This document shows, piece after piece, positions 1-64,000 of a DNA stretch of 64,000 nt. A program made the position numbers and the translations under genes. Source of the DNA: an uncultured Pseudomonadota bacterium (GTDB lineage Bacteria > Pseudomonadota > Alphaproteobacteria > Rs-D84); assembly GCA_949298405.1 (NCBI GenBank), contig CASFWA010000005.1:1-64000 (forward strand), written 5' to 3'. Position 1 is the first letter of the stretch. Each line of letters starts with the position of its first letter. Under the pieces are notes generated by a model that was not told the DNA's origin, did not search any database, and saw nothing but the letters and a program-made list of their open reading frames with translations.

Positions 1-420
1 TTGTAATGCTGTTAATGCCTCTTTGGTGCGTTGGGCGATAAGATTTCTCTCAATCTCGGCAGATAGTCCAAACGCAAAGGCTAAAACCTTGGATTGTATA
101 GTGTCGCCTAATTCATAGCCGTCTTTGACAGTATAAAGACGAGCTCCAATTTTCATACAATGTTCTAGTATTCGCATAATCATGAACATTTTTCGCCCGA
201 GACGAGAAAGTTCACTGCATATTATAACATCGCCCGGGTTTAAATGTCGCAACACTCCGCCCAAAGCACGTTGTTCCGGCTCTTTGGTCCCTGAAATACC
301 AGCATCTTCAATGTATTTATCAATGCAAAGCCCTAATGCGCTAGCTTTGGCATCTATGCCCAGTTTTTGATTTTCGCAATCTTGTTTGTCGGTCGAAACC
401 CGAATATAACCATATATCAC
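1..420 (-). CDS. Serine recombinase (resolvase/invertase), C-terminus cut by window edge
   Basis: This is the N-terminal 140 residues of a resolvase/invertase-type site-specific recombinase, which cuts DNA through a serine nucleophile and would act on sites in the surrounding element. The protein opens with the family hallmark YIRVSTDKQ, with the catalytic serine at about residue 9. ELSRLGR follows near residue 75, and the long E-helix GLSAEIERNLIAQRTKEAL lies at the edge of the window. The start is a GTG at 420 preceded by AAAGGAG at a good distance. The DNA-binding C-terminus lies outside the window, so a small resolvase cannot be told from a large one. It is divergent from the PHP-ATPase gene and was not a called ORF because it runs off the edge. 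Confidence 0.88.
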   Translation of the reverse strand, partial: MIYGYIRVSTDKQDCENQKLGIDAKASALGLCIDKYIEDAGISGTKEPEQRALGGVLRHLNPGDVIICSELSRLGRKMFMIMRILEHCMKIGARLYTVKDGYELGDTIQSKVLAFAFGLSAEIERNLIAQRTKEALTALQ

Positions 421-520
421 AAAAAACTCCTTTGGTTTGTTGTTCTATATGCCGTAGATTTCGTTTTATTCAAGTAAATAAAGCTGATTGGATATGTTCC
501 GCTTTCAGTCTGTTAAACGC

Positions 521-548
521 TTGATATTTTACTCTTTTTTGCTAATAT
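521..548 (+). promoter_or_regulatory. Sigma70-type promoter for the PHP-ATPase gene
   Basis: TTGATA at 521-526 and TAATAT at 543-548 are separated by 16 bp, about 28 bp ahead of the ATG at 577. A GGGAAGGT ribosome site lies between promoter and ATG. Confidence 0.55.
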
Positions 549-576
549 GACCAAGTCGTAAAACAAAGGGAAGGTA

Positions 577-3249
577 ATGTTTGATTCTAATGATTCTTTT
601 TCTCGGGGTTCAGAATGGAGAAAATGCGATTTGCACATACATACACCCGCATCAAATGGTGCATATGGAGATACTAAAAACAAACAAGTTTGGGATTCTT
701 TCATAGAGGACTTGGAAAATTGTTATGAGCCTGGCTCTATCTTAGGGATTTGTGATTATAATACGTTTGATGGGTATTTGAAAATAAAAAGAGATTACCC
801 GGAGTTTTCAAAAAAATATACATTATTACCGGTAATAGAATTACGTACAGATGATTACGTTGGAAAGACGGCGACATTGAAAATAAATTTACATGTGATT
901 TTTTCTGATGCTGTAAGACACGAAGATCTTAATACATTTTTGGATACGCCATTAACAAAAGATAAAATTAAAATAAAAGATATTACCGATAGAGATGCTA
1001 GGCCTATATGTATAGAAACATTATCCAATTTTTTTAAAGAACATATACAATATTACAAAGACAAGTACTTGCTTATGTTAGGGAAAAACGAAACTGAAGA
1101 AATAGATGTTGGTATACGGAGCTTATATATGCAAAACGTACAATTTATGTGTAGTGCCTCAGAAACTGTAGAAACTGCAGGCAAAAGCAAGAGAAATACG
1201 GATTTGTATTATGGACAACATGGTATAAAATATTTGCATTGTAGCGATGCGCATAATTATAGTAATATAACAACCGAGAACACTAGAAAAATTGGCCATT
1301 GTTTTACCTGGATTAAAGGGAAAAATTGTTTTGAAACCTTAAGACAAGCTTATTTTTCATATGATTCAAGAATCCGAATATCAAAAGAAAAACCTGCATC
1401 TGCATTATCATACTTTAATTGTATAAAAATGGACATGCCAGAAGATGTAAAAATAGACAAAGAACCTCATTGTTTCGCTGGCATACGTAGTACATTACCT
1501 TTAAATCCTGGACTAAATTGTTTTATAGGTGGGAGAGGAACCGGGAAAAGTCTTTTGTTAGCGATGGTTAGCAGCAAAAACAAAGATAATTTGTCCGGTA
1601 TGAGTAATGTTATAAACAAAATCAACCCTACCAATTGGAAAGACTTTATTTATGTCGACAATATCCCTTTTGAGTACTTTGGACAGGGAACGATTGAAGA
1701 TTTGTATAAAGATAGAGATAAGTTTAACAACACTGTGATGGACAGGCTGCACAGATATTGGGCAAATCATGTATACGATAATAATGAACCTGTAGTGCAG
1801 ATTCAAAGTCATATTGGCACTGAGAACCGTAAGATTTCATATCAGGAGGAAATCGATAAGGAAAAAGATAATTTAGAACACTTGCTTAGTGGAGTAAAAA
1901 GGAGTATTGCAAATATTGCAAGCTCTGTACAAAATGATGTTAAAATAAAAAAGCTGGAAACAGAACTCTCAAATAAAAGAAGGATAGTAGAAGCTTTCAA
2001 TGATGATAATTATAAGAAATTACGAGATGAGCTAAATGCCATAAATATAAAAGTTCATTTTATAGATGATAGTAAAGCAAAGTTAGAAGCGCTATTAACC
2101 GCATTATCTGGAATATTCGATTCACAACAGAATATACAAATAGATGAAATAAATTCTGGGGTATCTTATTATGCACAACAATATAATAAACTTATAGAAT
2201 TATGGCATAAGGTTGAAAATCGTTTTAATAACGATAATAACAAAGATTCTGAATTTAGTGCATTAGAGAATCAATTAAAAATGAAACTAATAGATTGCAA
2301 ACAAAAACTTGCTGAGTATTTTGAAAATAAGGGGTTAGATTCTGCTAGTATTGCCGATGCCACGAAGGCGCATACAGAAATTGTAGCATTGCAAGAAGAA
2401 ATTGATGGTTTGCGCAAGTTTAATGACAATAGCGTAATAGATTTTGATAAAATTAAGAGCGATGTTGAGACCGCGAGTGAAAGATATGCAGAAAAACTTA
2501 ATGAGATTATAAATAGAACCAATGTAGCTTTATCACAAGATAATAATGAAGAGAAAAAGTTGCTTTCTTTTGGGGCAGAATATGACGTTGTCAAAGCTGA
2601 TGGGATAATAGAAAAATTTTTTAAAGATTCCCTGAATATAAATCCAAATGATTTGCAGGCATTAAAAAATCGGTATAATGGCGAAGTGGATTTATATAGT
2701 CAACAGCTACTAACGCTGTGCAATGAAAACCCAAACCTATCTACTTCACACAAAATATTAGATTTTTTCAATCAGAACAGTAAAAATATGCAATTATATG
2801 ACATGTATATTTTATTAAGTAAAAATAATTGGATAGATTGTACAAAGTTTTTATTAAAGTATAAAATGAAAGATTTAAATGAATTGTCGTTTGGCCAAAG
2901 AGCGACAGCCGTGGTTATTATGTTATTGTTGTTCGATAATAAGCCAATCATAATCGATGAACCTGAAACACATCTAGACCAACGTTTTATTGCTAATGAA
3001 TTAGTGGATATTATAAAGCAAGTAAAGCAAAATAGGCAGATTATTTTTGCTACTCATAATGCAAATATTGTAGTTGGTGCAGATGCAGAACAGATATATG
3101 TGTTAAAAACCGATGAAAATACAAAGTTAACAAGTTTTGAGCAAATGAGCATTGAAGATGTTTATGAACAAAATAAACAGGCTGAATTGATGTGTCTTGA
3201 GGGTTCAAAAGAGGCGTTTCAAAATAGAGAAAAGAAGTATTCCTTGTAG
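577..3249 (+). CDS. PHP domain plus SMC/ABC-type ATPase protein (TrlF-like, possible defence)
   Basis: This 890-residue protein joins an N-terminal PHP phosphoesterase domain to an ABC-type ATPase split by a long coiled coil. The PHP part shows CDLHIHTP near residue 14 and CSDAH near 225, both metal-binding signatures. The ATPase shows the P-loop GGRGTGKS near 317, a coiled-coil stretch of about 400-720, the signature LSFGQR near 769, Walker B IIIDEPETHLD near 790 and the H-loop ATHN near 824. This order matches proteins annotated as TrlF-type AAA-like ATPases, which are common in mobile elements and may act in phage defence; that role is inference. The gene stands alone between a recombinase and phage-like genes and is AT-rich. 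Confidence 0.8.
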   Translation: MFDSNDSFSRGSEWRKCDLHIHTPASNGAYGDTKNKQVWDSFIEDLENCYEPGSILGICDYNTFDGYLKIKRDYPEFSKKYTLLPVIELRTDDYVGKTATLKINLHVIFSDAVRHEDLNTFLDTPLTKDKIKIKDITDRDARPICIETLSNFFKEHIQYYKDKYLLMLGKNETEEIDVGIRSLYMQNVQFMCSASETVETAGKSKRNTDLYYGQHGIKYLHCSDAHNYSNITTENTRKIGHCFTWIKGKNCFETLRQAYFSYDSRIRISKEKPASALSYFNCIKMDMPEDVKIDKEPHCFAGIRSTLPLNPGLNCFIGGRGTGKSLLLAMVSSKNKDNLSGMSNVINKINPTNWKDFIYVDNIPFEYFGQGTIEDLYKDRDKFNNTVMDRLHRYWANHVYDNNEPVVQIQSHIGTENRKISYQEEIDKEKDNLEHLLSGVKRSIANIASSVQNDVKIKKLETELSNKRRIVEAFNDDNYKKLRDELNAINIKVHFIDDSKAKLEALLTALSGIFDSQQNIQIDEINSGVSYYAQQYNKLIELWHKVENRFNNDNNKDSEFSALENQLKMKLIDCKQKLAEYFENKGLDSASIADATKAHTEIVALQEEIDGLRKFNDNSVIDFDKIKSDVETASERYAEKLNEIINRTNVALSQDNNEEKKLLSFGAEYDVVKADGIIEKFFKDSLNINPNDLQALKNRYNGEVDLYSQQLLTLCNENPNLSTSHKILDFFNQNSKNMQLYDMYILLSKNNWIDCTKFLLKYKMKDLNELSFGQRATAVVIMLLLFDNKPIIIDEPETHLDQRFIANELVDIIKQVKQNRQIIFATHNANIVVGADAEQIYVLKTDENTKLTSFEQMSIEDVYEQNKQAELMCLEGSKEAFQNREKKYSL

Positions 3250-3306
3250 AGTGCGCGACACAGTAATAATCGTATTTCTGCTGTTGCCTAACTTTTGTTG
3301 CTATTC

Positions 3307-3753
3307 TTAATCGCCAACAAACACAACCCCGAACCATTCGCGAAGAAGTGCTAAGTGGGCTTGGTATGTTGTTGCGCTGGATTGTTCTTGCTTAAATTCA
3401 GCGGTTTCTTCGGCGGACAGACCAAGTTCCTTAATAAGTTTATTAGCCAGTCCTATAAGGTAAAAAACATTTCCTTGGGGACCTTTCAGGTCGATTACAA
3501 TGCCAGTAGGATACTTTGCGTTGAGTACAGTTATCATATCGTTATGCTGATTAGACTTGTGGAGTGCGACCATTTGCACAAATTTGTTTTGAATCCGGCG
3601 GAGCAACCATGTCTGTCGGCAGGTAAGTTTACCACAATTTGTACGCCGTATAGCTGCTTCTAATTTACACAACGAACGACAGGCGGCGAAGTAAAGCATG
3701 ACAAAGCTTGTGTTGTGGTTTGGTCTAATATCATCAAAATGCTTGTATTTCAT
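3307..3753 (-). CDS. Hypothetical protein of the integrated element
   Basis: I do not recognise this protein of about 148 residues. It has no signal peptide or membrane segment. The N-terminal half is basic and cysteine-containing, and the C-terminal half (GPQGNVFYLIGLANKLIKELGLS, then ALLREWFGVVF) looks like a compact helical domain. The ATG at 3753 has AAAAGG 7 nt upstream; an in-frame ATG at 3786 with AAGGA is the alternative. It is divergent from the DUF6362-like gene at 3906. Protein-like composition and a conserved-looking C-terminus suggest a real gene, but no function can be given. Confidence 0.55.
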   Translation of the reverse strand: MKYKHFDDIRPNHNTSFVMLYFAACRSLCKLEAAIRRTNCGKLTCRQTWLLRRIQNKFVQMVALHKSNQHNDMITVLNAKYPTGIVIDLKGPQGNVFYLIGLANKLIKELGLSAEETAEFKQEQSSATTYQAHLALLREWFGVVFVGD

Positions 3754-3905
3754 GGGCGAGCCTTTTAAGTTTGTCGTATTTGGCATAATCTTTTGATCCT
3801 TGTCCAGTTAATTGTACAAAACATTTATTTTGAAATTTTTTCTGAAAAATGTCACATTTTATTGCTTTTTCTTGATTTTTATGGATTCTGCGGTATTGTT
3901 TCTGC

Positions 3906-4367
3906 ATGAAAAATAATAATCCAATTGTTATTCGTAAGTGTTTTTTATACGAATTGGGAAACGGCACAAGTTGGACGAGAGCGCGCGTTGAATCGCAAAT
4001 TTGCTCTGCTGTTATTTTTGCCATTAAAATGAGTAAAGACGACAAAACATGGCAACATATGTTGACATTGTGGCCAAAGAATTGTTCTGTTCGATATGAA
4101 TGGTTTGAATCTGTTATTGCGGATATTAAATTGCCACAAAATATGGGTAATTTTTATAACACATATGATAATTTATACAATGTTTTGGTGCGCTGGTTAG
4201 ATTCTGTAGATAGTGTCACAGATCGAAAATTATTGATCTTACATTCATGTGGATTATCCATGAATAAAATCGGTAAAACTGTGGGCTTGTTACGTCAGAC
4301 CGCCAGCCGTCGTTACACCAATGCAATAGATGCGTTGGTTTGGAATTTAAATCACTCTAAAAACTAG
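3906..4367 (+). CDS. DUF6362-like helix-turn-helix protein, phage type
   Basis: This 153-residue protein resembles the DUF6362 family found in alphaproteobacterial prophages. Residues from about 22 (SWTRARVESQICSAVIFAIKM) and the C-terminal half (RKLLILHSCGLSMNKIGKTVGLLRQTASRRYTNAI) fit a helix-turn-helix of the sigma-like 'IGK..GL.R..A.R' kind, which suggests DNA binding. It is the first gene of a rightward phage-like run. A TTGATT/TATTGT promoter with a 16-bp spacer ends 6 nt before the ATG, so the message may be leaderless. A regulatory or late-gene activator role is inference. Confidence 0.6.
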   Translation: MKNNNPIVIRKCFLYELGNGTSWTRARVESQICSAVIFAIKMSKDDKTWQHMLTLWPKNCSVRYEWFESVIADIKLPQNMGNFYNTYDNLYNVLVRWLDSVDSVTDRKLLILHSCGLSMNKIGKTVGLLRQTASRRYTNAIDALVWNLNHSKN

Positions 4368-4400
4368 CCCGTACACTTATATCGTAATTTGTCGCAAAAT

Positions 4401-4425
4401 CGTGCATTGTGCACGGTTATTTTTT
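4401..4425 (+). terminator. Rho-independent terminator
   Basis: CGTGCA and TGCACG form a 6-bp stem with a 3-nt loop, followed by a T-rich run. It sits after the DUF6362-like gene. Confidence 0.6.
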
Positions 4426-4477
4426 GTGCATATTTCTTTATATAAACCTATCAGAACACGAATCTAAAGGACAAATC

Positions 4478-4690
4478 ATGACGATAATATTATCCAAAGA
4501 TGAATATATGACCGAATGTGCATTGGCTGAAATGTGGGGTGTGAAACGCAATACTTTGCAAAAATGGCGTAGTGCCGGTGTTGGACCAAAATTTCTGAAA
4601 CGTGTTGGTCGCATCGTATATCGAAAACAAGATATAGCCGAATTTGAGCAAAACAACATATTCCAACGCACTACAAGCGATAAACGATAG
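4478..4690 (+). CDS. AlpA/excisionase-like helix-turn-helix protein
   Basis: A 70-residue MerR/AlpA-like DNA-binding protein. The sequence ECALAEMWGVKRNTLQKWRSAGVGPKF is the winged helix-turn-helix, and RVGRIVYRKQDIAEFE is the usual ending. Such proteins act as excisionases or integrase activators in prophages and islands. The ATG at 4478 is chosen over one at 4409 because it has AAAGGA 7 nt upstream and the family begins there. The next gene starts 9 bp downstream, so the two are probably cotranscribed. The intact integrase 1.3 kb downstream is its likely partner (inference). Confidence 0.75.
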   Translation: MTIILSKDEYMTECALAEMWGVKRNTLQKWRSAGVGPKFLKRVGRIVYRKQDIAEFEQNNIFQRTTSDKR

Positions 4691-4699
4691 GAAACGGCT

Positions 4700-5272
4700 A
4701 TGAAACGGCTGGCCAATCCAAAATGGGCACTTTTATTGGAAAATATATCACGTGAAGAACGCGGCGATATATTCATGGCGGTTTTGAAGTACCCGAATGC
4801 AGAATGTGCAAGTGCTGTGTGGCCATTTATAAAAGCCGAATTAGATGAAGACGATGTTAAATACAAAGCCAAATGCGAACGGTTGGCCACGAACAGATTG
4901 GCACGTTGGGGCGAACAGAATTCATCAAATATCAAACAGACATTATCAGATATCGGACAGAAATCAGACGCAATAGCAAATAGCAAGATCAACAATACAA
5001 GCACAATAAAACAAAGCAAGGAAGCAAATGTTTTACTTCAAAAATTAGCCAGCTCTTTCAGCGCGTCGCGCGAACCTAAATATCGTATAGATAGCCAATT
5101 TTCATTGTCAAAAATTATTGAACGGAATCCAAATTTGTTTCCAATATTCAACGAGTTTACACCAGAACAAATTGAAAAAGGACAAATATCATTGAAACGC
5201 AAGTGCATGGGGCAGGATAAAACGATTGCGCAAATCATAGGATGGATAAGAAATGAAGGAAATTTCACATAA
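4700..5272 (+). CDS. DUF6291-like phage replication-associated protein
   Basis: A 190-residue protein. Its N-terminus (WALLLENISREERGDIFMAVLKYPN, then VWPFIKAELDEDDVKYKAKCERLATNRLARWG) resembles the DUF6291 family, which occurs beside phage and plasmid replication genes. The middle (about 70-110) is polar and low in complexity. The C-terminus (about 115-190) is probably a second small domain. A GGAAACGG-like site precedes the ATG. It lies between the AlpA-like gene and the Nu1-like gene. A replication-initiator accessory role is inference from family context. Confidence 0.6.
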   Translation: MKRLANPKWALLLENISREERGDIFMAVLKYPNAECASAVWPFIKAELDEDDVKYKAKCERLATNRLARWGEQNSSNIKQTLSDIGQKSDAIANSKINNTSTIKQSKEANVLLQKLASSFSASREPKYRIDSQFSLSKIIERNPNLFPIFNEFTPEQIEKGQISLKRKCMGQDKTIAQIIGWIRNEGNFT

Positions 5273-5275
5273 AAT

Positions 5276-5362
5276 ATGGGTCCTGTGGCGACATTTTGCA
5301 TTGAGGGTAACGGCGACCGCGACACTTGCCTAGCGATAGAAATAAAAAACGGTGAACAGTGA
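5276..5362 (+). CDS. Possible 28-residue small ORF
   Basis: An ATG three bases after the preceding stop opens 28 codons (MGPVATFCIEGNGDRDTCLA, then IEIKNGEQ). The stretch has more GC than its surroundings and fills most of the gap before the Nu1-like gene. It has no clear ribosome site, so it may be coupled to the gene upstream or be the remnant of a larger gene. I recognise no function. Confidence 0.3.
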   Translation: MGPVATFCIEGNGDRDTCLAIEIKNGEQ

Positions 5363-5380
5363 ACACTAAAAGGAGTAACT

Positions 5381-5854
5381 ATGTTATTGTCTAGAAGAGA
5401 ATATGCAGCACGTCGTGGAGTTGCAGTATCTGCTGTCCAAAAAGCCATCGATACAGGACGAATAACACTAACAGACGGAAAGATTGATCCCGAAAAGGCG
5501 GATAAAGAGTGGTTGGCAAATACTAACCCAGCCTATAACAGCACGCATCCAAACGACGGTCTTTCAACTTCTTATCATAAAAGCAAAGCAATGAAGTCGG
5601 CATATGAAGCAATGCTTAAAAAACTAGAATATGAAGAACGGGCAGGAAAGTTGATACAGTTAGTACAAGCGCAATCTGAGGCTTTTACAGCAGCCAGGGC
5701 CTCCAGAAATTATTTATTGATGATTCCACGACGTATAGCACCACAGCTTGTCGGTCAGACAAATATTTCTAATATTGAGTATATCTTAACCAAGGAAATT
5801 AAGACCGCATTAACAGGCTTATGCAACATATTAACAGGAAACGAAGGAGAATAA
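5381..5854 (+). CDS. Nu1-like phage small terminase / DNA-packaging protein
   Basis: A 157-residue protein beginning with a winged helix-turn-helix (SRREYAARRGVAVSAVQKAIDTGRITLTDGKIDPEKADKEWLANTNP), the form seen in Nu1-type small terminase subunits that recognise packaging sites. A helical region follows (SAYEAMLKKLEYEERAGKLIQ, then AFTAARASRNYLLMIPRRIAPQLVG), which also fits Nu1. AAAGGAG lies 8 nt before the ATG. The large terminase expected downstream is absent and the integrase follows directly, so the phage module is truncated or belongs to a satellite element. Confidence 0.72.
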   Translation: MLLSRREYAARRGVAVSAVQKAIDTGRITLTDGKIDPEKADKEWLANTNPAYNSTHPNDGLSTSYHKSKAMKSAYEAMLKKLEYEERAGKLIQLVQAQSEAFTAARASRNYLLMIPRRIAPQLVGQTNISNIEYILTKEIKTALTGLCNILTGNEGE

Positions 5855-5856
5855 AA

Positions 5857-5931
5857 ATGCTAAAATATATAAAGCCCTTGATAACGTTATTCTCTGGACT
5901 TATGCGCTTTTCTTATCAATGTTGTGTGTAA
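5857..5931 (+). CDS. Possible 24-residue small ORF after the Nu1-like gene
   Basis: ATG at 5857 opens MLKYIKPLITLFSGLMRFSY followed by QCCV. AAGGAG lies 6-7 nt upstream within the end of the previous gene, an arrangement typical of a translated gene. It is hydrophobic and occupies the place where a large terminase gene would start. It could be a tiny membrane peptide or a deletion scar. Confidence 0.35.
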   Translation: MLKYIKPLITLFSGLMRFSYQCCV

Positions 5932-5945
5932 ATAAAGGGATAAAT

Positions 5946-7157
5946 ATGCGAACGCTTAAATGTCAAAAGTTGGCTTTAACAACAGGATTTCTCAACAAAT
6001 TGAAATCAGACATTGATTTGCAAATAACAGATGCAGCATTGCCGGGTTTGCAATGCCGATATTCGGCTGCAACGGGGCGCAAAGTGTTCTATTTGGGATA
6101 TCGTGTTCGCGGTTCATATCAACAAAAGCATATAAGATTAGGATCGTTGGCGGAATTTAGCTTGAATGAAATTCGTACTCGGGCGATAAAGACAAAGCAA
6201 GATATCGCCAACGGGTTGGACCCACAATCAGAACAGCGCATACGCATAAGGCAAAATGAAATGGCCGCAGCACGATGTAAACGAGTCCGTGAATTAACCG
6301 CAATATTTATGGAAAAACACTGTCGTGAAAATAATCGGGCGAACACTTATCGATCAAACGAAGCGTTGATGCGTCTGTATATAAATCCATATCTTGGTGA
6401 TAAATACATTGCAGATATTGATTTGGGTATAATCCAGGACATGTACGATAAAATCAAAAACACGAAAACCATTGCGATTGGTTTACATGTTATGCGATTG
6501 TTATCGACTTTTCTAAATTGGTGCGAAAAATACAATTATCGCAAAATAAATTCAAATCCATGTCACTTAGTTCAAAAAGCTAAATCTCCAAAGATGAACC
6601 ACACAATTCTGGATGTTGATGGATACAAACGGCTGTTTAGTGCATTGGATGAAGCGCTTTGTGTTGGGAGATATGCACCACAAACTATCTTGGCAATAAA
6701 AACTCTTGCGCTGACGGGGTGTCGCAGCAGTGAAATAACAAACCTAGAACTGAATGAGTTAGATCTGAAAAACGGGTATCTGCGTTTAAACAAACGCAAA
6801 ACAAATGCATTTAATGTACCCCTAGGCGATCCAGCAATAGAAGTTATAAATCAAGCTTTGAGAATTTGCAAAAGTAACCGATATGTGTTTCATTCTCCAA
6901 TTGACCATACCTGTCCATTGACAGATTTGCGTAAAGCATTTTGGTGGGCATTAGATCGTGCGGGATTACCGCGGATGCGAATACATGACCTGCGTCATTC
7001 CTTTGCAACACTGGCAACCAGCATGGGCGAAGATATACGAATATTAAAAGACGTACTGGGACACACAAAAATCACCACAACAGAAATATATGCGCATGCG
7101 TCAAGTGTTGCCGCGCGTCGCACCGCAAATAATGTTGCAAGCAAAATAATGGGATAA
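5946..7157 (+). CDS. Tyrosine recombinase / phage integrase with arm-binding domain
   Basis: A 403-residue P4/phage-type integrase. The N-terminal DUF4102-like arm-binding domain spans about 1-95 (LPGLQCRYSAATGRKVFYLGYRVRG). A SAM-like core-binding domain spans about 115-205, followed by the catalytic domain. Catalytic residues are visible: Arg in TGCRSSEI near 259, HDLRHSFAT near 347, LGHTKITTTEIYAHAS with the nucleophile Tyr near 382. The ATG at 5946 with AAAGGGA upstream is preferred to 5919. It lies about 1.2 kb from the tRNA-Arg gene, the usual place for an integrase next to its attachment site, and its catalytic set looks intact. Confidence 0.93.
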   Translation: MRTLKCQKLALTTGFLNKLKSDIDLQITDAALPGLQCRYSAATGRKVFYLGYRVRGSYQQKHIRLGSLAEFSLNEIRTRAIKTKQDIANGLDPQSEQRIRIRQNEMAAARCKRVRELTAIFMEKHCRENNRANTYRSNEALMRLYINPYLGDKYIADIDLGIIQDMYDKIKNTKTIAIGLHVMRLLSTFLNWCEKYNYRKINSNPCHLVQKAKSPKMNHTILDVDGYKRLFSALDEALCVGRYAPQTILAIKTLALTGCRSSEITNLELNELDLKNGYLRLNKRKTNAFNVPLGDPAIEVINQALRICKSNRYVFHSPIDHTCPLTDLRKAFWWALDRAGLPRMRIHDLRHSFATLATSMGEDIRILKDVLGHTKITTTEIYAHASSVAARRTANNVASKIMG

Positions 7158-7178
7158 ATTAGGGAGAGTTATGCTTAA

Positions 7179-7643
7179 TTATAATTCAGTTACCGGTTTA
7201 CTATAATTATCCAATGCCCAGTCGTTAATCTCATCAAGAATAGTACGAACGTGTAGTTTTGACATTTCAATTCTTTGAGCAACCATTTCTTCCGGTGTCA
7301 AATCTTTGATTTTTGCTAAACTACAATACAAGCGTTTGATATCATTAATATTCAAACGATTCCCTGTTTCCGATTTTACATCAAAAAATGTATAATTGGT
7401 CAATTTACAACAATCAATATACCTATCTTGATCCAACCATGGGTAATCTCGCTGATATAAGACAATTAGGTATCTTTCATATTTTTTATAATATTCAACA
7501 TTCTTTCCAAGAATAAATACAAACTTATCGGAAACAACAACGCAATAGTGTGATTCTTGTTTATCGGGTTGACTCTGTGGAGCCACCAATTTGGTGTCCT
7601 TTACTATAACATCACCAACTATAAGAACACCACCAATACTCAT
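7179..7643 (-). CDS. Hypothetical protein coupled to the Panacea gene (candidate toxin)
   Basis: A 154-residue protein that I do not recognise. It has a beta-rich N-terminal half (GGVLIVGDVIVKD, ESHYCVVVSDKFVFILGK, ERYLIVLYQRDYPW) and a helical C-terminus (EEMVAQRIEMSKLHVRTILDEINDWAL). Its ATG lies one base after the stop of the Panacea-type gene and there is no clear ribosome site, so translation is probably coupled. By analogy with Panacea toxin-antitoxin pairs it could be the toxin. That is inference from position alone, and no known toxin fold is evident. Confidence 0.6.
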   Translation of the reverse strand: MSIGGVLIVGDVIVKDTKLVAPQSQPDKQESHYCVVVSDKFVFILGKNVEYYKKYERYLIVLYQRDYPWLDQDRYIDCCKLTNYTFFDVKSETGNRLNINDIKRLYCSLAKIKDLTPEEMVAQRIEMSKLHVRTILDEINDWALDNYSKPVTEL

Positions 7644-7644
7644 A

Positions 7645-8160
7645 TTAAAACACTATGCTGGGACCAAACGAGGCTAAATAATTATAAAACGGGTTGTTTT
7701 CACCACCATCCAATAAAGCTTCTGTTGGGACAACATCCAATCCCTTATTTTTTACATCTGACCAAAATGGCTCTGAATGATTTAGGTTTTCTACTTCCTG
7801 TGGCAATTTATCTTTATATATTGCAATAGCATCATTCAAAGCAATCATATCTGTTCCTGACAGCATATCGTAATCAGGTTCTCCCTTTACTTCAAGTGCT
7901 TCATTATTGTTGAAAAAATCGTCACCAACACCCCAAGTGGCCATTACAATATCTTTAGCATGTTTTGGTGTTGTTCCATGTGTTTCAATAAGCAAAACAT
8001 CACCAGCCACGGGTCTACCGTATTCATTCAAGTGTATTATATCCGCCTTCGATAATATTTTCATTATATTATACGGGTGACGTTCCCCATGTGCCATAAT
8101 ATACAATATGGCATTATAAATCTTCTGTTTGTCAACCGTAAATGTTATTTTTGTCGTCAT
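7645..8160 (-). CDS. Panacea (DUF4065/SocA-like) antitoxin-type protein
   Basis: A 171-residue protein matching the Panacea/DUF4065 layout: KIYNAILYIMAH near residue 12, YNIMKILSKADIIHLNEYGRPVAGD near 25-50, HGTTPKHAKDIV in place of the usual GPVPS segment, then LSGTDMIALNDAI and a C-terminal SEPFW.D.K segment. Panacea domains act as antitoxins paired with many unrelated toxins, and SocA is a ClpXP adaptor of the same fold. The ATG at 8160 is chosen over 8262 because AAGGGCGA lies 5 nt upstream. The partner gene follows one base after its stop. Confidence 0.75.
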   Translation of the reverse strand: MTTKITFTVDKQKIYNAILYIMAHGERHPYNIMKILSKADIIHLNEYGRPVAGDVLLIETHGTTPKHAKDIVMATWGVGDDFFNNNEALEVKGEPDYDMLSGTDMIALNDAIAIYKDKLPQEVENLNHSEPFWSDVKNKGLDVVPTEALLDGGENNPFYNYLASFGPSIVF

Positions 8161-8348
8161 AACAATCGCCCTTGTCATCAAAAGTGTTGCACAGCAAACT
8201 GGGGTTGTCAAGCAACGATAAAAAATAAACTCCCCCCATCCTTGCTCACTATTATACCACAAATTGACGCAAAAAGCAATGGCGTTTTATGCTTAACAAT
8301 TCATTTTGGTGCACGGTTTCTAAAGACGCATTACAAAATTTCCAAATT

Positions 8349-8376
8349 AAAAAGTCCCTAAATTTCGGGACTTTTA
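8349..8376 (-). terminator. Terminator of the tRNA-Arg gene
   Basis: AAGTCCC and GGGACTT form a stem around an AT-rich loop. Read on the minus strand it is followed by TTTTT, 20 bp after the tRNA end. Confidence 0.75.
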
Positions 8377-8393
8377 CTTGTTACCAAAATAAC

Positions 8394-8470
8394 TGGCGTG
8401 CCCAGCAGGATTCGAACCTGCAACCTATTGCTTAGAAGGCAATTGCTCTATCCGGTTGAGCCATGGGCAC
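8394..8470 (-). tRNA. tRNA-Arg (anticodon UCU), complete, CCA encoded
   Basis: The minus strand folds as a full cloverleaf. GTGCCCA pairs with TGGGCAC in the acceptor stem, the anticodon loop is CTTCTAA in an ATTGC/GCAAT stem, the T-arm contains GGTTCGAATCC, the discriminator is G, and CCA is encoded. Its body differs from the severed tRNA-Arg(UCU) at 8675-8715, so it is not a simple reconstitution of that gene. It may be carried by the integrated element. Confidence 0.93.
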
Positions 8471-8513
8471 TTAACTGTTTTTACGGAATTTGACGCGAAC
8501 ATCATCCAATTCC

Positions 8514-8547
8514 TATGTAACATTCTATGTAGCAAATATGTAACATT
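8514..8547. repeat. Two 11-bp direct repeats, 23 bp apart (possible integrase arm sites)
   Basis: TATGTAACATT occurs at 8514-8524 and again at 8537-8547. They lie between the complete tRNA-Arg and the broken one. Short direct repeats near an attachment core fit integrase arm-type sites, but AT-rich DNA could give such a match by chance. Confidence 0.35.
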
Positions 8548-8674
8548 TTACATCAATTTGCGTACATTTCAATCAATCTGTATCCAGTTTTATACAGAAC
8601 TGATTTTTGCGCACATCCACACAAATCCAGCATTTATGCATTTAAATCCAAATCTATCCATAAAAATTACGGAC

Positions 8675-8715
8675 GATTAGAAATCCGATGCTCTATCCAG
8701 CTGGGCTAAGGGCGC
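8675..8715 (-). pseudogene. Severed 5' half of a tRNA-Arg (UCU) gene
   Basis: The minus strand from 8715 reads as acceptor GCGCCCT, a D-arm AGCCCAGCTGGATAGAGC, an anticodon stem TCGGA and the loop TTTCTAA (UCU), then two stem bases. Homology stops there: TCGTC stands where TCCGA is needed to close the stem, and no T-arm or acceptor 3' strand follows. Loss of the 3' half exactly after the anticodon loop is what integration at an anticodon-loop crossover would leave. The boundary marks the likely right end of the island. Confidence 0.72.
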
Positions 8716-8846
8716 GTTGAGCCTTAGTTTACATTATTTTTATTATAATTTCAAGTGACTAACTAAATTTTTTATGTGAAATCGTTCCTGTAGGGAAAAT
8801 GATGCTTTTATGATACCTTTCTTTGTAAAGAAAAGGAGTCTTTATA

Positions 8847-9317
8847 ATGAAAAAATTTTTTCAGTTCGTTGTGGCAGTAATTATATCTTTTATACCAGGG
8901 TTTATAGGTATGAGTTTTTCGCCAACAGGCCCATCCGATTTATGGTATAACGGTTTGGTGAAATCAATGCTTACCCCAGACGGTTGGGTGTTCGCTACAG
9001 TTTGGCCAATCCTGTATTTCTTGCTGGGTATCGCTTTGTTCTTAATTATAATAGATAAATCTAAACAAGAAAAAACTAAGGCTTACTGGTTGTTTATTGC
9101 TCAGATGGCTTTAAATGCTTTCTGGTCTTATTTATTCTTTGGGCTGCAATTGGCAGGTGTTGCTTTGTTAGAATTAATTGTTCTTTTCGGTTTCTCTTTA
9201 TGGATGGCCCGCGTATTCTACAAAATCAGACCAAGTGCTTCTTATCTGGTTTGGCCTTATTTGATATGGCAGTTGTTCGCGATGTTCTTAAATTTAATGA
9301 TTGTGTTCTTGAATTAA
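8847..9317 (+). CDS. tspO: TspO/MBR-family tryptophan-rich membrane protein
   Basis: A 156-residue integral membrane protein of the TspO family, which binds porphyrins and other tetrapyrroles and affects stress or pigment regulation in alphaproteobacteria. Five hydrophobic helices and the Trp-rich pattern are clear: SDLWYNGLVKSMLTPDGWVFATVWPILYFLLGIAL near residues 30-65, then ALNAFWSYLFFGLQ near 90 and YLVWPYLIWQLFAMFLN near the end. AAAGGAG precedes the ATG. It is a single gene with its own terminator. Confidence 0.9.
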   Translation: MKKFFQFVVAVIISFIPGFIGMSFSPTGPSDLWYNGLVKSMLTPDGWVFATVWPILYFLLGIALFLIIIDKSKQEKTKAYWLFIAQMALNAFWSYLFFGLQLAGVALLELIVLFGFSLWMARVFYKIRPSASYLVWPYLIWQLFAMFLNLMIVFLN

Positions 9318-9318
9318 A

Positions 9319-9346
9319 GAAACCGCCTGTAAAGGGCGGTTTTTCT
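9319..9346 (+). terminator. Terminator after tspO
   Basis: AACCGCC and GGCGGTT form a stem with a 7-nt loop, followed by TTTT. Confidence 0.85.
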
Positions 9347-9362
9347 TATCTTTTAATTTTTA

Positions 9363-9689
9363 TTAATATTTTAATATTTTTGCCTTGGGATCGCCTATGT
9401 TTAAATATTTTAAACCAAGTTCTTCAACGTAATCAGAACTATATCCCTGTAATAATTCAATGTGACGATTTATTGTGTTTAATTTTGTTTGTTCTTGGAT
9501 TAGTTGTTCCTGCTCTGCATTTAATCGCCATATATTTATTATAAAACGTTGCAGATTAACATCCCCCCAAAATATACGAATAAACATAAAAGCAGCAAAT
9601 ATGCTAAGCAAGACACCGATTTTTCCGCGAAAACTGCCGGACCACGCGCGCCCAATAAAGCCAAATAAATTTTTGATTTTTTCCTTCAT
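9363..9689 (-). CDS. FtsB/DivIC-like cell-division protein
   Basis: A 108-residue protein with one membrane helix (GVLLSIFAAFMFIRIFWG, about 21-38), then a short coiled coil (LNAEQEQLIQEQTKLNTINRHIELLQ) and a C-terminal motif SDYVEELGLKYLNIGDP. This order is that of FtsB/DivIC septum-formation initiators, which bridge FtsL and FtsQ at the division site. A TATAAT box at 9697-9702 lies 7 nt before the ATG at 9689, so a leaderless message starting there is likely; an upstream ATG at 9698 lies within that box. It is divergent from the dus gene with only about 20 bp between starts. Confidence 0.65.
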   Translation of the reverse strand: MKEKIKNLFGFIGRAWSGSFRGKIGVLLSIFAAFMFIRIFWGDVNLQRFIINIWRLNAEQEQLIQEQTKLNTINRHIELLQGYSSDYVEELGLKYLNIGDPKAKILKY

Positions 9690-9708
9690 AGGTGGCATTA
9701 TATCACAA

Positions 9709-10620
9709 ATGTTTACCGATAAGCAAATTTTTGGTGCACCCTTAGCAGGAATCACAGATAAACCATTTAGAAAAATGGTTCGGATGTTTTCGCCGTCTGC
9801 GCCCTTATATACAGAGATGATTTCTTGCCATTCTTTGGTCGAAGGACATAAAAATTGTTTGCGAAATTTTGATAGATATGATGATGAGGGTAATATTGGT
9901 GCTCAAATTTTTGGCGCAGATGTAAATTTAATGGCAGAAGCAGCAAAAATTCTTCAAGATGCAGGTGCGGCATGGATTGATATAAATATGGGGTGTCCCG
10001 TACCAAAAGTTGCAACGCGTAGTGGGGCGGGTGCACATCTTATGCGTGACCATAAATTGGCAGGTAAAATTATGGGTGCTGTTGTAAAAGCCGTTGATAT
10101 CCCTGTTTCGATAAAAACCAGACTTGGTTGGGATGACGAACATAAAGATTGGCAAGATTTAATTCGTATTGCTATCGATAATGGAATTAGTTTTGCCGCT
10201 TTGCATGGGCGTACGCGTTCACAATTGTATTTGGGGCAGGCTGAGTTGCCACGAAAACCAGATTTGGGAATCCCATTAATTGCAAATGGGGATATAAAAA
10301 ATAAAGATGATGTACAGCACGCGTTCGGGTTGGAATATGATGGGGTTATGATAGGTAGAGGACTATTAGGAAAACCATGGGCGTTGGCTGAATTAAGCGG
10401 AAAATCTGAAAAACCTAAAAATATAGGAAATATCGTATTAAAGCATTTGGAATTGATGTTAGAATATTATGGAAACAAAAATGCAATACAGATGTTTCGT
10501 AAGCATGCTGCATGGTATTCCGCAGGTATGCCTAATTCTGCCGAATTCAGAATAAAAGTTAATCAAATGAATGATGAAAGTGCTTTAAAGTCGGCTATTC
10601 GTGAATTTTGGGGTTGCTAA
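9709..10620 (+). CDS. dusB: tRNA-dihydrouridine synthase (DusB/NifR3 type)
   Basis: A 303-residue FMN enzyme that reduces uridines in the tRNA D-loop. It begins MFTDKQIFGAPLAGITDKPFR. The catalytic Cys lies in NMGCPVPKV near residue 96, KTRLGW near 138, the FMN/tRNA site AALHGRTRSQ near 163, and IANGDI then GVMIGRGLLGKPW near 190-225. The ATG at 9709 is chosen over the track start at 9475, which would run through the divergent FtsB-like gene. The length is slightly below the usual 320-330 residues, the loss being in the C-terminal helical domain. Confidence 0.9.
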   Translation: MFTDKQIFGAPLAGITDKPFRKMVRMFSPSAPLYTEMISCHSLVEGHKNCLRNFDRYDDEGNIGAQIFGADVNLMAEAAKILQDAGAAWIDINMGCPVPKVATRSGAGAHLMRDHKLAGKIMGAVVKAVDIPVSIKTRLGWDDEHKDWQDLIRIAIDNGISFAALHGRTRSQLYLGQAELPRKPDLGIPLIANGDIKNKDDVQHAFGLEYDGVMIGRGLLGKPWALAELSGKSEKPKNIGNIVLKHLELMLEYYGNKNAIQMFRKHAAWYSAGMPNSAEFRIKVNQMNDESALKSAIREFWGC

Positions 10621-10670
10621 TTGATTTTATAGATTCTATGATAGGGGTTAGTAAAATAAGGGATTTGGAC

Positions 10671-11537
10671 ATGAGTGAAAATAATACAGATATGCCAGTT
10701 GAAATGACTGTAGGGGAAATTTTACGTAATGCCAGAACTACTGGAAGACGTAAACGTGAAATTGCAACGGTGTCCAAACAGTTGTGTATTCGTGAAGAGT
10801 TCTTACAGGCTTTGGAAGATGGTAATTATAGCGTTATCCCAGAAACTGTTTATATTTTGGGATTCGCACGTAATTATGCTATGGAATTGGGCTTGGACCC
10901 GGATGAAATAGTGAATAAGTTAAAACGTGAAATGGGTTTGATTGCTGATTGTGATGATGAGGATGAAAAAGATTCTGTAGCAGCATGTACTGTACCAGGA
11001 AATGATGTTGTAGAAAAAAGGTCTAAGAAAGATATTTTAAGCTATGTTTATAAGTTTATTCGCAAAAATTGGTTATGGTTTACTGTGGGAATAGTTGCGC
11101 TAATTGCGTTTGTAGTTTCTTTCGTTTTGTTTGTTCCGTCGGTTGAAAATGGTGTTGATAATAAAGTAGAAGTGGTTCAATTGGTTGGAAAATCCGAACC
11201 AGAATATAGTATAACTGTTCGCGAACGCTTTGGTACAGAAAATAGTGAAGCGGCAAGTGTAATTTTACAGGCAAATCAAGAATCTTGGGTAAAGGTTGAA
11301 GACGGACGCGGTAATACTGTTTTCAGTCGCGTTCTTGTACCTGGAGATATTTATTATGTACCGTCAGAAGGGCAATATAAAGCGACGTTTGGTAATGCAG
11401 GTGGGATAGATATTTGGGTAAATGGAGTATTAGCACCAAAGCAGGGTGATAATCACGTTAGAAAATCTGGAATCGTTTTATCTGCAGAAGCTTTGATGCC
11501 TAAGGAAACGGTGGCAACTGAAACAACGGTTGAATAA
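10671..11537 (+). CDS. RodZ-like helix-turn-helix membrane protein
   Basis: A 288-residue protein with an N-terminal HTH_25 domain ([57 protein letters not shown], about 13-70), one membrane helix at about 133-155 and a C-terminal DUF4115-like beta domain ([34 protein letters not shown]). This is the RodZ order; RodZ links MreB to the envelope for rod shape. The ATG at 10671 follows AAGGGAT. It lies 51 bp after dus, probably in the same transcript. Confidence 0.82.
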
Positions 11538-11546
11538 TTTATAGGT

Positions 11547-11572
11547 GGGCGAAAGAATTTTCGCCCATTCTA
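11547..11572 (+). terminator. Hairpin between the RodZ-like gene and uvrA
   Basis: TGGGCGAAA and TTTCGCCCA form a near-perfect 9-bp stem. The T-run after it is weak. It lies inside the long upstream extension of the uvrA reading frame, which argues for the ATG at 11608. Confidence 0.6.
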
Positions 11573-11607
11573 TTGAAAATAATAATATTTTTTCTATATT
11601 TTCTATT

Positions 11608-14466
11608 ATGACTGGTGTAATTAAAATTCGCGGCGCGCGCGAGAATAATCTTAAAAATATTGACCTAGACATACCAAAAAATAAATTGGTGGTCTTTACT
11701 GGCGTATCTGGTTCTGGAAAGTCATCGCTGGCATTTAATACTATTTATGCAGAAGGTCAGCGCAGATACGTTGAATCTTTGTCTTCTTATGCACGACAAT
11801 TTTTGGATATGCAGAAAAAACCAGATGTTGATTTAATTGAAGGTTTGGCACCAGCAATATCTATAGAACAAAAGACAACATCTAAAAACCCACGCTCTAC
11901 TGTTGGTACGGTGACAGAAATTTATGATTATCTACGTTTGCTGTGGGCGCGTATAGGGATTCCTCATTCACCTGTGACGGGGTTGCCGATAAAATCACAA
12001 ACCCTTGGCGAAATGGTTGATTGGACCATGAAAATCCCGGCTGGTACCCGCGTCTTTATTATGGCGCCGCTTATTCGTGAACGTAAGGGGGAATATAAAA
12101 AGGAAATTGCTTTCTTGGTAAAGCAGGGGTATCAACGTGCAATTATTGATAATGAATTATATGATTTATCCGCTGTACCGCCACTAGATAAAAATAAAAA
12201 GCATTCTATATTTGTAATAGTTGATAGATTACAAATGCCAGCGCAGGATGCAACAGATTCTGAGTTAGAAGAATTCCGTTCCAGAATGTATGCTTCTTTT
12301 GAGGGCTCTTTGAGACTGGTGCCGGGTTCTGTATTGGTTAGACGCCTGGATACAAATGAAGATGTCTTATATTCGCAGAATTATGCTTGTCCAGTTAGTG
12401 GTTTTACCGTTCCTAAAATAGAACCTAGGTTATTTTCTTTTAATGCACCTATGGGCGCATGTAGTGCTTGTGATGGTTTGGGCGTACAACTTAATATGTC
12501 GCCAGACTTGGTAATACCAGACCCGTCGAAGTCCATATTGGATGGTGCAATTGCTCCTTGGTCACGCGGGGGAATGTTAAGCCAGTTTGAGCATTTATTA
12601 GATGCTTTACATAAAAAATATAAAATTCCTTTGTCTAAACCTTGGCATACGTTAACGCCAGAGCAGAAAAATATTATCTTATATGGTAGTGGTGACGAGC
12701 CGATAAAAATTAATTGGAATGGTTTTGTTTATGAAAAACCGTATGAAGGCGTTATTCCAAATATAGAACGTCGTTGGCGCGAATCAGATTCTGAATCTAT
12801 GCGGGCAGAACTTGCAAAATATCAATCTGAAAAGCCTTGTCCTGTATGTCATGGAAAACGTTTAAATATTCAGGCTCTTTGTGTAAAAGTAAACGGTAAA
12901 GATATCATGGATGTTTGTGATATGGCGGTTGATGATTCTTTGCGCTGGTTTAATAACTTGCCGAATTGTTTGTCGCAAAAGGATAATGATATCGCAAGAA
13001 TTATTTTGCGTGAAATAACAAGTCGTTTGCAGTTCTTACAAAATGTGGGCTTGGGGTATTTGACCCTGTCCAGAATGTCGGGAACTCTTTCTGGTGGCGA
13101 GGCTCAACGTATAAGACTTGCTTCACAAATAGGCAGTGGGTTATCAGGGGTTTTATATGTGCTGGATGAACCTTCTATTGGTCTGCATCAAAGCGATAAT
13201 GATAAATTGTTGGATACTTTAAAGATGTTGCGTGATAAAGACAATACGGTAATCGTTGTGGAACATGATGAAGATGCGATGCGGGCAGCAGATTTCTTGG
13301 TTGATATCGGACGTGGTGCTGGGGTAAATGGTGGAAATATTGTCGCGGCGGGTAAACCTGCGGATGTTATAAAATGCAAAGAATCTTTAACAGGGCAATA
13401 TTTATCAGGCGTGCGTAAGATAGATGTGCCTAAAAAACGTCGTGATGGCAACGGACATGCTATTTCTGTTATCGGTGCATGTGAAAATAATTTAAAGAAT
13501 ATTAATGTAGATTTTCCATTGGGTAAGTTTGTTGCCTTGACTGGTGTGTCTGGTTCTGGGAAGTCAACTTTGTTGCTAGATACTTTGTATCCTGCGTTAA
13601 TGCGTGCTTTGTATAATTCTAAAATAGAAGCAGGGGAGCATGACATAATTCGTGGTATGGAAAATGTAGATAAAGTTGTCGATATAGACCAATCTCCTAT
13701 TGGACGTACACCACGTAGTAATCCTGCTACTTATACGGGTGTGTTTACTAATATCCGTGATTTCTTTGCGGCATTGCCAGAAGCTAAGGCTCGTGGCTAT
13801 ACTTCAGGACGCTTTTCTTTCAATGTAAAAGGTGGGCGTTGTGAGGCGTGCCAAGGGGACGGACAGATAAAGATAGAGATGAATTTCTTGGCTGATGTCT
13901 ATGTAGAATGTGATAAGTGCCACGGTGCGCGTTATAATGATGAAACTTTGGCAGTAAAATATAAGGGCAAGTCAATTGCTGATGTCTTAAATATGACAGT
14001 TGATGAAGCGTATAGGTTCTTTATCAATGTTCCGCAGATTTCACGAAAACTTGAATTATTAAAGCGCGTTGGATTGGATTATATCAAGCTTGGACAGAGC
14101 TCTTTAGATTTGTCTGGTGGTGAAGCACAGCGTATTAAACTATCAAAGGAATTGGCGGCACGTAGTACGGGTCAGACGGTTTATATTTTAGATGAACCCA
14201 CTACTGGTTTACATTTTGAAGATATAAAAATGCTTTTATCGGTATTACATGAGCTGGTAGACCAAGGTAATACTGTTATAGTAATTGAACATAATTTAGA
14301 GGTCATTAAAACAGCAGATTGGATTATTGATTTGGGACCAGCTGGTGGTGCAGGTGGCGGAAAAGTAGTCGCTGTCGGAACACCAGAACAAGTTGCTGCA
14401 AACACAGATTCTTTGACAGGTAAATATTTAAAAAAGTATCTGGACAAACCGAAAAATAGAAAATAA
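11608..14466 (+). CDS. uvrA: UvrABC excinuclease subunit A
   Basis: A 952-residue damage-recognition ATPase of nucleotide excision repair. Two ABC modules are present, with P-loops GVSGSGKSS near residues 32 and 645, and signatures LSGGEAQRI near 493 and 836. The C-terminal zinc motif CEAC...CDKC lies near 742-765. The first zinc motif reads CPVSG...CSAC near 260-290, with Ser for the second Cys, a variant common in alphaproteobacterial UvrA. The ATG at 11608 follows a TATATT box by 7 nt and has no ribosome site, so the message may be leaderless. The M-domain gene follows 26 bp downstream. Confidence 0.97.
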
Positions 14467-14492
14467 TATCTTTTAAGAAAAGGAGTGAATAT

Positions 14493-14996
14493 ATGTTTGG
14501 TTTCGGAAAAAAGAAAGCAGAAAAAATTAATGACGCAGTTGAAACACCTCAAATAGATGAAAAAGAATTGAAAAAAATGGAAGAAAAAATGCCGAGTGGT
14601 ATGAAAGAAACTGCTCAGCGTATGATGTCTGGTCAGTTCGATATGAATGATATGTTGGCACAGTTAAAACAAATTAAAAAAATGAGTAATTTTAGTGGGT
14701 TGTTGAAGATGGTGCCTGGTATGTCTGGTGCAGTTGCGGCAATGAAAGAGAAAATTAAAGATGGTAGCGTTGATGCACAGATAAAAATACTTGAAGCGAT
14801 GACCGCAGAAGAACGTGCAGACCCAGAAAAAATTTTTGCAAATGCAAAGGCGCGTATTGCAGAAAAGGCAGGTTGTACAGTTCGTGATGTTGAGCATATT
14901 ATCAAGCAATATACTAAAATGCGTCAGCAAATGGCTATGGTTCAGAGAATGGGGGGAATGGAAGCCGTTATGGAAAAATTGAAAAAACAAGGATAA
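14493..14996 (+). CDS. Free-standing SRP54/Ffh M-domain protein (no GTPase domain)
   Basis: A 167-residue protein that matches only the methionine-rich M domain of Ffh. FDMNDMLAQLKQIKKMSNFSGLLKMVPGM near residues 49-77 is the start of the M domain, and MTAEERADPEKIFANAKARIAEKAGCTVRDVEHIIKQYTKMRQQM near 104-150 is its RNA-binding part. There is no NG GTPase domain; instead there is a charged 40-residue leader. In the RNA-binding helix the usual S-R-R-R-RIA-GSG appears as N-A-K-A-RIA-KAG. AAAGGAG precedes the ATG. It could be a paralogue of Ffh with a separate role or half of a split Ffh. It is not a pseudogene remnant: it has its own start and a clean end. Confidence 0.8.
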   Translation: MFGFGKKKAEKINDAVETPQIDEKELKKMEEKMPSGMKETAQRMMSGQFDMNDMLAQLKQIKKMSNFSGLLKMVPGMSGAVAAMKEKIKDGSVDAQIKILEAMTAEERADPEKIFANAKARIAEKAGCTVRDVEHIIKQYTKMRQQMAMVQRMGGMEAVMEKLKKQG

Positions 14997-15019
14997 CTGA
15001 AATTAGTAAGAAAAATAGT

Positions 15020-15286
15020 ATGAATATTCGTTTTGCAAAGATTTTTAATTGGACCCCCGTCGCAGTAGAACGGCCAGTGCCTTTTTATCAGGACTATGAA
15101 GATGCAGGACATATGTTAATTAGGTATGATGTAAAAGTGACATATTTGTATCATGGGGCTTATATATTTTCTTTCGGGGTGGAAGAAAATAAATTGGGGT
15201 TGGTACCTAGAAGAAAGGCACTGAAAAAAGCAGTGGATTTTTATAGGAAAGTTAGTCTTAAAATTGAAAAAGGAAATCAAAGATGA
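15020..15286 (+). CDS. Hypothetical small protein, member 1 of a tandem pair
   Basis: An 88-residue cytoplasmic protein that I do not recognise. It shares with the next gene the N-terminal (R/N)F.KIF(N/D)W segment and the central VTYLYHG, followed by a Phe-rich strand and a basic amphipathic helix at the end. There is no signal peptide or Cys pair. No strong ribosome site is seen. It overlaps the next gene by four bases (ATGA), so the pair is translated together, downstream of the M-domain gene and upstream of rlmE. Confidence 0.7.
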   Translation: MNIRFAKIFNWTPVAVERPVPFYQDYEDAGHMLIRYDVKVTYLYHGAYIFSFGVEENKLGLVPRRKALKKAVDFYRKVSLKIEKGNQR

Positions 15287-15558
15287 ATCTAAATTTTAGA
15301 AAAATTTTTGATTGGAAAATAAAAAACGTTCAAAAACCAGAATATGTTGTTAAAAATAACGGAAAAGATGGGTTCTTGGTAGTCGTGACATATTTGTATC
15401 ATGGGGAAAAAGAAGTTTTTTTTGATTTAGTAGACGAATGTTTGTGGGTGAATGAAACATCGCCTAGACAGGCCGCAAATAATTATTTTAATAAAATGCT
15501 TCAAAAAATGAATGCGCAAAAACAGATGTTAAAAAATCATAATGAAAATACTAAATAA
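15283..15558 (+). CDS. Hypothetical small protein, member 2 of a tandem pair
   Basis: A 91-residue paralogue of the previous protein: NFRKIFDW at residues 4-11, VTYLYHGEKEVFFDL near 37-50, and a helical basic C-terminus. It begins within the stop codon of its neighbour and overlaps rlmE by 17 bp, so all three genes are cotranscribed. A local duplication produced the pair. Function is unknown. Confidence 0.7.
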   Translation: MNLNFRKIFDWKIKNVQKPEYVVKNNGKDGFLVVVTYLYHGEKEVFFDLVDECLWVNETSPRQAANNYFNKMLQKMNAQKQMLKNHNENTK

Positions 15559-16204
15559 AAAAATTGCATCAAAAAAATCTTCCGCAGCTTGGATTCAAAG
15601 ACAGACCGCTGACCCTTATGTCGCGCGTGCGCATAAAGACGGATATCGTGCGCGTGCAGCATATAAATTAATAGAGATGAACGACAGGTTCAAATTCTTA
15701 AAAAATGGTCAGGTGGTTGTTGACTTGGGGGCGGCACCCGGTTCGTGGACGCAGTACGTTATGCGTGAATTTCCTCGCTCTAAAGTTTTTGCTATGGATT
15801 TGTTGGAAATTACTCCTATCCCCGGAGTTGAATTTTACCAGGGGGATTTTACAACTGATGAAGCACTTGATTGGTTGGTGCAAAAACTTAATCTTCCAGA
15901 AGACGCGGCAGAGCATGGTACGGTTGATGTTGTCTTGTCAGATATGGCACCTAATACCGTTGGTCATAAGAAAACAGACCATTTGCGTCAGATGGTATTA
16001 TTAGAATACGCGTTTGATTTTGCAGTTCGTGCCCTAAAACCAGGTGGAACTTTTGTTGCAAAGTCTTTTACAGGTGGCACAACGGGTGAATTATTAAAGC
16101 AAATAAAAGAAAAATTCGAATCGGTGCATCATATAAAACCTCCTGCATCACGTAAAGATTCTGTTGAAATGTTTATCGTTGCGTTGGGGTATAAAGGAAA
16201 TTAA
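15542..16204 (+). CDS. rlmE: 23S rRNA 2'-O-methyltransferase RlmE (FtsJ/RrmJ)
   Basis: A 220-residue SAM methyltransferase that modifies U2552 in the 50S A-loop. The family start SSAAWIQRQTADPYVARAHKDGYRARAAYKL is clear, followed by motif I VVDLGAAPGSWTQY near 58, LSDMAPN near 125, VAKSFTG near 170 and VEMFIVALG at the end; these supply the K-D-K-E catalytic set. It overlaps the preceding small gene and ends at a terminator shared with rnhA. Confidence 0.95.
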   Translation: MKILNKKIASKKSSAAWIQRQTADPYVARAHKDGYRARAAYKLIEMNDRFKFLKNGQVVVDLGAAPGSWTQYVMREFPRSKVFAMDLLEITPIPGVEFYQGDFTTDEALDWLVQKLNLPEDAAEHGTVDVVLSDMAPNTVGHKKTDHLRQMVLLEYAFDFAVRALKPGGTFVAKSFTGGTTGELLKQIKEKFESVHHIKPPASRKDSVEMFIVALGYKGN

Positions 16205-16231
16205 AAATCCGCTGTTATAGCGGATTTTTTA
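16203..16231. terminator. Bidirectional terminator between rlmE and rnhA
   Basis: AAAATCCGC and GCGGATTTT form a stem with a 7-nt loop, T-runs on both strands, between convergent genes. Confidence 0.85.
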
Positions 16232-16657
16232 TTTATATTGTTCTGCTGCACACCTTGCAAGTTCATCACACCGTTCGTTCATTTCATTACCTGCGTGACC
16301 CTTTACCCATACCCAATGAATTTTTTTTGTTTGTACAATTTCATCAAGTTGTTGCCATAATTCTTTGTTCTTTACAGGCTTTTTTGAAGCATTTTTCCAG
16401 TTGTTGTTTTTCCACTGGGCTAACCAAATTTGTGTTCCGTTTTTTACGTATTGACTATCTGTATGTAATTCCAGTTCATTATGATGTTTCGCTGCATTCA
16501 GTGCACGAATAACAGCAGTCAGCTCCATTCTGTTGTTAGTTGTATCTTTTTCACCGCCACTTCTTTCTGCCTTTTCTTTGCCGTTCGTCGCAATAAATGC
16601 CCAACCGCCTGGGCCAGGATTCCCAAGACAACTGCCGTCTGTCCATATTTTTAACAT
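16229..16657 (-). CDS. rnhA: Ribonuclease HI
   Basis: A 142-residue RNase HI that degrades the RNA strand of RNA-DNA hybrids. TDGSCLGNPGPGGWA near 6-20 carries the first Asp, NNRMELTAVIRAL near 42 the Glu, HTDSQYVKNG near 66 the second Asp, and VKGHAGNEMNERCDELAR near 118-135 the His and last Asp. AAGGAAATAAAAA precedes the ATG. It is convergent with rlmE and divergent from tkt. Confidence 0.96.
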   Translation of the reverse strand: MLKIWTDGSCLGNPGPGGWAFIATNGKEKAERSGGEKDTTNNRMELTAVIRALNAAKHHNELELHTDSQYVKNGTQIWLAQWKNNNWKNASKKPVKNKELWQQLDEIVQTKKIHWVWVKGHAGNEMNERCDELARCAAEQYK

Positions 16658-16679
16658 TTTTTATTTCCTTGTTTTGTGA

Positions 16680-16685
16680 TATAAT
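16680..16685 (+). promoter_or_regulatory. -10 box 8 nt before the tkt start (leaderless candidate)
   Basis: TATAAT at 16680-16685 ends 8 nt before the ATG at 16694, so transcription should begin at or next to the start codon. No ribosome site fits between. The -35 region is poor. Confidence 0.5.
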
Positions 16686-16693
16686 ATCATAAA

Positions 16694-18478
16694 ATGAGAT
16701 TTGATGCCAAACAATTGAAAGAAATGTCTAATGCAGTCAAGGCGTATGCTTTGGATGCTGTGCGTTGTGCCGGTTCCGGTCATGTTGGAATTGTTTTAGA
16801 TGCGGCAGATATTATTACAACTGTTTATGCAAATTTTTTACGTCGTGGACAAGATAAATTTATCCTTTCTGCAGGACATGGCAGTGCTTTGTTATATTCT
16901 GTTTTGAAATTGGCAGGTTATGATATAGGTGATTTACATTCGTTTAGAAAACTGGGCGGATTGCCTGGTCACCCAGAGTTTGGAATCGATGGTGTCTTTG
17001 CAACAACTGGTCCTCTGGGGCATGGGGTTGGAAATGCTGTTGGTATGGCGTTGGCTGCAAAAATTAAAAAATCTGATGAACGTGTATATTGCTTATGTAG
17101 TGATGGTGATTTGATGGAAGGTGTTGCATCCGAAGCAATAACTTTTGCAGGTAGATACAAGTTAGATAATTTAATTTTGTTGTGGGACGATAATGGCATA
17201 AGTATAGATGGACAAGCGTTAACGGATATTGATGTTGCTGGGCGTATGAGTGCCGCGGGTTGGAAAGTTCTTAGAATTAATGGTGGTGATACTGGCAAAA
17301 TAGATAAAGCATTAAGTGATGCGGTTGCATTTCGTTCGCCTGTATTTATTCAATGTAAAACAACAATAGGACAAGATTCTTCTTTGGCGGGAACTTCTGC
17401 TGCACATGGACTGGCTCTTTCGGATTCAGAAATGATGCGGTTAACGGAAAAATTTATATCGCCAATCGGGGAAGATTTATGGGGGTATGTCGCAAAAGAT
17501 GCACCTGCAAAATATGTTTTAAATCAGTTAGACGTTTGTCCAAAAAATATAAAAGCACCAAAAGTAGATAAAGATATATCAACACGTGAATTGTCAGGCT
17601 TGTTTTTACAAGAACTTATATCAAATGGTGTTGGATTAATAGGTGGTAGTGCTGATTTATCGGCTAGTACCAGCGCAAAGGTAAGTGGGCATATATGTAT
17701 GGCACCACGAAAATTTACGGGTAATTTTATAGATTATGGTGTGCGTGAGCATGCTATGGGGGCGATAATGAACGGGCTTGCTGCGGCTGGGTTGCGCCCA
17801 TACGGTTCTACTTTCCTTGTGTTTAGTGACTATATGCGCCCGTCAATTCGATTGGCGGCATTGTCGAAACTGCCAGTAATTTATGTGTTTACGCATGATA
17901 GTATTGCGGTTGGTGCAGATGGTCCAACTCATCAACCTGTTGAGCAATTACCTTCTTTGCGTCTGATACCGAATTTAAATGTGTTTAGACCTTGTAATGG
18001 GGAAGAGGTTGCTTATGCATGGTGTAGGGCAATATCAGAAAAAGATAAACCTTCTGCAATAATATTATCTCGGCAAAAAGTAAAACAAATAAAAACTCCA
18101 AAAAATACGGATGTTTCACGTGGTGGATATATTATACGTAGCGCAGAATCTAAACGTGTAAAAGCAACGCTTGTCGCAACAGGAAGTGAGGTTCCATTAG
18201 CAGTATCTGTTGCAGAAAAACTTGGAAAGGATGTTCAGGTCGTAAGTATGCCGTCTGTTGCAGATTTTCGTAATCAAGACGAAAAATATAAACAGCAAAT
18301 GTTAAAGGGTTATGTTGTTGCTATAGAAGCAGCGACCTCCGCACCGTGGTTTGAATTTGCAGATGCGGTTGTTGGTATCGATACTTTCGGTGCATCTGGG
18401 GGTGGAAACGAGGTTTATTCTCATTTTGGATTTGACACAGACGCGATTGTGCGCGATATTTCAAAAAAAATAAAATAA
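16694..18478 (+). CDS. tkt: Transketolase
   Basis: A 594-residue thiamine-diphosphate enzyme that moves two-carbon units in the pentose phosphate pathway. GSGHVG near residue 27, GPLGHGVGNAVGMALA near 107-122, the TPP motif GDGDLMEGVASE near 137 and DDNGISIDG near 163 mark the N-terminal half. DYGVREHAMGAIMNGLAAAG near 350, FTHDSIAVGADGPTHQPVEQL near 400 and the C-terminal domain follow, so both halves are in one chain. The length is short (the family is usually about 660), with loops trimmed after the TPP domain. Leaderless start is likely. Confidence 0.94.
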   Translation: MRFDAKQLKEMSNAVKAYALDAVRCAGSGHVGIVLDAADIITTVYANFLRRGQDKFILSAGHGSALLYSVLKLAGYDIGDLHSFRKLGGLPGHPEFGIDGVFATTGPLGHGVGNAVGMALAAKIKKSDERVYCLCSDGDLMEGVASEAITFAGRYKLDNLILLWDDNGISIDGQALTDIDVAGRMSAAGWKVLRINGGDTGKIDKALSDAVAFRSPVFIQCKTTIGQDSSLAGTSAAHGLALSDSEMMRLTEKFISPIGEDLWGYVAKDAPAKYVLNQLDVCPKNIKAPKVDKDISTRELSGLFLQELISNGVGLIGGSADLSASTSAKVSGHICMAPRKFTGNFIDYGVREHAMGAIMNGLAAAGLRPYGSTFLVFSDYMRPSIRLAALSKLPVIYVFTHDSIAVGADGPTHQPVEQLPSLRLIPNLNVFRPCNGEEVAYAWCRAISEKDKPSAIILSRQKVKQIKTPKNTDVSRGGYIIRSAESKRVKATLVATGSEVPLAVSVAEKLGKDVQVVSMPSVADFRNQDEKYKQQMLKGYVVAIEAATSAPWFEFADAVVGIDTFGASGGGNEVYSHFGFDTDAIVRDISKKIK

Positions 18479-18487
18479 TTTTAAGGT

Positions 18488-19195
18488 ATGTCAGATTTTG
18501 ATTTTGTTTTGTCATCAGGGAAATCTGTTCCTGTATTTATTACTTCGCGTCGCGGACTGCGTAATATAACACTGCGTCCTAAAACTATGCCTGTGTGCGA
18601 AATTCATATATCAAAACCTTGGTTGACGCCTACTTCTGCCGCGTTGCGATTTTTGGAACAAAAACGTTCATGGTGTGAGAGAATTTTTGCGTCTGTCCCC
18701 CAAAAAGCAAAAGTTTCAGATGGTGATATTATAGAATTTTTAGGTAAAAAGGTTTTGATAAAGCATAATTCTGTGCGTCGTGCGAATGAATTTGTTTCGT
18801 GTGATGATGGAACCTTTATTTTGATTGTTGGTGGCAGTGATGATATGCTAGAACGTCGTGTGCGTGATTTTATAAAAGCAGAGTTCTTATCAACTGTGAA
18901 ACAAATTATAAAAACAGTACCAAAGGATTTCTGGCCGAAAAAAGTTGCTATACGAGATACTTCTTCGCGTTGGGGTAGTTGTTCGACTTCTGGGACGATT
19001 TCTTTTTCATGGCGATTGGCTTTTGCACCGGTGGATGTTATGCGATATGTCGTAATGCATGAATTGGCACATACAAAGCATATGGATCATTCTCCGGCTT
19101 TTTGGAAGCAGGTCTCGGATTTATACGGATTTGGTGTAGAACGTGCAAAAAGATGGCTAAATCAGCATGGTGCAGAGTTGCATAAGTATTTTTGA
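18488..19195 (+). CDS. YgjP-like M48-family metallopeptidase (DUF45)
   Basis: A 235-residue YgjP-type protein. The zinc site HELAHTKHMDHSPAFWKQV near residues 195-213 has the HExxH form. The upstream DTSSRWGSCSTSGTISFSWRLAFAP segment is typical of this family, and the N-terminal beta region (GLRNITLRPKTMPVCEIHISKP) also fits. Members are thought to be cytoplasmic metallopeptidases of unknown substrate. It starts 9 bp after tkt and belongs to that transcript. Confidence 0.85.
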   Translation: MSDFDFVLSSGKSVPVFITSRRGLRNITLRPKTMPVCEIHISKPWLTPTSAALRFLEQKRSWCERIFASVPQKAKVSDGDIIEFLGKKVLIKHNSVRRANEFVSCDDGTFILIVGGSDDMLERRVRDFIKAEFLSTVKQIIKTVPKDFWPKKVAIRDTSSRWGSCSTSGTISFSWRLAFAPVDVMRYVVMHELAHTKHMDHSPAFWKQVSDLYGFGVERAKRWLNQHGAELHKYF

Positions 19196-19371
19196 CCTTG
19201 AATTTCAAAAAAAATAACGTAAAATCAAATTATGATTTATAAAACGTTCGTTTTTTCAAAATTCCATCACGCCCTGGCGGGCGACTGTTTATAGCGTTTT
19301 TGTTATTTATATGATATAATTGACACTAATGTGTCTAGGTTTTCTCTGTAATAAATATAGGAATGTAAAAA

Positions 19372-20664
19372 ATGGAATTAAAACCAACGAAGACTTTATC
19401 AGGATTTATAGAATTGTTGCCTGTGCAACAACGGTGTTTTGATGAATGTAGTGCGCGTATGCAGAAAGTTTTGAAAACAGCAGGTTTTGCACATCTGGAT
19501 TTGCCTGCTATCGAACGTGCAGAAGTTTTAACAGATAAGGATAACTGGGATGAAATAGAAACCCAGATGTTTTTGTTTCAAAAGGGCGATACAAAAATGG
19601 GGCTGCGCTATGACGGCACTGTTGGATTGTCGCGTTATGTCGCAGGTCATCTGAATGAATTGACTTTCCCATTTCGTGCATATCAATTTGCAAGAAATTA
19701 TCGTGGCGAACGCCCACAACGTGGGCGCTATCGCGAATTCTATCAGATGGATTTGGATATAATGGGTATTGATTCTTTGTCTGAAAATTATGATGCAGAA
19801 ATTGTCGCAACTTTGGCTGCTGCATACAAATCTGTAGAAGAATTTATCGGGCCAGTTAATATCCGCATTGGGAATCGTAGATTTTGGAATGCAATGTTTG
19901 CTTATCTTCAATTAAATGATGCGCAACAACGTGCCGCATTCATATTGATAGATAAAAAAGATAAAATAAAAGACTTTTATGAAGGACTGGTAGAAGAAGT
20001 TGGTGAAAATGCCGCGATTGAAATAAATAAAGTATTTTCAAGTGGTTATAAGTTTTTTGTGGGAGTGTCTGATGTCCTTGACGCTGCTATTGCCGAGATG
20101 GATGATTTTATGTTATTGCTAGATTCCATGGGAATCAAAAATGCCAAAATAGATTTAGGTATTATGCGCGGTCATGCATATTATACAGGAATTGTTTTTG
20201 AATTTTTCTTGGATAATTTCCCAGAATTAGGTGCTGTCGGTGGCGGTGGTAGATATGAAGATTTGGCATCTAAGTTTTCAAAAACTAAAATCATCGGTGT
20301 TGGTGCCGCGGTTGGTTTTTCGCGCTTGATGGTTGCTTTGTTGGACGAAAATAAAATAGATTTATCTAAGTTTGAACGTCCTGTACGTGCCGCTGTCCTT
20401 GTTATGGGTAAAGAGCAGGTCGCGTATTCTATGTCTGTCTTGGCGGATTTGCGTAATGCCGGAATCGCCGCGGTACCATACTTGGATGTGGATAAGAAAT
20501 TTAAAAATCAAATTGAATTCGCAGATAAAATCAAGGCAGATTTTAGTATAATTATCGGCGAAAATGAAAAAATTTCAGGTGTGTTGGCGGTGAAAAATAT
20601 GCAGACGGGTCAACAACAAAATATAGATGTTGCAGAAACCATAAAGTTATTAAAAACGGTATAA
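19372..20664 (+). CDS. hisS: Histidine--tRNA ligase
   Basis: A 430-residue class II aminoacyl-tRNA synthetase. Motif 2 is seen as FARNYRGERPQRGRYREFYQMDLD near residues 103-126, the HisA signature as LGIMRGHAYYTGIVFEF near 260 and motif 3 as GAVGGGGRYEDLASKF near 285. A C-terminal anticodon-binding domain follows (AAVLVMGKEQVAYSMSVLADLR). It is the first gene of a pair with prfA. The upstream 175 bp has TATAAT at 19314-19319 but no convincing -35. Confidence 0.93.
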   Translation: MELKPTKTLSGFIELLPVQQRCFDECSARMQKVLKTAGFAHLDLPAIERAEVLTDKDNWDEIETQMFLFQKGDTKMGLRYDGTVGLSRYVAGHLNELTFPFRAYQFARNYRGERPQRGRYREFYQMDLDIMGIDSLSENYDAEIVATLAAAYKSVEEFIGPVNIRIGNRRFWNAMFAYLQLNDAQQRAAFILIDKKDKIKDFYEGLVEEVGENAAIEINKVFSSGYKFFVGVSDVLDAAIAEMDDFMLLLDSMGIKNAKIDLGIMRGHAYYTGIVFEFFLDNFPELGAVGGGGRYEDLASKFSKTKIIGVGAAVGFSRLMVALLDENKIDLSKFERPVRAAVLVMGKEQVAYSMSVLADLRNAGIAAVPYLDVDKKFKNQIEFADKIKADFSIIIGENEKISGVLAVKNMQTGQQQNIDVAETIKLLKTV

Positions 20665-20666
20665 AA

Positions 20667-21731
20667 ATGATAGTAGAACAAAAGTTAAAAGATATTCAAA
20701 CGCGTGCGGCAGAAATAGAAAAACAGATGAATTCTGGTGACGTGTCTGGTGCAGAATTGACGAAATTATCCAAGGAATATTCGCGGTTATCTGATGTTTT
20801 GCCGTTGATAGCAGAGTATTTCCAGACCACGCAGGGTATTGCCGATGCAAATGAAATGTTGCATGACCCAGAATTAAAGTCTATTGCATCACAACAGTTG
20901 ATAGATTTAAACCATGCGTTGCCCGAAATAGAAAAGAAACTGCAAATTGCTTTGTTGCCTCGTGATGAAGCGGATGATAATAGCGTTATTATGGAAATTC
21001 GTGCCGGTGTTGGTGGTGAAGAATCTGCTTTGTTTGCAGGGGACTTATATAATCAATATAAATCTTATGCTTTGCGTCATGGCTGGAAAGTAGAAGTTAT
21101 TGAAGAAAATGCAACTTCTTTGCGTGGTTATAAAGAAATCGTGTTTAAAATAGACGGTGTTGGTGCGTATGCAAGAATGAAATTTGAATCTGGTATTCAT
21201 CGTGTACAACGTGTCCCTGAAACCGAGGCAGGTGGCAGAATTCATACTAGTGCGGCTTCTGTTGCAGTAATGCCAGAAGCAAAAGACATTGATGTTGTCA
21301 TTGATGATAAAGATATTCGAATCGATATATTCCGTTCTTCTGGGGCAGGTGGGCAGCACGTAAACAAGACGGATAGTGCGATACGAATAACACACTTTCC
21401 AACAGGAATAGTTGTCACGTGTCAGAATGAGCGCAGTCAATTACAGAATAAAATTTCTGCAATGTCGGTTTTGCGTTCGAAAATTTATGAAAAACAACGT
21501 CAAGAACAGATGAATGCAAGTAATGCTTCGCGTAGAAGTATGGTTGGGTCGGGTGATAGAAGTGAAAAAATAAGAACTTATAATTTCCCGGAACAAAGAG
21601 TCACAGATCATCGTATTAAACTGACACTGTATAAACTTGATGATATTTTGGCGGGTGGTGAAGCGCTTGATGAAATGATAGATGCTTTGATTGCGGCTGA
21701 CCAATTGGAACGTCTGGCGAATCTAAATTAA
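20667..21731 (+). CDS. prfA: Peptide chain release factor 1
   Basis: A 354-residue class I release factor reading UAA and UAG. The GGQ loop is SGAGGQHVNKTDSAIRITHFPTGIVV near residues 225-250. The segment GIHRVQRVPETEAGGRIHTSAASVAVMPE near 175-205 is the RF1 form, and YNFPEQRVTDHR near 310 is also typical. It starts two bases after the hisS stop. The prmC methyltransferase gene that often follows prfA is not here. Confidence 0.96.
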   Translation: MIVEQKLKDIQTRAAEIEKQMNSGDVSGAELTKLSKEYSRLSDVLPLIAEYFQTTQGIADANEMLHDPELKSIASQQLIDLNHALPEIEKKLQIALLPRDEADDNSVIMEIRAGVGGEESALFAGDLYNQYKSYALRHGWKVEVIEENATSLRGYKEIVFKIDGVGAYARMKFESGIHRVQRVPETEAGGRIHTSAASVAVMPEAKDIDVVIDDKDIRIDIFRSSGAGGQHVNKTDSAIRITHFPTGIVVTCQNERSQLQNKISAMSVLRSKIYEKQRQEQMNASNASRRSMVGSGDRSEKIRTYNFPEQRVTDHRIKLTLYKLDDILAGGEALDEMIDALIAADQLERLANLN

Positions 21732-21796
21732 AAAAGAGGGATTTGCCCATTTTTTACGATATTTTTTTATAATATACGTTATAATTTTTGAAAAAA

Positions 21797-21880
21797 ATAA
21801 TGCCGAAAAAAATCGGCCATTTGAATTCGTCTTTTGTTGATTAAATTTTATCTTATTTTCTGGGGACTCGTCAACTAAAA
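21797..21880 (+). promoter_or_regulatory. Hairpins upstream of the secreted Cys-rich module
   Basis: In the 225-bp gap after prfA, GCCGA and TCGGC (21803-21817) pair around a run of A, and GACTCG and CGAGTC (about 21863-21890) pair around an AT-rich loop. TATAAT-like boxes at about 21765-21790 could serve as -10 elements. The first hairpin may terminate prfA and the second may lie in the 5' leader of the module. Their role is inference. Confidence 0.3.
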
Positions 21881-21956
21881 ATATGCCGAGTCTAAATCGC
21901 CGTTTGGGTTTGTCTATCGTTTTTTATAAATAGAGGGCTTATAAAAGGGGATTAAA

Positions 21957-22403
21957 ATGCGTTTTTTACGTTTTTGTTGTGTTGTTGCATTTTGTGGTGC
22001 ATTGATAATGCCAGTGTATGGTGCTTCGGTCAGTAAATGTACGGCACTTAGAGATAATTCATCAAGTTGTACGTTTGGTTCAGGTTCAGGTTTGGATTGG
22101 AGGGGGACTTGTACAACTGCGGGTGTTTCAACATCTTTGAAAGGAATTGGTATTTGTGCCGCAACAGCTGGGATAAAAGCTAATACTACATCCGATGAAC
22201 TTAGTTTTAGTTCGACATTAGATGACAATAAATATTGTTGGTGTAGGTTGCTTGTCCCGTTGGTTTCGAGTTGGGTCGCTCTCGGACAAGGTGGACGTAC
22301 ATACACCGAATGTGCGAGTGCGTGTGCGAGTGGGTGTGCAAGTAATTTGAATATAAATTCAGGGTTGAAAAATGCTTTATTGAGAAATATTATCGCAGAT
22401 TAA
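21957..22403 (+). CDS. Secreted Cys-rich protein, family A, copy 1
   Basis: A 148-residue exported protein with a signal peptide at 1-22 (ending VYGA). The mature part has nine Cys in a pattern shared by three proteins in this window: KC..L, a second Cys, DW...C, GI..C, DNKYCWC, P..S.WV, then three Cys near the end. Disulphides are likely, so it probably acts in the periplasm or at the cell surface. I know no described family with this pattern. AAGGGG precedes the ATG. It is followed by copy 2 after 17 bp and the family B gene after that. Confidence 0.8.
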   Translation: MRFLRFCCVVAFCGALIMPVYGASVSKCTALRDNSSSCTFGSGSGLDWRGTCTTAGVSTSLKGIGICAATAGIKANTTSDELSFSSTLDDNKYCWCRLLVPLVSSWVALGQGGRTYTECASACASGCASNLNINSGLKNALLRNIIAD

Positions 22404-22420
22404 TATTGTGGAGGGAAAAA

Positions 22421-22885
22421 ATGAAAAGAATATTAGCAGTGGCATTGATTATTGCTTGTTATGTTGAACCAGCGGTGGTATATGCGGCCACTAAATGCGT
22501 CCCGTTGGGGACAGGAACAAGTTGTAGCCAAGCAGATTTGTCCACATTGTCATATAGTACTGATTGGAGTACGAGCTGTTCTAATTCTAATAATAATAAT
22601 GAAGAAATAGATATTTATGGTATAGCGGCCTGTTCTTCATCATCTGGAACATTTGGTTCAACATCTAGCAGAATATCAACGGGGCGGACGGCTTCTGATA
22701 CAGACCCTACTTCAACAAATGATAATAAATATTGTTGGTGCAGAATTATACGACCCGGCGTATCGGATTGGATGTTCCTTGCGAATTATTCAACTGCTTC
22801 CAATTGTCACTATCAATGTGCAATTGCGTGTGGTGAGTCAATTGCGGGAAGTTCAACCATATCTTTGTATGGAACCCTTTATTAA
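22421..22885 (+). CDS. Secreted Cys-rich protein, family A, copy 2
   Basis: A 154-residue paralogue of the previous protein. The signal peptide is 1-22 (ending VYA). The nine-Cys pattern is kept: TKC..L, SC, DWSTSC, IYGIAAC, DNKYCWCR, RPGVSDWM, then NC, QC, AC. A Ser/Asn/Thr-rich insert of about 45 residues sits between the fourth and fifth Cys. The ATG at 22421 follows GGAGGG, which is better than the in-frame ATG at 22406. It lies between copy 1 and the family B gene. Confidence 0.8.
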   Translation: MKRILAVALIIACYVEPAVVYAATKCVPLGTGTSCSQADLSTLSYSTDWSTSCSNSNNNNEEIDIYGIAACSSSSGTFGSTSSRISTGRTASDTDPTSTNDNKYCWCRIIRPGVSDWMFLANYSTASNCHYQCAIACGESIAGSSTISLYGTLY

Positions 22886-22901
22886 TAATTAAAATGGGAG
22901 T

Positions 22902-23198
22902 ATGAAAATGAAAAAAATATTTCTTTTGTTTGTAATAATGTTTCCGGGAATAGCATTGGCGGCCGCACCTTCAACATCGTGCCCGGCTGGATTCGTTGCT
23001 ATCAAGGAAGATGCAATGATTATTTCGTCGGGGATATGTGATTATGCTTCTGGGTATACATCAACAGGGGTTGCTTATTCTTGTTTGAAGTCTGACCCCA
23101 CATTAGTAAACGGTTCGTGTATTATGTATGCAGAGGGCGGACCGTGGACAGATTCAACTGGGACATATGAATTCGAAGGCCCTTGTATGTTAGAGTAA
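22902..23198 (+). CDS. Secreted Cys-rich protein, family B, copy 1
   Basis: A 98-residue exported protein with signal peptide 1-21 (ending LALA). The mature chain has five Cys in the pattern CP.GF, C, GVAYSCL, CIMYA and a final CMLE, shared with the minus-strand gene at 30515-30802. GGGAGT lies just before the ATG at 22902, and an in-frame ATG at 22908 has better spacing. It is the last gene of the three-gene module and ends at a strong terminator. Function is unknown; binding to the family A proteins is inference from pairing. Confidence 0.78.
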   Translation: MKMKKIFLLFVIMFPGIALAAAPSTSCPAGFVAIKEDAMIISSGICDYASGYTSTGVAYSCLKSDPTLVNGSCIMYAEGGPWTDSTGTYEFEGPCMLE

Positions 23199-23228
23199 AA
23201 AAAATCCCGCCATCGCGGGATTTTTTTA
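23199..23228. terminator. Bidirectional terminator between module 1 and the barrel gene
   Basis: ATCCCGC and GCGGGAT form a 7-bp stem with a 4-nt loop, flanked by A- and T-runs, between convergent genes. Confidence 0.88.
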
Positions 23229-24353
23229 GAATATATATTTTAGATTAAAGCCGCCGTTCCAACCATATCGACCACCATCATGACGATTTAGGTGAATTGC
23301 GACATTAAATCGGTCTATTGATTTTTCAATTCCTATTCCATATTCAGAATAATTATCTATGTCCAGTTCTTGTAAAAGAACCCCGTTCGCTAATACATCA
23401 CCACCATGAGGATAATTTAGTACATATTTTACACCGATGTATCCGAACCATCCCTTGCTGATGTGTTTTATGGCACGCAAAGATGGGGTGATTTCAAGCA
23501 TATTGAAATTTTGATTTTCAACGCTGTCACCAGATGCAGATATATAGTTTGCAGAACCTATCCATGTATAACCAGCATATATACCAGGCTGTAAAGTAAA
23601 TGTGTCATCAAGGCTTATGTTATATGTTGCATTTAATGCAGCGCCAGCCCACATGTTTGCATATTCGTCAGTTCCATAAATGTTTTCTGCGTTGTTATAT
23701 AGACTGCCCGCATTAATTGCAAAAGATAAATTAAAGTTTTGAATGTTATATCCAGAATAAAAACCGACATAACCACCGTTTTCTTCTATATTAAGAAATT
23801 CATTAGTTTGTTCACCGCCTGTATAGCCGCCGAAAAAGCCCCATTCTGATATTCCGATTCCTAATTGCGCCTCGCCACCAGCAAAGCCAAACATAATTAA
23901 ATCATAGTCAGAATCTAAAACATCATAAGTTTTAAATTTTACATCTTCATCAAAATGATTCCATGTTAACCACATGCTGTTCAGAGTAGGACGTGAATAT
24001 GTATCACCGCCATTCCGTCCTTTTGGTTGGTTGTAATTTACAGAACCATCATCGCCGTATTCGCCGTAAAGATGCATTGTCCCGTACATAGGCAGATGAC
24101 CGTATAAATCAAGTGCGCTTCCTTTACCTTCTGACTTTATTTTTTGAATGAATTTAGAATGCCCACTTAGTGCTGCGGCCGCGGCGCCCTCAAATGTTTG
24201 CATTGATTGGGTCATAATAGAATGCTGCATTGCATTTATATTGTGTGCAGATATATAATTTGCGTATAAATGTGGGGCGGCAGCATCTGCACTGTAAGCG
24301 GCACCCGCGGCAATTATAAATATCGATAAAGAAAATACTTTACTAAATTTCAT
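23226..24353 (-). CDS. Outer-membrane beta-barrel protein, autotransporter-domain type
   Basis: A 375-residue exported protein. The signal peptide is 1-25 (ending ADAA), and a helical stretch (about 30-80, Ala-rich) follows. The rest is alternating strands rich in Gly, Tyr and Phe (LGIGISEWGFFGGYTGG, YVGFYSGYNIQNFNLSFAINAG, WFGYIGVKYVLNYPHGG), ending in LKYIF. A C-terminal Phe is the outer-membrane assembly signal. It resembles an autotransporter beta-domain without a large passenger. Single gene, convergent with module 1. Confidence 0.78.
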   Translation of the reverse strand: MKFSKVFSLSIFIIAAGAAYSADAAAPHLYANYISAHNINAMQHSIMTQSMQTFEGAAAAALSGHSKFIQKIKSEGKGSALDLYGHLPMYGTMHLYGEYGDDGSVNYNQPKGRNGGDTYSRPTLNSMWLTWNHFDEDVKFKTYDVLDSDYDLIMFGFAGGEAQLGIGISEWGFFGGYTGGEQTNEFLNIEENGGYVGFYSGYNIQNFNLSFAINAGSLYNNAENIYGTDEYANMWAGAALNATYNISLDDTFTLQPGIYAGYTWIGSANYISASGDSVENQNFNMLEITPSLRAIKHISKGWFGYIGVKYVLNYPHGGDVLANGVLLQELDIDNYSEYGIGIEKSIDRFNVAIHLNRHDGGRYGWNGGFNLKYIF

Positions 24354-24423
24354 GGCTCTCTCTTTTTTCCCTGTATTTATACAAATATTATAGCATAGTT
24401 TTCCTAGTTTAAAAAGATTAAAT

Positions 24424-24457
24424 AAAAAAATCCCGTGATTTTAACGGGATTTTTTAT
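24424..24457. terminator. Terminator of the SDR gene
   Basis: ATCCCGT and ACGGGAT form a stem with a 7-nt loop, with long A- and T-runs. It serves the minus-strand SDR gene. Confidence 0.85.
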
Positions 24458-25197
24458 CTATATAATCCACCATTTATATGTATTACCTGACCATTTATGT
24501 ATGAGGCTTTCTCGGAAGCCAGGTATACCGCTAGACTAGCCACTTCTTCTGGAGTACCAAATCTGCGAAGAGGTATTTGTGACTTTAAAAGTTTGGCATG
24601 GTCTTGCGGAATCTTTTGAATTACTTCCGTGCATATTGGTCCAGGTGCTATACAGTTTATCGTTACCCCTTTGCGACCGTATTCTGCCGCTATAGATTTT
24701 GATGCTGCTGCAAGTGCGCCTTTGCTTGCAGAATATACAGACATACCTGCGTCACCGATTTCACCTGCAACTGATGTCATATTTATTATGCGCCCAAATT
24801 TATTTTTTAACATATATGGTAACGTTTGTTGCATAAGTCTATATGGTGTAAAAAAATTTACTTCAAACATTCTTTGTAAGAAATTATTGTCTGTTTTTAA
24901 GAAAAAACCTCCTTCAACTATTGCTGCGTTGTTTACAAGAATGTCTATTTTTCCAAATTTTTCAATTGCATAATTAATGAGTTTCTTTTCTGCATCAAAA
25001 GCAGATAAATCTAATGCTATAAATTCTGTGTTATTAGGCATTTTTTCTGATAAGCTTTTTATTTTTGTTTCATTTCTGCCTGTAAGAATTAATTTTGTTC
25101 CAATGTTATAAAATTCTTGTGCAATTGCTGAACCTATACCACCTGTTGCACCAGTTATTAGGGCAACTTTTTCTTCTGAATTTGTTTTCATTTTCAT
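24454..25197 (-). CDS. fabG: SDR-family 3-oxoacyl-ACP reductase-like protein
   Basis: A 247-residue short-chain dehydrogenase. The NAD(P) site TGATGGIGSAIA lies near residue 17, NNAA near 89, SVAGEIG near 143 and the catalytic YSASK near 155; PG and the ending INGQVIHINGG are FabG-like. FabG reduces 3-oxoacyl-ACP in fatty-acid synthesis. It stands alone here, away from other fab genes, so it could be a FabG paralogue acting on another substrate. Confidence 0.8.
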   Translation of the reverse strand: MKMKTNSEEKVALITGATGGIGSAIAQEFYNIGTKLILTGRNETKIKSLSEKMPNNTEFIALDLSAFDAEKKLINYAIEKFGKIDILVNNAAIVEGGFFLKTDNNFLQRMFEVNFFTPYRLMQQTLPYMLKNKFGRIINMTSVAGEIGDAGMSVYSASKGALAAASKSIAAEYGRKGVTINCIAPGPICTEVIQKIPQDHAKLLKSQIPLRRFGTPEEVASLAVYLASEKASYINGQVIHINGGLYR

Positions 25198-25324
25198 ATT
25201 TCTTTGTTTTTTCTTATTTTTATTGTGTTTTTATGGTTATGTATAGCATAAAAATAGAGCTTTTCCAGTATTTTTGTGATTTTTATTGTTAAAATAATAG
25301 TTTTTTATTATTATCGTATTCGAA

Positions 25325-25888
25325 ATGAAAGAAAATTTTGATTTTGTGTTAGATAAACCTATCGTCATGGTTGGACTGATGGGGGCGGGAAAAACAAGTG
25401 TTGGTAGGGCGTTGGCGCGACGCTTGGGGATACCTTTTGTTGATTCCGATAAAGAAATTGAATCTGCTGCGGGGTGTAGCGTTGTCGATATTTTTTCTAT
25501 GTATGGTGAAGCAGAATTTAGACGCGTTGAACAAAAAATTATCGAAAGATTATTAGATACGCCGCCGGCCCTTAAAGTTTTGTCCACGGGTGAGGGCGCT
25601 TTTATTACCCCGGCAGTCCGAGAACTTGTGTTGAACCGTGCGTTGACTATATGGCTCAAGGCCGATTTAGAGTTGTTGGTAAAAAGAACTAATTTTCGTA
25701 ATACGCGCCCACAATTATTACATGCGGATAGCAGGAAAATTTTAGCGCAATTAATTTCTGAACGTTATGATATTTATGCCACGGCAGATATCACAGTTGA
25801 AACAAAAGATGAAAGTTTGCGCAAAACACTAGATAAGGTTGTTGTCGCAATAAAAGATTATACAAAAAAAGGCAAAAAAGATGTCTAA
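25325..25888 (+). CDS. aroK: Shikimate kinase
   Basis: A 187-residue kinase that phosphorylates shikimate in the aromatic amino-acid pathway. The P-loop GLMGAGKTSVGR lies near 16, VDSDKEIE near 38 binds shikimate, GEAEFRRVE near 60 and STGEGAF near 85 follow, and a LID segment around NTRPQL near 125 is present. aroB, the usual neighbour, is not here. It overlaps mscL by 8 bp. Confidence 0.93.
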   Translation: MKENFDFVLDKPIVMVGLMGAGKTSVGRALARRLGIPFVDSDKEIESAAGCSVVDIFSMYGEAEFRRVEQKIIERLLDTPPALKVLSTGEGAFITPAVRELVLNRALTIWLKADLELLVKRTNFRNTRPQLLHADSRKILAQLISERYDIYATADITVETKDESLRKTLDKVVVAIKDYTKKGKKDV

Positions 25889-26435
25889 AATCAAAATGTT
25901 AAAAGAATTTCGTGCTTTTATTGAACGCGGAAGTGCCATAGATATGGCTGTCGGTATAATTGTTGGTAGTGTTATGACGGGAATGGTCAATTCCTTGGTA
26001 AAAGATATAATTATGCCGCCAATAGGTTTGCTTCTTGGGGATATTGATTTTTCTCAATTTTTTGTGGTTTTGTCCGGTGGCCAGGATGGCGTTCATTATA
26101 ATACGGTTGCCGAAGCACAGGCGGCTGGTGCTAATACTATGAATATAGGCGTTTTTTTGAATTCTGTGGTAAGTTTTCTTGTGACGATGTTCGCAGTATT
26201 TTTGCTTGTCCGTTTCGTAAATAAAGTCAGAATTCAAAAAGTTGTGACAACACGCGTTTGTCCTTATTGTAAGTCTTCTATAAATAAAGAGGCTTCAAAA
26301 TGCCCTAATTGTTGTTCAGAGGTTGTGCCAGAAAAAATTGGAACAGCCCAGCCCAGTGATTTAGAAAAAGATATAAGAAAAATAACTAAAATAGCAAAAA
26401 AGAAAATTTCAAAAATTAAAAAAATAACAAAATAA
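25881..26435 (+). CDS. mscL: Large-conductance mechanosensitive channel with C-terminal zinc ribbon
   Basis: A 184-residue MscL, which opens under membrane tension to release solutes. EFRAFIERGSAIDMAVGIIVGSVMTGMVNSLVKDIIMPPIG near 8-50 is the first membrane helix with its conserved pore residues, and FLNSVVSFLVTMFAVFLLVRFVNKV near 92-117 is the second. After it comes CPYC...CPNC near 129-147, a four-Cys zinc ribbon, and then a Lys-rich tail. Typical MscL is about 140 residues without a ribbon. It is cotranscribed with aroK. Confidence 0.93.
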   Translation: MSKIKMLKEFRAFIERGSAIDMAVGIIVGSVMTGMVNSLVKDIIMPPIGLLLGDIDFSQFFVVLSGGQDGVHYNTVAEAQAAGANTMNIGVFLNSVVSFLVTMFAVFLLVRFVNKVRIQKVVTTRVCPYCKSSINKEASKCPNCCSEVVPEKIGTAQPSDLEKDIRKITKIAKKKISKIKKITK

Positions 26436-27747
26436 TAAACAAATAAGTTTATTTTTTACTTGAAGTAAAAACTAATCGTTTTTACTTCTTTTTTATATAC
26501 ATATTTATAAAGATTATGTATAGTTGTTTTTGTGTGGGGCGGTGTGATAATGGGGGTGTTTTTTTATGTTTTTATGTATTTTAATTGCGTGTTGAGTATG
26601 GGTAATGGTTTTGTGGTAAAAAACGCAAAAATCTGATAGAAATATAAAAAAGGACGTTGTTCACCGCTTTTAATAACGTTTTTTTGGAAAATAGGCGTGT
26701 TCGGTGAATTTGTCTGTGTGCTGGGGTGGTTTGTGTGGAAAAAAAGAAGAATAGGGGCGTTTGCCGTTTTTTTATGGGGCGTAGAGCTTGATGATGAATC
26801 CTGAATGGACTGACTGATTTCTTCTTGGTAAATAAATGCGGGTAAAGGTTTTGTGAGAGTGCGTGCGTGGGAGGTGTTGTGCGGAGATTGTGGGTAGTGT
26901 TGTGGAACTTTCGTTGTTTATTGAAAAGTTGGATGTTTATGACTGTGTTTCTTTATGATGTTTGTCGGTTTTTGTCGTAAAATGGAATATAGAAGAGAAA
27001 AAACAGTGGGCGGGGTTGTTTGTTGCTTCTGGTTTTTTGTTGGGCGTTTAACGTTCTTCTTTTTATGTCTTTTTTATATAGGGAAGCGATATCATAAAGG
27101 CGCATAATGTATATTATGTATAGTTTGGTGTAGTTTAGGGTATTTTTTTTGGCGCTTTGTGGTTTGTGTGAATTTTATGTTTTTCTTGTCCTTTTTGATT
27201 GTTTTTTGTTTTCTTTTGATGAAAAAATTTCTAAAAATATTAATTTTTATTATTTAATAATTAAGATATCTTTTTGTTTTTATTGTTAGAAATAAAATTA
27301 ACTTTTGTTGTTTTGGGTTTGGCCTGTTTTTTTTGTTTGTTGTACTTGTGCGAATGTTGAAAAGTGCCCTTTTGGTCTTTCGTATGGTCTGGATATCTTT
27401 TTTTAGCTTTTTTTATAAAGCCTAAAATAAACAAAATTTATGAAATTTGGGCTTTTGCGCGTTTTTTTTGCCTAAAAGAGCGCTTTTTTAGAAGAAAAAC
27501 GGCGGATTTCTGCGGTTTTTTTGCTGCTTTGACGCTTTTTTATATGGGGTGGTCGGTTTTTGTGGGGGTGCTTGTTATTTTTTTTGTGTGATAAATTAAA
27601 ATGTTTTTAGGTTTTTAACGGATGGGTTATGCTTTTTTTGGTGTGTTGTGTGAAAATGGTTGTAAAAATAAATTATTTAAAATGACAATAAAATCATATT
27701 ATTAATCTTATAAGTAAAATTAACTTGTTAGGTTTTTATAATAAAAC
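26436..27747. other. 1.3-kb G/T-rich non-coding tract
   Basis: No convincing gene lies in this stretch. On the plus strand it is strongly G/T-rich and C-poor, with many runs such as TTTTTT, GGGGTG and GTGTGG, unlike the A/T-balanced gaps elsewhere. The first part has G-rich islands (26,530-27,060) and the last part is T-rich then A-rich. The only ORF of note (27364-27591) starts with GTG, has no ribosome site and is Phe-rich as expected from T-rich DNA. I saw no tandem repeat or tRNA. It ends at the left inverted repeat of the RM cassette. Confidence 0.6.
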
Positions 27748-27767
27748 ACTCTGTCCTACCAAACAGG
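27748..27767 (+). repeat. Left 20-bp inverted repeat of the RM cassette
   Basis: ACTCTGTCCTACCAAACAGG is the exact reverse complement of 30390-30409. The pair lies 2.6 kb apart and encloses one gene with its promoter and terminator. Confidence 0.9.
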
Positions 27768-27792
27768 AGAAATTTAAGCAAAAGAATAGAAT

Positions 27793-27821
27793 TTGAGAAA
27801 ATAAAGAAAATATAGTATAAT
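27793..27821 (+). promoter_or_regulatory. Promoter of the type IIG RM gene
   Basis: TTGAGA at 27793-27798 and TATAAT at 27816-27821 with a 17-bp spacer lie inside the left inverted repeat and before AAGGAG at 27840. Confidence 0.7.
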
Positions 27822-27855
27822 ATCGTTGATAAATAAGGGGAAGGAGAATGATAAT

Positions 27856-30282
27856 ATGGCGATATTTACAAGATTTGATATTATAAATACAATCGGTAGA
27901 AAATATTTAACAACAAATATTGAAAATGATGAATTTAGTTACCAACAAGCATTTGGAGACAAATGGAAAAATATAGATAAAAATATTTTTAAATCTACAA
28001 AGAAAGATACTATACATACAAAACTGGATATTAGATTTGTTGATAAAACAAATAAAATCAGTATATTAGTCGAAACAAAAGATAATTCAAAGAATTGGAA
28101 TGAAAAGGAAGTCGAAGAACAATTATCAGCTTATGTGAAAGCAGAAAAATTGTTAACCAATAATCGTATTATTGCAATAATTGCCACTCAACAAGATAAA
28201 GCAATAAAAGTATATTGGGGGTCAGATATTGTAATTGATGATTCTCATAAACTTTCAAATCAATATTCCATTAAATCTTTTTCTGAATATGCAGATTTAT
28301 ACCTAGCTAAAGAAAATAATAAAGAACAAGTAATAAAAAGCACTTATGAATTAAATAAGTTATTACATAAATATGGGATAAATGAAAAAATTAGAAGCCA
28401 ATTTGTTGGAACTTGTTTGTTGGCCTTGAAGTATAATATTGCTTATCAAGGATTACAAACACCACAAATTATAGCAGGTATTCGTTCTGTTTTAGAAAGA
28501 TTGTTAAATACCGATATAAATAAAGCAAATAAAATTGCTTTATTAGATAGCAAAGTATTACAATCCCAAGATGTAAAAAATCTAAAATCAAACGAATTTG
28601 AACAAATTTTAGATTTTATACAGAATGAAATTTTAGAATATATCAACGATACAAGTACTATGGGACAAGATATATTAAACTTGTTTTTTACTACATTTAA
28701 TAAATATGTTGGAAAAGCAGATAAAAACCAGGCTTTTACTCCAGATCATATAGCCCATTTTATGTGTAAAGTTGTAGGAATAAATAGAAATTCAAGGGTA
28801 TTAGACCCTTGTTGTGGAAGTGGTGCTTTTCTGGTAAGAGCGATGACAGAAGCTTTGGATGATTGTGAAAACCAACAAGAACGAGATAAAGTAAAAAAAG
28901 AACAAATTTATGGAATAGAATTTGAAGATACAGCTTTTGGTTTGTCAACAACAAATATGTTAATACATAGTGATGGAAATTCAAATGTAAAACAAAGCAG
29001 TTGTTTTGAAGAAGAAGATTTTATAAAAAATGCAAATATAAATGTTGTATTAATGAACCCACCATATAATGCCCAGAAGAAGTATTGTTGGAAAGAATAT
29101 ACAGATGCATGGAATAAAGATACCAAAGAAGACCCATCTCAGGGGTTGCATTTTGTATATTATATTGCATCAAAAGTAAAAACTGGAAAATTAGCTGTTT
29201 TATTACCTATGCAATGTGCTATTGGCAGTTCTTCAACTGATATACAACAATTTAAGAAAAAAATGTTAGAAGAACATACATTAGATGCAGTTTTTTCATT
29301 GCCTGTTGATATTTTTCATCCAGGTTCTACTTCTGTTGCTTGTTGTATGATATTTAATCTTGGAACCAGACACAAAAACTCAAAATTACCAACATTTTTT
29401 GGTTGCTATAAAGATGACGGCTTTATAAAAAGAAAAAATATGGGTCGAGTGGAAAAAACAAAAAATAATACTAATGAAGGTGTTTGGTCTGATATAGAAT
29501 CAGAATGGCTAAATTTATATTTTAATAGGATTGCAAAACCAGGTTTATCTGTTGTAAAAAATGTTACCGCTGAAGATGAGTGGTTAGCAGAAGCATATAT
29601 GGAAAATGATTATTCAACTTTAACACAAATAAACTTTGAAAACAATTTACGTGAATTTCTTGCATTCGAAATAAAATCAAAAACAGACAACTGTTATAAT
29701 AAACTACCTAGGCAAACAAGTAATCTAAATTTTGATACTTCTACTTGGCAAACTTTTAAAATAAGCGAACTGTTTAACAATATAGAATATGGTAAAATTC
29801 AAAAAACAGAAGTATTAAAATCAGGTAATGATGTGTATTATATTGGTGCTAAAAAAGATGATAACGGTGTAATATCTAAACATAAATTCGATTCTGAATA
29901 TATTTCGAATGGAAATTGTATTATTATGATTTGTGATGGTCAAGGTTCTATAGGTTATAATATTTATATAAATCAAGACTTTTTTGGAACAATCAATTTA
30001 GCATTGGGGTATAATGATAATCTAACAAAATATAATGCATTATTTATTATTACGGTTTTAGACCTAGAGAGACCAAAATTTAGTTTTGGAAGAAAACGAA
30101 AACCAACATTAAAAAATACAACTATAAAACTTCCCGCAAAACCAAAATTAAACGATAAAGGTGAACAGGAATACGAAGAAATAGAAGATAACGGAAAAAA
30201 GATTAAGAAACCATTGTATGATCCAGATTGGCAATATATGGAAGATTATATAAAATCTTTACCGTATGCAGATTTAATTTAG
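27856..30282 (+). CDS. Type IIG restriction-modification enzyme (nuclease + N6-adenine methylase + specificity domain)
   Basis: An 808-residue single-chain RM protein. The N-terminal part (about 1-150) shows LDIRFV...ILVETKD near 60-80, a PD-(D/E)xK-like nuclease site of the HsdR type. The central HsdM-like methylase has AFTPDHIAHFM near 295, motif I VLDPCCGSGAFL near 315 and motif IV NPPY near 400. The C-terminus (about 635-800) resembles one HsdS target-recognition half (TWQTFKISELFNNIEYGKIQ). It would both cut and methylate DNA. ATG 27856 is chosen over a TTG at 27826. The gene is AT-richer than its neighbours, has no separate hsdR or hsdS and is bounded by inverted repeats, all signs of transfer. 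Confidence 0.85.
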   Translation: MAIFTRFDIINTIGRKYLTTNIENDEFSYQQAFGDKWKNIDKNIFKSTKKDTIHTKLDIRFVDKTNKISILVETKDNSKNWNEKEVEEQLSAYVKAEKLLTNNRIIAIIATQQDKAIKVYWGSDIVIDDSHKLSNQYSIKSFSEYADLYLAKENNKEQVIKSTYELNKLLHKYGINEKIRSQFVGTCLLALKYNIAYQGLQTPQIIAGIRSVLERLLNTDINKANKIALLDSKVLQSQDVKNLKSNEFEQILDFIQNEILEYINDTSTMGQDILNLFFTTFNKYVGKADKNQAFTPDHIAHFMCKVVGINRNSRVLDPCCGSGAFLVRAMTEALDDCENQQERDKVKKEQIYGIEFEDTAFGLSTTNMLIHSDGNSNVKQSSCFEEEDFIKNANINVVLMNPPYNAQKKYCWKEYTDAWNKDTKEDPSQGLHFVYYIASKVKTGKLAVLLPMQCAIGSSSTDIQQFKKKMLEEHTLDAVFSLPVDIFHPGSTSVACCMIFNLGTRHKNSKLPTFFGCYKDDGFIKRKNMGRVEKTKNNTNEGVWSDIESEWLNLYFNRIAKPGLSVVKNVTAEDEWLAEAYMENDYSTLTQINFENNLREFLAFEIKSKTDNCYNKLPRQTSNLNFDTSTWQTFKISELFNNIEYGKIQKTEVLKSGNDVYYIGAKKDDNGVISKHKFDSEYISNGNCIIMICDGQGSIGYNIYINQDFFGTINLALGYNDNLTKYNALFIITVLDLERPKFSFGRKRKPTLKNTTIKLPAKPKLNDKGEQEYEEIEDNGKKIKKPLYDPDWQYMEDYIKSLPYADLI

Positions 30283-30337
30283 AAAGCAACTTTATATTTC
30301 AAACTGTTTCTTGTGATATAATTATTACAACCAATCA

Positions 30338-30366
30338 AGGTGTCAAAGGCATTGGCACCTTGTTTC
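30338..30366 (+). terminator. Terminator of the RM gene
   Basis: CAAGGTGTCA and TGGCACCTTG pair over 10 positions with one G-T pair and a 7-nt loop, followed by TTTCATT. It lies inside the right inverted repeat. Confidence 0.65.
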
Positions 30367-30389
30367 ATTACATTTATAATAATTTATCA

Positions 30390-30409
30390 CCTGTTTGGTA
30401 GGACAGAGT
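30390..30409 (-). repeat. Right 20-bp inverted repeat of the RM cassette
   Basis: CCTGTTTGGTAGGACAGAGT is the exact reverse complement of 27748-27767. ATAATAAAA follows directly at 30410-30418 and also occurs at 27738-27746, one base outside the left copy, as a target-site duplication might; the AT-rich sequence weakens this. Confidence 0.9.
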
Positions 30410-30514
30410 ATAATAAAAAACAAGCCGATATGTTGACGCGCCTTTAAATATTATATCGTCTTTACCGGCTTGTGTTGATGTCATAGCATTCTGTGTACAT
30501 TAGATATAAATATA

Positions 30515-30802
30515 TTATTCTAATGGACATGCGCTTGTGAATGTATAAGAACCGCTTTCGTCACTATATGTTACATCAGCCGGTGCATACATTATGCAGG
30601 AAAAGTTTGGGGAAGATTCCAAACAACTGTATGCAATACCTATGTTTGTCTGTCCAGATGGACATGTTGTTTCTGCTATTGTTATATAAGGTGCTTCGAT
30701 TTCTATGTATCCTGTTGGGCATGTCAAAGAAGGTGATGCTGCGTATGCTTTTGTAAAGATGCATCCGATAGTAAGCAATAAAACTAAAAAAGCTTTTCCC
30801 AT
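30515..30802 (-). CDS. Secreted Cys-rich protein, family B, copy 2
   Basis: A 95-residue exported paralogue of the protein at 22902-23198. The signal peptide is 1-21 (ending AYAA). The five Cys keep their places: CPTGYIEI, TTC, GIAYSCL, CIMYA and a final ACPLE. A D.SG.Y.F segment before the last Cys is also shared. It follows the family A gene by 20 bp, the same order as in module 1 but on the other strand. AAGGAGAAA precedes the ATG. Confidence 0.78.
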   Translation of the reverse strand: MGKAFLVLLLTIGCIFTKAYAASPSLTCPTGYIEIEAPYITIAETTCPSGQTNIGIAYSCLESSPNFSCIMYAPADVTYSDESGSYTFTSACPLE

Positions 30803-30822
30803 AACGATTTCTCCTTACTTTA

Positions 30823-31254
30823 TTAATCTGAAAATGGTCCGCTTAAAAGTGCGTCCCGGACGACTTTATTCGTGTCCATTAAAAAACTATTTAAGCACAT
30901 TTGCATGCACATAACTGGGCAGCCGGGGCCTATGTCTACTGCAAATACCCATTGGGATACCGTTGGACTTGTCATTTTACAATAGCAGAATGTATTATCA
31001 GAGGCTTTTGTGTTTAGAATATCTGTTTTTTGTGCGGTTGATAAGTTGTCGTCGTTGGTACCGCATACGCCGATGCCTCTTATCTCTGTGCCACCACAAT
31101 TTACAGCCCAATCGTATTGTCCCATAGTCCCCATTGTTTTTGTGCATGTCGCTGCGTTGTTTAAGTTAACGCATTTTGTGACGGCGTTTGCAGAAAAAGG
31201 TTGTATTGCAAAAATACTGATAACGGAAATATTAATTAAGATTTTGTGTGTCAT
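30823..31254 (-). CDS. Secreted Cys-rich protein, family A, copy 3
   Basis: A 143-residue exported protein with signal peptide 1-24 (ending ANA). The nine-Cys pattern of family A is kept: TKCVNL, TC, YDWAVNC, IRGIGVC, DNTFCYCK, PTVSQWV, then C, C, C. The ATG at 31254 follows AAGGAG by 9 nt, so the longer frame to 31335 is not used. It is followed by the family B gene. Upstream lie a terminator and the ~190-nt structured RNA on the same strand, so readthrough or processing from that RNA is possible. Confidence 0.8.
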   Translation of the reverse strand: MTHKILINISVISIFAIQPFSANAVTKCVNLNNAATCTKTMGTMGQYDWAVNCGGTEIRGIGVCGTNDDNLSTAQKTDILNTKASDNTFCYCKMTSPTVSQWVFAVDIGPGCPVMCMQMCLNSFLMDTNKVVRDALLSGPFSD

Positions 31255-31289
31255 GTTCTTGATTCTCCTTTTCTTTTTTTTTGCTTTTT

Positions 31290-31478
31290 TAAAGAAAAAC
31301 CACCGGAAAATTTGGTGGTTGGAGTTTAAGAACAATTGAGTGAATTGCGTGATTTATTCTGTATATTCATCACACTCCAACCAATTAAAGTTTGGTTTGG
31401 AGGATTTTGTTTTACGTCGGTTTTAATGACGCACTCAATGGGTTCTTAAGCCCGATGTGGGGAACTCCCCCTCATCAT
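31290..31478 (-). ncRNA. Rod-shaped structured RNA, 6S RNA-like
   Basis: A ~190-nt minus-strand transcript with its own promoter and terminator. It folds as one long rod: TTAAGAAC pairs with GTTCTTAA, TTGAGTG with CACTCAA, GCGT with ACGC, and the tip is CTCCAAACCAA against TTGGTTGGAG with one bulged A. GGAGT and ACTCC extend the base around a 5' bubble. AACCACC and GGTGGTT then form the terminator followed by TTTTTC. Length and shape (closing stem, bubbles, terminal hairpin) fit 6S RNA, which binds sigma70 RNA polymerase. I could not confirm the family by sequence, so the name is inference. Confidence 0.55.
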
Positions 31479-31483
31479 TGTTT

Positions 31484-31512
31484 ATATTATCGCACACTTA
31501 TGTTTATATCAA
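31484..31512 (-). promoter_or_regulatory. Promoter of the structured RNA
   Basis: On the minus strand TTGATA (31512-31507) and TAATAT (31489-31484) have a 17-bp spacer. Transcription would begin near 31478. Confidence 0.7.
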
Positions 31513-31521
31513 GTCTTAATG

Positions 31522-31550
31522 TTGATTTTGTTTTGTTTGGACATTATAAT
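31522..31550 (+). promoter_or_regulatory. Promoter of tlyA
   Basis: TTGATT at 31522-31527 and TATAAT at 31545-31550 have a 17-bp spacer. The ATG at 31561 is 10 nt after the -10 box, leaving almost no leader. It is back to back with the promoter of the structured RNA. Confidence 0.7.
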
Positions 31551-31560
31551 AGTTCGTGTT

Positions 31561-32271
31561 ATGAGATTAGATCAGGCATTGGTTTCTAGAAATCTGTATT
31601 CGACACGTGCGAAAGCGGTCGCTGCTATAAAAAGCGGTTTGGTTTCTGTGAATGGTTGTGCTGCACAAAAACCTAGTCAGCAGGTTTCGGAAACGGATGA
31701 GATTTTAGCCGGTGCGTTGCCGTATAACTCTGGTCGCGGAAGTTTAAAGTTAGAACGTGCTTTAACTTTTTTTAATGTAAATCCAAACGGTTATGCGTGT
31801 CTTGATGTTGGGGCTAGTACCGGTGGTTTTACAGAAGTTTTATTAAATCATGGCGCAAAAAAAGTTTTTGCAGTTGATGTCGGGACGGGGCAGTTAATAT
31901 CGGATTTGCGCAGCGATACACGTGTTGTTTCTTTGGAACAAACAGATATAAGAAAGTTAAAACCTATCGAAAAGGTTGATTTAATTGTTATAGATGTGTC
32001 TTTTATTTCTTTGACGAATATTGTCGATTGCTTGCCCCAATGGGGGGCTAAACAGATTATCGCACTTATTAAACCGCAATTTGAAGTTGCTCGTGAAATA
32101 GCAGCCAAGATGGGTGGGGTTATAAAATCTGATGCTGATAGGCAAAATGCAATAAGAAAAGTCGTAGAAGCCTTTGAAAAATTTGGGTTTGTCTGTCAAG
32201 GTGTTATAGAGTCCCCTATCCTTGGTGGCAGTGGCAATGTAGAATATCTTATGTATGCGGTTCGTGAGTAA
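31561..32271 (+). CDS. tlyA: TlyA-family rRNA 2'-O-methyltransferase
   Basis: A 236-residue protein with an N-terminal S4 RNA-binding domain (MRLDQALVSRNLYSTRAKAVAAIKSGLVSVNG) and a FtsJ-like methyltransferase (CLDVGASTGGFTEVLLNHGAKKVFAVDVG near 79-107, DLIVIDVSFISL near 140, KPQFEV near 175). TlyA proteins methylate 16S and 23S rRNA cytidines and are often labelled haemolysins. The ATG at 31561 is chosen because the promoter lies within the longer frame to 31519. It is a single gene before leuS. Confidence 0.9.
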   Translation: MRLDQALVSRNLYSTRAKAVAAIKSGLVSVNGCAAQKPSQQVSETDEILAGALPYNSGRGSLKLERALTFFNVNPNGYACLDVGASTGGFTEVLLNHGAKKVFAVDVGTGQLISDLRSDTRVVSLEQTDIRKLKPIEKVDLIVIDVSFISLTNIVDCLPQWGAKQIIALIKPQFEVAREIAAKMGGVIKSDADRQNAIRKVVEAFEKFGFVCQGVIESPILGGSGNVEYLMYAVRE

Positions 32272-32365
32272 AGATTTTTAAGCGGTTTCGGTTTAAAATT
32301 CTTGAATTTATAGATACTTATGTATAAAATTTACGTGTTTTATTATAAAAAAGTAGGTAATAAAA

Positions 32366-34762
32366 ATGGCAGAAGATATTAAGAATTTCAAAGAACGTGA
32401 AGCAAAATGGCAAAAGCGTTGGAAAGATGAAGCGGTCTTTACACCTAAAAATGATGGGAAAAAAAAGCCTTTTTATATGTTGGCAGAGTTCCCTTTTCCG
32501 TCTGGTACTGGTTTGCATGGTGGCCATATGTTAAACTATACCGGTTGTGATGTTATGGCTCGTTTCCGTCGTATGCAGGGGTATGATGTGTTATATCCGT
32601 TGGGTTTCGATTCTTTGGGAATTTCTGCTGAGGCCTATGCTACAAAAATTGGCAAGCACCCTTCTGTCGTTGTAAAAGATTTGGTGCAGAAATTTACAAA
32701 AAATATGTTAGAAATGGGTTGGTCTATTGATTTGAATTCTCAGGTCGCAACTTCTGACCCAGAATTTATTAAGTGGACGCAGTGGATGTTTATTCAATTC
32801 TTTAATGCTGGTTTGGCTTATAAATCTATGTTGCCGATGAATTGGTGTCCACATTGTCGTACTACTTTAACGAATGAAGAATTGGAAGATGGTAAATGTA
32901 ATCGTTGTCATGGCGAAGTAGAAATTCGTGAAAAAATGCAGTGGAATCTGGCAATTACAAAATATGCTCAGCGTTTGCTTGATGATCTGGCGTTGGTTGA
33001 CTATCCAGAACGTGTAAAGCGCGACCAAACCAACTGGATTGGTAAGTCTACTGGTGCAGATGTTGATTTTATGGTTGGTGAAGATAAGATGACAGTTTAC
33101 ACAACCAGACCAGATACAATATTTGGAGTCACTTTCTGTGCAATCGCCCCAGAACATAAATTATTGGCTAAATGGTTGGATGAAGGAAAAATCACAAATG
33201 CAGATGCAGTTCATGCATACATTAAAGAATCTGCTGCCAAATCAGAATTTGATAGAACTGATGTCACAAAAGATAAAACTGGTGTAAAACTAGAAGGTAT
33301 TATGGCAAAGAACCCTTATACTGGGGACGAAATACCTGTCTTTGTTGCAGATTATGTTTTGGTTAATTACGCGCATGGTACAATTATGGCAGTGCCGGCA
33401 CATGATGAACGTGACTGGGATTTTGCTAAGAAATTTAATATCAATATAATTCCTGTTATTGCCGGTGGTGAACCTGACAAGGTTTGGGAAGGTGATGGTG
33501 AACATATAAATTCTGGCTTTATGAATGGTATGAATAAAGCAGATGCTATCGCGGCAGCAATTAAGTTTGGCGAAGAAAAAGGTATTGCCCGTCCAAAAAC
33601 GCGTTTTAAGATGAGTGATTGGGGATTTTCGCGTCAGATGTATTGGGGCGAACCTATACCACTTGTTTATTGTGAAAAATGTGGATGGGTGCCTGTACCA
33701 GAATCTGAATTGCCTTTGATGCAGCCATATATGGAAGATTATAGACCAACAGAAGACGGTGAAAGCCCGTTGGCACGTGCAACAGATTGGGTTAATACTA
33801 CCTGCCCTAAATGCGGTGGTGCGGCGCGTCGTGAAACAGACACTATGCCACAGTGGGCTGGGTCTTCTTGGTACTATATGCGTTATTTAGACCCGCATAA
33901 TAATGATGCTTTCTGTTCTAAATCTCAACAGGAAAAGTGGATGCCTGTCGACCACTATAACGGTGGAAACGAGCATAATACACGTCACTTGATTTATTCG
34001 CGTTTCTGGCACAAGGCCTTATTTGACTTAGGGTTAGTTACAACCCCAGAACCTTATAAAAAGAGAACAACGAATGGTTTGTTAATGGGGTCTGATGGTA
34101 AAAAGATGTCTAAATCTTCTGGAAATGGATTCCAAGTAGATGAAATGGTTGCTGCTGTTGGTGCAGATGCAGCGCGTGTAACGGTATTATCATTAGGGCC
34201 TTGGGATTCTAATGTTAACTGGTCAGAAGGTGCGCTGGCGGGTGTGCAACGTTTCTTGAAACGTGTCGAAAGTATGGCAGATAATTTGTCAGACGAACCT
34301 ATGACGGCGGAACAAGAACGTTTAATGCATCAGTTAATCGCGGACATGACGGAAAGACTTGAAAATATGCGTTTTAACACTGCTATTTCTGCAATGATGG
34401 AATATATGAATGCGTTTAGCGGTAAAATGCCCCGCCCTGCTTATGAAGTTTTGGTTCTGGTATTGAATCCTTTTGCACCACATTTAACAGAAGAATTGTG
34501 GGAGAAATTAGGACATAAAAATATGCTGGTATTTCAACCATGGCCAAAATATGATGCGGCAAAACTGGAAAAGACAACTGTGACAATGGTTGTTTCTGTA
34601 AATGGTAAACGTGCAGCGGATTTCCAGGTTCCTGTATCTATTGTAGAAGCAGAATTAATAGAAGTTGCTAAAAAGGCTGCTGCTAAAAGATTAGAAGGTG
34701 CAGAAATCATAAAAACAATAGTTGTGCCAAATAGAATGGTGAACTTTGTTGTTAAGAAATAA
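32366..34762 (+). CDS. leuS: Leucine--tRNA ligase
   Basis: A 798-residue class I synthetase. The HIGH-type motif is PSGTGLHGGHMLNY near 46-60. The zinc module CPHC...CNRC lies near 155-180, and the CP1 editing domain has TTRPDTIFG near 248 and HDERDWDFAKKF near 345. CEKC...CPKC lies near 433-488, NGGNEHNTRHLIYSRFW near 532 and KMSKSSGN near 579. The anticodon and C-terminal domains follow. It is about 60 residues shorter than typical LeuRS. It ends at a strong terminator. Confidence 0.96.
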   Translation: MAEDIKNFKEREAKWQKRWKDEAVFTPKNDGKKKPFYMLAEFPFPSGTGLHGGHMLNYTGCDVMARFRRMQGYDVLYPLGFDSLGISAEAYATKIGKHPSVVVKDLVQKFTKNMLEMGWSIDLNSQVATSDPEFIKWTQWMFIQFFNAGLAYKSMLPMNWCPHCRTTLTNEELEDGKCNRCHGEVEIREKMQWNLAITKYAQRLLDDLALVDYPERVKRDQTNWIGKSTGADVDFMVGEDKMTVYTTRPDTIFGVTFCAIAPEHKLLAKWLDEGKITNADAVHAYIKESAAKSEFDRTDVTKDKTGVKLEGIMAKNPYTGDEIPVFVADYVLVNYAHGTIMAVPAHDERDWDFAKKFNINIIPVIAGGEPDKVWEGDGEHINSGFMNGMNKADAIAAAIKFGEEKGIARPKTRFKMSDWGFSRQMYWGEPIPLVYCEKCGWVPVPESELPLMQPYMEDYRPTEDGESPLARATDWVNTTCPKCGGAARRETDTMPQWAGSSWYYMRYLDPHNNDAFCSKSQQEKWMPVDHYNGGNEHNTRHLIYSRFWHKALFDLGLVTTPEPYKKRTTNGLLMGSDGKKMSKSSGNGFQVDEMVAAVGADAARVTVLSLGPWDSNVNWSEGALAGVQRFLKRVESMADNLSDEPMTAEQERLMHQLIADMTERLENMRFNTAISAMMEYMNAFSGKMPRPAYEVLVLVLNPFAPHLTEELWEKLGHKNMLVFQPWPKYDAAKLEKTTVTMVVSVNGKRAADFQVPVSIVEAELIEVAKKAAAKRLEGAEIIKTIVVPNRMVNFVVKK

Positions 34763-34787
34763 AAAACGCCCGAACGGGCGTTTTTTA
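34761..34787. terminator. Bidirectional terminator between leuS and rpiB
   Basis: AAAAAACGCCCG and CGGGCGTTTTTT form a long stem with a 2-nt loop between convergent genes. Confidence 0.92.
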
Positions 34788-34806
34788 TTTGTTTATCTGA
34801 TTGTTT

Positions 34807-35253
34807 TTACGATATTTTTTCGATTCTGCGAATGCGACGCTCTATTGCGTCAAATGGGCTTTCTAAGAACGCTTGAGCGCATAAAAACGCCATTTCTATG
34901 TCTATATCATCTGCCGCCAGTGCCAAAACATTTATGTCGTCATGAAATCTGTCATCGCGTGCTTGTTCTGGTCTTTCACAGCGAGAGGCACGAATGTGAC
35001 GATATCTATTTGCTGCGATTTCCATGCCCGCACCAGTGCCGCAAACCAAAATTCCGCGTGATTTTGTGTCGGTTTCCATTGATTCTGCTAATTTTTTTGC
35101 AATGTCTGGAAAGTCTACTTGTGTATTTGGATCGTCTACCCCCAGGTTTACAACTATATAACCGGCAGCGGTTAACATTTCAATTAGGTATAATTTTACA
35201 CCAACACCACGATGGTCGGATGCTATATATATTTTTGATATAGTTTTATTCAT
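34807..35253 (-). CDS. rpiB: Ribose-5-phosphate isomerase B
   Basis: A 148-residue RpiB/LacAB-type isomerase that converts ribose 5-phosphate and ribulose 5-phosphate. IASDHRGVGVK near 8 holds the Asp-His pair, VDFPDIAKKLA near 47, and CGTGAGMEIAANRYRHIRAS near 71-90 the catalytic Cys and phosphate loop (Ala where many have Ile). HDDINVLALAA near 107 is also typical. AAAGGAT precedes the ATG at 35253, which overlaps the end of the bactofilin gene by 8 bp. It is last in the trmN6-M23-bactofilin operon. Confidence 0.9.
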   Translation of the reverse strand: MNKTISKIYIASDHRGVGVKLYLIEMLTAAGYIVVNLGVDDPNTQVDFPDIAKKLAESMETDTKSRGILVCGTGAGMEIAANRYRHIRASRCERPEQARDDRFHDDINVLALAADDIDIEMAFLCAQAFLESPFDAIERRIRRIEKIS

Positions 35254-35599
35254 TCTTTTTATCCTTTCTTTTTGCAAGTTTGCATTCTAATCCGGTATTC
35301 CCCGTTATGTTTAATGTGAAATAAGATAATGTACCGGTCATTTGTGCATTACTAAATACGTTTGCAATATTTACTGTGGCTGGACCGTCGAGTGTCCCGT
35401 GTAAAAACAGATTATTTGCATTTATTTTACCAATTACTTTGCCGCCACGACCTATAACAACTGTTTCGGCAGAAATATTACCGATAACATGACCGTGAAT
35501 TTGTACAGTATGGTCTGTTTTTATGTCGCCAGTTAACTTGCAACCTGCCCCAATAATTGTTGGTGATGTTTTTTCTTTTGCGTTTGTAAATGCTAGCAT
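35246..35599 (-). CDS. Bactofilin (polymer-forming cytoskeletal protein)
   Basis: A 117-residue bactofilin. The central right-handed beta-helix repeats are plain (IIGAGCKLTGDIKTDHTVQIHGHVIGNISAETVVIGRGGKVIGKINANNLFLHGTLDG), with short tails. Bactofilins form stable filaments and place cell-wall enzymes. It lies 4 bp after a membrane M23 endopeptidase gene, the classical pairing for cell-shape or stalk functions in Proteobacteria. Confidence 0.9.
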   Translation of the reverse strand: MLAFTNAKEKTSPTIIGAGCKLTGDIKTDHTVQIHGHVIGNISAETVVIGRGGKVIGKINANNLFLHGTLDGPATVNIANVFSNAQMTGTLSYFTLNITGNTGLECKLAKRKDKKNE

Positions 35600-35603
35600 T
35601 TTA

Positions 35604-36881
35604 TCATTCCTTTACAAATTTTGACGGGTCAAATGGTACACCCTTGTATCTTATTTCATAATGAAGATGAGGTCCCGTAGAACGCCCCGTAGAACCACCT
35701 AAACCAACTACGGTTCCAGGCCTTACCCAGTCGCCACGTGCCACCATTATTTGTGATAAATGGGCGTATAACGTGGTAAAACCAAGCCCATGGTCTATTT
35801 CTACTGTTGTGCCGTATCCAACGCGTTCGCCTGCTGATACTACACGCCCTGGTGCAACTGCCATTAGTTCGGTGCCTATCTTTCCTGCGAAATCTATACC
35901 GCGATGACGTTTGGGTTCGCCCGTGAATGGGTCGTTGCGCATGCCGTAATTAGATGTAATACGAACCTTTTCAACTGGTGCGCCTAATGGTAACAGTGTG
36001 TTTAATTTTGACAGCCCATGCCATAATTCTAGGTCGTCTGCAAGTTTTTGATATTTGGGGTCTAATTCTTTGTCAAAATCTAATGGGCTGAATGCTGCGC
36101 CGACAAGAGGGTTTGTGTATTTGTTTGCATTCTTTATCAATGTTTTTTGTGTTAACCCAAGCGAAGCAATAGTACTGTTTATATTCTTCATATGGTCTTT
36201 TAACTCTGTCGTGTTATCTGTTGTAAGTTTTGATACAAGATTCACAATCTGATTATCTGCTTCGCTGATTTTTTTCATAGATTCTACTATTTGTGTATTG
36301 CGTTTTTTTAGTTCTTCATTTTCTGCGCGTGTTAGTTCAAATTCTGTGGATAATTCTGAAAGTTTTGTATATTCGGCGGTGTATTCATCGTTTGTGAACA
36401 TTTCCGTAATGCGGGTTCTTAAAAAATCTAATTCACCCCAAGTTTTTATGCGGCTGTTCATTAAATCTTCTTTCTCTTTGTCGGTAAATTTTTTGGAATT
36501 TAGTATTTTGTCGTCTATAACATTCAGATTACGTGTCAAATCATTGTATTTTTTTAAGTATGTTTGTAAATCTGTCATATGACGAGTATGTAGAGCCTTT
36601 GCTTCTTCTAATTGTTGGGTTCGTTTTTGTAATAATGGTCTGTGATATACAAATACGTATGTAGACCATGCTGCCCAAATAATTAGACCTATTTTACCGC
36701 AGAATTTAGTAAATCGCCAAAAACTGCTTTGGCGAAAAGTATAAACGTTCCCACGTGGTGTGTCCATAACAGTGAATTCGCGCGGTGGAAATACTTTACA
36801 AATCAAGCGCCAAATAGCACGAAATGGCGATGTAATAAACGCCCACAGGGATGTAAAATATCTTGTTATAAAATTTATCAT
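35604..36881 (-). CDS. Membrane-anchored M23 (LytM) peptidoglycan endopeptidase
   Basis: A 425-residue protein. A membrane helix lies near 59-77 (WRFTKFCGKIGLIIWAAWSTYVFVYH), a coiled coil at about 85-225, and a C-terminal LytM domain carries HRGIDFAGKIGTELMAVAPGRVVSAG near 307 with the first His and Asp. GHGLGFTTLYAHLSQ-type and TGRSTGPHLHYEIRYKG near 400 supply the HxH zinc ligands, so it looks active. It would cut peptide cross-links, positioned by the bactofilin encoded next. Its ATG overlaps the stop of the trmN6-like gene (ATGA). Confidence 0.9.
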   Translation of the reverse strand: MINFITRYFTSLWAFITSPFRAIWRLICKVFPPREFTVMDTPRGNVYTFRQSSFWRFTKFCGKIGLIIWAAWSTYVFVYHRPLLQKRTQQLEEAKALHTRHMTDLQTYLKKYNDLTRNLNVIDDKILNSKKFTDKEKEDLMNSRIKTWGELDFLRTRITEMFTNDEYTAEYTKLSELSTEFELTRAENEELKKRNTQIVESMKKISEADNQIVNLVSKLTTDNTTELKDHMKNINSTIASLGLTQKTLIKNANKYTNPLVGAAFSPLDFDKELDPKYQKLADDLELWHGLSKLNTLLPLGAPVEKVRITSNYGMRNDPFTGEPKRHRGIDFAGKIGTELMAVAPGRVVSAGERVGYGTTVEIDHGLGFTTLYAHLSQIMVARGDWVRPGTVVGLGGSTGRSTGPHLHYEIRYKGVPFDPSKFVKE

Positions 36882-37561
36882 ATCTCGTTTAGTCTAGACA
36901 ATACCGACTCAATAGTCAAGCCGTCACGTAAAACAGGTTCATAATTCATTGAAATCCCAGAATGTAGAATTGTCCCACCATGAGTCCCCAAGCGACCACG
37001 TATAAGAACCCGCTCTGCGGTATTTTTTGCGCCAAATAAAGGGAATATCGTTATGTCGCCACAATGCTTGTTCATTTCAGATATTACTTCGCTTAGAGCA
37101 TTAGAGTCTATGATTATGCAGAAATACCCACGTGGTCGAACGCGCGCAATACATTTCTTTGTCCATGCGGTTAGGTCTACATTATGGTGGGCATCATGTT
37201 TCGCAGGTGTTCCTTTGAAATATGGTGGGTTGCTGATAACTAGGTCGAAAGTTTTATTCGTTCGCCATGTAAAAATATCTGCATTTATAAGTTCTATGTT
37301 AGCATTATTTATAAGGGCGTTTTTGTGGCATTCTTCTAGCATTTCTGTTGATTTGTCTATCCCAGTGGCTTCTGCTTTGGGGTTGTTTGCAAGCAAACAA
37401 AGCGTAGCGCCCCCCGTGCCAATGCCCACGTCTAGTACAGTTTTTATCTTTGACGGACAGAATGCGGCCAACCATACGGCATCAGAGGTCGGATTATAAT
37501 GCCCCCGTATTATGCGAACTTTTCCGCCAAGTAAGGTAAAAATTTCTTGTTTTTGTGCCAT
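36878..37561 (-). CDS. TrmN6-like (YfiC) tRNA adenine-N6-methyltransferase
   Basis: A 227-residue SAM methyltransferase. VRIIRGHYNPTSDAVWLAAF near 14-33 is the family N-terminus, motif I VLDVGIGTGGATLCLLA lies near 42 and the catalytic NPPYFKG near 110. YfiC/TrmN6 makes m6A37 in tRNA1-Val; the substrate here is inferred. The ATG at 37561 lies 6 nt after a TATTAT box with no ribosome site, so it may be leaderless. It is the first gene of the operon with M23, bactofilin and rpiB and is divergent from the membrane gene at 37600. Confidence 0.82.
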   Translation of the reverse strand: MAQKQEIFTLLGGKVRIIRGHYNPTSDAVWLAAFCPSKIKTVLDVGIGTGGATLCLLANNPKAEATGIDKSTEMLEECHKNALINNANIELINADIFTWRTNKTFDLVISNPPYFKGTPAKHDAHHNVDLTAWTKKCIARVRPRGYFCIIIDSNALSEVISEMNKHCGDITIFPLFGAKNTAERVLIRGRLGTHGGTILHSGISMNYEPVLRDGLTIESVLSRLNEI

Positions 37562-37599
37562 GGCTATATAATAATTCAACAAAATTAAAAGGCAAGTCT

Positions 37600-38607
37600 A
37601 TGTTTGATGAATCTCTTATTGTTCAAAGTGCTATAAGTGCGTTTAATAATGCTGCTTTGACTGCACCTGCTTTCTTGTGGTGGGCGGTTTTGGCAATTCC
37701 TTTGTTTATATTTGTATATTTTTGTGGAAGCGCTTTTTTGGAAAAAATAGGTTGGGATAGAAAATCTTTAACAAATAGATTCTCTTTGATAACAGTTATG
37801 CTTTCTTTGGCATGGATTATTTTGTTCGGTGGAAATTATGATGTGCTTCGTGATAATGCAACTGTTTTACCCTTTATGGTGGCAGCGATATCTTTTGTTG
37901 CTTCTTTGTTTGTCGGTTCGCATATGAAGAATATAAAATTATCTAAGTGGCATGAATTATCAAAAACAAGAAAAATTCAAGTCTCTTCCTTGTTAATATT
38001 AATTCTTTTGTTCGTTGGATTGTCTGATTTGCATGCTTGGTGGGGACCGGCATTGCAAATTGGGGCCGTGGTCGGCGGAATGCTTTTAGGAAAGTCGTCT
38101 AAATACGAAATGCGCCCTATTCCAGGAACTTTATTGGTGATTTTGGCTATAATAACAGCAATTTTAATGCAGCCAGAATTCTTTAGATTTGGACAGTTGG
38201 GGAATTTAACTGCTTTCCATTTACTGTTTTTATTGCTGGCAGGTTGCGCCGCGGTAAGTACTGTGGCACTGCGTAATATTAATGCGCGTTCTAAAATTAG
38301 ACATAGTGCGTATATAAAAATAAAATGGTTGGTTCGTTTTATATCTTTGCTGTGCGTTGCTTTGTTTGTTTTAACAGAATCTGTACCTGTGTTTTTGGGA
38401 ACTTTGTTTGTTGTATTTTGTTCGTGCGCTTTATCAATATGGCATTCTGAAAAAGTATCCGAAGTTTTTTCAGATAGAATGTTTGCTCTTTCTTTGGGAT
38501 TGTTTGGTATTTTAACCGTTATGCCTGTTATAACTGCGCTGGGAATTCTATACTGGATGAATTTGCCGCAAGAAAATTTCATAAGACAATTAAAAACATT
38601 GTTATAA
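37600..38607 (+). CDS. Polytopic membrane protein of unknown function
   Basis: A 335-residue integral membrane protein with about nine hydrophobic helices (for example FLWWAVLAIPLFIFVYFCG, LITVMLSLAWIILFGG, FMVAAISFVASLFVG, LLILILLFVGLSDL, TLLVILAIITAILM, FHLLFLLLAGCAAVS). I do not recognise the family. Trp and Gly in the loop DLHAWWGPALQIG may be a conserved motif. AAAGGCAAG precedes the ATG at 37600, chosen over 37555. It is alone between trmN6-like (divergent) and lpxA. Confidence 0.75.
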   Translation: MFDESLIVQSAISAFNNAALTAPAFLWWAVLAIPLFIFVYFCGSAFLEKIGWDRKSLTNRFSLITVMLSLAWIILFGGNYDVLRDNATVLPFMVAAISFVASLFVGSHMKNIKLSKWHELSKTRKIQVSSLLILILLFVGLSDLHAWWGPALQIGAVVGGMLLGKSSKYEMRPIPGTLLVILAIITAILMQPEFFRFGQLGNLTAFHLLFLLLAGCAAVSTVALRNINARSKIRHSAYIKIKWLVRFISLLCVALFVLTESVPVFLGTLFVVFCSCALSIWHSEKVSEVFSDRMFALSLGLFGILTVMPVITALGILYWMNLPQENFIRQLKTLL

Positions 38608-38695
38608 TTGGTTATATTTCTTTAATACCATTTAAAAATGTAATGATGTATCATTCTGGGCGATATAATTAAATAAAAAAAGTAGGCCTAGAGTT

Positions 38696-39493
38696 ATGAT
38701 ACATCCAACAGCAATTATTCATGAGGGCGCTGTTTTAGGCGCAGATTGTAAAATTGGACCTTTTTGTATAGTTGGTCCAAATGTCATTTTAGGTGACCGT
38801 GTAGAACTGGTTTCTAATGTTGTTATTGACGGGAAAACTTCAATCGGTGATGATTCTATTGTTTACCCATTTGCAGTGCTTGGGGTGATGAGTCAGGATT
38901 TAAAGTGGCAAGATGAAGCCGCTATGACTGGATTACGCATAGGTAAAAGATGTAAAATTCGTGAATATGTGACAATTCATTCTGGTACACCTGCTTCTGA
39001 TGGAACTGTTATCGGGGATGATTGCCAGATAATGGTTAATGCACATGTTGGACATGATTGTAAGATTGGCAACAGCGTTGTTATGTCAAATCTTGTACAG
39101 GTTGCAGGTCACGTAGAAGTTGAAGATTTTGCTATTTTGTCTGGTGGTGTTATGGTCTTGCAATTTGCGCGTATCGGACGTAATGCGTTTATTGGTGGAA
39201 TGTCTGGGGTTGGTAATGATGTTTTGCCATATGCTATTTATGATGGTTCACCGCGTGCAGTATATCGTACAATAAATCGTGTCGGGTTAATGCGTCATGG
39301 TTTTACAAATGAAGATATGCATGCAATCCATTCTGTCTATGCGGCGGTATTTCGTGGAACAGAAGGAACCGTTGCAGAACGTTTGGCAAAAGTACGTAAA
39401 GAAGTTAAAAATAATAAATATGCTATGGATGCCATAGATTTTATAGAAAATCGTTCAAAACGTGGAATTGGCACGTCTAAAAATGCAGAATAA
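38696..39493 (+). CDS. lpxA: UDP-N-acetylglucosamine acyltransferase LpxA
   Basis: A 265-residue left-handed beta-helix acyltransferase for the first step of lipid A synthesis. Hexapeptide repeats fill residues 1-190 (HPTAIIHEGAVLGADCKIGPFCIVGPNVILGDRVEL). The segment around NAHVGHDCKIGNSVVMSNLVQVAGHVEV near 118 holds the catalytic His, and GLMRHGF near 201 opens the C-terminal helical domain. It overlaps lpxB by 11 bp. Confidence 0.95.
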   Translation: MIHPTAIIHEGAVLGADCKIGPFCIVGPNVILGDRVELVSNVVIDGKTSIGDDSIVYPFAVLGVMSQDLKWQDEAAMTGLRIGKRCKIREYVTIHSGTPASDGTVIGDDCQIMVNAHVGHDCKIGNSVVMSNLVQVAGHVEVEDFAILSGGVMVLQFARIGRNAFIGGMSGVGNDVLPYAIYDGSPRAVYRTINRVGLMRHGFTNEDMHAIHSVYAAVFRGTEGTVAERLAKVRKEVKNNKYAMDAIDFIENRSKRGIGTSKNAE

Positions 39494-40640
39494 AACAATT
39501 AAAGTTTTTATAATTGCCGGTGAAGTATCCGGTGATGTTTTAGGGGCGCGTATCATGAACGAGATGTCTGATGTACATTTCGTTGGTATCGGTGGTGAAA
39601 ATATGATTGCTGCCGGATTGAAACCCTTGTTCCCTATGTCAGATTTAGCCGTTATGGGAGTCTTGGAGGTTTTGGCGCATGTTAAAACTTTAACCAATAG
39701 AATAAATCAAACGGTAAATGCAATCATTACAGAAAAACCAGATGTTGTACTTACTATTGATGCGCCCGGTTTCGCAAAGTCTGTTATAAAAAAACTGAAA
39801 AAGTCTAATCAGGGGCAGAAGTTAATACATAATGGTTTGAAATTTCATCATGTTGTTGCACCTCAAGTATGGGCTTGGCGAGAAAGTCGTGCTAAGAAAT
39901 ATGCAAAAATATTTGATAAGTTATACGCTTTTTTTGATTTTGAAGTGCCCTATTTTACAAAGCATGGGCTGGATACTGTTGCAGTTGGACACCCTATTGC
40001 AGATGGACTTTTGAATATAAAAAAATCGAAAAAGAATAATAAAACAGCAGAAGAAAAAATTATAACACTGGTACCGGGTAGCAGAATGTCAGAAGTTAAG
40101 CGTTTGTTGCCGATATTTCGTGATGTTGCAGAACAACTCGTTGCAAATGGGTATAAAGGGTATAAGTTTATAATTCCAACTGTTGAAACAACTGTAGATT
40201 ATGTAAAAAATCATGTCGCGGGTTGGAAAGTACAACCAGAACTAGTGCCTGCAACTAAGCGTTATGATGTTTATTCAAAAACTTATATAGCAATTGTTGC
40301 AAGTGGTACAGTTTCTGCAGAATTGGCTATGTTGCATATACCAACAATAGTTGTATATAAGATGAATCCAATTACAACCTGGTTAGTACGTCAGGTAATA
40401 AAAGTTAATTGGGTTTCCTTAGTAAATATTTTGCTGAACCGTGGTGTGTATCCAGAATTTCTGGGGTCAAATGCAACCGCAGAAAATATTTTGGATGCAG
40501 TACAACAATTAACTATTCCTTCTATCAGAGAAAAAATGATTAATGATTTGAAAAGCGCGGATAAATTATGGTGCCGTATAGACGGAACACCAAGCGTTTT
40601 GGTAGCAAATGAAATAAAAAAATCTATAAGAAAAAAATAG
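39483..40640 (+). CDS. lpxB: Lipid-A-disaccharide synthase LpxB
   Basis: A 385-residue glycosyltransferase that joins UDP-diacylglucosamine with lipid X. IAGEVSGDVLGARIM near 9, HFVGIGGENM near 28, DAPGFAK near 90, VAPQVWAWRESRAKKYAK near 122, LVPGSRMSEVKRLLPIF near 195 and ASGTVSAELA near 272 are all LpxB signatures. The ATG at 39483 inside lpxA is chosen because the family begins there. lpxA and lpxB are adjacent, so they share a transcript. Confidence 0.95.
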   Translation: MQNKTIKVFIIAGEVSGDVLGARIMNEMSDVHFVGIGGENMIAAGLKPLFPMSDLAVMGVLEVLAHVKTLTNRINQTVNAIITEKPDVVLTIDAPGFAKSVIKKLKKSNQGQKLIHNGLKFHHVVAPQVWAWRESRAKKYAKIFDKLYAFFDFEVPYFTKHGLDTVAVGHPIADGLLNIKKSKKNNKTAEEKIITLVPGSRMSEVKRLLPIFRDVAEQLVANGYKGYKFIIPTVETTVDYVKNHVAGWKVQPELVPATKRYDVYSKTYIAIVASGTVSAELAMLHIPTIVVYKMNPITTWLVRQVIKVNWVSLVNILLNRGVYPEFLGSNATAENILDAVQQLTIPSIREKMINDLKSADKLWCRIDGTPSVLVANEIKKSIRKK

Positions 40641-40662
40641 TTTATTTAATATGTAGTTATAC

Positions 40663-40691
40663 AAAAACAGCCGCTAATGCGGCTGTTTTTA
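40663..40691. terminator. Terminator after lpxB
   Basis: AAAAACAGCCGC and GCGGCTGTTTTT pair with a 4-nt loop between convergent genes. Confidence 0.9.
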
Positions 40692-40733
40692 TAAGTTGGT
40701 GTAGGTTTAAGAATATTGTATTATATCCCAAAA

Positions 40734-43421
40734 CTAAATCTTTAAACCATCTGGTAAGTTATCAAGTATTACCCCATTTACCTCACACATGCCTTTATCT
40801 GTTTCGGATGGTTCGCCTGATAAAGGACATACCTGATTTTCTGAAGTAATATCTTTTGTGCACCACTGTTCTATTGTTGGTTTTGTAGAACCTGTTGGTG
40901 CCCAAGCGGTGTTCCTTGTGGTACATGTTGTATCATTTGCCTTTTCGTTGACAGGTACTGCAGAAACGCATTTTGGACTAAGTCCCCATTTGCTTCGTCT
41001 TCCGCCGTTTTCCCAACATAAGCATGCACCCCAAGATTGTGTGTCTACATTCAAATCATAATCACGAGGACACATGTTTTCATCTTCGCCAATTGTATAC
41101 AAATCAACCAAGTTAGGTGTGTCAGATATATTACCTGTTGTTCCACCACCATATTCAAGAGACTGCGAGAAGTTTGCTTCGCATAAAGCATCTTCTTTGT
41201 ATAAACCATCTTTTATAAATTGTAATTCTACGAAACGACCTTGAACGTTCATACATTGGGTTGTAAGCATGTCGACAACCTGATAGTATATTTCTGTCGC
41301 AACACCAGTTGAACGTGGGGTATGATGTGACAAAATGTTTACGGATTCCCCACTGTCAAGGTTTGTCTTTTCTGTACTTAAAGTTCCAAATTTCTTATAT
41401 TTTCCATTTTTGTCGTTATATTCACCATTGGGGTCTAAATAATAAACCGTTTCGTTACTTTGTTTGCCTTTTGATGCCGTTATTACATCAAATCCGCCAA
41501 ACGCTTTTTCTAACATATCTGCTGAATTACACGATGTTATGTTTTTAAGTTGTTTTGCACATTCTGATACGGGTTCATTGGTATTTCTTATGCCGTTTTC
41601 ATCATATTCGTATAAAGTAAACCATTTTAATGCACTGCCTGTTGTGAATAGACCGCTATATGGATAGTAGAAATTTTCATACCCAGTACCACCAAATTTA
41701 TCAAAGCATTGTTTTACAACTGCACGACATGCAGTAAGCGTATCGGTGTCTTGCCTGTTATTTATATAGTCTGTTATTATATCACCAGATTGTTCATAGA
41801 ACATCATATTACAGGATTCAATATAATCACTACACATTTCTGTCGACAAAACAACTTTGTCGGGTTGTAAAACAACATCGTTGTCACCCGTCAATTCCTT
41901 CATCGCCGCAGTTAGTGCTGCGTCACCATTCATGTAGCATGATGATACAAAGTCAAAGCACCCTTGCTTTATTTCTTCAACTTTTGACTGTTGGGCATAA
42001 TAGATGGCAAGCATTGCTTTGTCTAAATATTCTTCCCATACAACATCTGCCTGTTCGGTACATTTATCAAGCGCAGGTTCTGCAAATTTTTTAACCCTTT
42101 TTTCAAAGTTTTGAACAAAAGTACGATTAGAAGTGACTTTTGATAATTTCTGATCTGCGGCATCAACACCATCTGCAAACTTTAATAGTTTGCCAAGTTC
42201 ATAGAATTTCTTTACCCCTGCAATAGGGGCACCTGTGGAAACATCAATAAATTCACCGTTGTCTAAACATTTGTGATAATCTGCACCACATACTTCTTCG
42301 CTTAATATGGCAGCTTCTACGTTGTTTAAGCAGGTGGCAATGTCATCAGAATTATGCTTTTGACGATTTTCTACACGTGCCAAATCTAGTAACGCACTAC
42401 TTTCTCTTACAGCAGATTTCATTTCCTTCTGCTGCATTTGAATAGCACTTTCTACTGTGTTGCAATCTTGTTCTATGGCCATTAAATACGCAGTTATAGC
42501 ACGTTGTAATTGTGCGTCTGTACAGTCTGCTTTAACTGCCTGGCGACATTGAGGATATACTGCATTATATAAGTTTTGCCCATTATATGTTGCGATAATT
42601 TGACCAGCGTCAGATATGCCAAATGCATTAGTTGTATCGAACGAAAGATTTATGCTGTTTAAACTTGAATATTTGCCGCCAACAGAAGTATCTTCACCAC
42701 GAATTGAATTCATTATCGCTTGTAAAAGTGCTTTTGATGCAGATGTATCTGATGTTAATGCGTTTTCACCTTCGGAAGCAGTTTTCATGGCGGTTGCTTG
42801 GGCTGCGGTCATACCAACAACGTCAAGGTTTTCTGTAAAAACGGTTAGTTGTTCACTAGCATCTTGCATTACATCACGTATTTCAGATAATTCAAATACA
42901 CGATTGCTACAAGAGCAACGACGATAATCATCATTCTTTAACTGGCAGAATTGGTCCATGCAGGCAAAATATGCGCTTTTACATTGTTCATATTCTGCAC
43001 CGGTCACAGTACCTGTAATTGTTGATGATGTTTGGTCTATCCCTGCCCTAGAAATTAATGCGGACTGGTTGCGGGTAGAAGTGCTTGCTTCTGAATTCCT
43101 TGTATTTGTTCGTGATAATGTACCAGAACGTGCCGTCGTTATATTTGTTCGATTAGTTGTTGCGTTTTGGGTTGCGTTCCGTGATATGACATTATTTTGT
43201 GAAGTTGCTGCACCACGTGATGTAATGCTGGGGACGGTGGTATTTGAACGCGATGTTGTTGTTGCGCGATTTGTTGTTTTTGTGTTAGTTGTTCTGACTT
43301 GAATTTGCTGGGGTTGGGATGAATTTGTTTGTCTGTCTGTTGCGTTTTCATCACGAACAGCCCCATTGGCAAAGCCAATACAGGCGGCAAAACAACATAT
43401 AAATGATAGAATTTTCTTCAT
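40734..43421 (-). CDS. Large exported Cys-rich protein of unknown function
   Basis: An 895-residue exported protein with signal peptide 1-20 (ending ANGA). Residues about 21-125 are a Thr/Asn/Ser/Arg-rich low-complexity linker. A Cys-rich region starts near 145 (CKSAYFACMDQFCQLKNDDYRRCSCSNRV), and similar C-x(6-9)-C groups recur (CLNNVEA..C, CTEQADVVWEEYLDKAM, CFDFVSSCYM, CRAVVKQCFDKFGG) within helical segments. The C-terminus (about 770-895) has CPRDYDLNV...CLCWENG. I recognise no family. Repeated Cys pairs within helices suggest a disulphide-stapled envelope or surface protein. It is a single gene next to a tRNA cluster. Confidence 0.78.
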   Translation of the reverse strand: MKKILSFICCFAACIGFANGAVRDENATDRQTNSSQPQQIQVRTTNTKTTNRATTTSRSNTTVPSITSRGAATSQNNVISRNATQNATTNRTNITTARSGTLSRTNTRNSEASTSTRNQSALISRAGIDQTSSTITGTVTGAEYEQCKSAYFACMDQFCQLKNDDYRRCSCSNRVFELSEIRDVMQDASEQLTVFTENLDVVGMTAAQATAMKTASEGENALTSDTSASKALLQAIMNSIRGEDTSVGGKYSSLNSINLSFDTTNAFGISDAGQIIATYNGQNLYNAVYPQCRQAVKADCTDAQLQRAITAYLMAIEQDCNTVESAIQMQQKEMKSAVRESSALLDLARVENRQKHNSDDIATCLNNVEAAILSEEVCGADYHKCLDNGEFIDVSTGAPIAGVKKFYELGKLLKFADGVDAADQKLSKVTSNRTFVQNFEKRVKKFAEPALDKCTEQADVVWEEYLDKAMLAIYYAQQSKVEEIKQGCFDFVSSCYMNGDAALTAAMKELTGDNDVVLQPDKVVLSTEMCSDYIESCNMMFYEQSGDIITDYINNRQDTDTLTACRAVVKQCFDKFGGTGYENFYYPYSGLFTTGSALKWFTLYEYDENGIRNTNEPVSECAKQLKNITSCNSADMLEKAFGGFDVITASKGKQSNETVYYLDPNGEYNDKNGKYKKFGTLSTEKTNLDSGESVNILSHHTPRSTGVATEIYYQVVDMLTTQCMNVQGRFVELQFIKDGLYKEDALCEANFSQSLEYGGGTTGNISDTPNLVDLYTIGEDENMCPRDYDLNVDTQSWGACLCWENGGRRSKWGLSPKCVSAVPVNEKANDTTCTTRNTAWAPTGSTKPTIEQWCTKDITSENQVCPLSGEPSETDKGMCEVNGVILDNLPDGLKI

Positions 43422-43515
43422 CTCTGATTGAATATTAGCAAAATAGCAATTTTTAGAGCAAGCAAAAAGATGAAAACTTTATTTATATTTATATGAAATA
43501 AATTAATTTTTCTTG

Positions 43516-43544
43516 TTGCAAAATGTCGTAAGTTGAGTTATTAT
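43516..43544 (+). promoter_or_regulatory. Promoter of the tRNA cluster
   Basis: TTGCAA at 43516-43521 and TATTAT at 43539-43544 have a 17-bp spacer, 15 bp before the first tRNA. Confidence 0.7.
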
Positions 43545-43558
43545 GCTCAGAGTTTTGT

Positions 43559-43645
43559 GGGCATATGGCGGAATTGGTAGACGCGCTAGTTTCAGGTACT
43601 AGTGGTAGCAATACCTTGGAAGTTCAAATCTTCTTATGCCCACCA
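43559..43645 (+). tRNA. tRNA-Leu (CAG)
   Basis: An 87-nt class II tRNA with acceptor GGGCATA/TATGCCC, anticodon loop TTCAGGT in a CTAGT/ACTAG stem, a variable arm, and CCA encoded. It is the first of four tRNAs in the cluster. Confidence 0.95.
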
Positions 43646-43653
43646 TAAAGAGT

Positions 43654-43729
43654 GGGGTTGTAGCTCAGTTGATAGAGCGCTACGTTCGCATCGTAGAGGT
43701 CGTGGGTTTGAGTCCCATCAGCTCCACCA
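43654..43729 (+). tRNA. tRNA-Ala (CGC)
   Basis: A 76-nt tRNA. The acceptor GGGGTTG pairs with CAGCTCC, the anticodon loop is TTCGCAT in a CTACG/CGTAG stem, and CCA is encoded. Confidence 0.95.
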
Positions 43730-43745
43730 AATTGTTAAGGTTGCA

Positions 43746-43832
43746 GGGGATATGGCGGAATGGTAGACGCTGAGGACTTAAAATCCTTTGGTTATTGCAA
43801 CCGTGTGGGTTCGAGTCCCACTATCCCCACCA
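43746..43832 (+). tRNA. tRNA-Leu (TAA)
   Basis: An 87-nt class II tRNA with acceptor GGGGATA/TATCCCC, anticodon loop CTTAAAA, a long variable arm, and CCA encoded. Confidence 0.95.
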
Positions 43833-43842
43833 CCTATTCAAG

Positions 43843-43864
43843 ACCGCGTTATGCGGTTTTTTAT
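43843..43864 (+). terminator. Terminator inside the tRNA cluster
   Basis: CCGC and GCGG with a short loop, then TTTTTT, follow tRNA-Leu(TAA). Confidence 0.6.
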
Positions 43865-43881
43865 ATAAGATTGGTTGTTTT

Positions 43882-43958
43882 GGATGCGTAGCTCAGTTGG
43901 TTAGAGCGTTTCGTTCACATCGAAGAGGTCGTTGGTTCGAATCCAATCGCATCCACCA
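43882..43958 (+). tRNA. tRNA-Val (CAC)
   Basis: A 77-nt tRNA. The acceptor GGATGCG pairs with CGCATCC, the anticodon loop is TTCACAT in a TTTCG/CGAAG stem, and CCA is encoded. Confidence 0.95.
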
Positions 43959-43965
43959 AAATAAA

Positions 43966-43991
43966 AACACCGCTTTTGCGGTGCTTTTTTA
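43966..43991. terminator. Terminator after tRNA-Val
   Basis: CACCGC and GCGGTG with a TTTT loop, then CTTTTTT. It overlaps the end of the convergent small exported gene. Confidence 0.75.
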
Positions 43992-44306
43992 TCTTAAACC
44001 CTTTGAACGACAACATGCAGACGCTGCTGCTTTCCAATCAGAATATTGCTTGCCCGGGTTCCTTAAATCTTGCCATGGTTGCCAACCATTGCATTTTTTG
44101 TTATCGCCTGTGCCACTACATTTTGCATATCGGCGCAGTGAACATGTTTGATTTGAAATCTTGCCGGTATCTGTTGTGCATTTTACAACGATGTTTTGAT
44201 TCTTTGCATCGTTTTTTCCTAGTTCTTTGGATGACAAAACTTGATATGCACTGGCGCTGTATATGGTTGCTGATATTACTAATAGTGCGGATAATATTTT
44301 TTTCAT
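43989..44306 (-). CDS. Small exported Cys-containing protein
   Basis: A 105-residue exported protein with signal peptide 1-20 (ending ASA). The mature part is basic, with Cys at KC, TC, KC, KKC and CC near the end (SDWKAAASACCRSKGLR). I recognise no family. GAAAGGAGGCGCAA precedes the ATG, a strong site. It follows the 568-residue exported protein by 70 bp on the same strand and may be the last gene of that operon. Confidence 0.7.
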   Translation of the reverse strand: MKKILSALLVISATIYSASAYQVLSSKELGKNDAKNQNIVVKCTTDTGKISNQTCSLRRYAKCSGTGDNKKCNGWQPWQDLRNPGKQYSDWKAAASACCRSKGLR

Positions 44307-44375
44307 TTGCGCCTCCTTTCATAATTATTATAAAAGGTTGATTAAAAAAATACAATGGGTAAATGTTCTGAATGT

Positions 44376-46082
44376 TTATTCTTTCGTCGTCCATGGTTCA
44401 TCATTCATTATCAAATAATATAAACTTGCATTTTCTGTACCAGGATTTTGTATTACTGGTCTAACAACATAAATATCAACATTACAAACGTCTGTGTTTC
44501 TTTCTTCTTGTGTTTGTTCCAGGTTAAAATGAAATTTATTCGCAAAGTCCATGGCTTGTAAATATGCCGCATCGTCGTCTGCTGCACTAAACGAATCGCC
44601 TAGCCACATTAACCACATACCGTAATTAACTACGTTTTCTTGACCCGCTAAATCATCGGCAGATAATAATGTTAAGGGCTTAAATTCTATGTCGTTTGTG
44701 AAATCTCCTGTGCTTGTTTCTGTCCAATCATACATGCCGCCAACAAATTTTAGTGCGCCATATAATAAACTGCCGCCCTCTTCCAGTTTTGCTAGTGCAC
44801 CAGCATTACTTAACGTAGATTGAAATAACCAGTCACGAATGCGACCTGATTTCATGCTGCTGCGTGCAACGCGTGAAGCGCGTGTTAGTGCTTTACCACC
44901 CGTATTGGCGGCTTTGAATGCGCGCCAAGTTCTGGCAATAATATTTCCTCTTTGTGCAGGACGTAATAAACGTAAATTTCTGCGATATTGATTAAGACTT
45001 GTAAATGTGTCGCTTGCTTGTTTGTATTGACGTATATTATCATCTGTGCGCTCTAAATTCCTGATGGTATTAGATAAATTATTTAGTTCTTCTGATTTAC
45101 GGGCGTATGTTGCCGCATCTTTTGCTCTGTCAATTGCTTTTAATTCTTCCGTTGCACGAGCATATTGTTGGGTTAATTTTATGTAATCACGAACTGAATC
45201 TGTGCGGCTTAGTGTTTTTAGTGTTGTGCTTAATGTTTTTAGTGTCCGTGATGCACGTGCCGCTTTTGTTGCACCTAAAACAACGGCACCACCACCAAAT
45301 GTCGCGATTGTTATTGCTACATCTAACCCGATTTCTAAATATGAAATCCATTGTAAATTTGCATCACCAGCAACATAATAATCGTTTGTATCTTCTTCTA
45401 TGTTTACGGTTTCGTGCATTGCGATATTTATAATATCATTATCATTTACAAGCGCGGTTTTACTGGTACAACTTGCCCCTTGGGGATAAATTTTATCGAT
45501 GTTGTCATTAATCCATTGCATTGATATTGTGTTGTTTTTATCTGGACCAACAAATTCATTTAAAGACCCCGCTTCGACAACCATGATTGCATACCATGCA
45601 GGGTCGGTATTCGTCCATATTGATGTGTCGCCATTGGCACCTATACGAGGACTGGGGGACGTATCTGATATGCTCCGCTTAGATGCAAGTGACAAACGTT
45701 GTTTTAAGATTTTAGGCTGGGTTTCATAATTTACAACAATTTGTCTGCCCCCAGGAAAAGTATATTCTATCGGTAAAAACTTGATTGTTTCTTCGTCTGC
45801 AATATTTTGCAATTCTGGGCATGCTAGTACTTGTTGTAATACGTCGGGAGTTTGGAAAATCTCATAAATCCATTGTTGAATAACATATTCTGGGTCGGTT
45901 TCTGATACTGCGTCTATATTTGATGCCAGAGCATTTGCAAAAACTGCGGTTGCACATTGGGTGTCATCTGGTTGTGTTGTTAATATTTCCGCGGCTGGGA
46001 TAAATGTTTCTTCTGTTATGTCTTCACCCCATGCAGGATTTATAAATAAGCCCAAGGAAAAAATTATAAGAAATTTTTTCAT
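44376..46082 (-). CDS. Exported protein of unknown function with central hydrophobic region and coiled coil
   Basis: A 568-residue exported protein with signal peptide 1-19 (ending AWG). The N-terminal domain (about 20-240) is soluble. A hydrophobic Gly/Ala segment follows near 255-275 (YLEIGLDVAITIATFGGGAVVLGA), then an Arg/Lys-rich coiled coil near 275-375, and a C-terminal domain. The hydrophobic stretch could insert in a membrane, as in some toxin or pore-forming proteins; this is only a resemblance. Its ATG directly abuts the stop of the gene upstream, so the two are translationally coupled. Confidence 0.72.
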   Translation of the reverse strand: MKKFLIIFSLGLFINPAWGEDITEETFIPAAEILTTQPDDTQCATAVFANALASNIDAVSETDPEYVIQQWIYEIFQTPDVLQQVLACPELQNIADEETIKFLPIEYTFPGGRQIVVNYETQPKILKQRLSLASKRSISDTSPSPRIGANGDTSIWTNTDPAWYAIMVVEAGSLNEFVGPDKNNTISMQWINDNIDKIYPQGASCTSKTALVNDNDIINIAMHETVNIEEDTNDYYVAGDANLQWISYLEIGLDVAITIATFGGGAVVLGATKAARASRTLKTLSTTLKTLSRTDSVRDYIKLTQQYARATEELKAIDRAKDAATYARKSEELNNLSNTIRNLERTDDNIRQYKQASDTFTSLNQYRRNLRLLRPAQRGNIIARTWRAFKAANTGGKALTRASRVARSSMKSGRIRDWLFQSTLSNAGALAKLEEGGSLLYGALKFVGGMYDWTETSTGDFTNDIEFKPLTLLSADDLAGQENVVNYGMWLMWLGDSFSAADDDAAYLQAMDFANKFHFNLEQTQEERNTDVCNVDIYVVRPVIQNPGTENASLYYLIMNDEPWTTKE

Positions 46083-47177
46083 TTAGTATATGCTGCCTGA
46101 CTGATTGTAGATTAAGTGCCCGCACTGTTGCATAATCCTTTGTTGTTCTGCTTGGATTTTCTTTATTAATTCTTCATATGGGTTAACATTTGGTGAATCT
46201 GGTGTGGTGCCAGGATTTACAGGTGTGCCTGTGTTTGCTTTTACACATGTATTACCAGATTTTCTAAAACCACTGACACAGTCCCAATTCCAGCAATAAT
46301 TATCTGCGTCTGGCGAGTATTGTATATAACTTTCAATACCGGATAAAGGACTGTCGTTATTGCAAAATCTTGGGGCGCATTCAGGGGTCCAGAAATCGTC
46401 TTTCCACAATCCGTCCCACCAACTTGCTTTTTGACCCGAATAAGAATTTTTATCGTCCATATCACCTTGTACACATTGACGTACACCTGGTGCCATAAGT
46501 GTTAGTTGACCATTTGATTGTTCAACACCGCAGAACATATAGTCACCGATATCCGCATATCGTTCGCCTTGATTAAATTGGGTATGGCAACAAGTAAATT
46601 TACCTGTGACAGGGTCTGTTAAGCAATCTGTTTCTGAAAAGAGTTGAGAGCCAGAAACAACACCACCAATAACCGCACCGCTTGCGACCGCGATACCATA
46701 AGAAATATTACCCACGACAGGTATTGCATTAATTACCGCAGCACCACCTGCAGCAGCAGTTGCGCCACTTATCGTTCCTTGAACTACATCTCCCCAAGAA
46801 TGTTCTTGTTGACCAGAAGCAGAATCAAGAACACCTGCAGTTCCTGTAACTAATCCGACTGCACCTAATGCACCGCTAGCTACCGCTTTCGCATTTATTT
46901 TAGGGGTGCTTGTTGATGTAGAACTTGATGTGGTTGTTGGTGGCGGCGTAGTTGGGGTTGGTGTGGCGGGCGTAGGTGTAGTGGGGGTAGAAGATACACC
47001 TGGCATACCTGTAACATTTATATATCTTCTGGTTCTTGAATCTATCCATTGACCAGCGGAATTTTGAACAGGAACAACACCTGGGTCGTTCCACATTAAT
47101 GCTAAGGCGTTATTAAAGCCACTTAGTTGAATAAGCACCATACTTGTTAAAAAAAGCGAAAGTTTTTTCATTAACAT
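46083..47177 (-). CDS. Exported protein with Pro/Thr linker, glycine-rich hydrophobic region and Cys-rich domain
   Basis: A 364-residue exported protein with signal peptide 1-27. A Pro/Thr/Ser linker lies near 60-95, a Gly/Ala-rich hydrophobic stretch (AVASGALGAVGLVTGTAGVL, then a second near 140-175), and a Cys-rich domain from 180 to 320 (TCCHTQF, CGVEQ, CAPRFCN, YCWNWDC). The C-terminus is a short helix ending IYNQSGSIY. It begins one base after the stop of the gene upstream. I recognise no family; hydrophobic Gly-rich pairs of this kind occur in bacteriocins and export substrates. Confidence 0.72.
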   Translation of the reverse strand: MLMKKLSLFLTSMVLIQLSGFNNALALMWNDPGVVPVQNSAGQWIDSRTRRYINVTGMPGVSSTPTTPTPATPTPTTPPPTTTSSSTSTSTPKINAKAVASGALGAVGLVTGTAGVLDSASGQQEHSWGDVVQGTISGATAAAGGAAVINAIPVVGNISYGIAVASGAVIGGVVSGSQLFSETDCLTDPVTGKFTCCHTQFNQGERYADIGDYMFCGVEQSNGQLTLMAPGVRQCVQGDMDDKNSYSGQKASWWDGLWKDDFWTPECAPRFCNNDSPLSGIESYIQYSPDADNYCWNWDCVSGFRKSGNTCVKANTGTPVNPGTTPDSPNVNPYEELIKKIQAEQQRIMQQCGHLIYNQSGSIY

Positions 47178-47178
47178 G

Positions 47179-48075
47179 TTATAAATACCGACCTTTTAAT
47201 TTGCTGATACACTCAGATATTGGTGTCTTATCTGTTTGACACTTCTTTACTGTTGCTAAGTCCGTATTAATTGTGCTTAAATTTGCCAATTCTTGCGCAC
47301 AATAAGCATTCTGACGTTGATTATAAGATTCGTCACTTTCTATGTTTATTGTCTTATATGCTGATGTACCTGCATATGGTGCATAACCCTCTTTTAAAAT
47401 TTGCTGACGTTCTGTAAAAGATAAATCCGCAAATGTTTCTGGGAAATCTGCCTTTACAACTTGAGATGAACCCGCAGAATTTTGTGATTGTAATTGCTGT
47501 AATTCTTGTTTGCGTTCAATCATTTCCTGCATCCAAGGTTCGCCATTCCATTCCGGTAGTTTTGGCGCGTACGGATTTTCAAACTGATATTCTTGCGAAT
47601 TTATATCTGGATTCGGTGTGGTTGCAGTTGGAAATGCAACTGCTTTCCCTGTAGGCGCAGCAATAGTATTTTGTTTTTTATAACTTTCAAATTCTGTATC
47701 TATAAAACCAGAGCAAGGTGTCACAAAGTTGTGGTTTGGTAAACTGGCCAGTTGAACGGTTATTGTGGGTCGTATGTCTTCAAGGCTTATGTCTAAGCAA
47801 TTATTTCGTGATGCGCAATATGTTGATATTAAAGACGATACGACACGCTGACAGTCGCTTGTGTCTACATCTGTTCCTTGAATATAGACTGGTACTGGCA
47901 TTCGCAAGTTATACGGACTATTAGGGTTCCAAAATGGATTTGACGAATAGTTTTGAACGTTTTGTATTTGCCCAGATTTTGAAAACGGTTGAGATGCAGC
48001 GGGAAATGTTGTTGCGTGCGATGTGCTGACTAGTGCAAGTGCAATAAGCACAGAAAAAGATATATGTTTTTTCAT
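47179..48075 (-). CDS. Exported protein of unknown function
   Basis: A 298-residue exported protein with signal peptide 1-21 (ending SHA). The mature part starts with a Pro/Asn-rich segment, then a small domain with four Cys near 75-120 (DCQRVVSSLISTYCASRNNC, C), a Pro-rich stretch, a Gln-rich helix near 190 and a C-terminal pair of Cys (CAQEL, CQTDKTPISECISKLKG). It is the first of three exported-protein genes with no gaps between them, downstream of the prepilin peptidase gene. No family is recognised. Confidence 0.72.
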   Translation of the reverse strand: MKKHISFSVLIALALVSTSHATTFPAASQPFSKSGQIQNVQNYSSNPFWNPNSPYNLRMPVPVYIQGTDVDTSDCQRVVSSLISTYCASRNNCLDISLEDIRPTITVQLASLPNHNFVTPCSGFIDTEFESYKKQNTIAAPTGKAVAFPTATTPNPDINSQEYQFENPYAPKLPEWNGEPWMQEMIERKQELQQLQSQNSAGSSQVVKADFPETFADLSFTERQQILKEGYAPYAGTSAYKTINIESDESYNQRQNAYCAQELANLSTINTDLATVKKCQTDKTPISECISKLKGRYL

Positions 48076-48104
48076 CCTCTATCCGTCCTTCCCTATTTAT
48101 TTAA

Positions 48105-48587
48105 TTATATCAAAAAGGTTATTGCAATCAAAGACAAAATTCCACCGAACAAAAAGAATGGCGCGAATGGAATAAATTTCTGTTTTTTTGCCCTTCCCCA
48201 AATAATGCCACTGATACAAGCAAAAACTAGGGCTAATGCCAATCCTGTCGCCCCCAACCAAATACCTCCAACGCTTATAAGCTTTATATCCCCCATGCCT
48301 ATCGGTGTATCAGAAATGCCTTTTTTTCGATTTGTAAAGTCGAATATAAAACCTATAAAAGAGGATAAAATGTAACCAAATGTTGCGGCAATAATGCCTT
48401 CTGCTATGTCAATGGGCCAAGGGAAAAATGCCGTAATAATAAGACCCGTTAATAACATAGGAAATAAATATGCGTCAGGTATTATCCTGCGTCGCCAATC
48501 CGCAACAGATATTTTCCATGCAAGCCATACGGATATCGCAATTAAAAGAAAGAAAAAAACATTGTAAAAATCTATAAGGTTATTCAT
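48105..48587 (-). CDS. Prepilin peptidase, A24 type without methylase domain
   Basis: A 160-residue membrane aspartic peptidase. Its two catalytic Asp lie in SVADWRRRIIPDAYL near 28 and in GMGDIKLISVGGIWLG near 97, the A24 GxGD motif. Five or six membrane helices are seen. The length fits the CpaA/TadV type, which lacks the N-terminal methylase part of PilD. It cuts the leader of type IV pilin-like proteins at the inner membrane. No pilin-like gene is visible nearby; the exported genes just downstream have ordinary signal peptides. Confidence 0.85.
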   Translation of the reverse strand: MNNLIDFYNVFFFLLIAISVWLAWKISVADWRRRIIPDAYLFPMLLTGLIITAFFPWPIDIAEGIIAATFGYILSSFIGFIFDFTNRKKGISDTPIGMGDIKLISVGGIWLGATGLALALVFACISGIIWGRAKKQKFIPFAPFFLFGGILSLIAITFLI

Positions 48588-48658
48588 AATTCCCCCTTGC
48601 CTTTCGATTCGAAACTATGCTACAATTATATCAATATGTATAACAAGGATTTTTTAAA

Positions 48659-49216
48659 ATGAGTAAAGGTTGGGATAACGCAACACTAAAAAAACTGAAA
48701 GCCTTGACAGGTAAAGGTTTGTCTACGTCCGAAATCGGTAAACGTTTAGGAATGTCTAAAAACGCGGTTGTTGGTAAGTTAAATAGATTAGGGTGGAATT
48801 CGAAGGCCGGTGGTGTAGCCGCAGCAAAAAATACGGCTGATGCCAAAACAACTAAAAAAACTGAGGCTAAGAAAGAAACTGTCAAAACACAGAAAAAAAC
48901 TGGCGCAGTAAAAAAGATTGCTGAAAAAAAGTCGGTAGGTGTTAAAAATTCTACCGCAAAAGTTGCGTCAGGTAAAAAAAAGTCAGAACCAAAAGAATCA
49001 ACCAAAACACTGAATAAAAATCTGGCTATGCATCAGAGAATTATACAGCATTCATTGGAAATGGCTAACCTTAAACCCAACCAGTGCCGTTGGCCAATCG
49101 GTGACCCAGATTCTGAAAATTTCCATTTCTGTGGTGAACAGGTATTTGTCGGGAAACCTTACTGTTATGAACATTGTAAGCAGGCATATCAGTTTACACC
49201 GCCTAAAAAGAAATAA
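48659..49216 (+). CDS. gcrA: GcrA-type cell-cycle regulator
   Basis: A 185-residue alphaproteobacterial regulator that binds sigma70 and, with CcrM methylation, sets cell-cycle transcription. The N-terminal DNA-binding part is unmistakable (GWDNATLKKLKALTGKGLSTSEIGKRLGMSKNAVVGKLNRLGW). The middle (about 55-120) is Lys/Thr/Ala-rich and disordered. The C-terminus has CRWPIGDP...FCG...PYCYEHC, the zinc-like part found in GcrA. AAGGATTTTTT precedes the ATG. It lies 18 bp upstream of the large envelope gene. Confidence 0.92.
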   Translation: MSKGWDNATLKKLKALTGKGLSTSEIGKRLGMSKNAVVGKLNRLGWNSKAGGVAAAKNTADAKTTKKTEAKKETVKTQKKTGAVKKIAEKKSVGVKNSTAKVASGKKKSEPKESTKTLNKNLAMHQRIIQHSLEMANLKPNQCRWPIGDPDSENFHFCGEQVFVGKPYCYEHCKQAYQFTPPKKK

Positions 49217-49233
49217 TTGGGAGTATATGTCTT

Positions 49234-51345
49234 ATGACAAGTGAGAGAGAACAAATGTCTTACCTTACGCAAAAAGAATACGAAATATCCGGAAATTCGT
49301 TGCGCGCTTTTTATGATGCCGCAGGTGAATTGATATTTGTTGTTGATAGCACGATAAACGATAGAAAACCTAATGTTTTATTGGTTATGAATCCTGTCGA
49401 AAATCGTAAGTGGGATGATATTTTATCAAATGACTATGGTGTGGATTTGGAAAATGTCAGACCTAAAAAAGATAATAAATATCAAAAGTTAGATATTGAA
49501 TACGATGGGTTGGATATCTATGAACGGTTGATAAACGATTATGAAAATGGCGAAAATTTAGATTTTGATTTGTCTGCATTGGCGGCGATTCGTGATATTT
49601 CTGTGCGCAGGTCTGCGGCAGAAAGATTGGAAAATTCAGAATCTAATGCAATTAAGACGCGTGAAACAATCTTAAAAACTAATGAAACAATTGCTGAGTT
49701 GCAAGTAAAGTTAAAGCAATTAAGAGCAAAACTTTCACAACAGAAAAAACAAGTTGGGAAAGAACCTACTAAACAGTCGGCTGCTAAAATTTTAAGAACA
49801 GAGGCTCAGATTGATGCGACAAATGAAAAATTAAGTAGAGCAAAAAAAAGATTGTTAAATGCTCAAAAACGTTTGGTTGCGGCTGACGAAGATGCAGAGA
49901 TTGCTCGTCGTATATTAAGCAGAGAACCTGTTGATACAAGTGTAATAAAAAAATCTCGTGAAAGTAGTGTAAGTTTGCCTGCAAGGCAATCAAATAAAGA
50001 TTTGGTTGTAAAGCAAGAAGCACCAGTTCCTGTAATGCAAGATACAGATTTTTATGAAGAAATAGAAAATAATTTTGTAGAACAACAAAAGGCAGAACAA
50101 ATGGCTGATGAAGAAGTAAAACCGTTGTTTGATAAAGACCCTGAAATATTAGACGAAGAAATCGCCTTTAAACCGATTGATTTTGGAAATATCGATTCGG
50201 AACCTGTCGTTCAACAGTCGACCCCTAAAATTGAAAATGATTTTAAGGAAATTGCTGTTCATGATAATAATTCTGCTGATGAAACGTTGACTTTTGTACC
50301 GCCTGTTTCTAGACGGACTGTACAAGAAAATAACCCGATAAATGTTAGACCTGTTGACGCGGCAGAAGAAAAACAGCCTGCACCAGTTCTGGATACGATT
50401 ACATCTGTTGAAATGCCGCAAGTTAATATTTCAAATGAAACTTTTTCACAGACAGAACGTGCAGAATCATTGCAAAGCCCGGCACCTGTTATGCCAGAGC
50501 AACCATCTAATATAAATTTAAACCAAAATCTTAATGGCGGAGAAAAGAATATTTCGCCAGCACCAGTGGCTTCTGAGTTTAGACCGGTTTCACCTATTAC
50601 TGGTGGCGCGATTCCTACAACTCCTGCGCCTAAAAAGCCGACCTTGTTGTATTATGTAATGTTGGTTTTATTAATCGCGTTATCTATATTTACATTATGG
50701 CTGTATCAAAAAAATATAAGCAGTGATAATACACCAGACTTAACTGCACCTTTGCAGCAGGTTGAAGAAAACGCTAAAACAGAAGAAGTATTAGAAAATG
50801 TGAATACAAGTGCAGAATCTGCATTTATACCAGAACTTCCTGTGGAGGAGGAAGTAAATGTGGAATCTGTTCAAATAGAAGTGCCTGCCCCTGAAAAAGC
50901 AGAACCAGTACAGATTGAAACAGAAATAGAACCAGAACCTGTGCCTGTGACAGCACCTGTTCAACAAGATACTGTTGTTGTGGAACCAGAACCTGTTGTG
51001 GTCGAAGTAGAAGATGAAGGACCTTTTATTCAACCTATAAATCAGCCAGAACCTATTGCTGAGCCAGAACCTGTTATCCCAACAGAAGAAGAAATTATTG
51101 CAAGCAAGCCTGCTTATAATGTTTCACAAAATGAAAAGATGTTCGTTGCTGCGCCTGAATATGAAACAGATATGCCATATTATGAAGAAGAGGAATATGG
51201 TTCAGATGAAATGCCACTTTGCCCGGATGGGGCTGAACCTGACATGAACGGCTGCTGTGCCGGTGAAATTTATACAGATATGGGAGACGCAGGGTTTAAT
51301 TGCTGCCCAGAAACAGGGGGTGATTGTTTCCCACCGCTGTTTTAA
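49234..51345 (+). CDS. Trans-envelope protein with coiled coil, TM helix, Glu/Pro/Val repeats and Cys-rich tail
   Basis: A 703-residue protein that I do not recognise. A cytoplasmic N-terminal domain (about 1-125) precedes a coiled coil near 140-215 (ETIAELQVKLKQLRAKLSQQKKQ). A long acidic disordered region, one membrane helix near 472-488 (LLYYVMLVLLIALSIFTLWLY) and a periplasmic Glu/Pro/Val repeat region (VEPEPV, IEPEPV, AEPEPV) near 530-625 follow, as in TonB-like spacers. The tail has CPDGAEP..GCCAGE...NCCPETGGDCFPP. It could span the wall to the outer membrane. It is cotranscribed with gcrA. Confidence 0.75.
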   Translation: MTSEREQMSYLTQKEYEISGNSLRAFYDAAGELIFVVDSTINDRKPNVLLVMNPVENRKWDDILSNDYGVDLENVRPKKDNKYQKLDIEYDGLDIYERLINDYENGENLDFDLSALAAIRDISVRRSAAERLENSESNAIKTRETILKTNETIAELQVKLKQLRAKLSQQKKQVGKEPTKQSAAKILRTEAQIDATNEKLSRAKKRLLNAQKRLVAADEDAEIARRILSREPVDTSVIKKSRESSVSLPARQSNKDLVVKQEAPVPVMQDTDFYEEIENNFVEQQKAEQMADEEVKPLFDKDPEILDEEIAFKPIDFGNIDSEPVVQQSTPKIENDFKEIAVHDNNSADETLTFVPPVSRRTVQENNPINVRPVDAAEEKQPAPVLDTITSVEMPQVNISNETFSQTERAESLQSPAPVMPEQPSNINLNQNLNGGEKNISPAPVASEFRPVSPITGGAIPTTPAPKKPTLLYYVMLVLLIALSIFTLWLYQKNISSDNTPDLTAPLQQVEENAKTEEVLENVNTSAESAFIPELPVEEEVNVESVQIEVPAPEKAEPVQIETEIEPEPVPVTAPVQQDTVVVEPEPVVVEVEDEGPFIQPINQPEPIAEPEPVIPTEEEIIASKPAYNVSQNEKMFVAAPEYETDMPYYEEEEYGSDEMPLCPDGAEPDMNGCCAGEIYTDMGDAGFNCCPETGGDCFPPLF

Positions 51346-51363
51346 ATTATGTTGTGAAAAAAA

Positions 51364-51396
51364 TAAAAATGCCGTTTAAAGGCATTTTTATTTTTA
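51364..51396. terminator. Terminator after the envelope protein gene
   Basis: AAAAATGCC and GGCATTTTT form a stem with a 7-nt loop, followed by ATTTTT. Confidence 0.85.
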
Positions 51397-51427
51397 ACTA
51401 ACTAACTAACAAAACAAAAAAGAATTT

Positions 51428-51805
51428 TTATATCGTTTCAATTATTACGATTGCCGCAGAAAAATCATCTTGATCAGTTATTGATAGATGTATTTTTGCA
51501 GCGCCGCCAGCAAGTTCTTTTAATGCCGCCTTGGCGCCACCGGCAAGTAATAATTCTGGTTTGCCCGCGTCATCATGAATAACGGACACATCAGAAAAAG
51601 CAATATCTTCGCCAAAACCTGTACCTAATGCTTTCAAGCACGCTTCACGTGCCGCCCAGAAATTAGCAAGGTGTTTTTCTGCGTTCGCATTATCTGTGTC
51701 TGCATATTCCAATTCTTTCTTTGTGAATATGCGTTGTTTTTTGAATGCTGACCAATCAAGAAATCTGCCGCATTCGACTAAGTCAATTCCAATTCCAAGT
51801 ATCAC
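51428..51805 (-). CDS. acpS: Holo-[acyl-carrier-protein] synthase
   Basis: A 125-residue phosphopantetheinyl transferase that activates acyl-carrier protein. LGIGIDLVECGRF near 3 holds the first Asp, FTKKELEYA near 28, and FWAAREACLKALGTG near 49-63 the Glu and Lys. HLSITDQDDFSAAIVI closes the fold. The start is a GTG with GGGGAGGAAAC upstream. Confidence 0.93.
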   Translation of the reverse strand: MILGIGIDLVECGRFLDWSAFKKQRIFTKKELEYADTDNANAEKHLANFWAAREACLKALGTGFGEDIAFSDVSVIHDDAGKPELLLAGGAKAALKELAGGAAKIHLSITDQDDFSAAIVIIETI

Positions 51806-51928
51806 GGATGTTTCCTCCCCTAGACTTGTTAAACCGATATGCGAATACTAGTCACTTTTTTCCGATTCGTGCAAGCAGAAAATATATTCTTGCTTTTATT
51901 TTATCACAATTGTATAAATACATTTCGT

Positions 51929-52005
51929 CGGGGCGTAGCTCAGCCTGGTAGAGTACTTGCATGGGGTGCAAGGGGTCGCAGGTTCGATTCCTGTCGCCCC
52001 GACCA
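51929..52005 (+). tRNA. tRNA-Pro (GGG)
   Basis: A 77-nt tRNA. The acceptor CGGGGCG pairs with CGCCCCG, the anticodon loop is ATGGGGT in a CTTGC/GCAAG stem, and CCA is encoded. Confidence 0.94.
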
Positions 52006-52009
52006 TTTT

Positions 52010-52438
52010 TTATTTGTTGCATTCTTGGGAAATTGTGTCGGATATTTGCTGTTCCATGGCAAATTGACGACCAAAATTTATCGCGCATGGGTCGCAGTCT
52101 TTGCGAATTTGCCCTGCTCTGCATGTGAATTTTATATTGTTGCATGCGCCTTTTGTCTTTGTCGTTATCTTTTCATTGGCGTATTCATTCGCCATAATTA
52201 AATATTTTTCTGGTATGTTTTCTGGGGTGTATGCCCATAGACGAGATACATAGTTATTAACCCGTTTGGCGCAAGGGTCGTTGTTTGTAATATGAATTAC
52301 ATTTACTGTATCGGGGGTTTGACTTTTTTCGCGACCGGCAGATATGACTAACCATGCCGCAAGCCATATGCATATAATAACAATGAAAAATAATAGTATA
52401 TATTGTGCGGTTTTAAAAGATGTTAGTTGTTTCATCAT
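52010..52438 (-). CDS. Membrane-anchored Cys-containing protein of unknown function
   Basis: A 142-residue protein with an N-terminal membrane helix at about 12-33 (YILLFFIVIICIWLAAWLVI) and a periplasmic domain with six Cys (PCAKR, GACNN, FTCRAG, DCDPC, ECNK). I recognise no family. It overlaps no other gene, and its end is 5 bp from the convergent tRNA-Pro. Confidence 0.65.
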   Translation of the reverse strand: MMKQLTSFKTAQYILLFFIVIICIWLAAWLVISAGREKSQTPDTVNVIHITNNDPCAKRVNNYVSRLWAYTPENIPEKYLIMANEYANEKITTKTKGACNNIKFTCRAGQIRKDCDPCAINFGRQFAMEQQISDTISQECNK

Positions 52439-52566
52439 ATTAAGCGTCCTTATAATTAAGATTTTATCATATTATAAAACAATAAAATACGTGTTTTTAT
52501 TCCTTAAATGTTTGATTTTTTCTTCTGGCTAAATTAAAATGTAGACGAAAAAATAAGGAGAATGAT

Positions 52567-53451
52567 ATGTTCGTTAAAGAAAAATTAAAAACATTCTCTT
52601 GGGTAAATGTCGGAAACCCGGATCATGAAGATTTCGAAAAATTACAAACAGAATATAAAATAGATGAAGATACTATATCCGATATTCTTGACCCTGATGA
52701 ACAACCTAGATTCGAAGTAGAAGATGATTACAAGGTTATAATTGTGCGTTTCCCTATTATTAATAGAGAAACAGATACCTTGTGGCATACAGAGCCGTTA
52801 TCAATAATTTATTCTGCAAATCGTGTAATAACAGTTTGCCGTAAGCGTTGCGATTTATTAGACAAAATAAAAAGAGATGAAAAAACTTCGCGTGAAGAAT
52901 TTATCTTAAATATAATTTACTATATTGCAGAGTCTTATTTGCGCTCGGTGAAAGAACTAAATAAGCGTGTGATAGAATCTAAAAAGGTTTTATTAGAACG
53001 TATACGAAAGAAAGAACTACTTGCATTGTTAGAAGTAGAAAATAGTTATACTCTTTATATGGCGGGTTTAAAAGGTAATGTCGCAGTGCTGGATAAACTT
53101 GAAAAAGTGCGCGGTTTTGTAAAAACAGAAGAAACAAAAGAATTGTCCGAAGATGCGCGCATAGAATTATCGCAGGGTATAGAAGTTGTGACTTCTTATG
53201 GCAAAATGCTTAAATCCATAAAAGAAACATTTGAAAGTGTTATTAATATGGATTCTAATACATATATTAATCGTTTGACTATGTGGAATATTATTTTGGT
53301 CGTTCCGACTGTCGTGGTCGGTTATTACGGAATGAATATGAAATTACCCTTTGCGGAAAATGAAGAAACTGCAACTGCTATATTTGTTTTGATAATGATA
53401 TTGCTATTGGGGTTTGCTATGTTTAGTCTAATAAGACGTAGAGTGATGTAA
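52567..53451 (+). CDS. corA: CorA-family divalent metal transporter
   Basis: A 294-residue CorA-type Mg/Co/Ni channel. The N-terminal alpha/beta domain is followed by a long helix and two membrane segments. The pore signature YYGMN lies near 255, at the end of the first membrane helix (LTMWNIILVVPTVVVGYYGMN), and the second (ATAIFVLIMILLLGFAMFSLI) is followed by a basic tail RRRVM. AAGGAG precedes the ATG. Transport specificity cannot be told from the sequence. Confidence 0.9.
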   Translation: MFVKEKLKTFSWVNVGNPDHEDFEKLQTEYKIDEDTISDILDPDEQPRFEVEDDYKVIIVRFPIINRETDTLWHTEPLSIIYSANRVITVCRKRCDLLDKIKRDEKTSREEFILNIIYYIAESYLRSVKELNKRVIESKKVLLERIRKKELLALLEVENSYTLYMAGLKGNVAVLDKLEKVRGFVKTEETKELSEDARIELSQGIEVVTSYGKMLKSIKETFESVINMDSNTYINRLTMWNIILVVPTVVVGYYGMNMKLPFAENEETATAIFVLIMILLLGFAMFSLIRRRVM

Positions 53452-53481
53452 AAAAACACCTAAATTATTAGGTGTTTTTTA
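53451..53481. terminator. Bidirectional terminator between corA and adk
   Basis: AAAAAACACCTA and TAGGTGTTTTTT form a long stem with a short AT loop between convergent genes. Confidence 0.9.
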
Positions 53482-54033
53482 TTTTCGCAGTGCTTTAAGA
53501 ATATTTGCAAAATTATCGTTTACTTCACCCTGAACATCGACTTCAGAAAATTTGATTTTTGATTCTTTCCTTAGCCATTCTATAACTGGCATAGTCGTGT
53601 TCCAAAATATATCCAATCTATGCTGAATTGCCGATGTGTCGGCATCGTCGGCGCGACCACCGCCCTCACGAATGCGTTTCTGAATACGTTGTATCATGAT
53701 TTCTTTTGGAACTTCTAGATAAATTATGTGGATTTTAAACTTATCAGAATAGTTGGATATAAGCCATTTTGCCTGCTCTGAAGTTCGTGGAAAGCCGTCT
53801 AGTATAATATCTTTGTCGTCTGTTATGCTATTTGCGACGATTTTTAATAATGTGTCGTGCGGAACCAAATCGCCACGTGTAATAATGTCGGCAATAACTT
53901 TGTCTGTTTTTGCTGCATCACGTAAAATAGCACCTGTTTCTATATGATTAAATTCGTGAATTTCACACAACATTCTGGCAAAAGTACCTTTACCAACACC
54001 TTGCCCACCCATAAGTACAATCATTTCTTTCAT
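53479..54033 (-). CDS. adk: Adenylate kinase
   Basis: A 184-residue nucleotide kinase that converts ATP and AMP into two ADP. The P-loop is GGQGVGKGTFARML near 8, the AMP site HIETGAILRDA near 31, LDGFPRTSEQAKWL near 83 and a short LID with RIREGGGRADD near 120. The ATG at 54033 follows TATAAT by 7 nt with no ribosome site, so a leaderless message is likely; the longer frame to 54069 would cross the promoter. The promoter overlaps the rpsA terminator. Confidence 0.85.
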   Translation of the reverse strand: MKEMIVLMGGQGVGKGTFARMLCEIHEFNHIETGAILRDAAKTDKVIADIITRGDLVPHDTLLKIVANSITDDKDIILDGFPRTSEQAKWLISNYSDKFKIHIIYLEVPKEIMIQRIQKRIREGGGRADDADTSAIQHRLDIFWNTTMPVIEWLRKESKIKFSEVDVQGEVNDNFANILKALRK

Positions 54034-54040
54034 GTGGGGT

Positions 54041-54069
54041 ATTATAGCATAAAAAAAAGAACCCGACAA
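54041..54069 (-). promoter_or_regulatory. Promoter of adk, overlapping the rpsA terminator
   Basis: On the minus strand TTGTCG (54069-54064) and TATAAT (54046-54041) have a 17-bp spacer, with the ATG at 54033 7 nt later. Confidence 0.65.
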
Positions 54070-54087
54070 GTATATCGAGTTCTTTTA
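54051..54087 (-). terminator. Terminator of rpsA
   Basis: AAAAGAACTCGA and TCGGGTTCTTTT pair with one mismatch, followed on the minus strand by a run of T. Confidence 0.8.
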
Positions 54088-54107
54088 GCATATAAATAAG
54101 ATAAATC

Positions 54108-55796
54108 TTATTTTTTGCTGTTTTCAATAGCAGCACCTAAAATATCGCCCAATACAGAACCGCTGTCTGCTTGATTCGCATATTCTTTTACTGCTTGTTT
54201 TTCCAATGTCACTTGCAAAGCGCGGATAGACAGTTTTACTGTGTTGTCATCAACTGAAACAACAGATGCTTCAACTGTGTCACCTACGTTAAATTTGCTT
54301 GTGTCCTGTTCCGCTTTTTCACGAGACAAGTCTGTGCGGCGGATGATACCCTTGATGTCATTTGGCAATGCCAAAATCAATTCATCAGGTGTTATTTCAG
54401 ATACTGTACCAGAAACAACTGCACCCTTCTTAATTGCAGCAGCACTGCTGTCTGCACCTTCGGTCAACTGTTTGATGCCCAAAGTAATACGTTCTTTTTC
54501 TGGGTTGATATCCAAAATTTTTGCTGTGACTTCTTGACCACGAACAAATTTTTTCAATTCTTCTTCGTCCAATTTGTTCCAAGACAAGTCGGATATGTGT
54601 ACCATACCGTCTAATTCAGGTGTCAAAGCAACGAACAAACCGAATTCAGTTGTGTTCTTGATAGGACCTGTGACAACGTCACCAACATTGTGTGTTTCTG
54701 CAAATTCTTTCCATGGGTTTGGTTGCAATTGCTTATAACCCAAAGAAATACGACGTTTGTCTTGGTCTATGCCCAATACAACAACGTTGATTTCTTGACC
54801 ATTTTGCAGAACTTTGCTTGGGTGAATGTTTTTATTTGTCCATGACAATTCGGACATGTGTACCAAGCCTTCAATATTATTGCCTAAATCAATGAATGCA
54901 CCGTAGTCTGTTAAAGAAGATACTTTACCAGTTACTGTATCACCTACGTTAAATGCACGTGATGCATTTTCCCATGGGTCTTCTTCTAACTGTTTTGCAC
55001 CTAATGAAATACGATGAGATTCTGGGTCAAATTGTATAACTTTGACTTTAATTTTCTGACCAACATGTACTAATTCACGTGGATGATTTACACGTTTCCA
55101 TGACAAGTCTGTGACGTGTAATAAACCATCGATGCCACCCAAATCAACGAATACACCGTAATCTGTGATATTCTTTACTGTACCTTCGATTACTGCGCCT
55201 AATTCGATATTTTTCATCGCTTCTTTCTGGGCAGCAGCGATTGTATCAGCCTGGATTGCACGACGAGATACGATTGCGTTTGTACGCAATGCATCCATCT
55301 TTAATACGCGGAATTTGTCCTTTAAACCAATCAAAGATTTTGCATCACGAACTGGTTTGTGGTCAACCTGTGAAGATGGCATAAATGCAAATACTCCGTT
55401 GATGTCAACTGTATAACCACCACGAACAACATCGATAATTGTTCCTTCTGGGTCAATGCCTTCTGCAACTGTCTTTTCCAATTCTTTCCATGCTTTTTCT
55501 GCACGTGCTTTTGTATAAGACAGAACTGCCGTACCTTCACGAGATTCATAGCGTTCTACGAATACGTCAATGATATCGCCAACAGATGGAACAGATGCAC
55601 CGAATTCCTTTAATGGAATACGACCTTCTGATTTTAAACCAACATCAACCATGGCAAAATCGCCACGGATATCTTTGACTGTACCTTTTGTTGCATATCC
55701 TTGTAAAGTTTCCTGTGAGCCATAGTTTTGATCAAACATCTTCACGAAATCTTCACCGGATATAGGATTAAATAAATCTTTGGATAAATCTTTCAT
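54108..55796 (-). CDS. rpsA: 30S ribosomal protein S1
   Basis: A 562-residue ribosomal protein with six S1/OB repeats that brings mRNA to the 30S subunit. Repeats begin near 27 (GYATKGTVKDIRGDFAMVDVG), 112, 197 (GAVIEGTVKNITDYGVFVDLGGIDGLLHVTDLSW), 284, 370 and 455. The ATG at 55796 is chosen because the promoter lies at 55903-55931, giving a ~100-nt leader. No Shine-Dalgarno site is seen, as is common for rpsA, whose leader is a target for autoregulation. Confidence 0.95.
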   Translation of the reverse strand: MKDLSKDLFNPISGEDFVKMFDQNYGSQETLQGYATKGTVKDIRGDFAMVDVGLKSEGRIPLKEFGASVPSVGDIIDVFVERYESREGTAVLSYTKARAEKAWKELEKTVAEGIDPEGTIIDVVRGGYTVDINGVFAFMPSSQVDHKPVRDAKSLIGLKDKFRVLKMDALRTNAIVSRRAIQADTIAAAQKEAMKNIELGAVIEGTVKNITDYGVFVDLGGIDGLLHVTDLSWKRVNHPRELVHVGQKIKVKVIQFDPESHRISLGAKQLEEDPWENASRAFNVGDTVTGKVSSLTDYGAFIDLGNNIEGLVHMSELSWTNKNIHPSKVLQNGQEINVVVLGIDQDKRRISLGYKQLQPNPWKEFAETHNVGDVVTGPIKNTTEFGLFVALTPELDGMVHISDLSWNKLDEEELKKFVRGQEVTAKILDINPEKERITLGIKQLTEGADSSAAAIKKGAVVSGTVSEITPDELILALPNDIKGIIRRTDLSREKAEQDTSKFNVGDTVEASVVSVDDNTVKLSIRALQVTLEKQAVKEYANQADSGSVLGDILGAAIENSKK

Positions 55797-55902
55797 AAGA
55801 GAAATTTCATACAAAGTTTGCCGTCGCCAATTGCTTCTTGAAATAGCGAGGTCTTGTGGGGTTAATCGGATTGATAATGCGCCCACCCGCAAAATCGGAC
55901 AA

Positions 55903-55931
55903 ATTATAATGGCTTATTTGACAAAAAGCAA
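55903..55931 (-). promoter_or_regulatory. Promoter of rpsA
   Basis: On the minus strand TTGCTT (55931-55926) and TATAAT (55908-55903) have a 17-bp spacer. The leader to the ATG is about 100 nt. Confidence 0.7.
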
Positions 55932-55983
55932 GCGTTGTTTTGAAAAGTTGGCGGGAAAGTGGGTGCTTTTTTGTGTTAAATAT

Positions 55984-56009
55984 AAAAAACGCCCTTTTGG
56001 GCGTTTTGT
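55984..56009 (-). terminator. Terminator of the porin-like gene
   Basis: AACGCCC and GGGCGTT pair around a 4-nt loop; on the minus strand a run of T follows. Confidence 0.82.
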
Positions 56010-56027
56010 TGATTGGGCTTTTTATGT

Positions 56028-56591
56028 TTAGAATGCCAATCTTGCGCCTAGGTAAATTTGATGTGATTCAATGTCTGTATCTATATTGCCGGCCGGGCTT
56101 TCTATTGTAAATGTTGTGTTATTCAAGTATCTGTAGCCTAAATCGAACATCAGGTTGTCCATAGCAGCATATGTAATGCCTGCGCCTAATTGCCACGCCA
56201 TATTACTATCGTCAACTTTTTCCCCGTCATCTATACTTGTCCAACCATAACCAAGTCCCAGACTTACATATGGGGTTATTGTGGTGTCTGTTTTTATGTC
56301 TGCAAAGAAATTTGCTAGGACAGTGCTGTTTGTAGCATCTGCGCTGTCTATTTTTGCTGTGATATAGTTATATTCTACTTCCCCACGAATAGCAAACATT
56401 GGATCACTATATAATTCTAATCCTAATGCACCTGCAACCAAGAATCCATTGCCGTCTGAATCATAAACTGGGTTAGAAACACTTGTCATGTTATAACCGC
56501 CGCGTACTGCTGCATATGGTGTCAAATTCATAGCAGAAGCCGCAGAAACTGCCAATATCCCTATAAAAGATGTTAATAATATTTTTTTCAT
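56028..56591 (-). CDS. Small outer-membrane beta-barrel protein (opacity/OMP_b-brl type)
   Basis: A 187-residue exported protein with signal peptide 1-20 (ending ASA). Eight amphipathic strands follow (PYAAVRGGYNM, VAGALGLELY, FAIRGEVEYNYI, TPYVSLGLGYGW, MAWQLGAGITYAAMDNLMFDLGYRYLNN), and it ends IYLGARLAF with the C-terminal Phe. This is the OMP_b-brl/opacity form common in alphaproteobacteria, often adhesins or porin-like proteins. AAGGAG precedes the ATG. Confidence 0.88.
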   Translation of the reverse strand: MKKILLTSFIGILAVSAASAMNLTPYAAVRGGYNMTSVSNPVYDSDGNGFLVAGALGLELYSDPMFAIRGEVEYNYITAKIDSADATNSTVLANFFADIKTDTTITPYVSLGLGYGWTSIDDGEKVDDSNMAWQLGAGITYAAMDNLMFDLGYRYLNNTTFTIESPAGNIDTDIESHQIYLGARLAF

Positions 56592-56690
56592 GAAACTCTC
56601 CTTCTTTCAGTTGCGAATGTAGTTTTTCCTTTTCGCTTAATAACATGGTGCTATATGGTTTTTGTAAAAGCAAGATGAAATAAATTCCTA

Positions 56691-56727
56691 AAAAAACAGA
56701 TATGCTTTTGGCATATCTGTTTTTATT
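56691..56727 (-). terminator. Terminator of tig
   Basis: ACAGATATGC and GCATATCTGT form a 10-bp stem with a short loop and long A/T runs. Confidence 0.88.
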
Positions 56728-56743
56728 TCATGGTTTGTTTTTA

Positions 56744-58054
56744 TTAACGAACAGAGGCTTGTTGGAACAATTCTTCTGGTTTAACGCTTTTTTCTTTTGT
56801 TTTTACATGCGTTAACATTGCGTCTAATGCCTTGCGTTCGAATATCATTCCACGCAACATTGCCAAAGCATTTTGATTCTTGTTATAGAATTCAAATACT
56901 TGTTTTGGGTCTGGATACTGTGCTGCTTCTGCCCAGATTGCTTGTTGCAAGTCATCACGAGAAACTTCGACTTTATTCTTTGTTCCCCATTCTGCTAAAA
57001 TTAAACCTAATTTTACACGACGTTCTGCTTCTTTGCGTTCTTTCTTTTCATCCCATTTGTGGTCTTCGCCGCAATCTTTTTCGCAGTGTGCGTGCTGACG
57101 GTCGTGTTCTTGTTTCGCCATATTGTATTCTTGTTCCACAAGAGTTTCTGGCAAGTCTAACTTTACTTTGTCTGCCAATTGGTCTAATAATTCGTTGCGC
57201 ATATCGCGTTTTGCTGCTTCTTCATATTGTTCATTTATGATTTTGCGGATGTGTTCGCGTAATGCTTCTACGCTTTCCTGACCAACTGTTTTTGCTAATT
57301 CGTCATTTAGTTCAGGCAAAACATGTTTGCGTACTTCATGTACTTTGACCGCAAATCTTGCGTCTTTGCCTGCCAAATTTTCTGCATGATAGTCCTTAGG
57401 GAATTTTACATTTACATCAAATTCGTCACCTGCTTTGTGACCAATAACTTGGTCTTCAAAGCCAGGAATAAATGCGCCAGAGCCTAAAATTAAATGATGT
57501 TTTTCTGCTGCGCCACCTTCAAATGCTTCGTCACCTAAGAAACCCTTAAAGTCTATTACTGCGGTGTCACCGTTCTGAGCAGCATAATCTTCTGCTTGTT
57601 TTTCAGCAACACTGCGGCTTTTGCGAATGTTTTCTAAGGATTTTTCAACTTCGGATTCATCCAATGTTGTTGTTTTCTTTACAACAGTATACTTTTCTAA
57701 ATCAATTTCTGGCAGTGTTGGTAAAATGTCAAATTCTAAAGAATATTCTACATCTTTACCGATTTCCCAGCCGGCTAAGTCTGCTTTTGGAGAACCCGCC
57801 AAGCGAATTTTCTTTTCCGCAATATAGTCGTTTAAATCTTTGTTCATTAATTTATCCACTGCTTCACCATATGCAGATGCGTTATATTTTTGGCGAAGAA
57901 CTGATAAAGGAATATGACCAGGACGGAACCCCGCCATTTTTGCTGTTTTCCCATATTCAGTTAAAATTTCATCTGCTGCTGCCTGCAAGTCCGCGGCAGA
58001 AATAGTGCCATTTACAGAATAATGTAAATCTTTGATTTTTTCTTTTTTAAACAT
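56744..58054 (-). CDS. tig: Trigger factor (ribosome-associated chaperone / prolyl isomerase)
   Basis: A 436-residue chaperone that meets nascent chains at the ribosome exit. The ribosome-binding signature is GFRPGHIPLSVLRQKY near 41, in place of the GFRxGK loop. The FKBP-type domain lies near 160-245 (GDTAVIDFKGFLGDEAFEGGAAEKHHLILGSGAFIPGFEDQVIG), and the helical C-terminal domain has a His-rich stretch (EHDRQHAHCEKDCGEDHKWDE near 320-340) that may bind metal. The His/Cys insert is unusual. clpP and clpX, frequent neighbours, are absent. Confidence 0.94.
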   Translation of the reverse strand: MFKKEKIKDLHYSVNGTISAADLQAAADEILTEYGKTAKMAGFRPGHIPLSVLRQKYNASAYGEAVDKLMNKDLNDYIAEKKIRLAGSPKADLAGWEIGKDVEYSLEFDILPTLPEIDLEKYTVVKKTTTLDESEVEKSLENIRKSRSVAEKQAEDYAAQNGDTAVIDFKGFLGDEAFEGGAAEKHHLILGSGAFIPGFEDQVIGHKAGDEFDVNVKFPKDYHAENLAGKDARFAVKVHEVRKHVLPELNDELAKTVGQESVEALREHIRKIINEQYEEAAKRDMRNELLDQLADKVKLDLPETLVEQEYNMAKQEHDRQHAHCEKDCGEDHKWDEKKERKEAERRVKLGLILAEWGTKNKVEVSRDDLQQAIWAEAAQYPDPKQVFEFYNKNQNALAMLRGMIFERKALDAMLTHVKTKEKSVKPEELFQQASVR

Positions 58055-58143
58055 GGTTTTCCCCTAAAAAATATGAATTGCTGAATGATTATACACAGTT
58101 TTTTTATAAACGCAATACAAACTTGAAGTCTTTTTTTATATAA

Positions 58144-58173
58144 GAAAAAATCCGCCAAATGGCGGATTTTTTT
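58144..58173 (-). terminator. Terminator of rplM-rpsI
   Basis: AATCCGCC and GGCGGATT pair with an AAAT loop; on the minus strand a run of T follows. Confidence 0.88.
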
Positions 58174-58187
58174 GAGTGGCAAACATA

Positions 58188-58676
58188 TTAACGTTTGCTG
58201 AACTGTGTTGAACGACGTGCTTTGTGATGACCAAAGTGCTTACGTTCTACGACACGACTGTCGCGTGTCAAGAAGCCAGCGGTCTTTAAAGCCTTGCGTA
58301 GTTCTGGTTCTGCTTTTTCCAAAGCCTTGGAAATACCATGTTTTACTGCACCTGCTTGACCGGACAAACCACCACCCATAACAAATGCTTGTACATCATA
58401 TGCACCGTCGCGTTTTGTTACACCAAAAGGTTGTGCAATAATCATTTGTAATACAGGACGACGGAAATATTCGTTTACAGGTGTCCCATTAACAATGATG
58501 TTGCCCTTGCCTGCTGTCAAATAAACACGTGCAACAGAATCTTTACGTTTACCAGTTGCATATGTTGCGTTAGACAATTTTATATCCGCAACAACTTTCT
58601 TTGCAGCGGCTTTTGCAGGGGCTGCTTTTTTAGTGGTTTTTACTGCTTTTGTAGCAGTTTTCTTTGTTTCTGTCAT
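58188..58676 (-). CDS. rpsI: 30S ribosomal protein S9
   Basis: A 162-residue S9 protein. [31 protein letters not shown] near 42 is the family start, [19 protein letters not shown] near 101 and the C-terminal tail [13 protein letters not shown] reaches the P-site tRNA. A 33-residue Lys/Ala-rich extension precedes the core. Its ATG overlaps the stop of rplM (TAATG), so the two are translationally coupled. Confidence 0.95.
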
Positions 58677-59149
58677 TATTCGCCCCTTTTATTTTTACGG
58701 TTCAAACCAGCAAAATCAATAACAACTGGTTTCTGTGCTTCGTGTTTATGGTCTGCACCAGCATAAACATGCAATTTTGTTAAACGTTGATTTGCCAAAG
58801 CAACTGCAGTACGACGACCCATCATGCGTTTTACTGCATTGAATACCAATTTTTCTGGTTTTTCTTCACGCATCTGACCCAAAGTACGTTCTTTGGTGCT
58901 GCCTGTCCATAAAGAATGCCAGAAGAATTTTGTTTTATCTGCTTTTTTACCAGATAAAGCAACTTTATCTGCATTGATGATAATTACATGATCACCACAG
59001 TCCATGTTTGGTGTCCATGTTGGTTTGTGTTTGCCGCGCAGAATGTTTGCGGTATATGCCGCCAAACGACCCAACGTGCAATCTGTTGCGTCAATTAGAT
59101 ACCATTTAGCCTCTAATTCGCATTTTTTTAACGATTTTGTCGCTGCCAT
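58676..59149 (-). CDS. rplM: 50S ribosomal protein L13
   Basis: A 157-residue L13 protein. [54 protein letters not shown] near 15-68 and [39 protein letters not shown] near 105-145 are the family blocks. The ATG at 59149 follows AAAGGTAAAAC and is chosen over 59254. It forms the usual rplM-rpsI operon. Confidence 0.95.
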
Positions 59150-59264
59150 TGTTTTACCTTTTTTAATTTTAGCGCGACAATTATGCCTTGTCGCACTGGA
59201 AAAGTCAAGAAAATTCGGTATGGTATTATTGTACCGTAAATTAGAAAGACTCACAAAGTTGAAA

Positions 59265-59297
59265 AATCCTCGTATTTTAATATGAAATACGAGGATT
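59265..59297 (-). terminator. Terminator of the two-component operon
   Basis: AATCCTCGTATTT and AAATACGAGGATT form a 13-bp stem with a short loop; TTTTTC follows on the minus strand. Confidence 0.88.
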
Positions 59298-59317
59298 GTA
59301 TATAACTTACCAATAAA

Positions 59318-60598
59318 CTAAATTGGCAAAACTATTCTTACTTTTAAACCGCCCAATTCGCTGTTTTCCAAGAACATTTGGCCGCCGTGGTTTTCTATTG
59401 CAGTTTGGGCAATTGACAAGCCAAGTCCTGTACCACCAGTTTGATTGCCACGTGCTTCGTCAAGACGAACAAAAGGACGTAATGCATCGCGTTTTTTGTC
59501 GTCCGGAATACCAGGACCGTCATCTTCAATGATGACTTCTACCTGTTCAGCAGAATCTTTTTCTGTTATGCGTATCTTCTTTTTGGCGTACCTTGCAGCG
59601 TTTTCTATTATATTGCTAAATGCGCGTGCCAAAGCCATAGGACGAGCATAAAATTGTGCAGGCTCTTCTGGAAAATCTGTTTCTATTTTCTTTGTTGGTG
59701 CCGCATCACGTGCAATACGTAATAGCATCGCAGGTAATTCTGTTGCTTGTTCTATTTCAGGAATTTCGCCACGTGCAAACGCTAAATAACCATTTACCAT
59801 TTCTGTCATGCGATCAATATCGCGCAACAAATCTTGTTTGGATGCTTCGCCTGTTTCTACTGCTAAACGCATTCTGGTTAATGGCGATTTTAAATCGTGA
59901 CTGACCGCATTTAACATGTCTGTTCTTGTGCGATTATAACGATTTAAACGCTCTTTCATAGTTATCATTGCAGTCGCTGCTTCACGAATTTCTTTTGAAC
60001 CCGTTGGTTGGAAACCTGGTGCATCTAAACCGCGCCCAAATCTACTCGCAGCCTTGGCAATTCTTCTGATACTGCGTGTATGCATAATTATAAATGGCGT
60101 AATTAAAATAGACACAATCAGAATAGATCCGATTAACCAAATTATAAATACTTCTGTACTGGTTGAATATATCCTGTATAAAGATGTACCAAATGTGGCG
60201 ATTTTGCCGTCATTTGTTGGTACATCTATGAACACAAGGCGTTTGCCCTTGTCTATATATATTTGTGCAGGACGTTTAAGTCTGTTTGATAATTCAGAAG
60301 CCAAAAGACCTGCCTCGCGAGATTCATTATCATTATGACGCGGTCTGTTTAATTTAGAATTTATTGTGACATTTATGCCGATGTCTTTTGCCATAGACTG
60401 AACCGCAGTTTTTTCACCGTTGTCCATAAGATTCATCATTGTGACAATTTCGCCAGATAAACTGCGTGCCAAAGTTGCGTGTACACGTGCCCAGTGGTTG
60501 CCAAAGAACACATTGGCAATTATAACCTGCGCTATAATCAATGGGATTAAAATCATTAATATTGTGCGCCATAAAAAACTACGTGGTATAAGCCTCAT
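59318..60598 (-). CDS. EnvZ-like sensor histidine kinase
   Basis: A 426-residue inner-membrane kinase. Membrane helices lie near 11-30 (ILMILIPLIIAQVIIANVFF) and 150-172, with a periplasmic loop of about 120 residues between. HAMP follows, then the H-box AVSHDLKSPLTRMRLAVETG near 238, N-box NIIENAARYA near 335 and G-boxes DDGPGIP and GGTGLGLSIAQ near 365-400. It should phosphorylate the response regulator encoded 3 bp upstream. The signal it senses cannot be read from the sequence. Confidence 0.92.
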   Translation of the reverse strand: MRLIPRSFLWRTILMILIPLIIAQVIIANVFFGNHWARVHATLARSLSGEIVTMMNLMDNGEKTAVQSMAKDIGINVTINSKLNRPRHNDNESREAGLLASELSNRLKRPAQIYIDKGKRLVFIDVPTNDGKIATFGTSLYRIYSTSTEVFIIWLIGSILIVSILITPFIIMHTRSIRRIAKAASRFGRGLDAPGFQPTGSKEIREAATAMITMKERLNRYNRTRTDMLNAVSHDLKSPLTRMRLAVETGEASKQDLLRDIDRMTEMVNGYLAFARGEIPEIEQATELPAMLLRIARDAAPTKKIETDFPEEPAQFYARPMALARAFSNIIENAARYAKKKIRITEKDSAEQVEVIIEDDGPGIPDDKKRDALRPFVRLDEARGNQTGGTGLGLSIAQTAIENHGGQMFLENSELGGLKVRIVLPI

Positions 60599-60601
60599 GT
60601 T

Positions 60602-61264
60602 TTATTCCTTATTTGTTGCGCCATTGTCAGAGGTCGTGTTTTGAATAATTTTATAACCGCGCCCCCTAATGGTTATGATATCTATGTTTGATAATACAAC
60701 ATTTAATTTGTTGCGCAAGCGTTTTGCAACCATCGGGGCTGCTGCCGCAATATTGCCAACAGGATTCGTTAAGTTCTGTAAAAGTTTTTTTTCTTCACCA
60801 GATAGCGCCAATAATTTAGGACTAGAATTATTTTCTGACTTTATAAAGAATTCATCTTCTGTAAATATTAGCCCTTCTGGCAATTTAGAGTTTATAGTTA
60901 TGCTCTTCCTGATAATGTTATTCAATCTTAGTACAAGTTCTTTTAATTGAAATGGTTTCGCAAGATAATCATCTGCACCACAAGACAAACCATCTATGGT
61001 GTTTTCAGGTCCCGTCATTGCAGTTAACATTATTACAGGTGTTCTATTGCCTTGATTGCGCAAATCTTTTAGAAAACTAAGACCGTCTTGACCTGTCATC
61101 ATTCGGTCCAGCACAATTGCATCAACCTTCATTCTGCTTAATAATACTTCGCCCTCTTCTGCAGAATTTGCGCTTAATACTTCAAAGTTTTCATTCCGCA
61201 GACCGTGTGCCAGCGTTTTGCGTAAAATATCGTCGTCATCAATGATAAGAATTGTTCTGTTCAT
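60602..61264 (-). CDS. OmpR-family response regulator
   Basis: A 220-residue regulator with a receiver domain (LIIDDDDILRKTL near 5, phospho-acceptor Asp in AIVLDRMMTGQDG near 50, Thr in MLTAM near 80, Lys in YLAKPFQ near 102). A winged-helix DNA-binding domain follows, ending LSNIDIITIRGRGYKI. The ATG at 61264 is chosen over 61291 because the receiver begins there. It is the first gene of the pair with the kinase. Confidence 0.92.
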   Translation of the reverse strand: MNRTILIIDDDDILRKTLAHGLRNENFEVLSANSAEEGEVLLSRMKVDAIVLDRMMTGQDGLSFLKDLRNQGNRTPVIMLTAMTGPENTIDGLSCGADDYLAKPFQLKELVLRLNNIIRKSITINSKLPEGLIFTEDEFFIKSENNSSPKLLALSGEEKKLLQNLTNPVGNIAAAAPMVAKRLRNKLNVVLSNIDIITIRGRGYKIIQNTTSDNGATNKE

Positions 61265-61316
61265 AACGAATAGTAAAACCCCAGTGTCCAAAAATTTGTT
61301 TGAACCACCGGCAGAT

Positions 61317-62243
61317 TTATTTCTTCAGTGGTTCTACTGCATATTCACCTGGTTGAATTGTGCGCATTGCGCTGTTTGGACCCATCATGTCTTCTTCCAT
61401 GTCGACCGCTGCGCGAAACTGCATTCCACCAGTTGTGAATTCTGTCTTGAACAATGCATAACCTGTACCACCACCCGTGGTTGGTCCTTGCATTCCCAAA
61501 GAATAATATCCGCCTAAGATTCCATAGTCTAAATCAATATAGTCTATGCTGACCAATAATGATACATTGCTTAACCCATCACTGGTCATATTGCAAGTAA
61601 ATTCACGGTTAGATAATGTTGCCTGTGAATTAATAGGTACCATAATATCCATAATTGTCGGTTCACATTGACGATCTATGCCGTTAACCAGAAATTCATA
61701 TGTCATACCAACAGTTGCTTTTGACAAACCTGTGGATACATTTACTTGCGAAATAGTTGCTTTGGGTATTTTTACCAGCGCATTCGCAATACCGCTGCGT
61801 ACAGGGAATGATATACCCGATTGTAAGCAATCGCGTGAAAATGGGTCGGCTTCACAAATATATACACGAGAATGTGAATTCATCATGAACATATTTGCAA
61901 GGCTGTTAAATAAGAATGTACGTGTTATTCTGTCGTTCAGTCTTGTACAACCAAAATTTCTACATATTATCATAGGTCTGTCTGCAAACATAACCCCAGG
62001 ATGCAAAGCAGATTCTTGTTCGCGAGCATTTATTATGTTTTGATCATAGTCAAGGCTATCCGCACGTTCCATAAATTCAGTTTCTGGTATGAAATTAGGG
62101 TCGTCGGGATATGCATAATATGACTGGACAGGTGTTTCTGTATATATGGTTTGAAAGTTATCGTATACGATTTCTTCGGTCGCAGCATTAGCATTTACTG
62201 CGAATAAAGTCATAAAAACCGCCATTAAAACGTATCTTGACAT
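61317..62243 (-). CDS. Exported protein of unknown function
   Basis: A 308-residue exported protein with signal peptide 1-20 (ANA). The mature part has an acidic Tyr-rich start and three Cys pairs (ICRNFGC, YICEADPFSRDC, QCEP..FTC), a hydrophobic middle and a Gly-rich beta segment (LGGYYSLGMQGPTTGGGTGYALFKTEF). I recognise no family. AAAGG precedes the ATG. It is 53 bp upstream of the response regulator on the same strand and may be in its transcript. Confidence 0.72.
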   Translation of the reverse strand: MSRYVLMAVFMTLFAVNANAATEEIVYDNFQTIYTETPVQSYYAYPDDPNFIPETEFMERADSLDYDQNIINAREQESALHPGVMFADRPMIICRNFGCTRLNDRITRTFLFNSLANMFMMNSHSRVYICEADPFSRDCLQSGISFPVRSGIANALVKIPKATISQVNVSTGLSKATVGMTYEFLVNGIDRQCEPTIMDIMVPINSQATLSNREFTCNMTSDGLSNVSLLVSIDYIDLDYGILGGYYSLGMQGPTTGGGTGYALFKTEFTTGGMQFRAAVDMEEDMMGPNSAMRTIQPGEYAVEPLKK

Positions 62244-62377
62244 GTCAAAACCTTTTTTCTCTCTGATAAATCTTAGAACATTACGCGCCCCCGTGTCAAA
62301 ACAAAAAATATTTTTATTGAAAAATGCACTGCGTTTGTTCTATAAGTAAATCAAGATTGAACTTTAAGGATGGAAAA

Positions 62378-63037
62378 ATGGTTGATATTGTAATTTCTGG
62401 TGATGCGGGTAAATTGCATGCTGTTTATCATAAGGCTAGTACACCAGCCGCGCCGTTGGCAGTGGTTTTATCTGGAAACCCAAGACAAAAACATCATATG
62501 AATGACAGGGTTTCATACGCTATGTTTCGTGCTTTTATGGACGCGGGTTTTTCAGTATTGCGTTTCAACTATCGTGGTGTAAATGATTCAGAAGGCGCAA
62601 TAGGCACAACATCTGAAAATATGTTGGATATAGCGACTGTTATAGACTGGATTCAGAATAAAAATGAAGATAGTGATAAAATATGGCTTGCGGGGAATCA
62701 GTTGGGGGCTTGGTATGTTTTACAGGCAATGATGCGCAGACCAGAAGTTTCTGGGTTTGCATTAGTATCCCCAGACCCATCTATATCTGATTTCGCTTTC
62801 TTGTCCCCTCGCCCAAATCGTGGCTTGTTATTGCAGGGAGCCGCAGAATCTGATGATGCCAAGGCTTTTGCTACTCACTTAACACAGATTCTAAAAAAAC
62901 AAGCGCAAATAGATTTGGAAACTATCCGGGTTAAAAATGCAGATGAAAATTATTCTCAGCCCGCTGATTTACGCCAAATGTATAACGATTTAAAGGCTTA
63001 TATAGGCAGAGAAAACGAAGAAAACAAGTTATTGTAA
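62378..63037 (+). CDS. Alpha/beta-hydrolase-like protein lacking its catalytic triad
   Basis: A 219-residue protein of a conserved alpha/beta hydrolase family. The order is clear: LAVVLSGNPRQKHHMNDRVSYAMFRAFMDAGFSVLRFNYRGVNDSEG near 28-75, then IWLAGNQLGAW near 108-118. In relatives the elbow reads GFSFGAW with a nucleophile Ser; here it is Gln. The late His (usually in GANHFF) is also absent (NADENY). It is probably not a hydrolase but may bind a ligand or partner. AAGGATGG precedes the ATG at 62378. ruvB follows 12 bp downstream. Confidence 0.75.
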   Translation: MVDIVISGDAGKLHAVYHKASTPAAPLAVVLSGNPRQKHHMNDRVSYAMFRAFMDAGFSVLRFNYRGVNDSEGAIGTTSENMLDIATVIDWIQNKNEDSDKIWLAGNQLGAWYVLQAMMRRPEVSGFALVSPDPSISDFAFLSPRPNRGLLLQGAAESDDAKAFATHLTQILKKQAQIDLETIRVKNADENYSQPADLRQMYNDLKAYIGRENEENKLL

Positions 63038-63049
63038 GGTTTGGAAAAC

Positions 63050-64000
63050 GTGCAAACTAATGATAGATTTTTAGACCCAAATATTCCGGACGAAATGGCT
63101 GCTTCAATTCGTCCGCATGCGTTGGCTGATTTTATAGGACATGAAAGTTTGAAGCAGAATTTATCTGTCTTTATATCAGGTGCCAAGCAGCGTGGCGAGG
63201 CGATGGATCATGTTTTGTTATATGGTCCCCCGGGACTTGGAAAAACCACTTTGGCACATATTGTCGCAAATGAATTGGGAACAAATTTTCGTGCAACTGC
63301 GGCACCTATGTTGACAAAACAAGGTGATTTGGCGGCTATATTAACTTCTTTGGAACCGATGGATGTGTTATTCATAGACGAAATTCACAGATTGCCAACG
63401 GCAATCGAAGAAGTTTTATATTCTGCTATGGAAGATTTCAAGTTGGACATTATGTTGGGCGAAGGGCCTAGTGCTAAAAGTGTTAGAATTGACCTGCCCC
63501 CGTTTACACTGGTTGGTGCAACAACGCGTACCGGTTTGTTGTCTAATCCGTTGCGTGATAGATTTGGAATTGATTTAAGGCTTTCTTTTTATTCCCCGAA
63601 AGATTTGGCAAAAATTATAATGCGTAGCGCAAATATTTTGGGGTCGCCTATTGATGAAATCGGCGCGGAAATGTTGGCTAAAAGCGCACGTGGTACACCG
63701 CGTATAGCAAATAGATTATTAAAACGAGCACGGGATTTCGCAACTGCATTAGGTAGAAAAGATATAACCGCAGATACTATAAAAACAACTTTGGTTCAGT
63801 TGCATATAGATGGTTGCGGGTTGGATGAAATAGATCGTGAGTATCTGAATACTATTGTTAAGCATTATGCTGGTGGACCTGTAGGTATCGAAAATTTGGC
63901 TGCGGCTTTATCTGAACCTGCAGATACAATAGAAGATGTAATAGAACCTTACCTTATGCAATTGGGCTTTGTTCAGCGTACTCCGCGCGGTAGAATTATA
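63050..64000 (+). CDS. ruvB: Holliday junction helicase RuvB, C-terminus cut by window edge
   Basis: The first 317 residues of RuvB, the hexameric motor that migrates Holliday junctions with Ruv[21 protein letters not shown] near 20, the P-loop [15 protein letters not shown] near 56, Walker [13 protein letters not shown] near 104, sensor 1 [19 protein letters not shown] near 154 and [28 protein letters not shown] near 275 are all RuvB blocks. The GTG at 63050 is chosen for its AAGG at about 10 nt; a TTG at 63041 is too close to it. ruvA and ruvC are not adjacent. Confidence 0.96.

Follow-up and report, generated by a model that had tools for sequence, protein, structure and literature searches.

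A restriction-modification gene between inverted repeats as a probable transposase-deleted derivative of an IS1595-family transporter element

What could have moved a solitary restriction-modification (RM) gene that lies between perfect inverted repeats with no complete transposase gene beside it? RM systems move widely, and inverted-repeat, transposase-less units of this sort have had no identified mover. One such unit lies in the window, by which we mean the whole 64,000-nt stretch of DNA analysed here, from the genome of an uncultured alphaproteobacterium (G000). The original prediction described it as a minimal cassette moved by enzymes acting in trans. Our comparison with other genomes of the family points elsewhere: positions 27747-30410 are very probably a transposase-deleted derivative, of the mobile-insertion-cassette (MIC) type, of an IS1595-family transporter IS (tIS) with a HaeIV-like RM passenger. 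We favor this reading because the ends, the target duplication, an empty site, an intact parent-type copy and a transposase remnant can all be seen in the sequence. The features of the unit are listed here in order.

27739-27746, no strand: left copy of the 8-bp target-site duplication TAATAAAA, the same as 30411-30418 and present as a single copy in the empty site of the related genome G102
27747-27767, plus strand: left terminal inverted repeat CACTCTGTCCTACCAAACAGG; the left end is identical in the related genome G031 (L005:6673)
27793-27821, plus strand: sigma-70-like promoter TTGAGA-17-TATAAT, matching the consensus at 11 of 12 positions in a consensus scan
27841-27846, plus strand: Shine-Dalgarno-like AAGGAG, 9 nt before the ATG at 27856, read from the sequence
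27856-30282, plus strand: single-gene type IIG/IIB-like RM enzyme, 808 aa from the ATG (818 aa with the TTG at 27826)
28072-28080, plus strand: E-x-K of the putative PD-(D/E)xK nuclease, E73/K75 in ATG numbering, invariant in 9 aligned homologues
28699-29370, plus strand: N6-adenine methyltransferase domain (Pfam PF02384, 9.4e-32)
29056-29067, plus strand: methylase motif IV NPPY, invariant in the aligned homologues
29740-30144, plus strand: single target-recognition domain (TRD), half of an HsdS/BcgIB-type subunit (Pfam PF01420, 1e-10); homologues have a separate S gene
30279-30383, minus strand: 3' remnant of an IS1595-family transposase gene that spans roughly residues 310-343 of 343; it runs convergently to the RM gene and overlaps the RM stop codon
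30336-30362, plus strand: terminator-like hairpin CAAGGTGTCAAAGGCATTGGCACCTTG followed by TTT, inside the transposase remnant
30390-30410, minus strand: right terminal inverted repeat, with outermost base A against G in the intact relative
30411-30418, no strand: right copy of the 8-bp target-site duplication TAATAAAA, matching the left copy

The perfect 20-bp inverted pair around one fused RM gene proved exact, with ACTCTGTCCTACCAAACAGG at 27748-27767 on the plus strand and at 30390-30409 on the minus strand. No further copy occurs in the window when up to 3 mismatches are allowed, where shuffles expect 0, or anywhere else in the 898-kb genome. Comparison with the intact copy in G031 sets the register of the element at 27747-30410 (2664 bp) and that of its target-site duplication at 8 bp, TAATAAAA, at 27739-27746 and 30411-30418. 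The original prediction had described the flanking match as possibly a target-site duplication with one extra base on the left. ATAATAAAA is indeed present at both flanks (27738-27746 and 30410-30418), but the 'extra' left base belongs to the left terminal repeat, as its outermost base, and the ninth base on the right is the last base of the element. The terminal inverted repeats of the window copy are thus present with one terminal-base mismatch. Strictly, a 9-bp duplication that lost one base could still stand in place of the 8-bp one, since the right-most base differs from that of G031 (A, not G).

A relative of the window genome, G102 (91-95% DNA identity), carries the uninterrupted empty site. 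When the window flanks were joined, they matched one locus of G102 at 95% over 729 nt, in which the target is unbroken; the site reads TTTTTATAATAAAAAACAAGCC with a single target copy, which is what the original prediction had named as support, and the 8 kb around it are syntenic with the window. The element is a real insertion, because G102 has this uninterrupted site. It would have inserted after the split from G102 or been precisely lost there, and insertion is the simpler reading because the target duplication is present.

The repeats were searched for in 183 genomes of the family, and a second copy was found in only one other, G031, a metagenome-assembled genome (MAG, 88% complete) of the same genus as the window genome. 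Here they again form an inverted pair, at a different locus, and enclose the same RM gene (99% aa identity) together with a gene for a 343-aa transposase. The exact element is known in these two copies only, and the same gene in the same place in relatives lacking the repeats was not found. It is extremely improbable that the repeats are chance or palindrome-type sequences, such as terminators or regulatory sites, and that the RM gene between them is an ordinary chromosomal one; the uniqueness of the repeats in the window genome would suit that idea, but it is contradicted by the 0 copies expected in shuffles, by the G102 empty site and by the second copy elsewhere.

The G031 element spans 3668 bp, ends in CACTCTG...CAGAGTG, has a perfect 8-bp duplication, TTTTGTTA, and lies just downstream of a tRNA gene and its terminator-like T-tract; a search for the empty site of this locus gave tRNA matches only. 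Its transposase gene is convergent with the RM gene, and the two stop codons overlap. The protein matches the IS1595-family model NF033547 (E 3.9e-41, 141 bits against a cut-off of 75), the DDE_Tnp_IS1595 domain PF12762 (38.9 bits, cut-off 27) and, at its N-terminal zinc ribbon, the zinc-ribbon model NF050000 (34 bits, cut-off 28). The reading frame is intact, making this copy a putative autonomous element. The straightforward reading is that the element would have moved horizontally between species of the genus, since it is 98.4% identical in the window and in G031 (2616/2658), whereas homologous core DNA of the two genomes, compared over the uvrA-prfA region (leuS was not found in the 88%-complete G031), is only 64-79% identical.

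The 42 differences between the two copies are unevenly spread. The first 172 bp of the element (27747-27918) are 13% diverged from G031 (L005) and hold 23 of them (binomial p about 6e-17), whereas the remaining 2.5 kb are 0.8% diverged. This suggests that the left end recombined with a divergent copy. Because the left 172 bp are far more diverged than the rest, the window and G031 copies would not be simple descendants of one intact element, and some recombination would have taken place. The mosaic left end also fits a very unlikely alternative, namely that the RM unit was itself mobile, through long target duplication or homologous recombination, and that the inverted repeats had no part in this; movement of RM genes in the absence of any known transposase is on record (PMC3874152). 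Yet the intact G031 parent with a transposase of a family that makes 8-bp duplications contradicts this, as do the 8-bp duplications at two independent insertions.

The trace of the deletion lies in the stretch that separates the RM gene from the right repeat. The original prediction held that the repeats enclose one promoter, one fused gene, one terminator and nothing else; the promoter-like site, the fused RM gene and the terminator-like hairpin are all there, but so is the 3'-terminal part of a transposase gene of the IS1595 type. This remnant comprises the last ~31-34 transposase codons, is 91% identical to the G031 protein over residues 310-343 and identical over the last 31 residues, and then joins the right repeat. 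The hairpin of the RM gene lies within the retained piece. About 1.0 kb of the G031 element is missing, and with it a functional transposase of the window copy's own. No IS1595 transposase was found elsewhere in the 99.5%-complete window genome with the Pfam domain and the G031 protein as queries. As far as the assembly shows, a resident IS1595-type enzyme could not mobilize the unit, and mobility in trans is possible but unsupported in this genome, since no such transposase was found elsewhere. The mobile character of the cassette is upheld by the repeats, the duplication, the empty site and the near-identical G031 copy, while its description as a minimal, transposase-free cassette moved in trans gives way to that of a deletion derivative.

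A variant of this reading differs in the order of events, in that the window copy would be an active non-autonomous element, a true MIC, that arrived by trans-catalyzed transposition after its transposase was lost. We regard it as possible but unlikely. Its ends and target duplication are intact and its inner repeats perfect, and cognate transposases are known to activate MICs (PMC3129680). However, neither an IS1595 transposase nor another copy of the cassette was found in the window genome, one end has an altered terminal base, and the sequence fits a deletion either before or after insertion at this site.

Under the deletion-derivative reading, the parent would be an IS1595-family transporter IS with CACTCTGTCC... 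terminal repeats and 8-bp A/T-rich target duplications. Its sole passenger gene, convergent with that of the transposase, would encode a HaeIV-like RM enzyme that is complete in a single polypeptide. The IS1595 transposase, through DDE chemistry, would have moved the unit between replicons or genomes, including horizontal transfer between species of the genus. An internal deletion of ~1.0 kb would then have taken most of the transposase and spared the RM gene and its terminator, leaving a unit without its own transposase in which the RM gene may now be kept by selection, for phage defence and/or through methylation addiction.

The passenger itself appears to be functional. The RM protein matches the PADLOC model REase_MTase_IIG (1.3e-51). 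It has a gamma N6-adenine methylase, with motifs DPCCGSG and NPPY conserved among homologues, and one Methylase_S stretch (residues 639-773) as a C-terminal single TRD. Its N-terminal region gave no Pfam nuclease match; the PD-(D/E)xK nuclease there is putative, from the conserved ExK and homology. An AlphaFold model has low pLDDT in the nuclease and TRD regions. Since the substitutions between the window and G031 genes are mostly synonymous, with pN/pS of 0.13 overall (Fisher p 2e-7) and 0.09 outside the first 33 codons (p 8e-6 after codon 33), the RM gene is under purifying selection and has been kept functional. Within the family, the nearest homologues are two-gene systems of the BcgIA/BcgIB type, among them a chromosomal one in G146 whose RM subunit is 49% identical, whereas the transposon-borne enzyme is a single chain with one TRD. 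Phage-encoded homologues, one annotated bcgIA, are distant (about 25-33%). The window enzyme is likely to work as a homodimer that recognizes a symmetric bipartite site and methylates adenine on both strands. As a separate observation, a 73-aa fragment at G000:C1:414884-415087 (L047) matches the C-terminus of the RM protein at 45% identity and is probably what remains of another BcgIB-like specificity gene.

Other IS1595 elements of the family carry other cargo. First, a related element in G163 has a transposase with 55% identity, CACTCTGTTAAAC repeats, the duplication TTATAAAT (8 bp, as are TTTTGTTA in G031 and TAATAAAA in the window) and two other genes as cargo. Since this relative bears different cargo, the scaffold is a transposon with variable passengers, as the transporter IS concept predicts. 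Second, a more distant element in G015, of the same genus (L086 5214-8746), has 24-bp repeats, GGGAACTATATACAATGCTAACCA, and the 8-bp duplication GAACAAAT; its cargo encodes a T5orf172 (GIY-YIG) and EcoRI-methylase fusion protein, which makes it the second IS1595 element with a DNA methyltransferase as cargo. Third, IS1595 elements of G180 and G191 have repeats, 8-bp duplications and small lipoprotein-like ORFs as cargo, and elements with such cargo lie at L085 2276-4382 and L091 693-2466. Plasmid matches to the transposase were generic IS1595 elements (33-37% identical). The search of viral contigs with the transposase gave a zinc-ribbon fragment only; a candidate copy of the repeat there was set aside, as the only match, of 17 bp (L082), falls within a phage gene for ribonucleotide reductase and is due to chance. 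A broader conjecture, which we consider rather doubtful, is that IS1595-type transposons of this small-genome alphaproteobacterial lineage repeatedly capture stand-alone DNA-methyltransferase or RM genes (at least two unrelated elements in one genus), and that RM addiction favors loss of the transposase, yielding the transposase-less 'RM with inverted repeats' units of other genomes.

Elsewhere in the window, an integrase gene (5919-7157) lies beside a tRNA-Arg gene (8394-8470), with ORFs that by eye resemble helix-turn-helix and terminase-small-subunit proteins, and 577-3249 encodes an 890-aa PHP/SMC-AAA protein that scores 5.2e-18 with the Ppl defence model. The segment 577-8470 resembles an island of the phage-satellite type with a defence gene as cargo.

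How does the unit compare with known systems? The original prediction considered such a structure not commonly described, a claim now weakened. Furuta et al. described RM units bounded by imperfect inverted repeats and short target duplications in 2010 (summarized in PMC3874152), and both transporter ISs and MICs are recognized, defined categories (PMC3129680, which cites Siguier et al. 2009 for passenger-bearing IS1595 tIS). IS1595-family elements have an 8-bp, A/T-rich duplication and a transposase with a zinc ribbon and a DDE domain (PMC8101967, PMC12561309). The G031 copy shares all of this with the IS1595 tIS, including inverted repeats and one passenger; in contrast, all but the last ~31-34 transposase codons are gone from the window copy, the terminal repeats here begin CACTCTG, and the passenger is a complete one-gene RM system. 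With MICs (MIC231 and relatives, and the qnrS2 mic, which carries a resistance gene; PMC4444841), the window unit shares IS-type ends around a passenger gene and the lack of a functional transposase, but its ends are of the IS1595 type and not of other IS families, it keeps a transposase remnant, and no cognate transposase was found in its genome. Like HaeIV, which has the order R-M-one TRD and is probably a homodimer (PMC3874165), the window enzyme joins in one chain an N-terminal (putative) nuclease, a gamma-type N6-adenine methylase and a C-terminal single TRD, and it is divergent in sequence from HaeIV/BcgI-type IIG (IIB) enzymes. The RM units of Furuta et al., as far as the summary describes them, share inverted repeats, a short target duplication and the absence of a transposase from the unit, and differ in that a transposase-bearing parent and a remnant are identified for the window unit, giving one case a putative mobilizing enzyme. 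One such unit now shows a transposase-bearing parent, an empty site and a deletion remnant together, and the ancestor-derivative pair offers a testable view of a self-contained immunity gene spreading between species and then settling. The window unit belongs to a known kind and is unusual because its intact parent was found.
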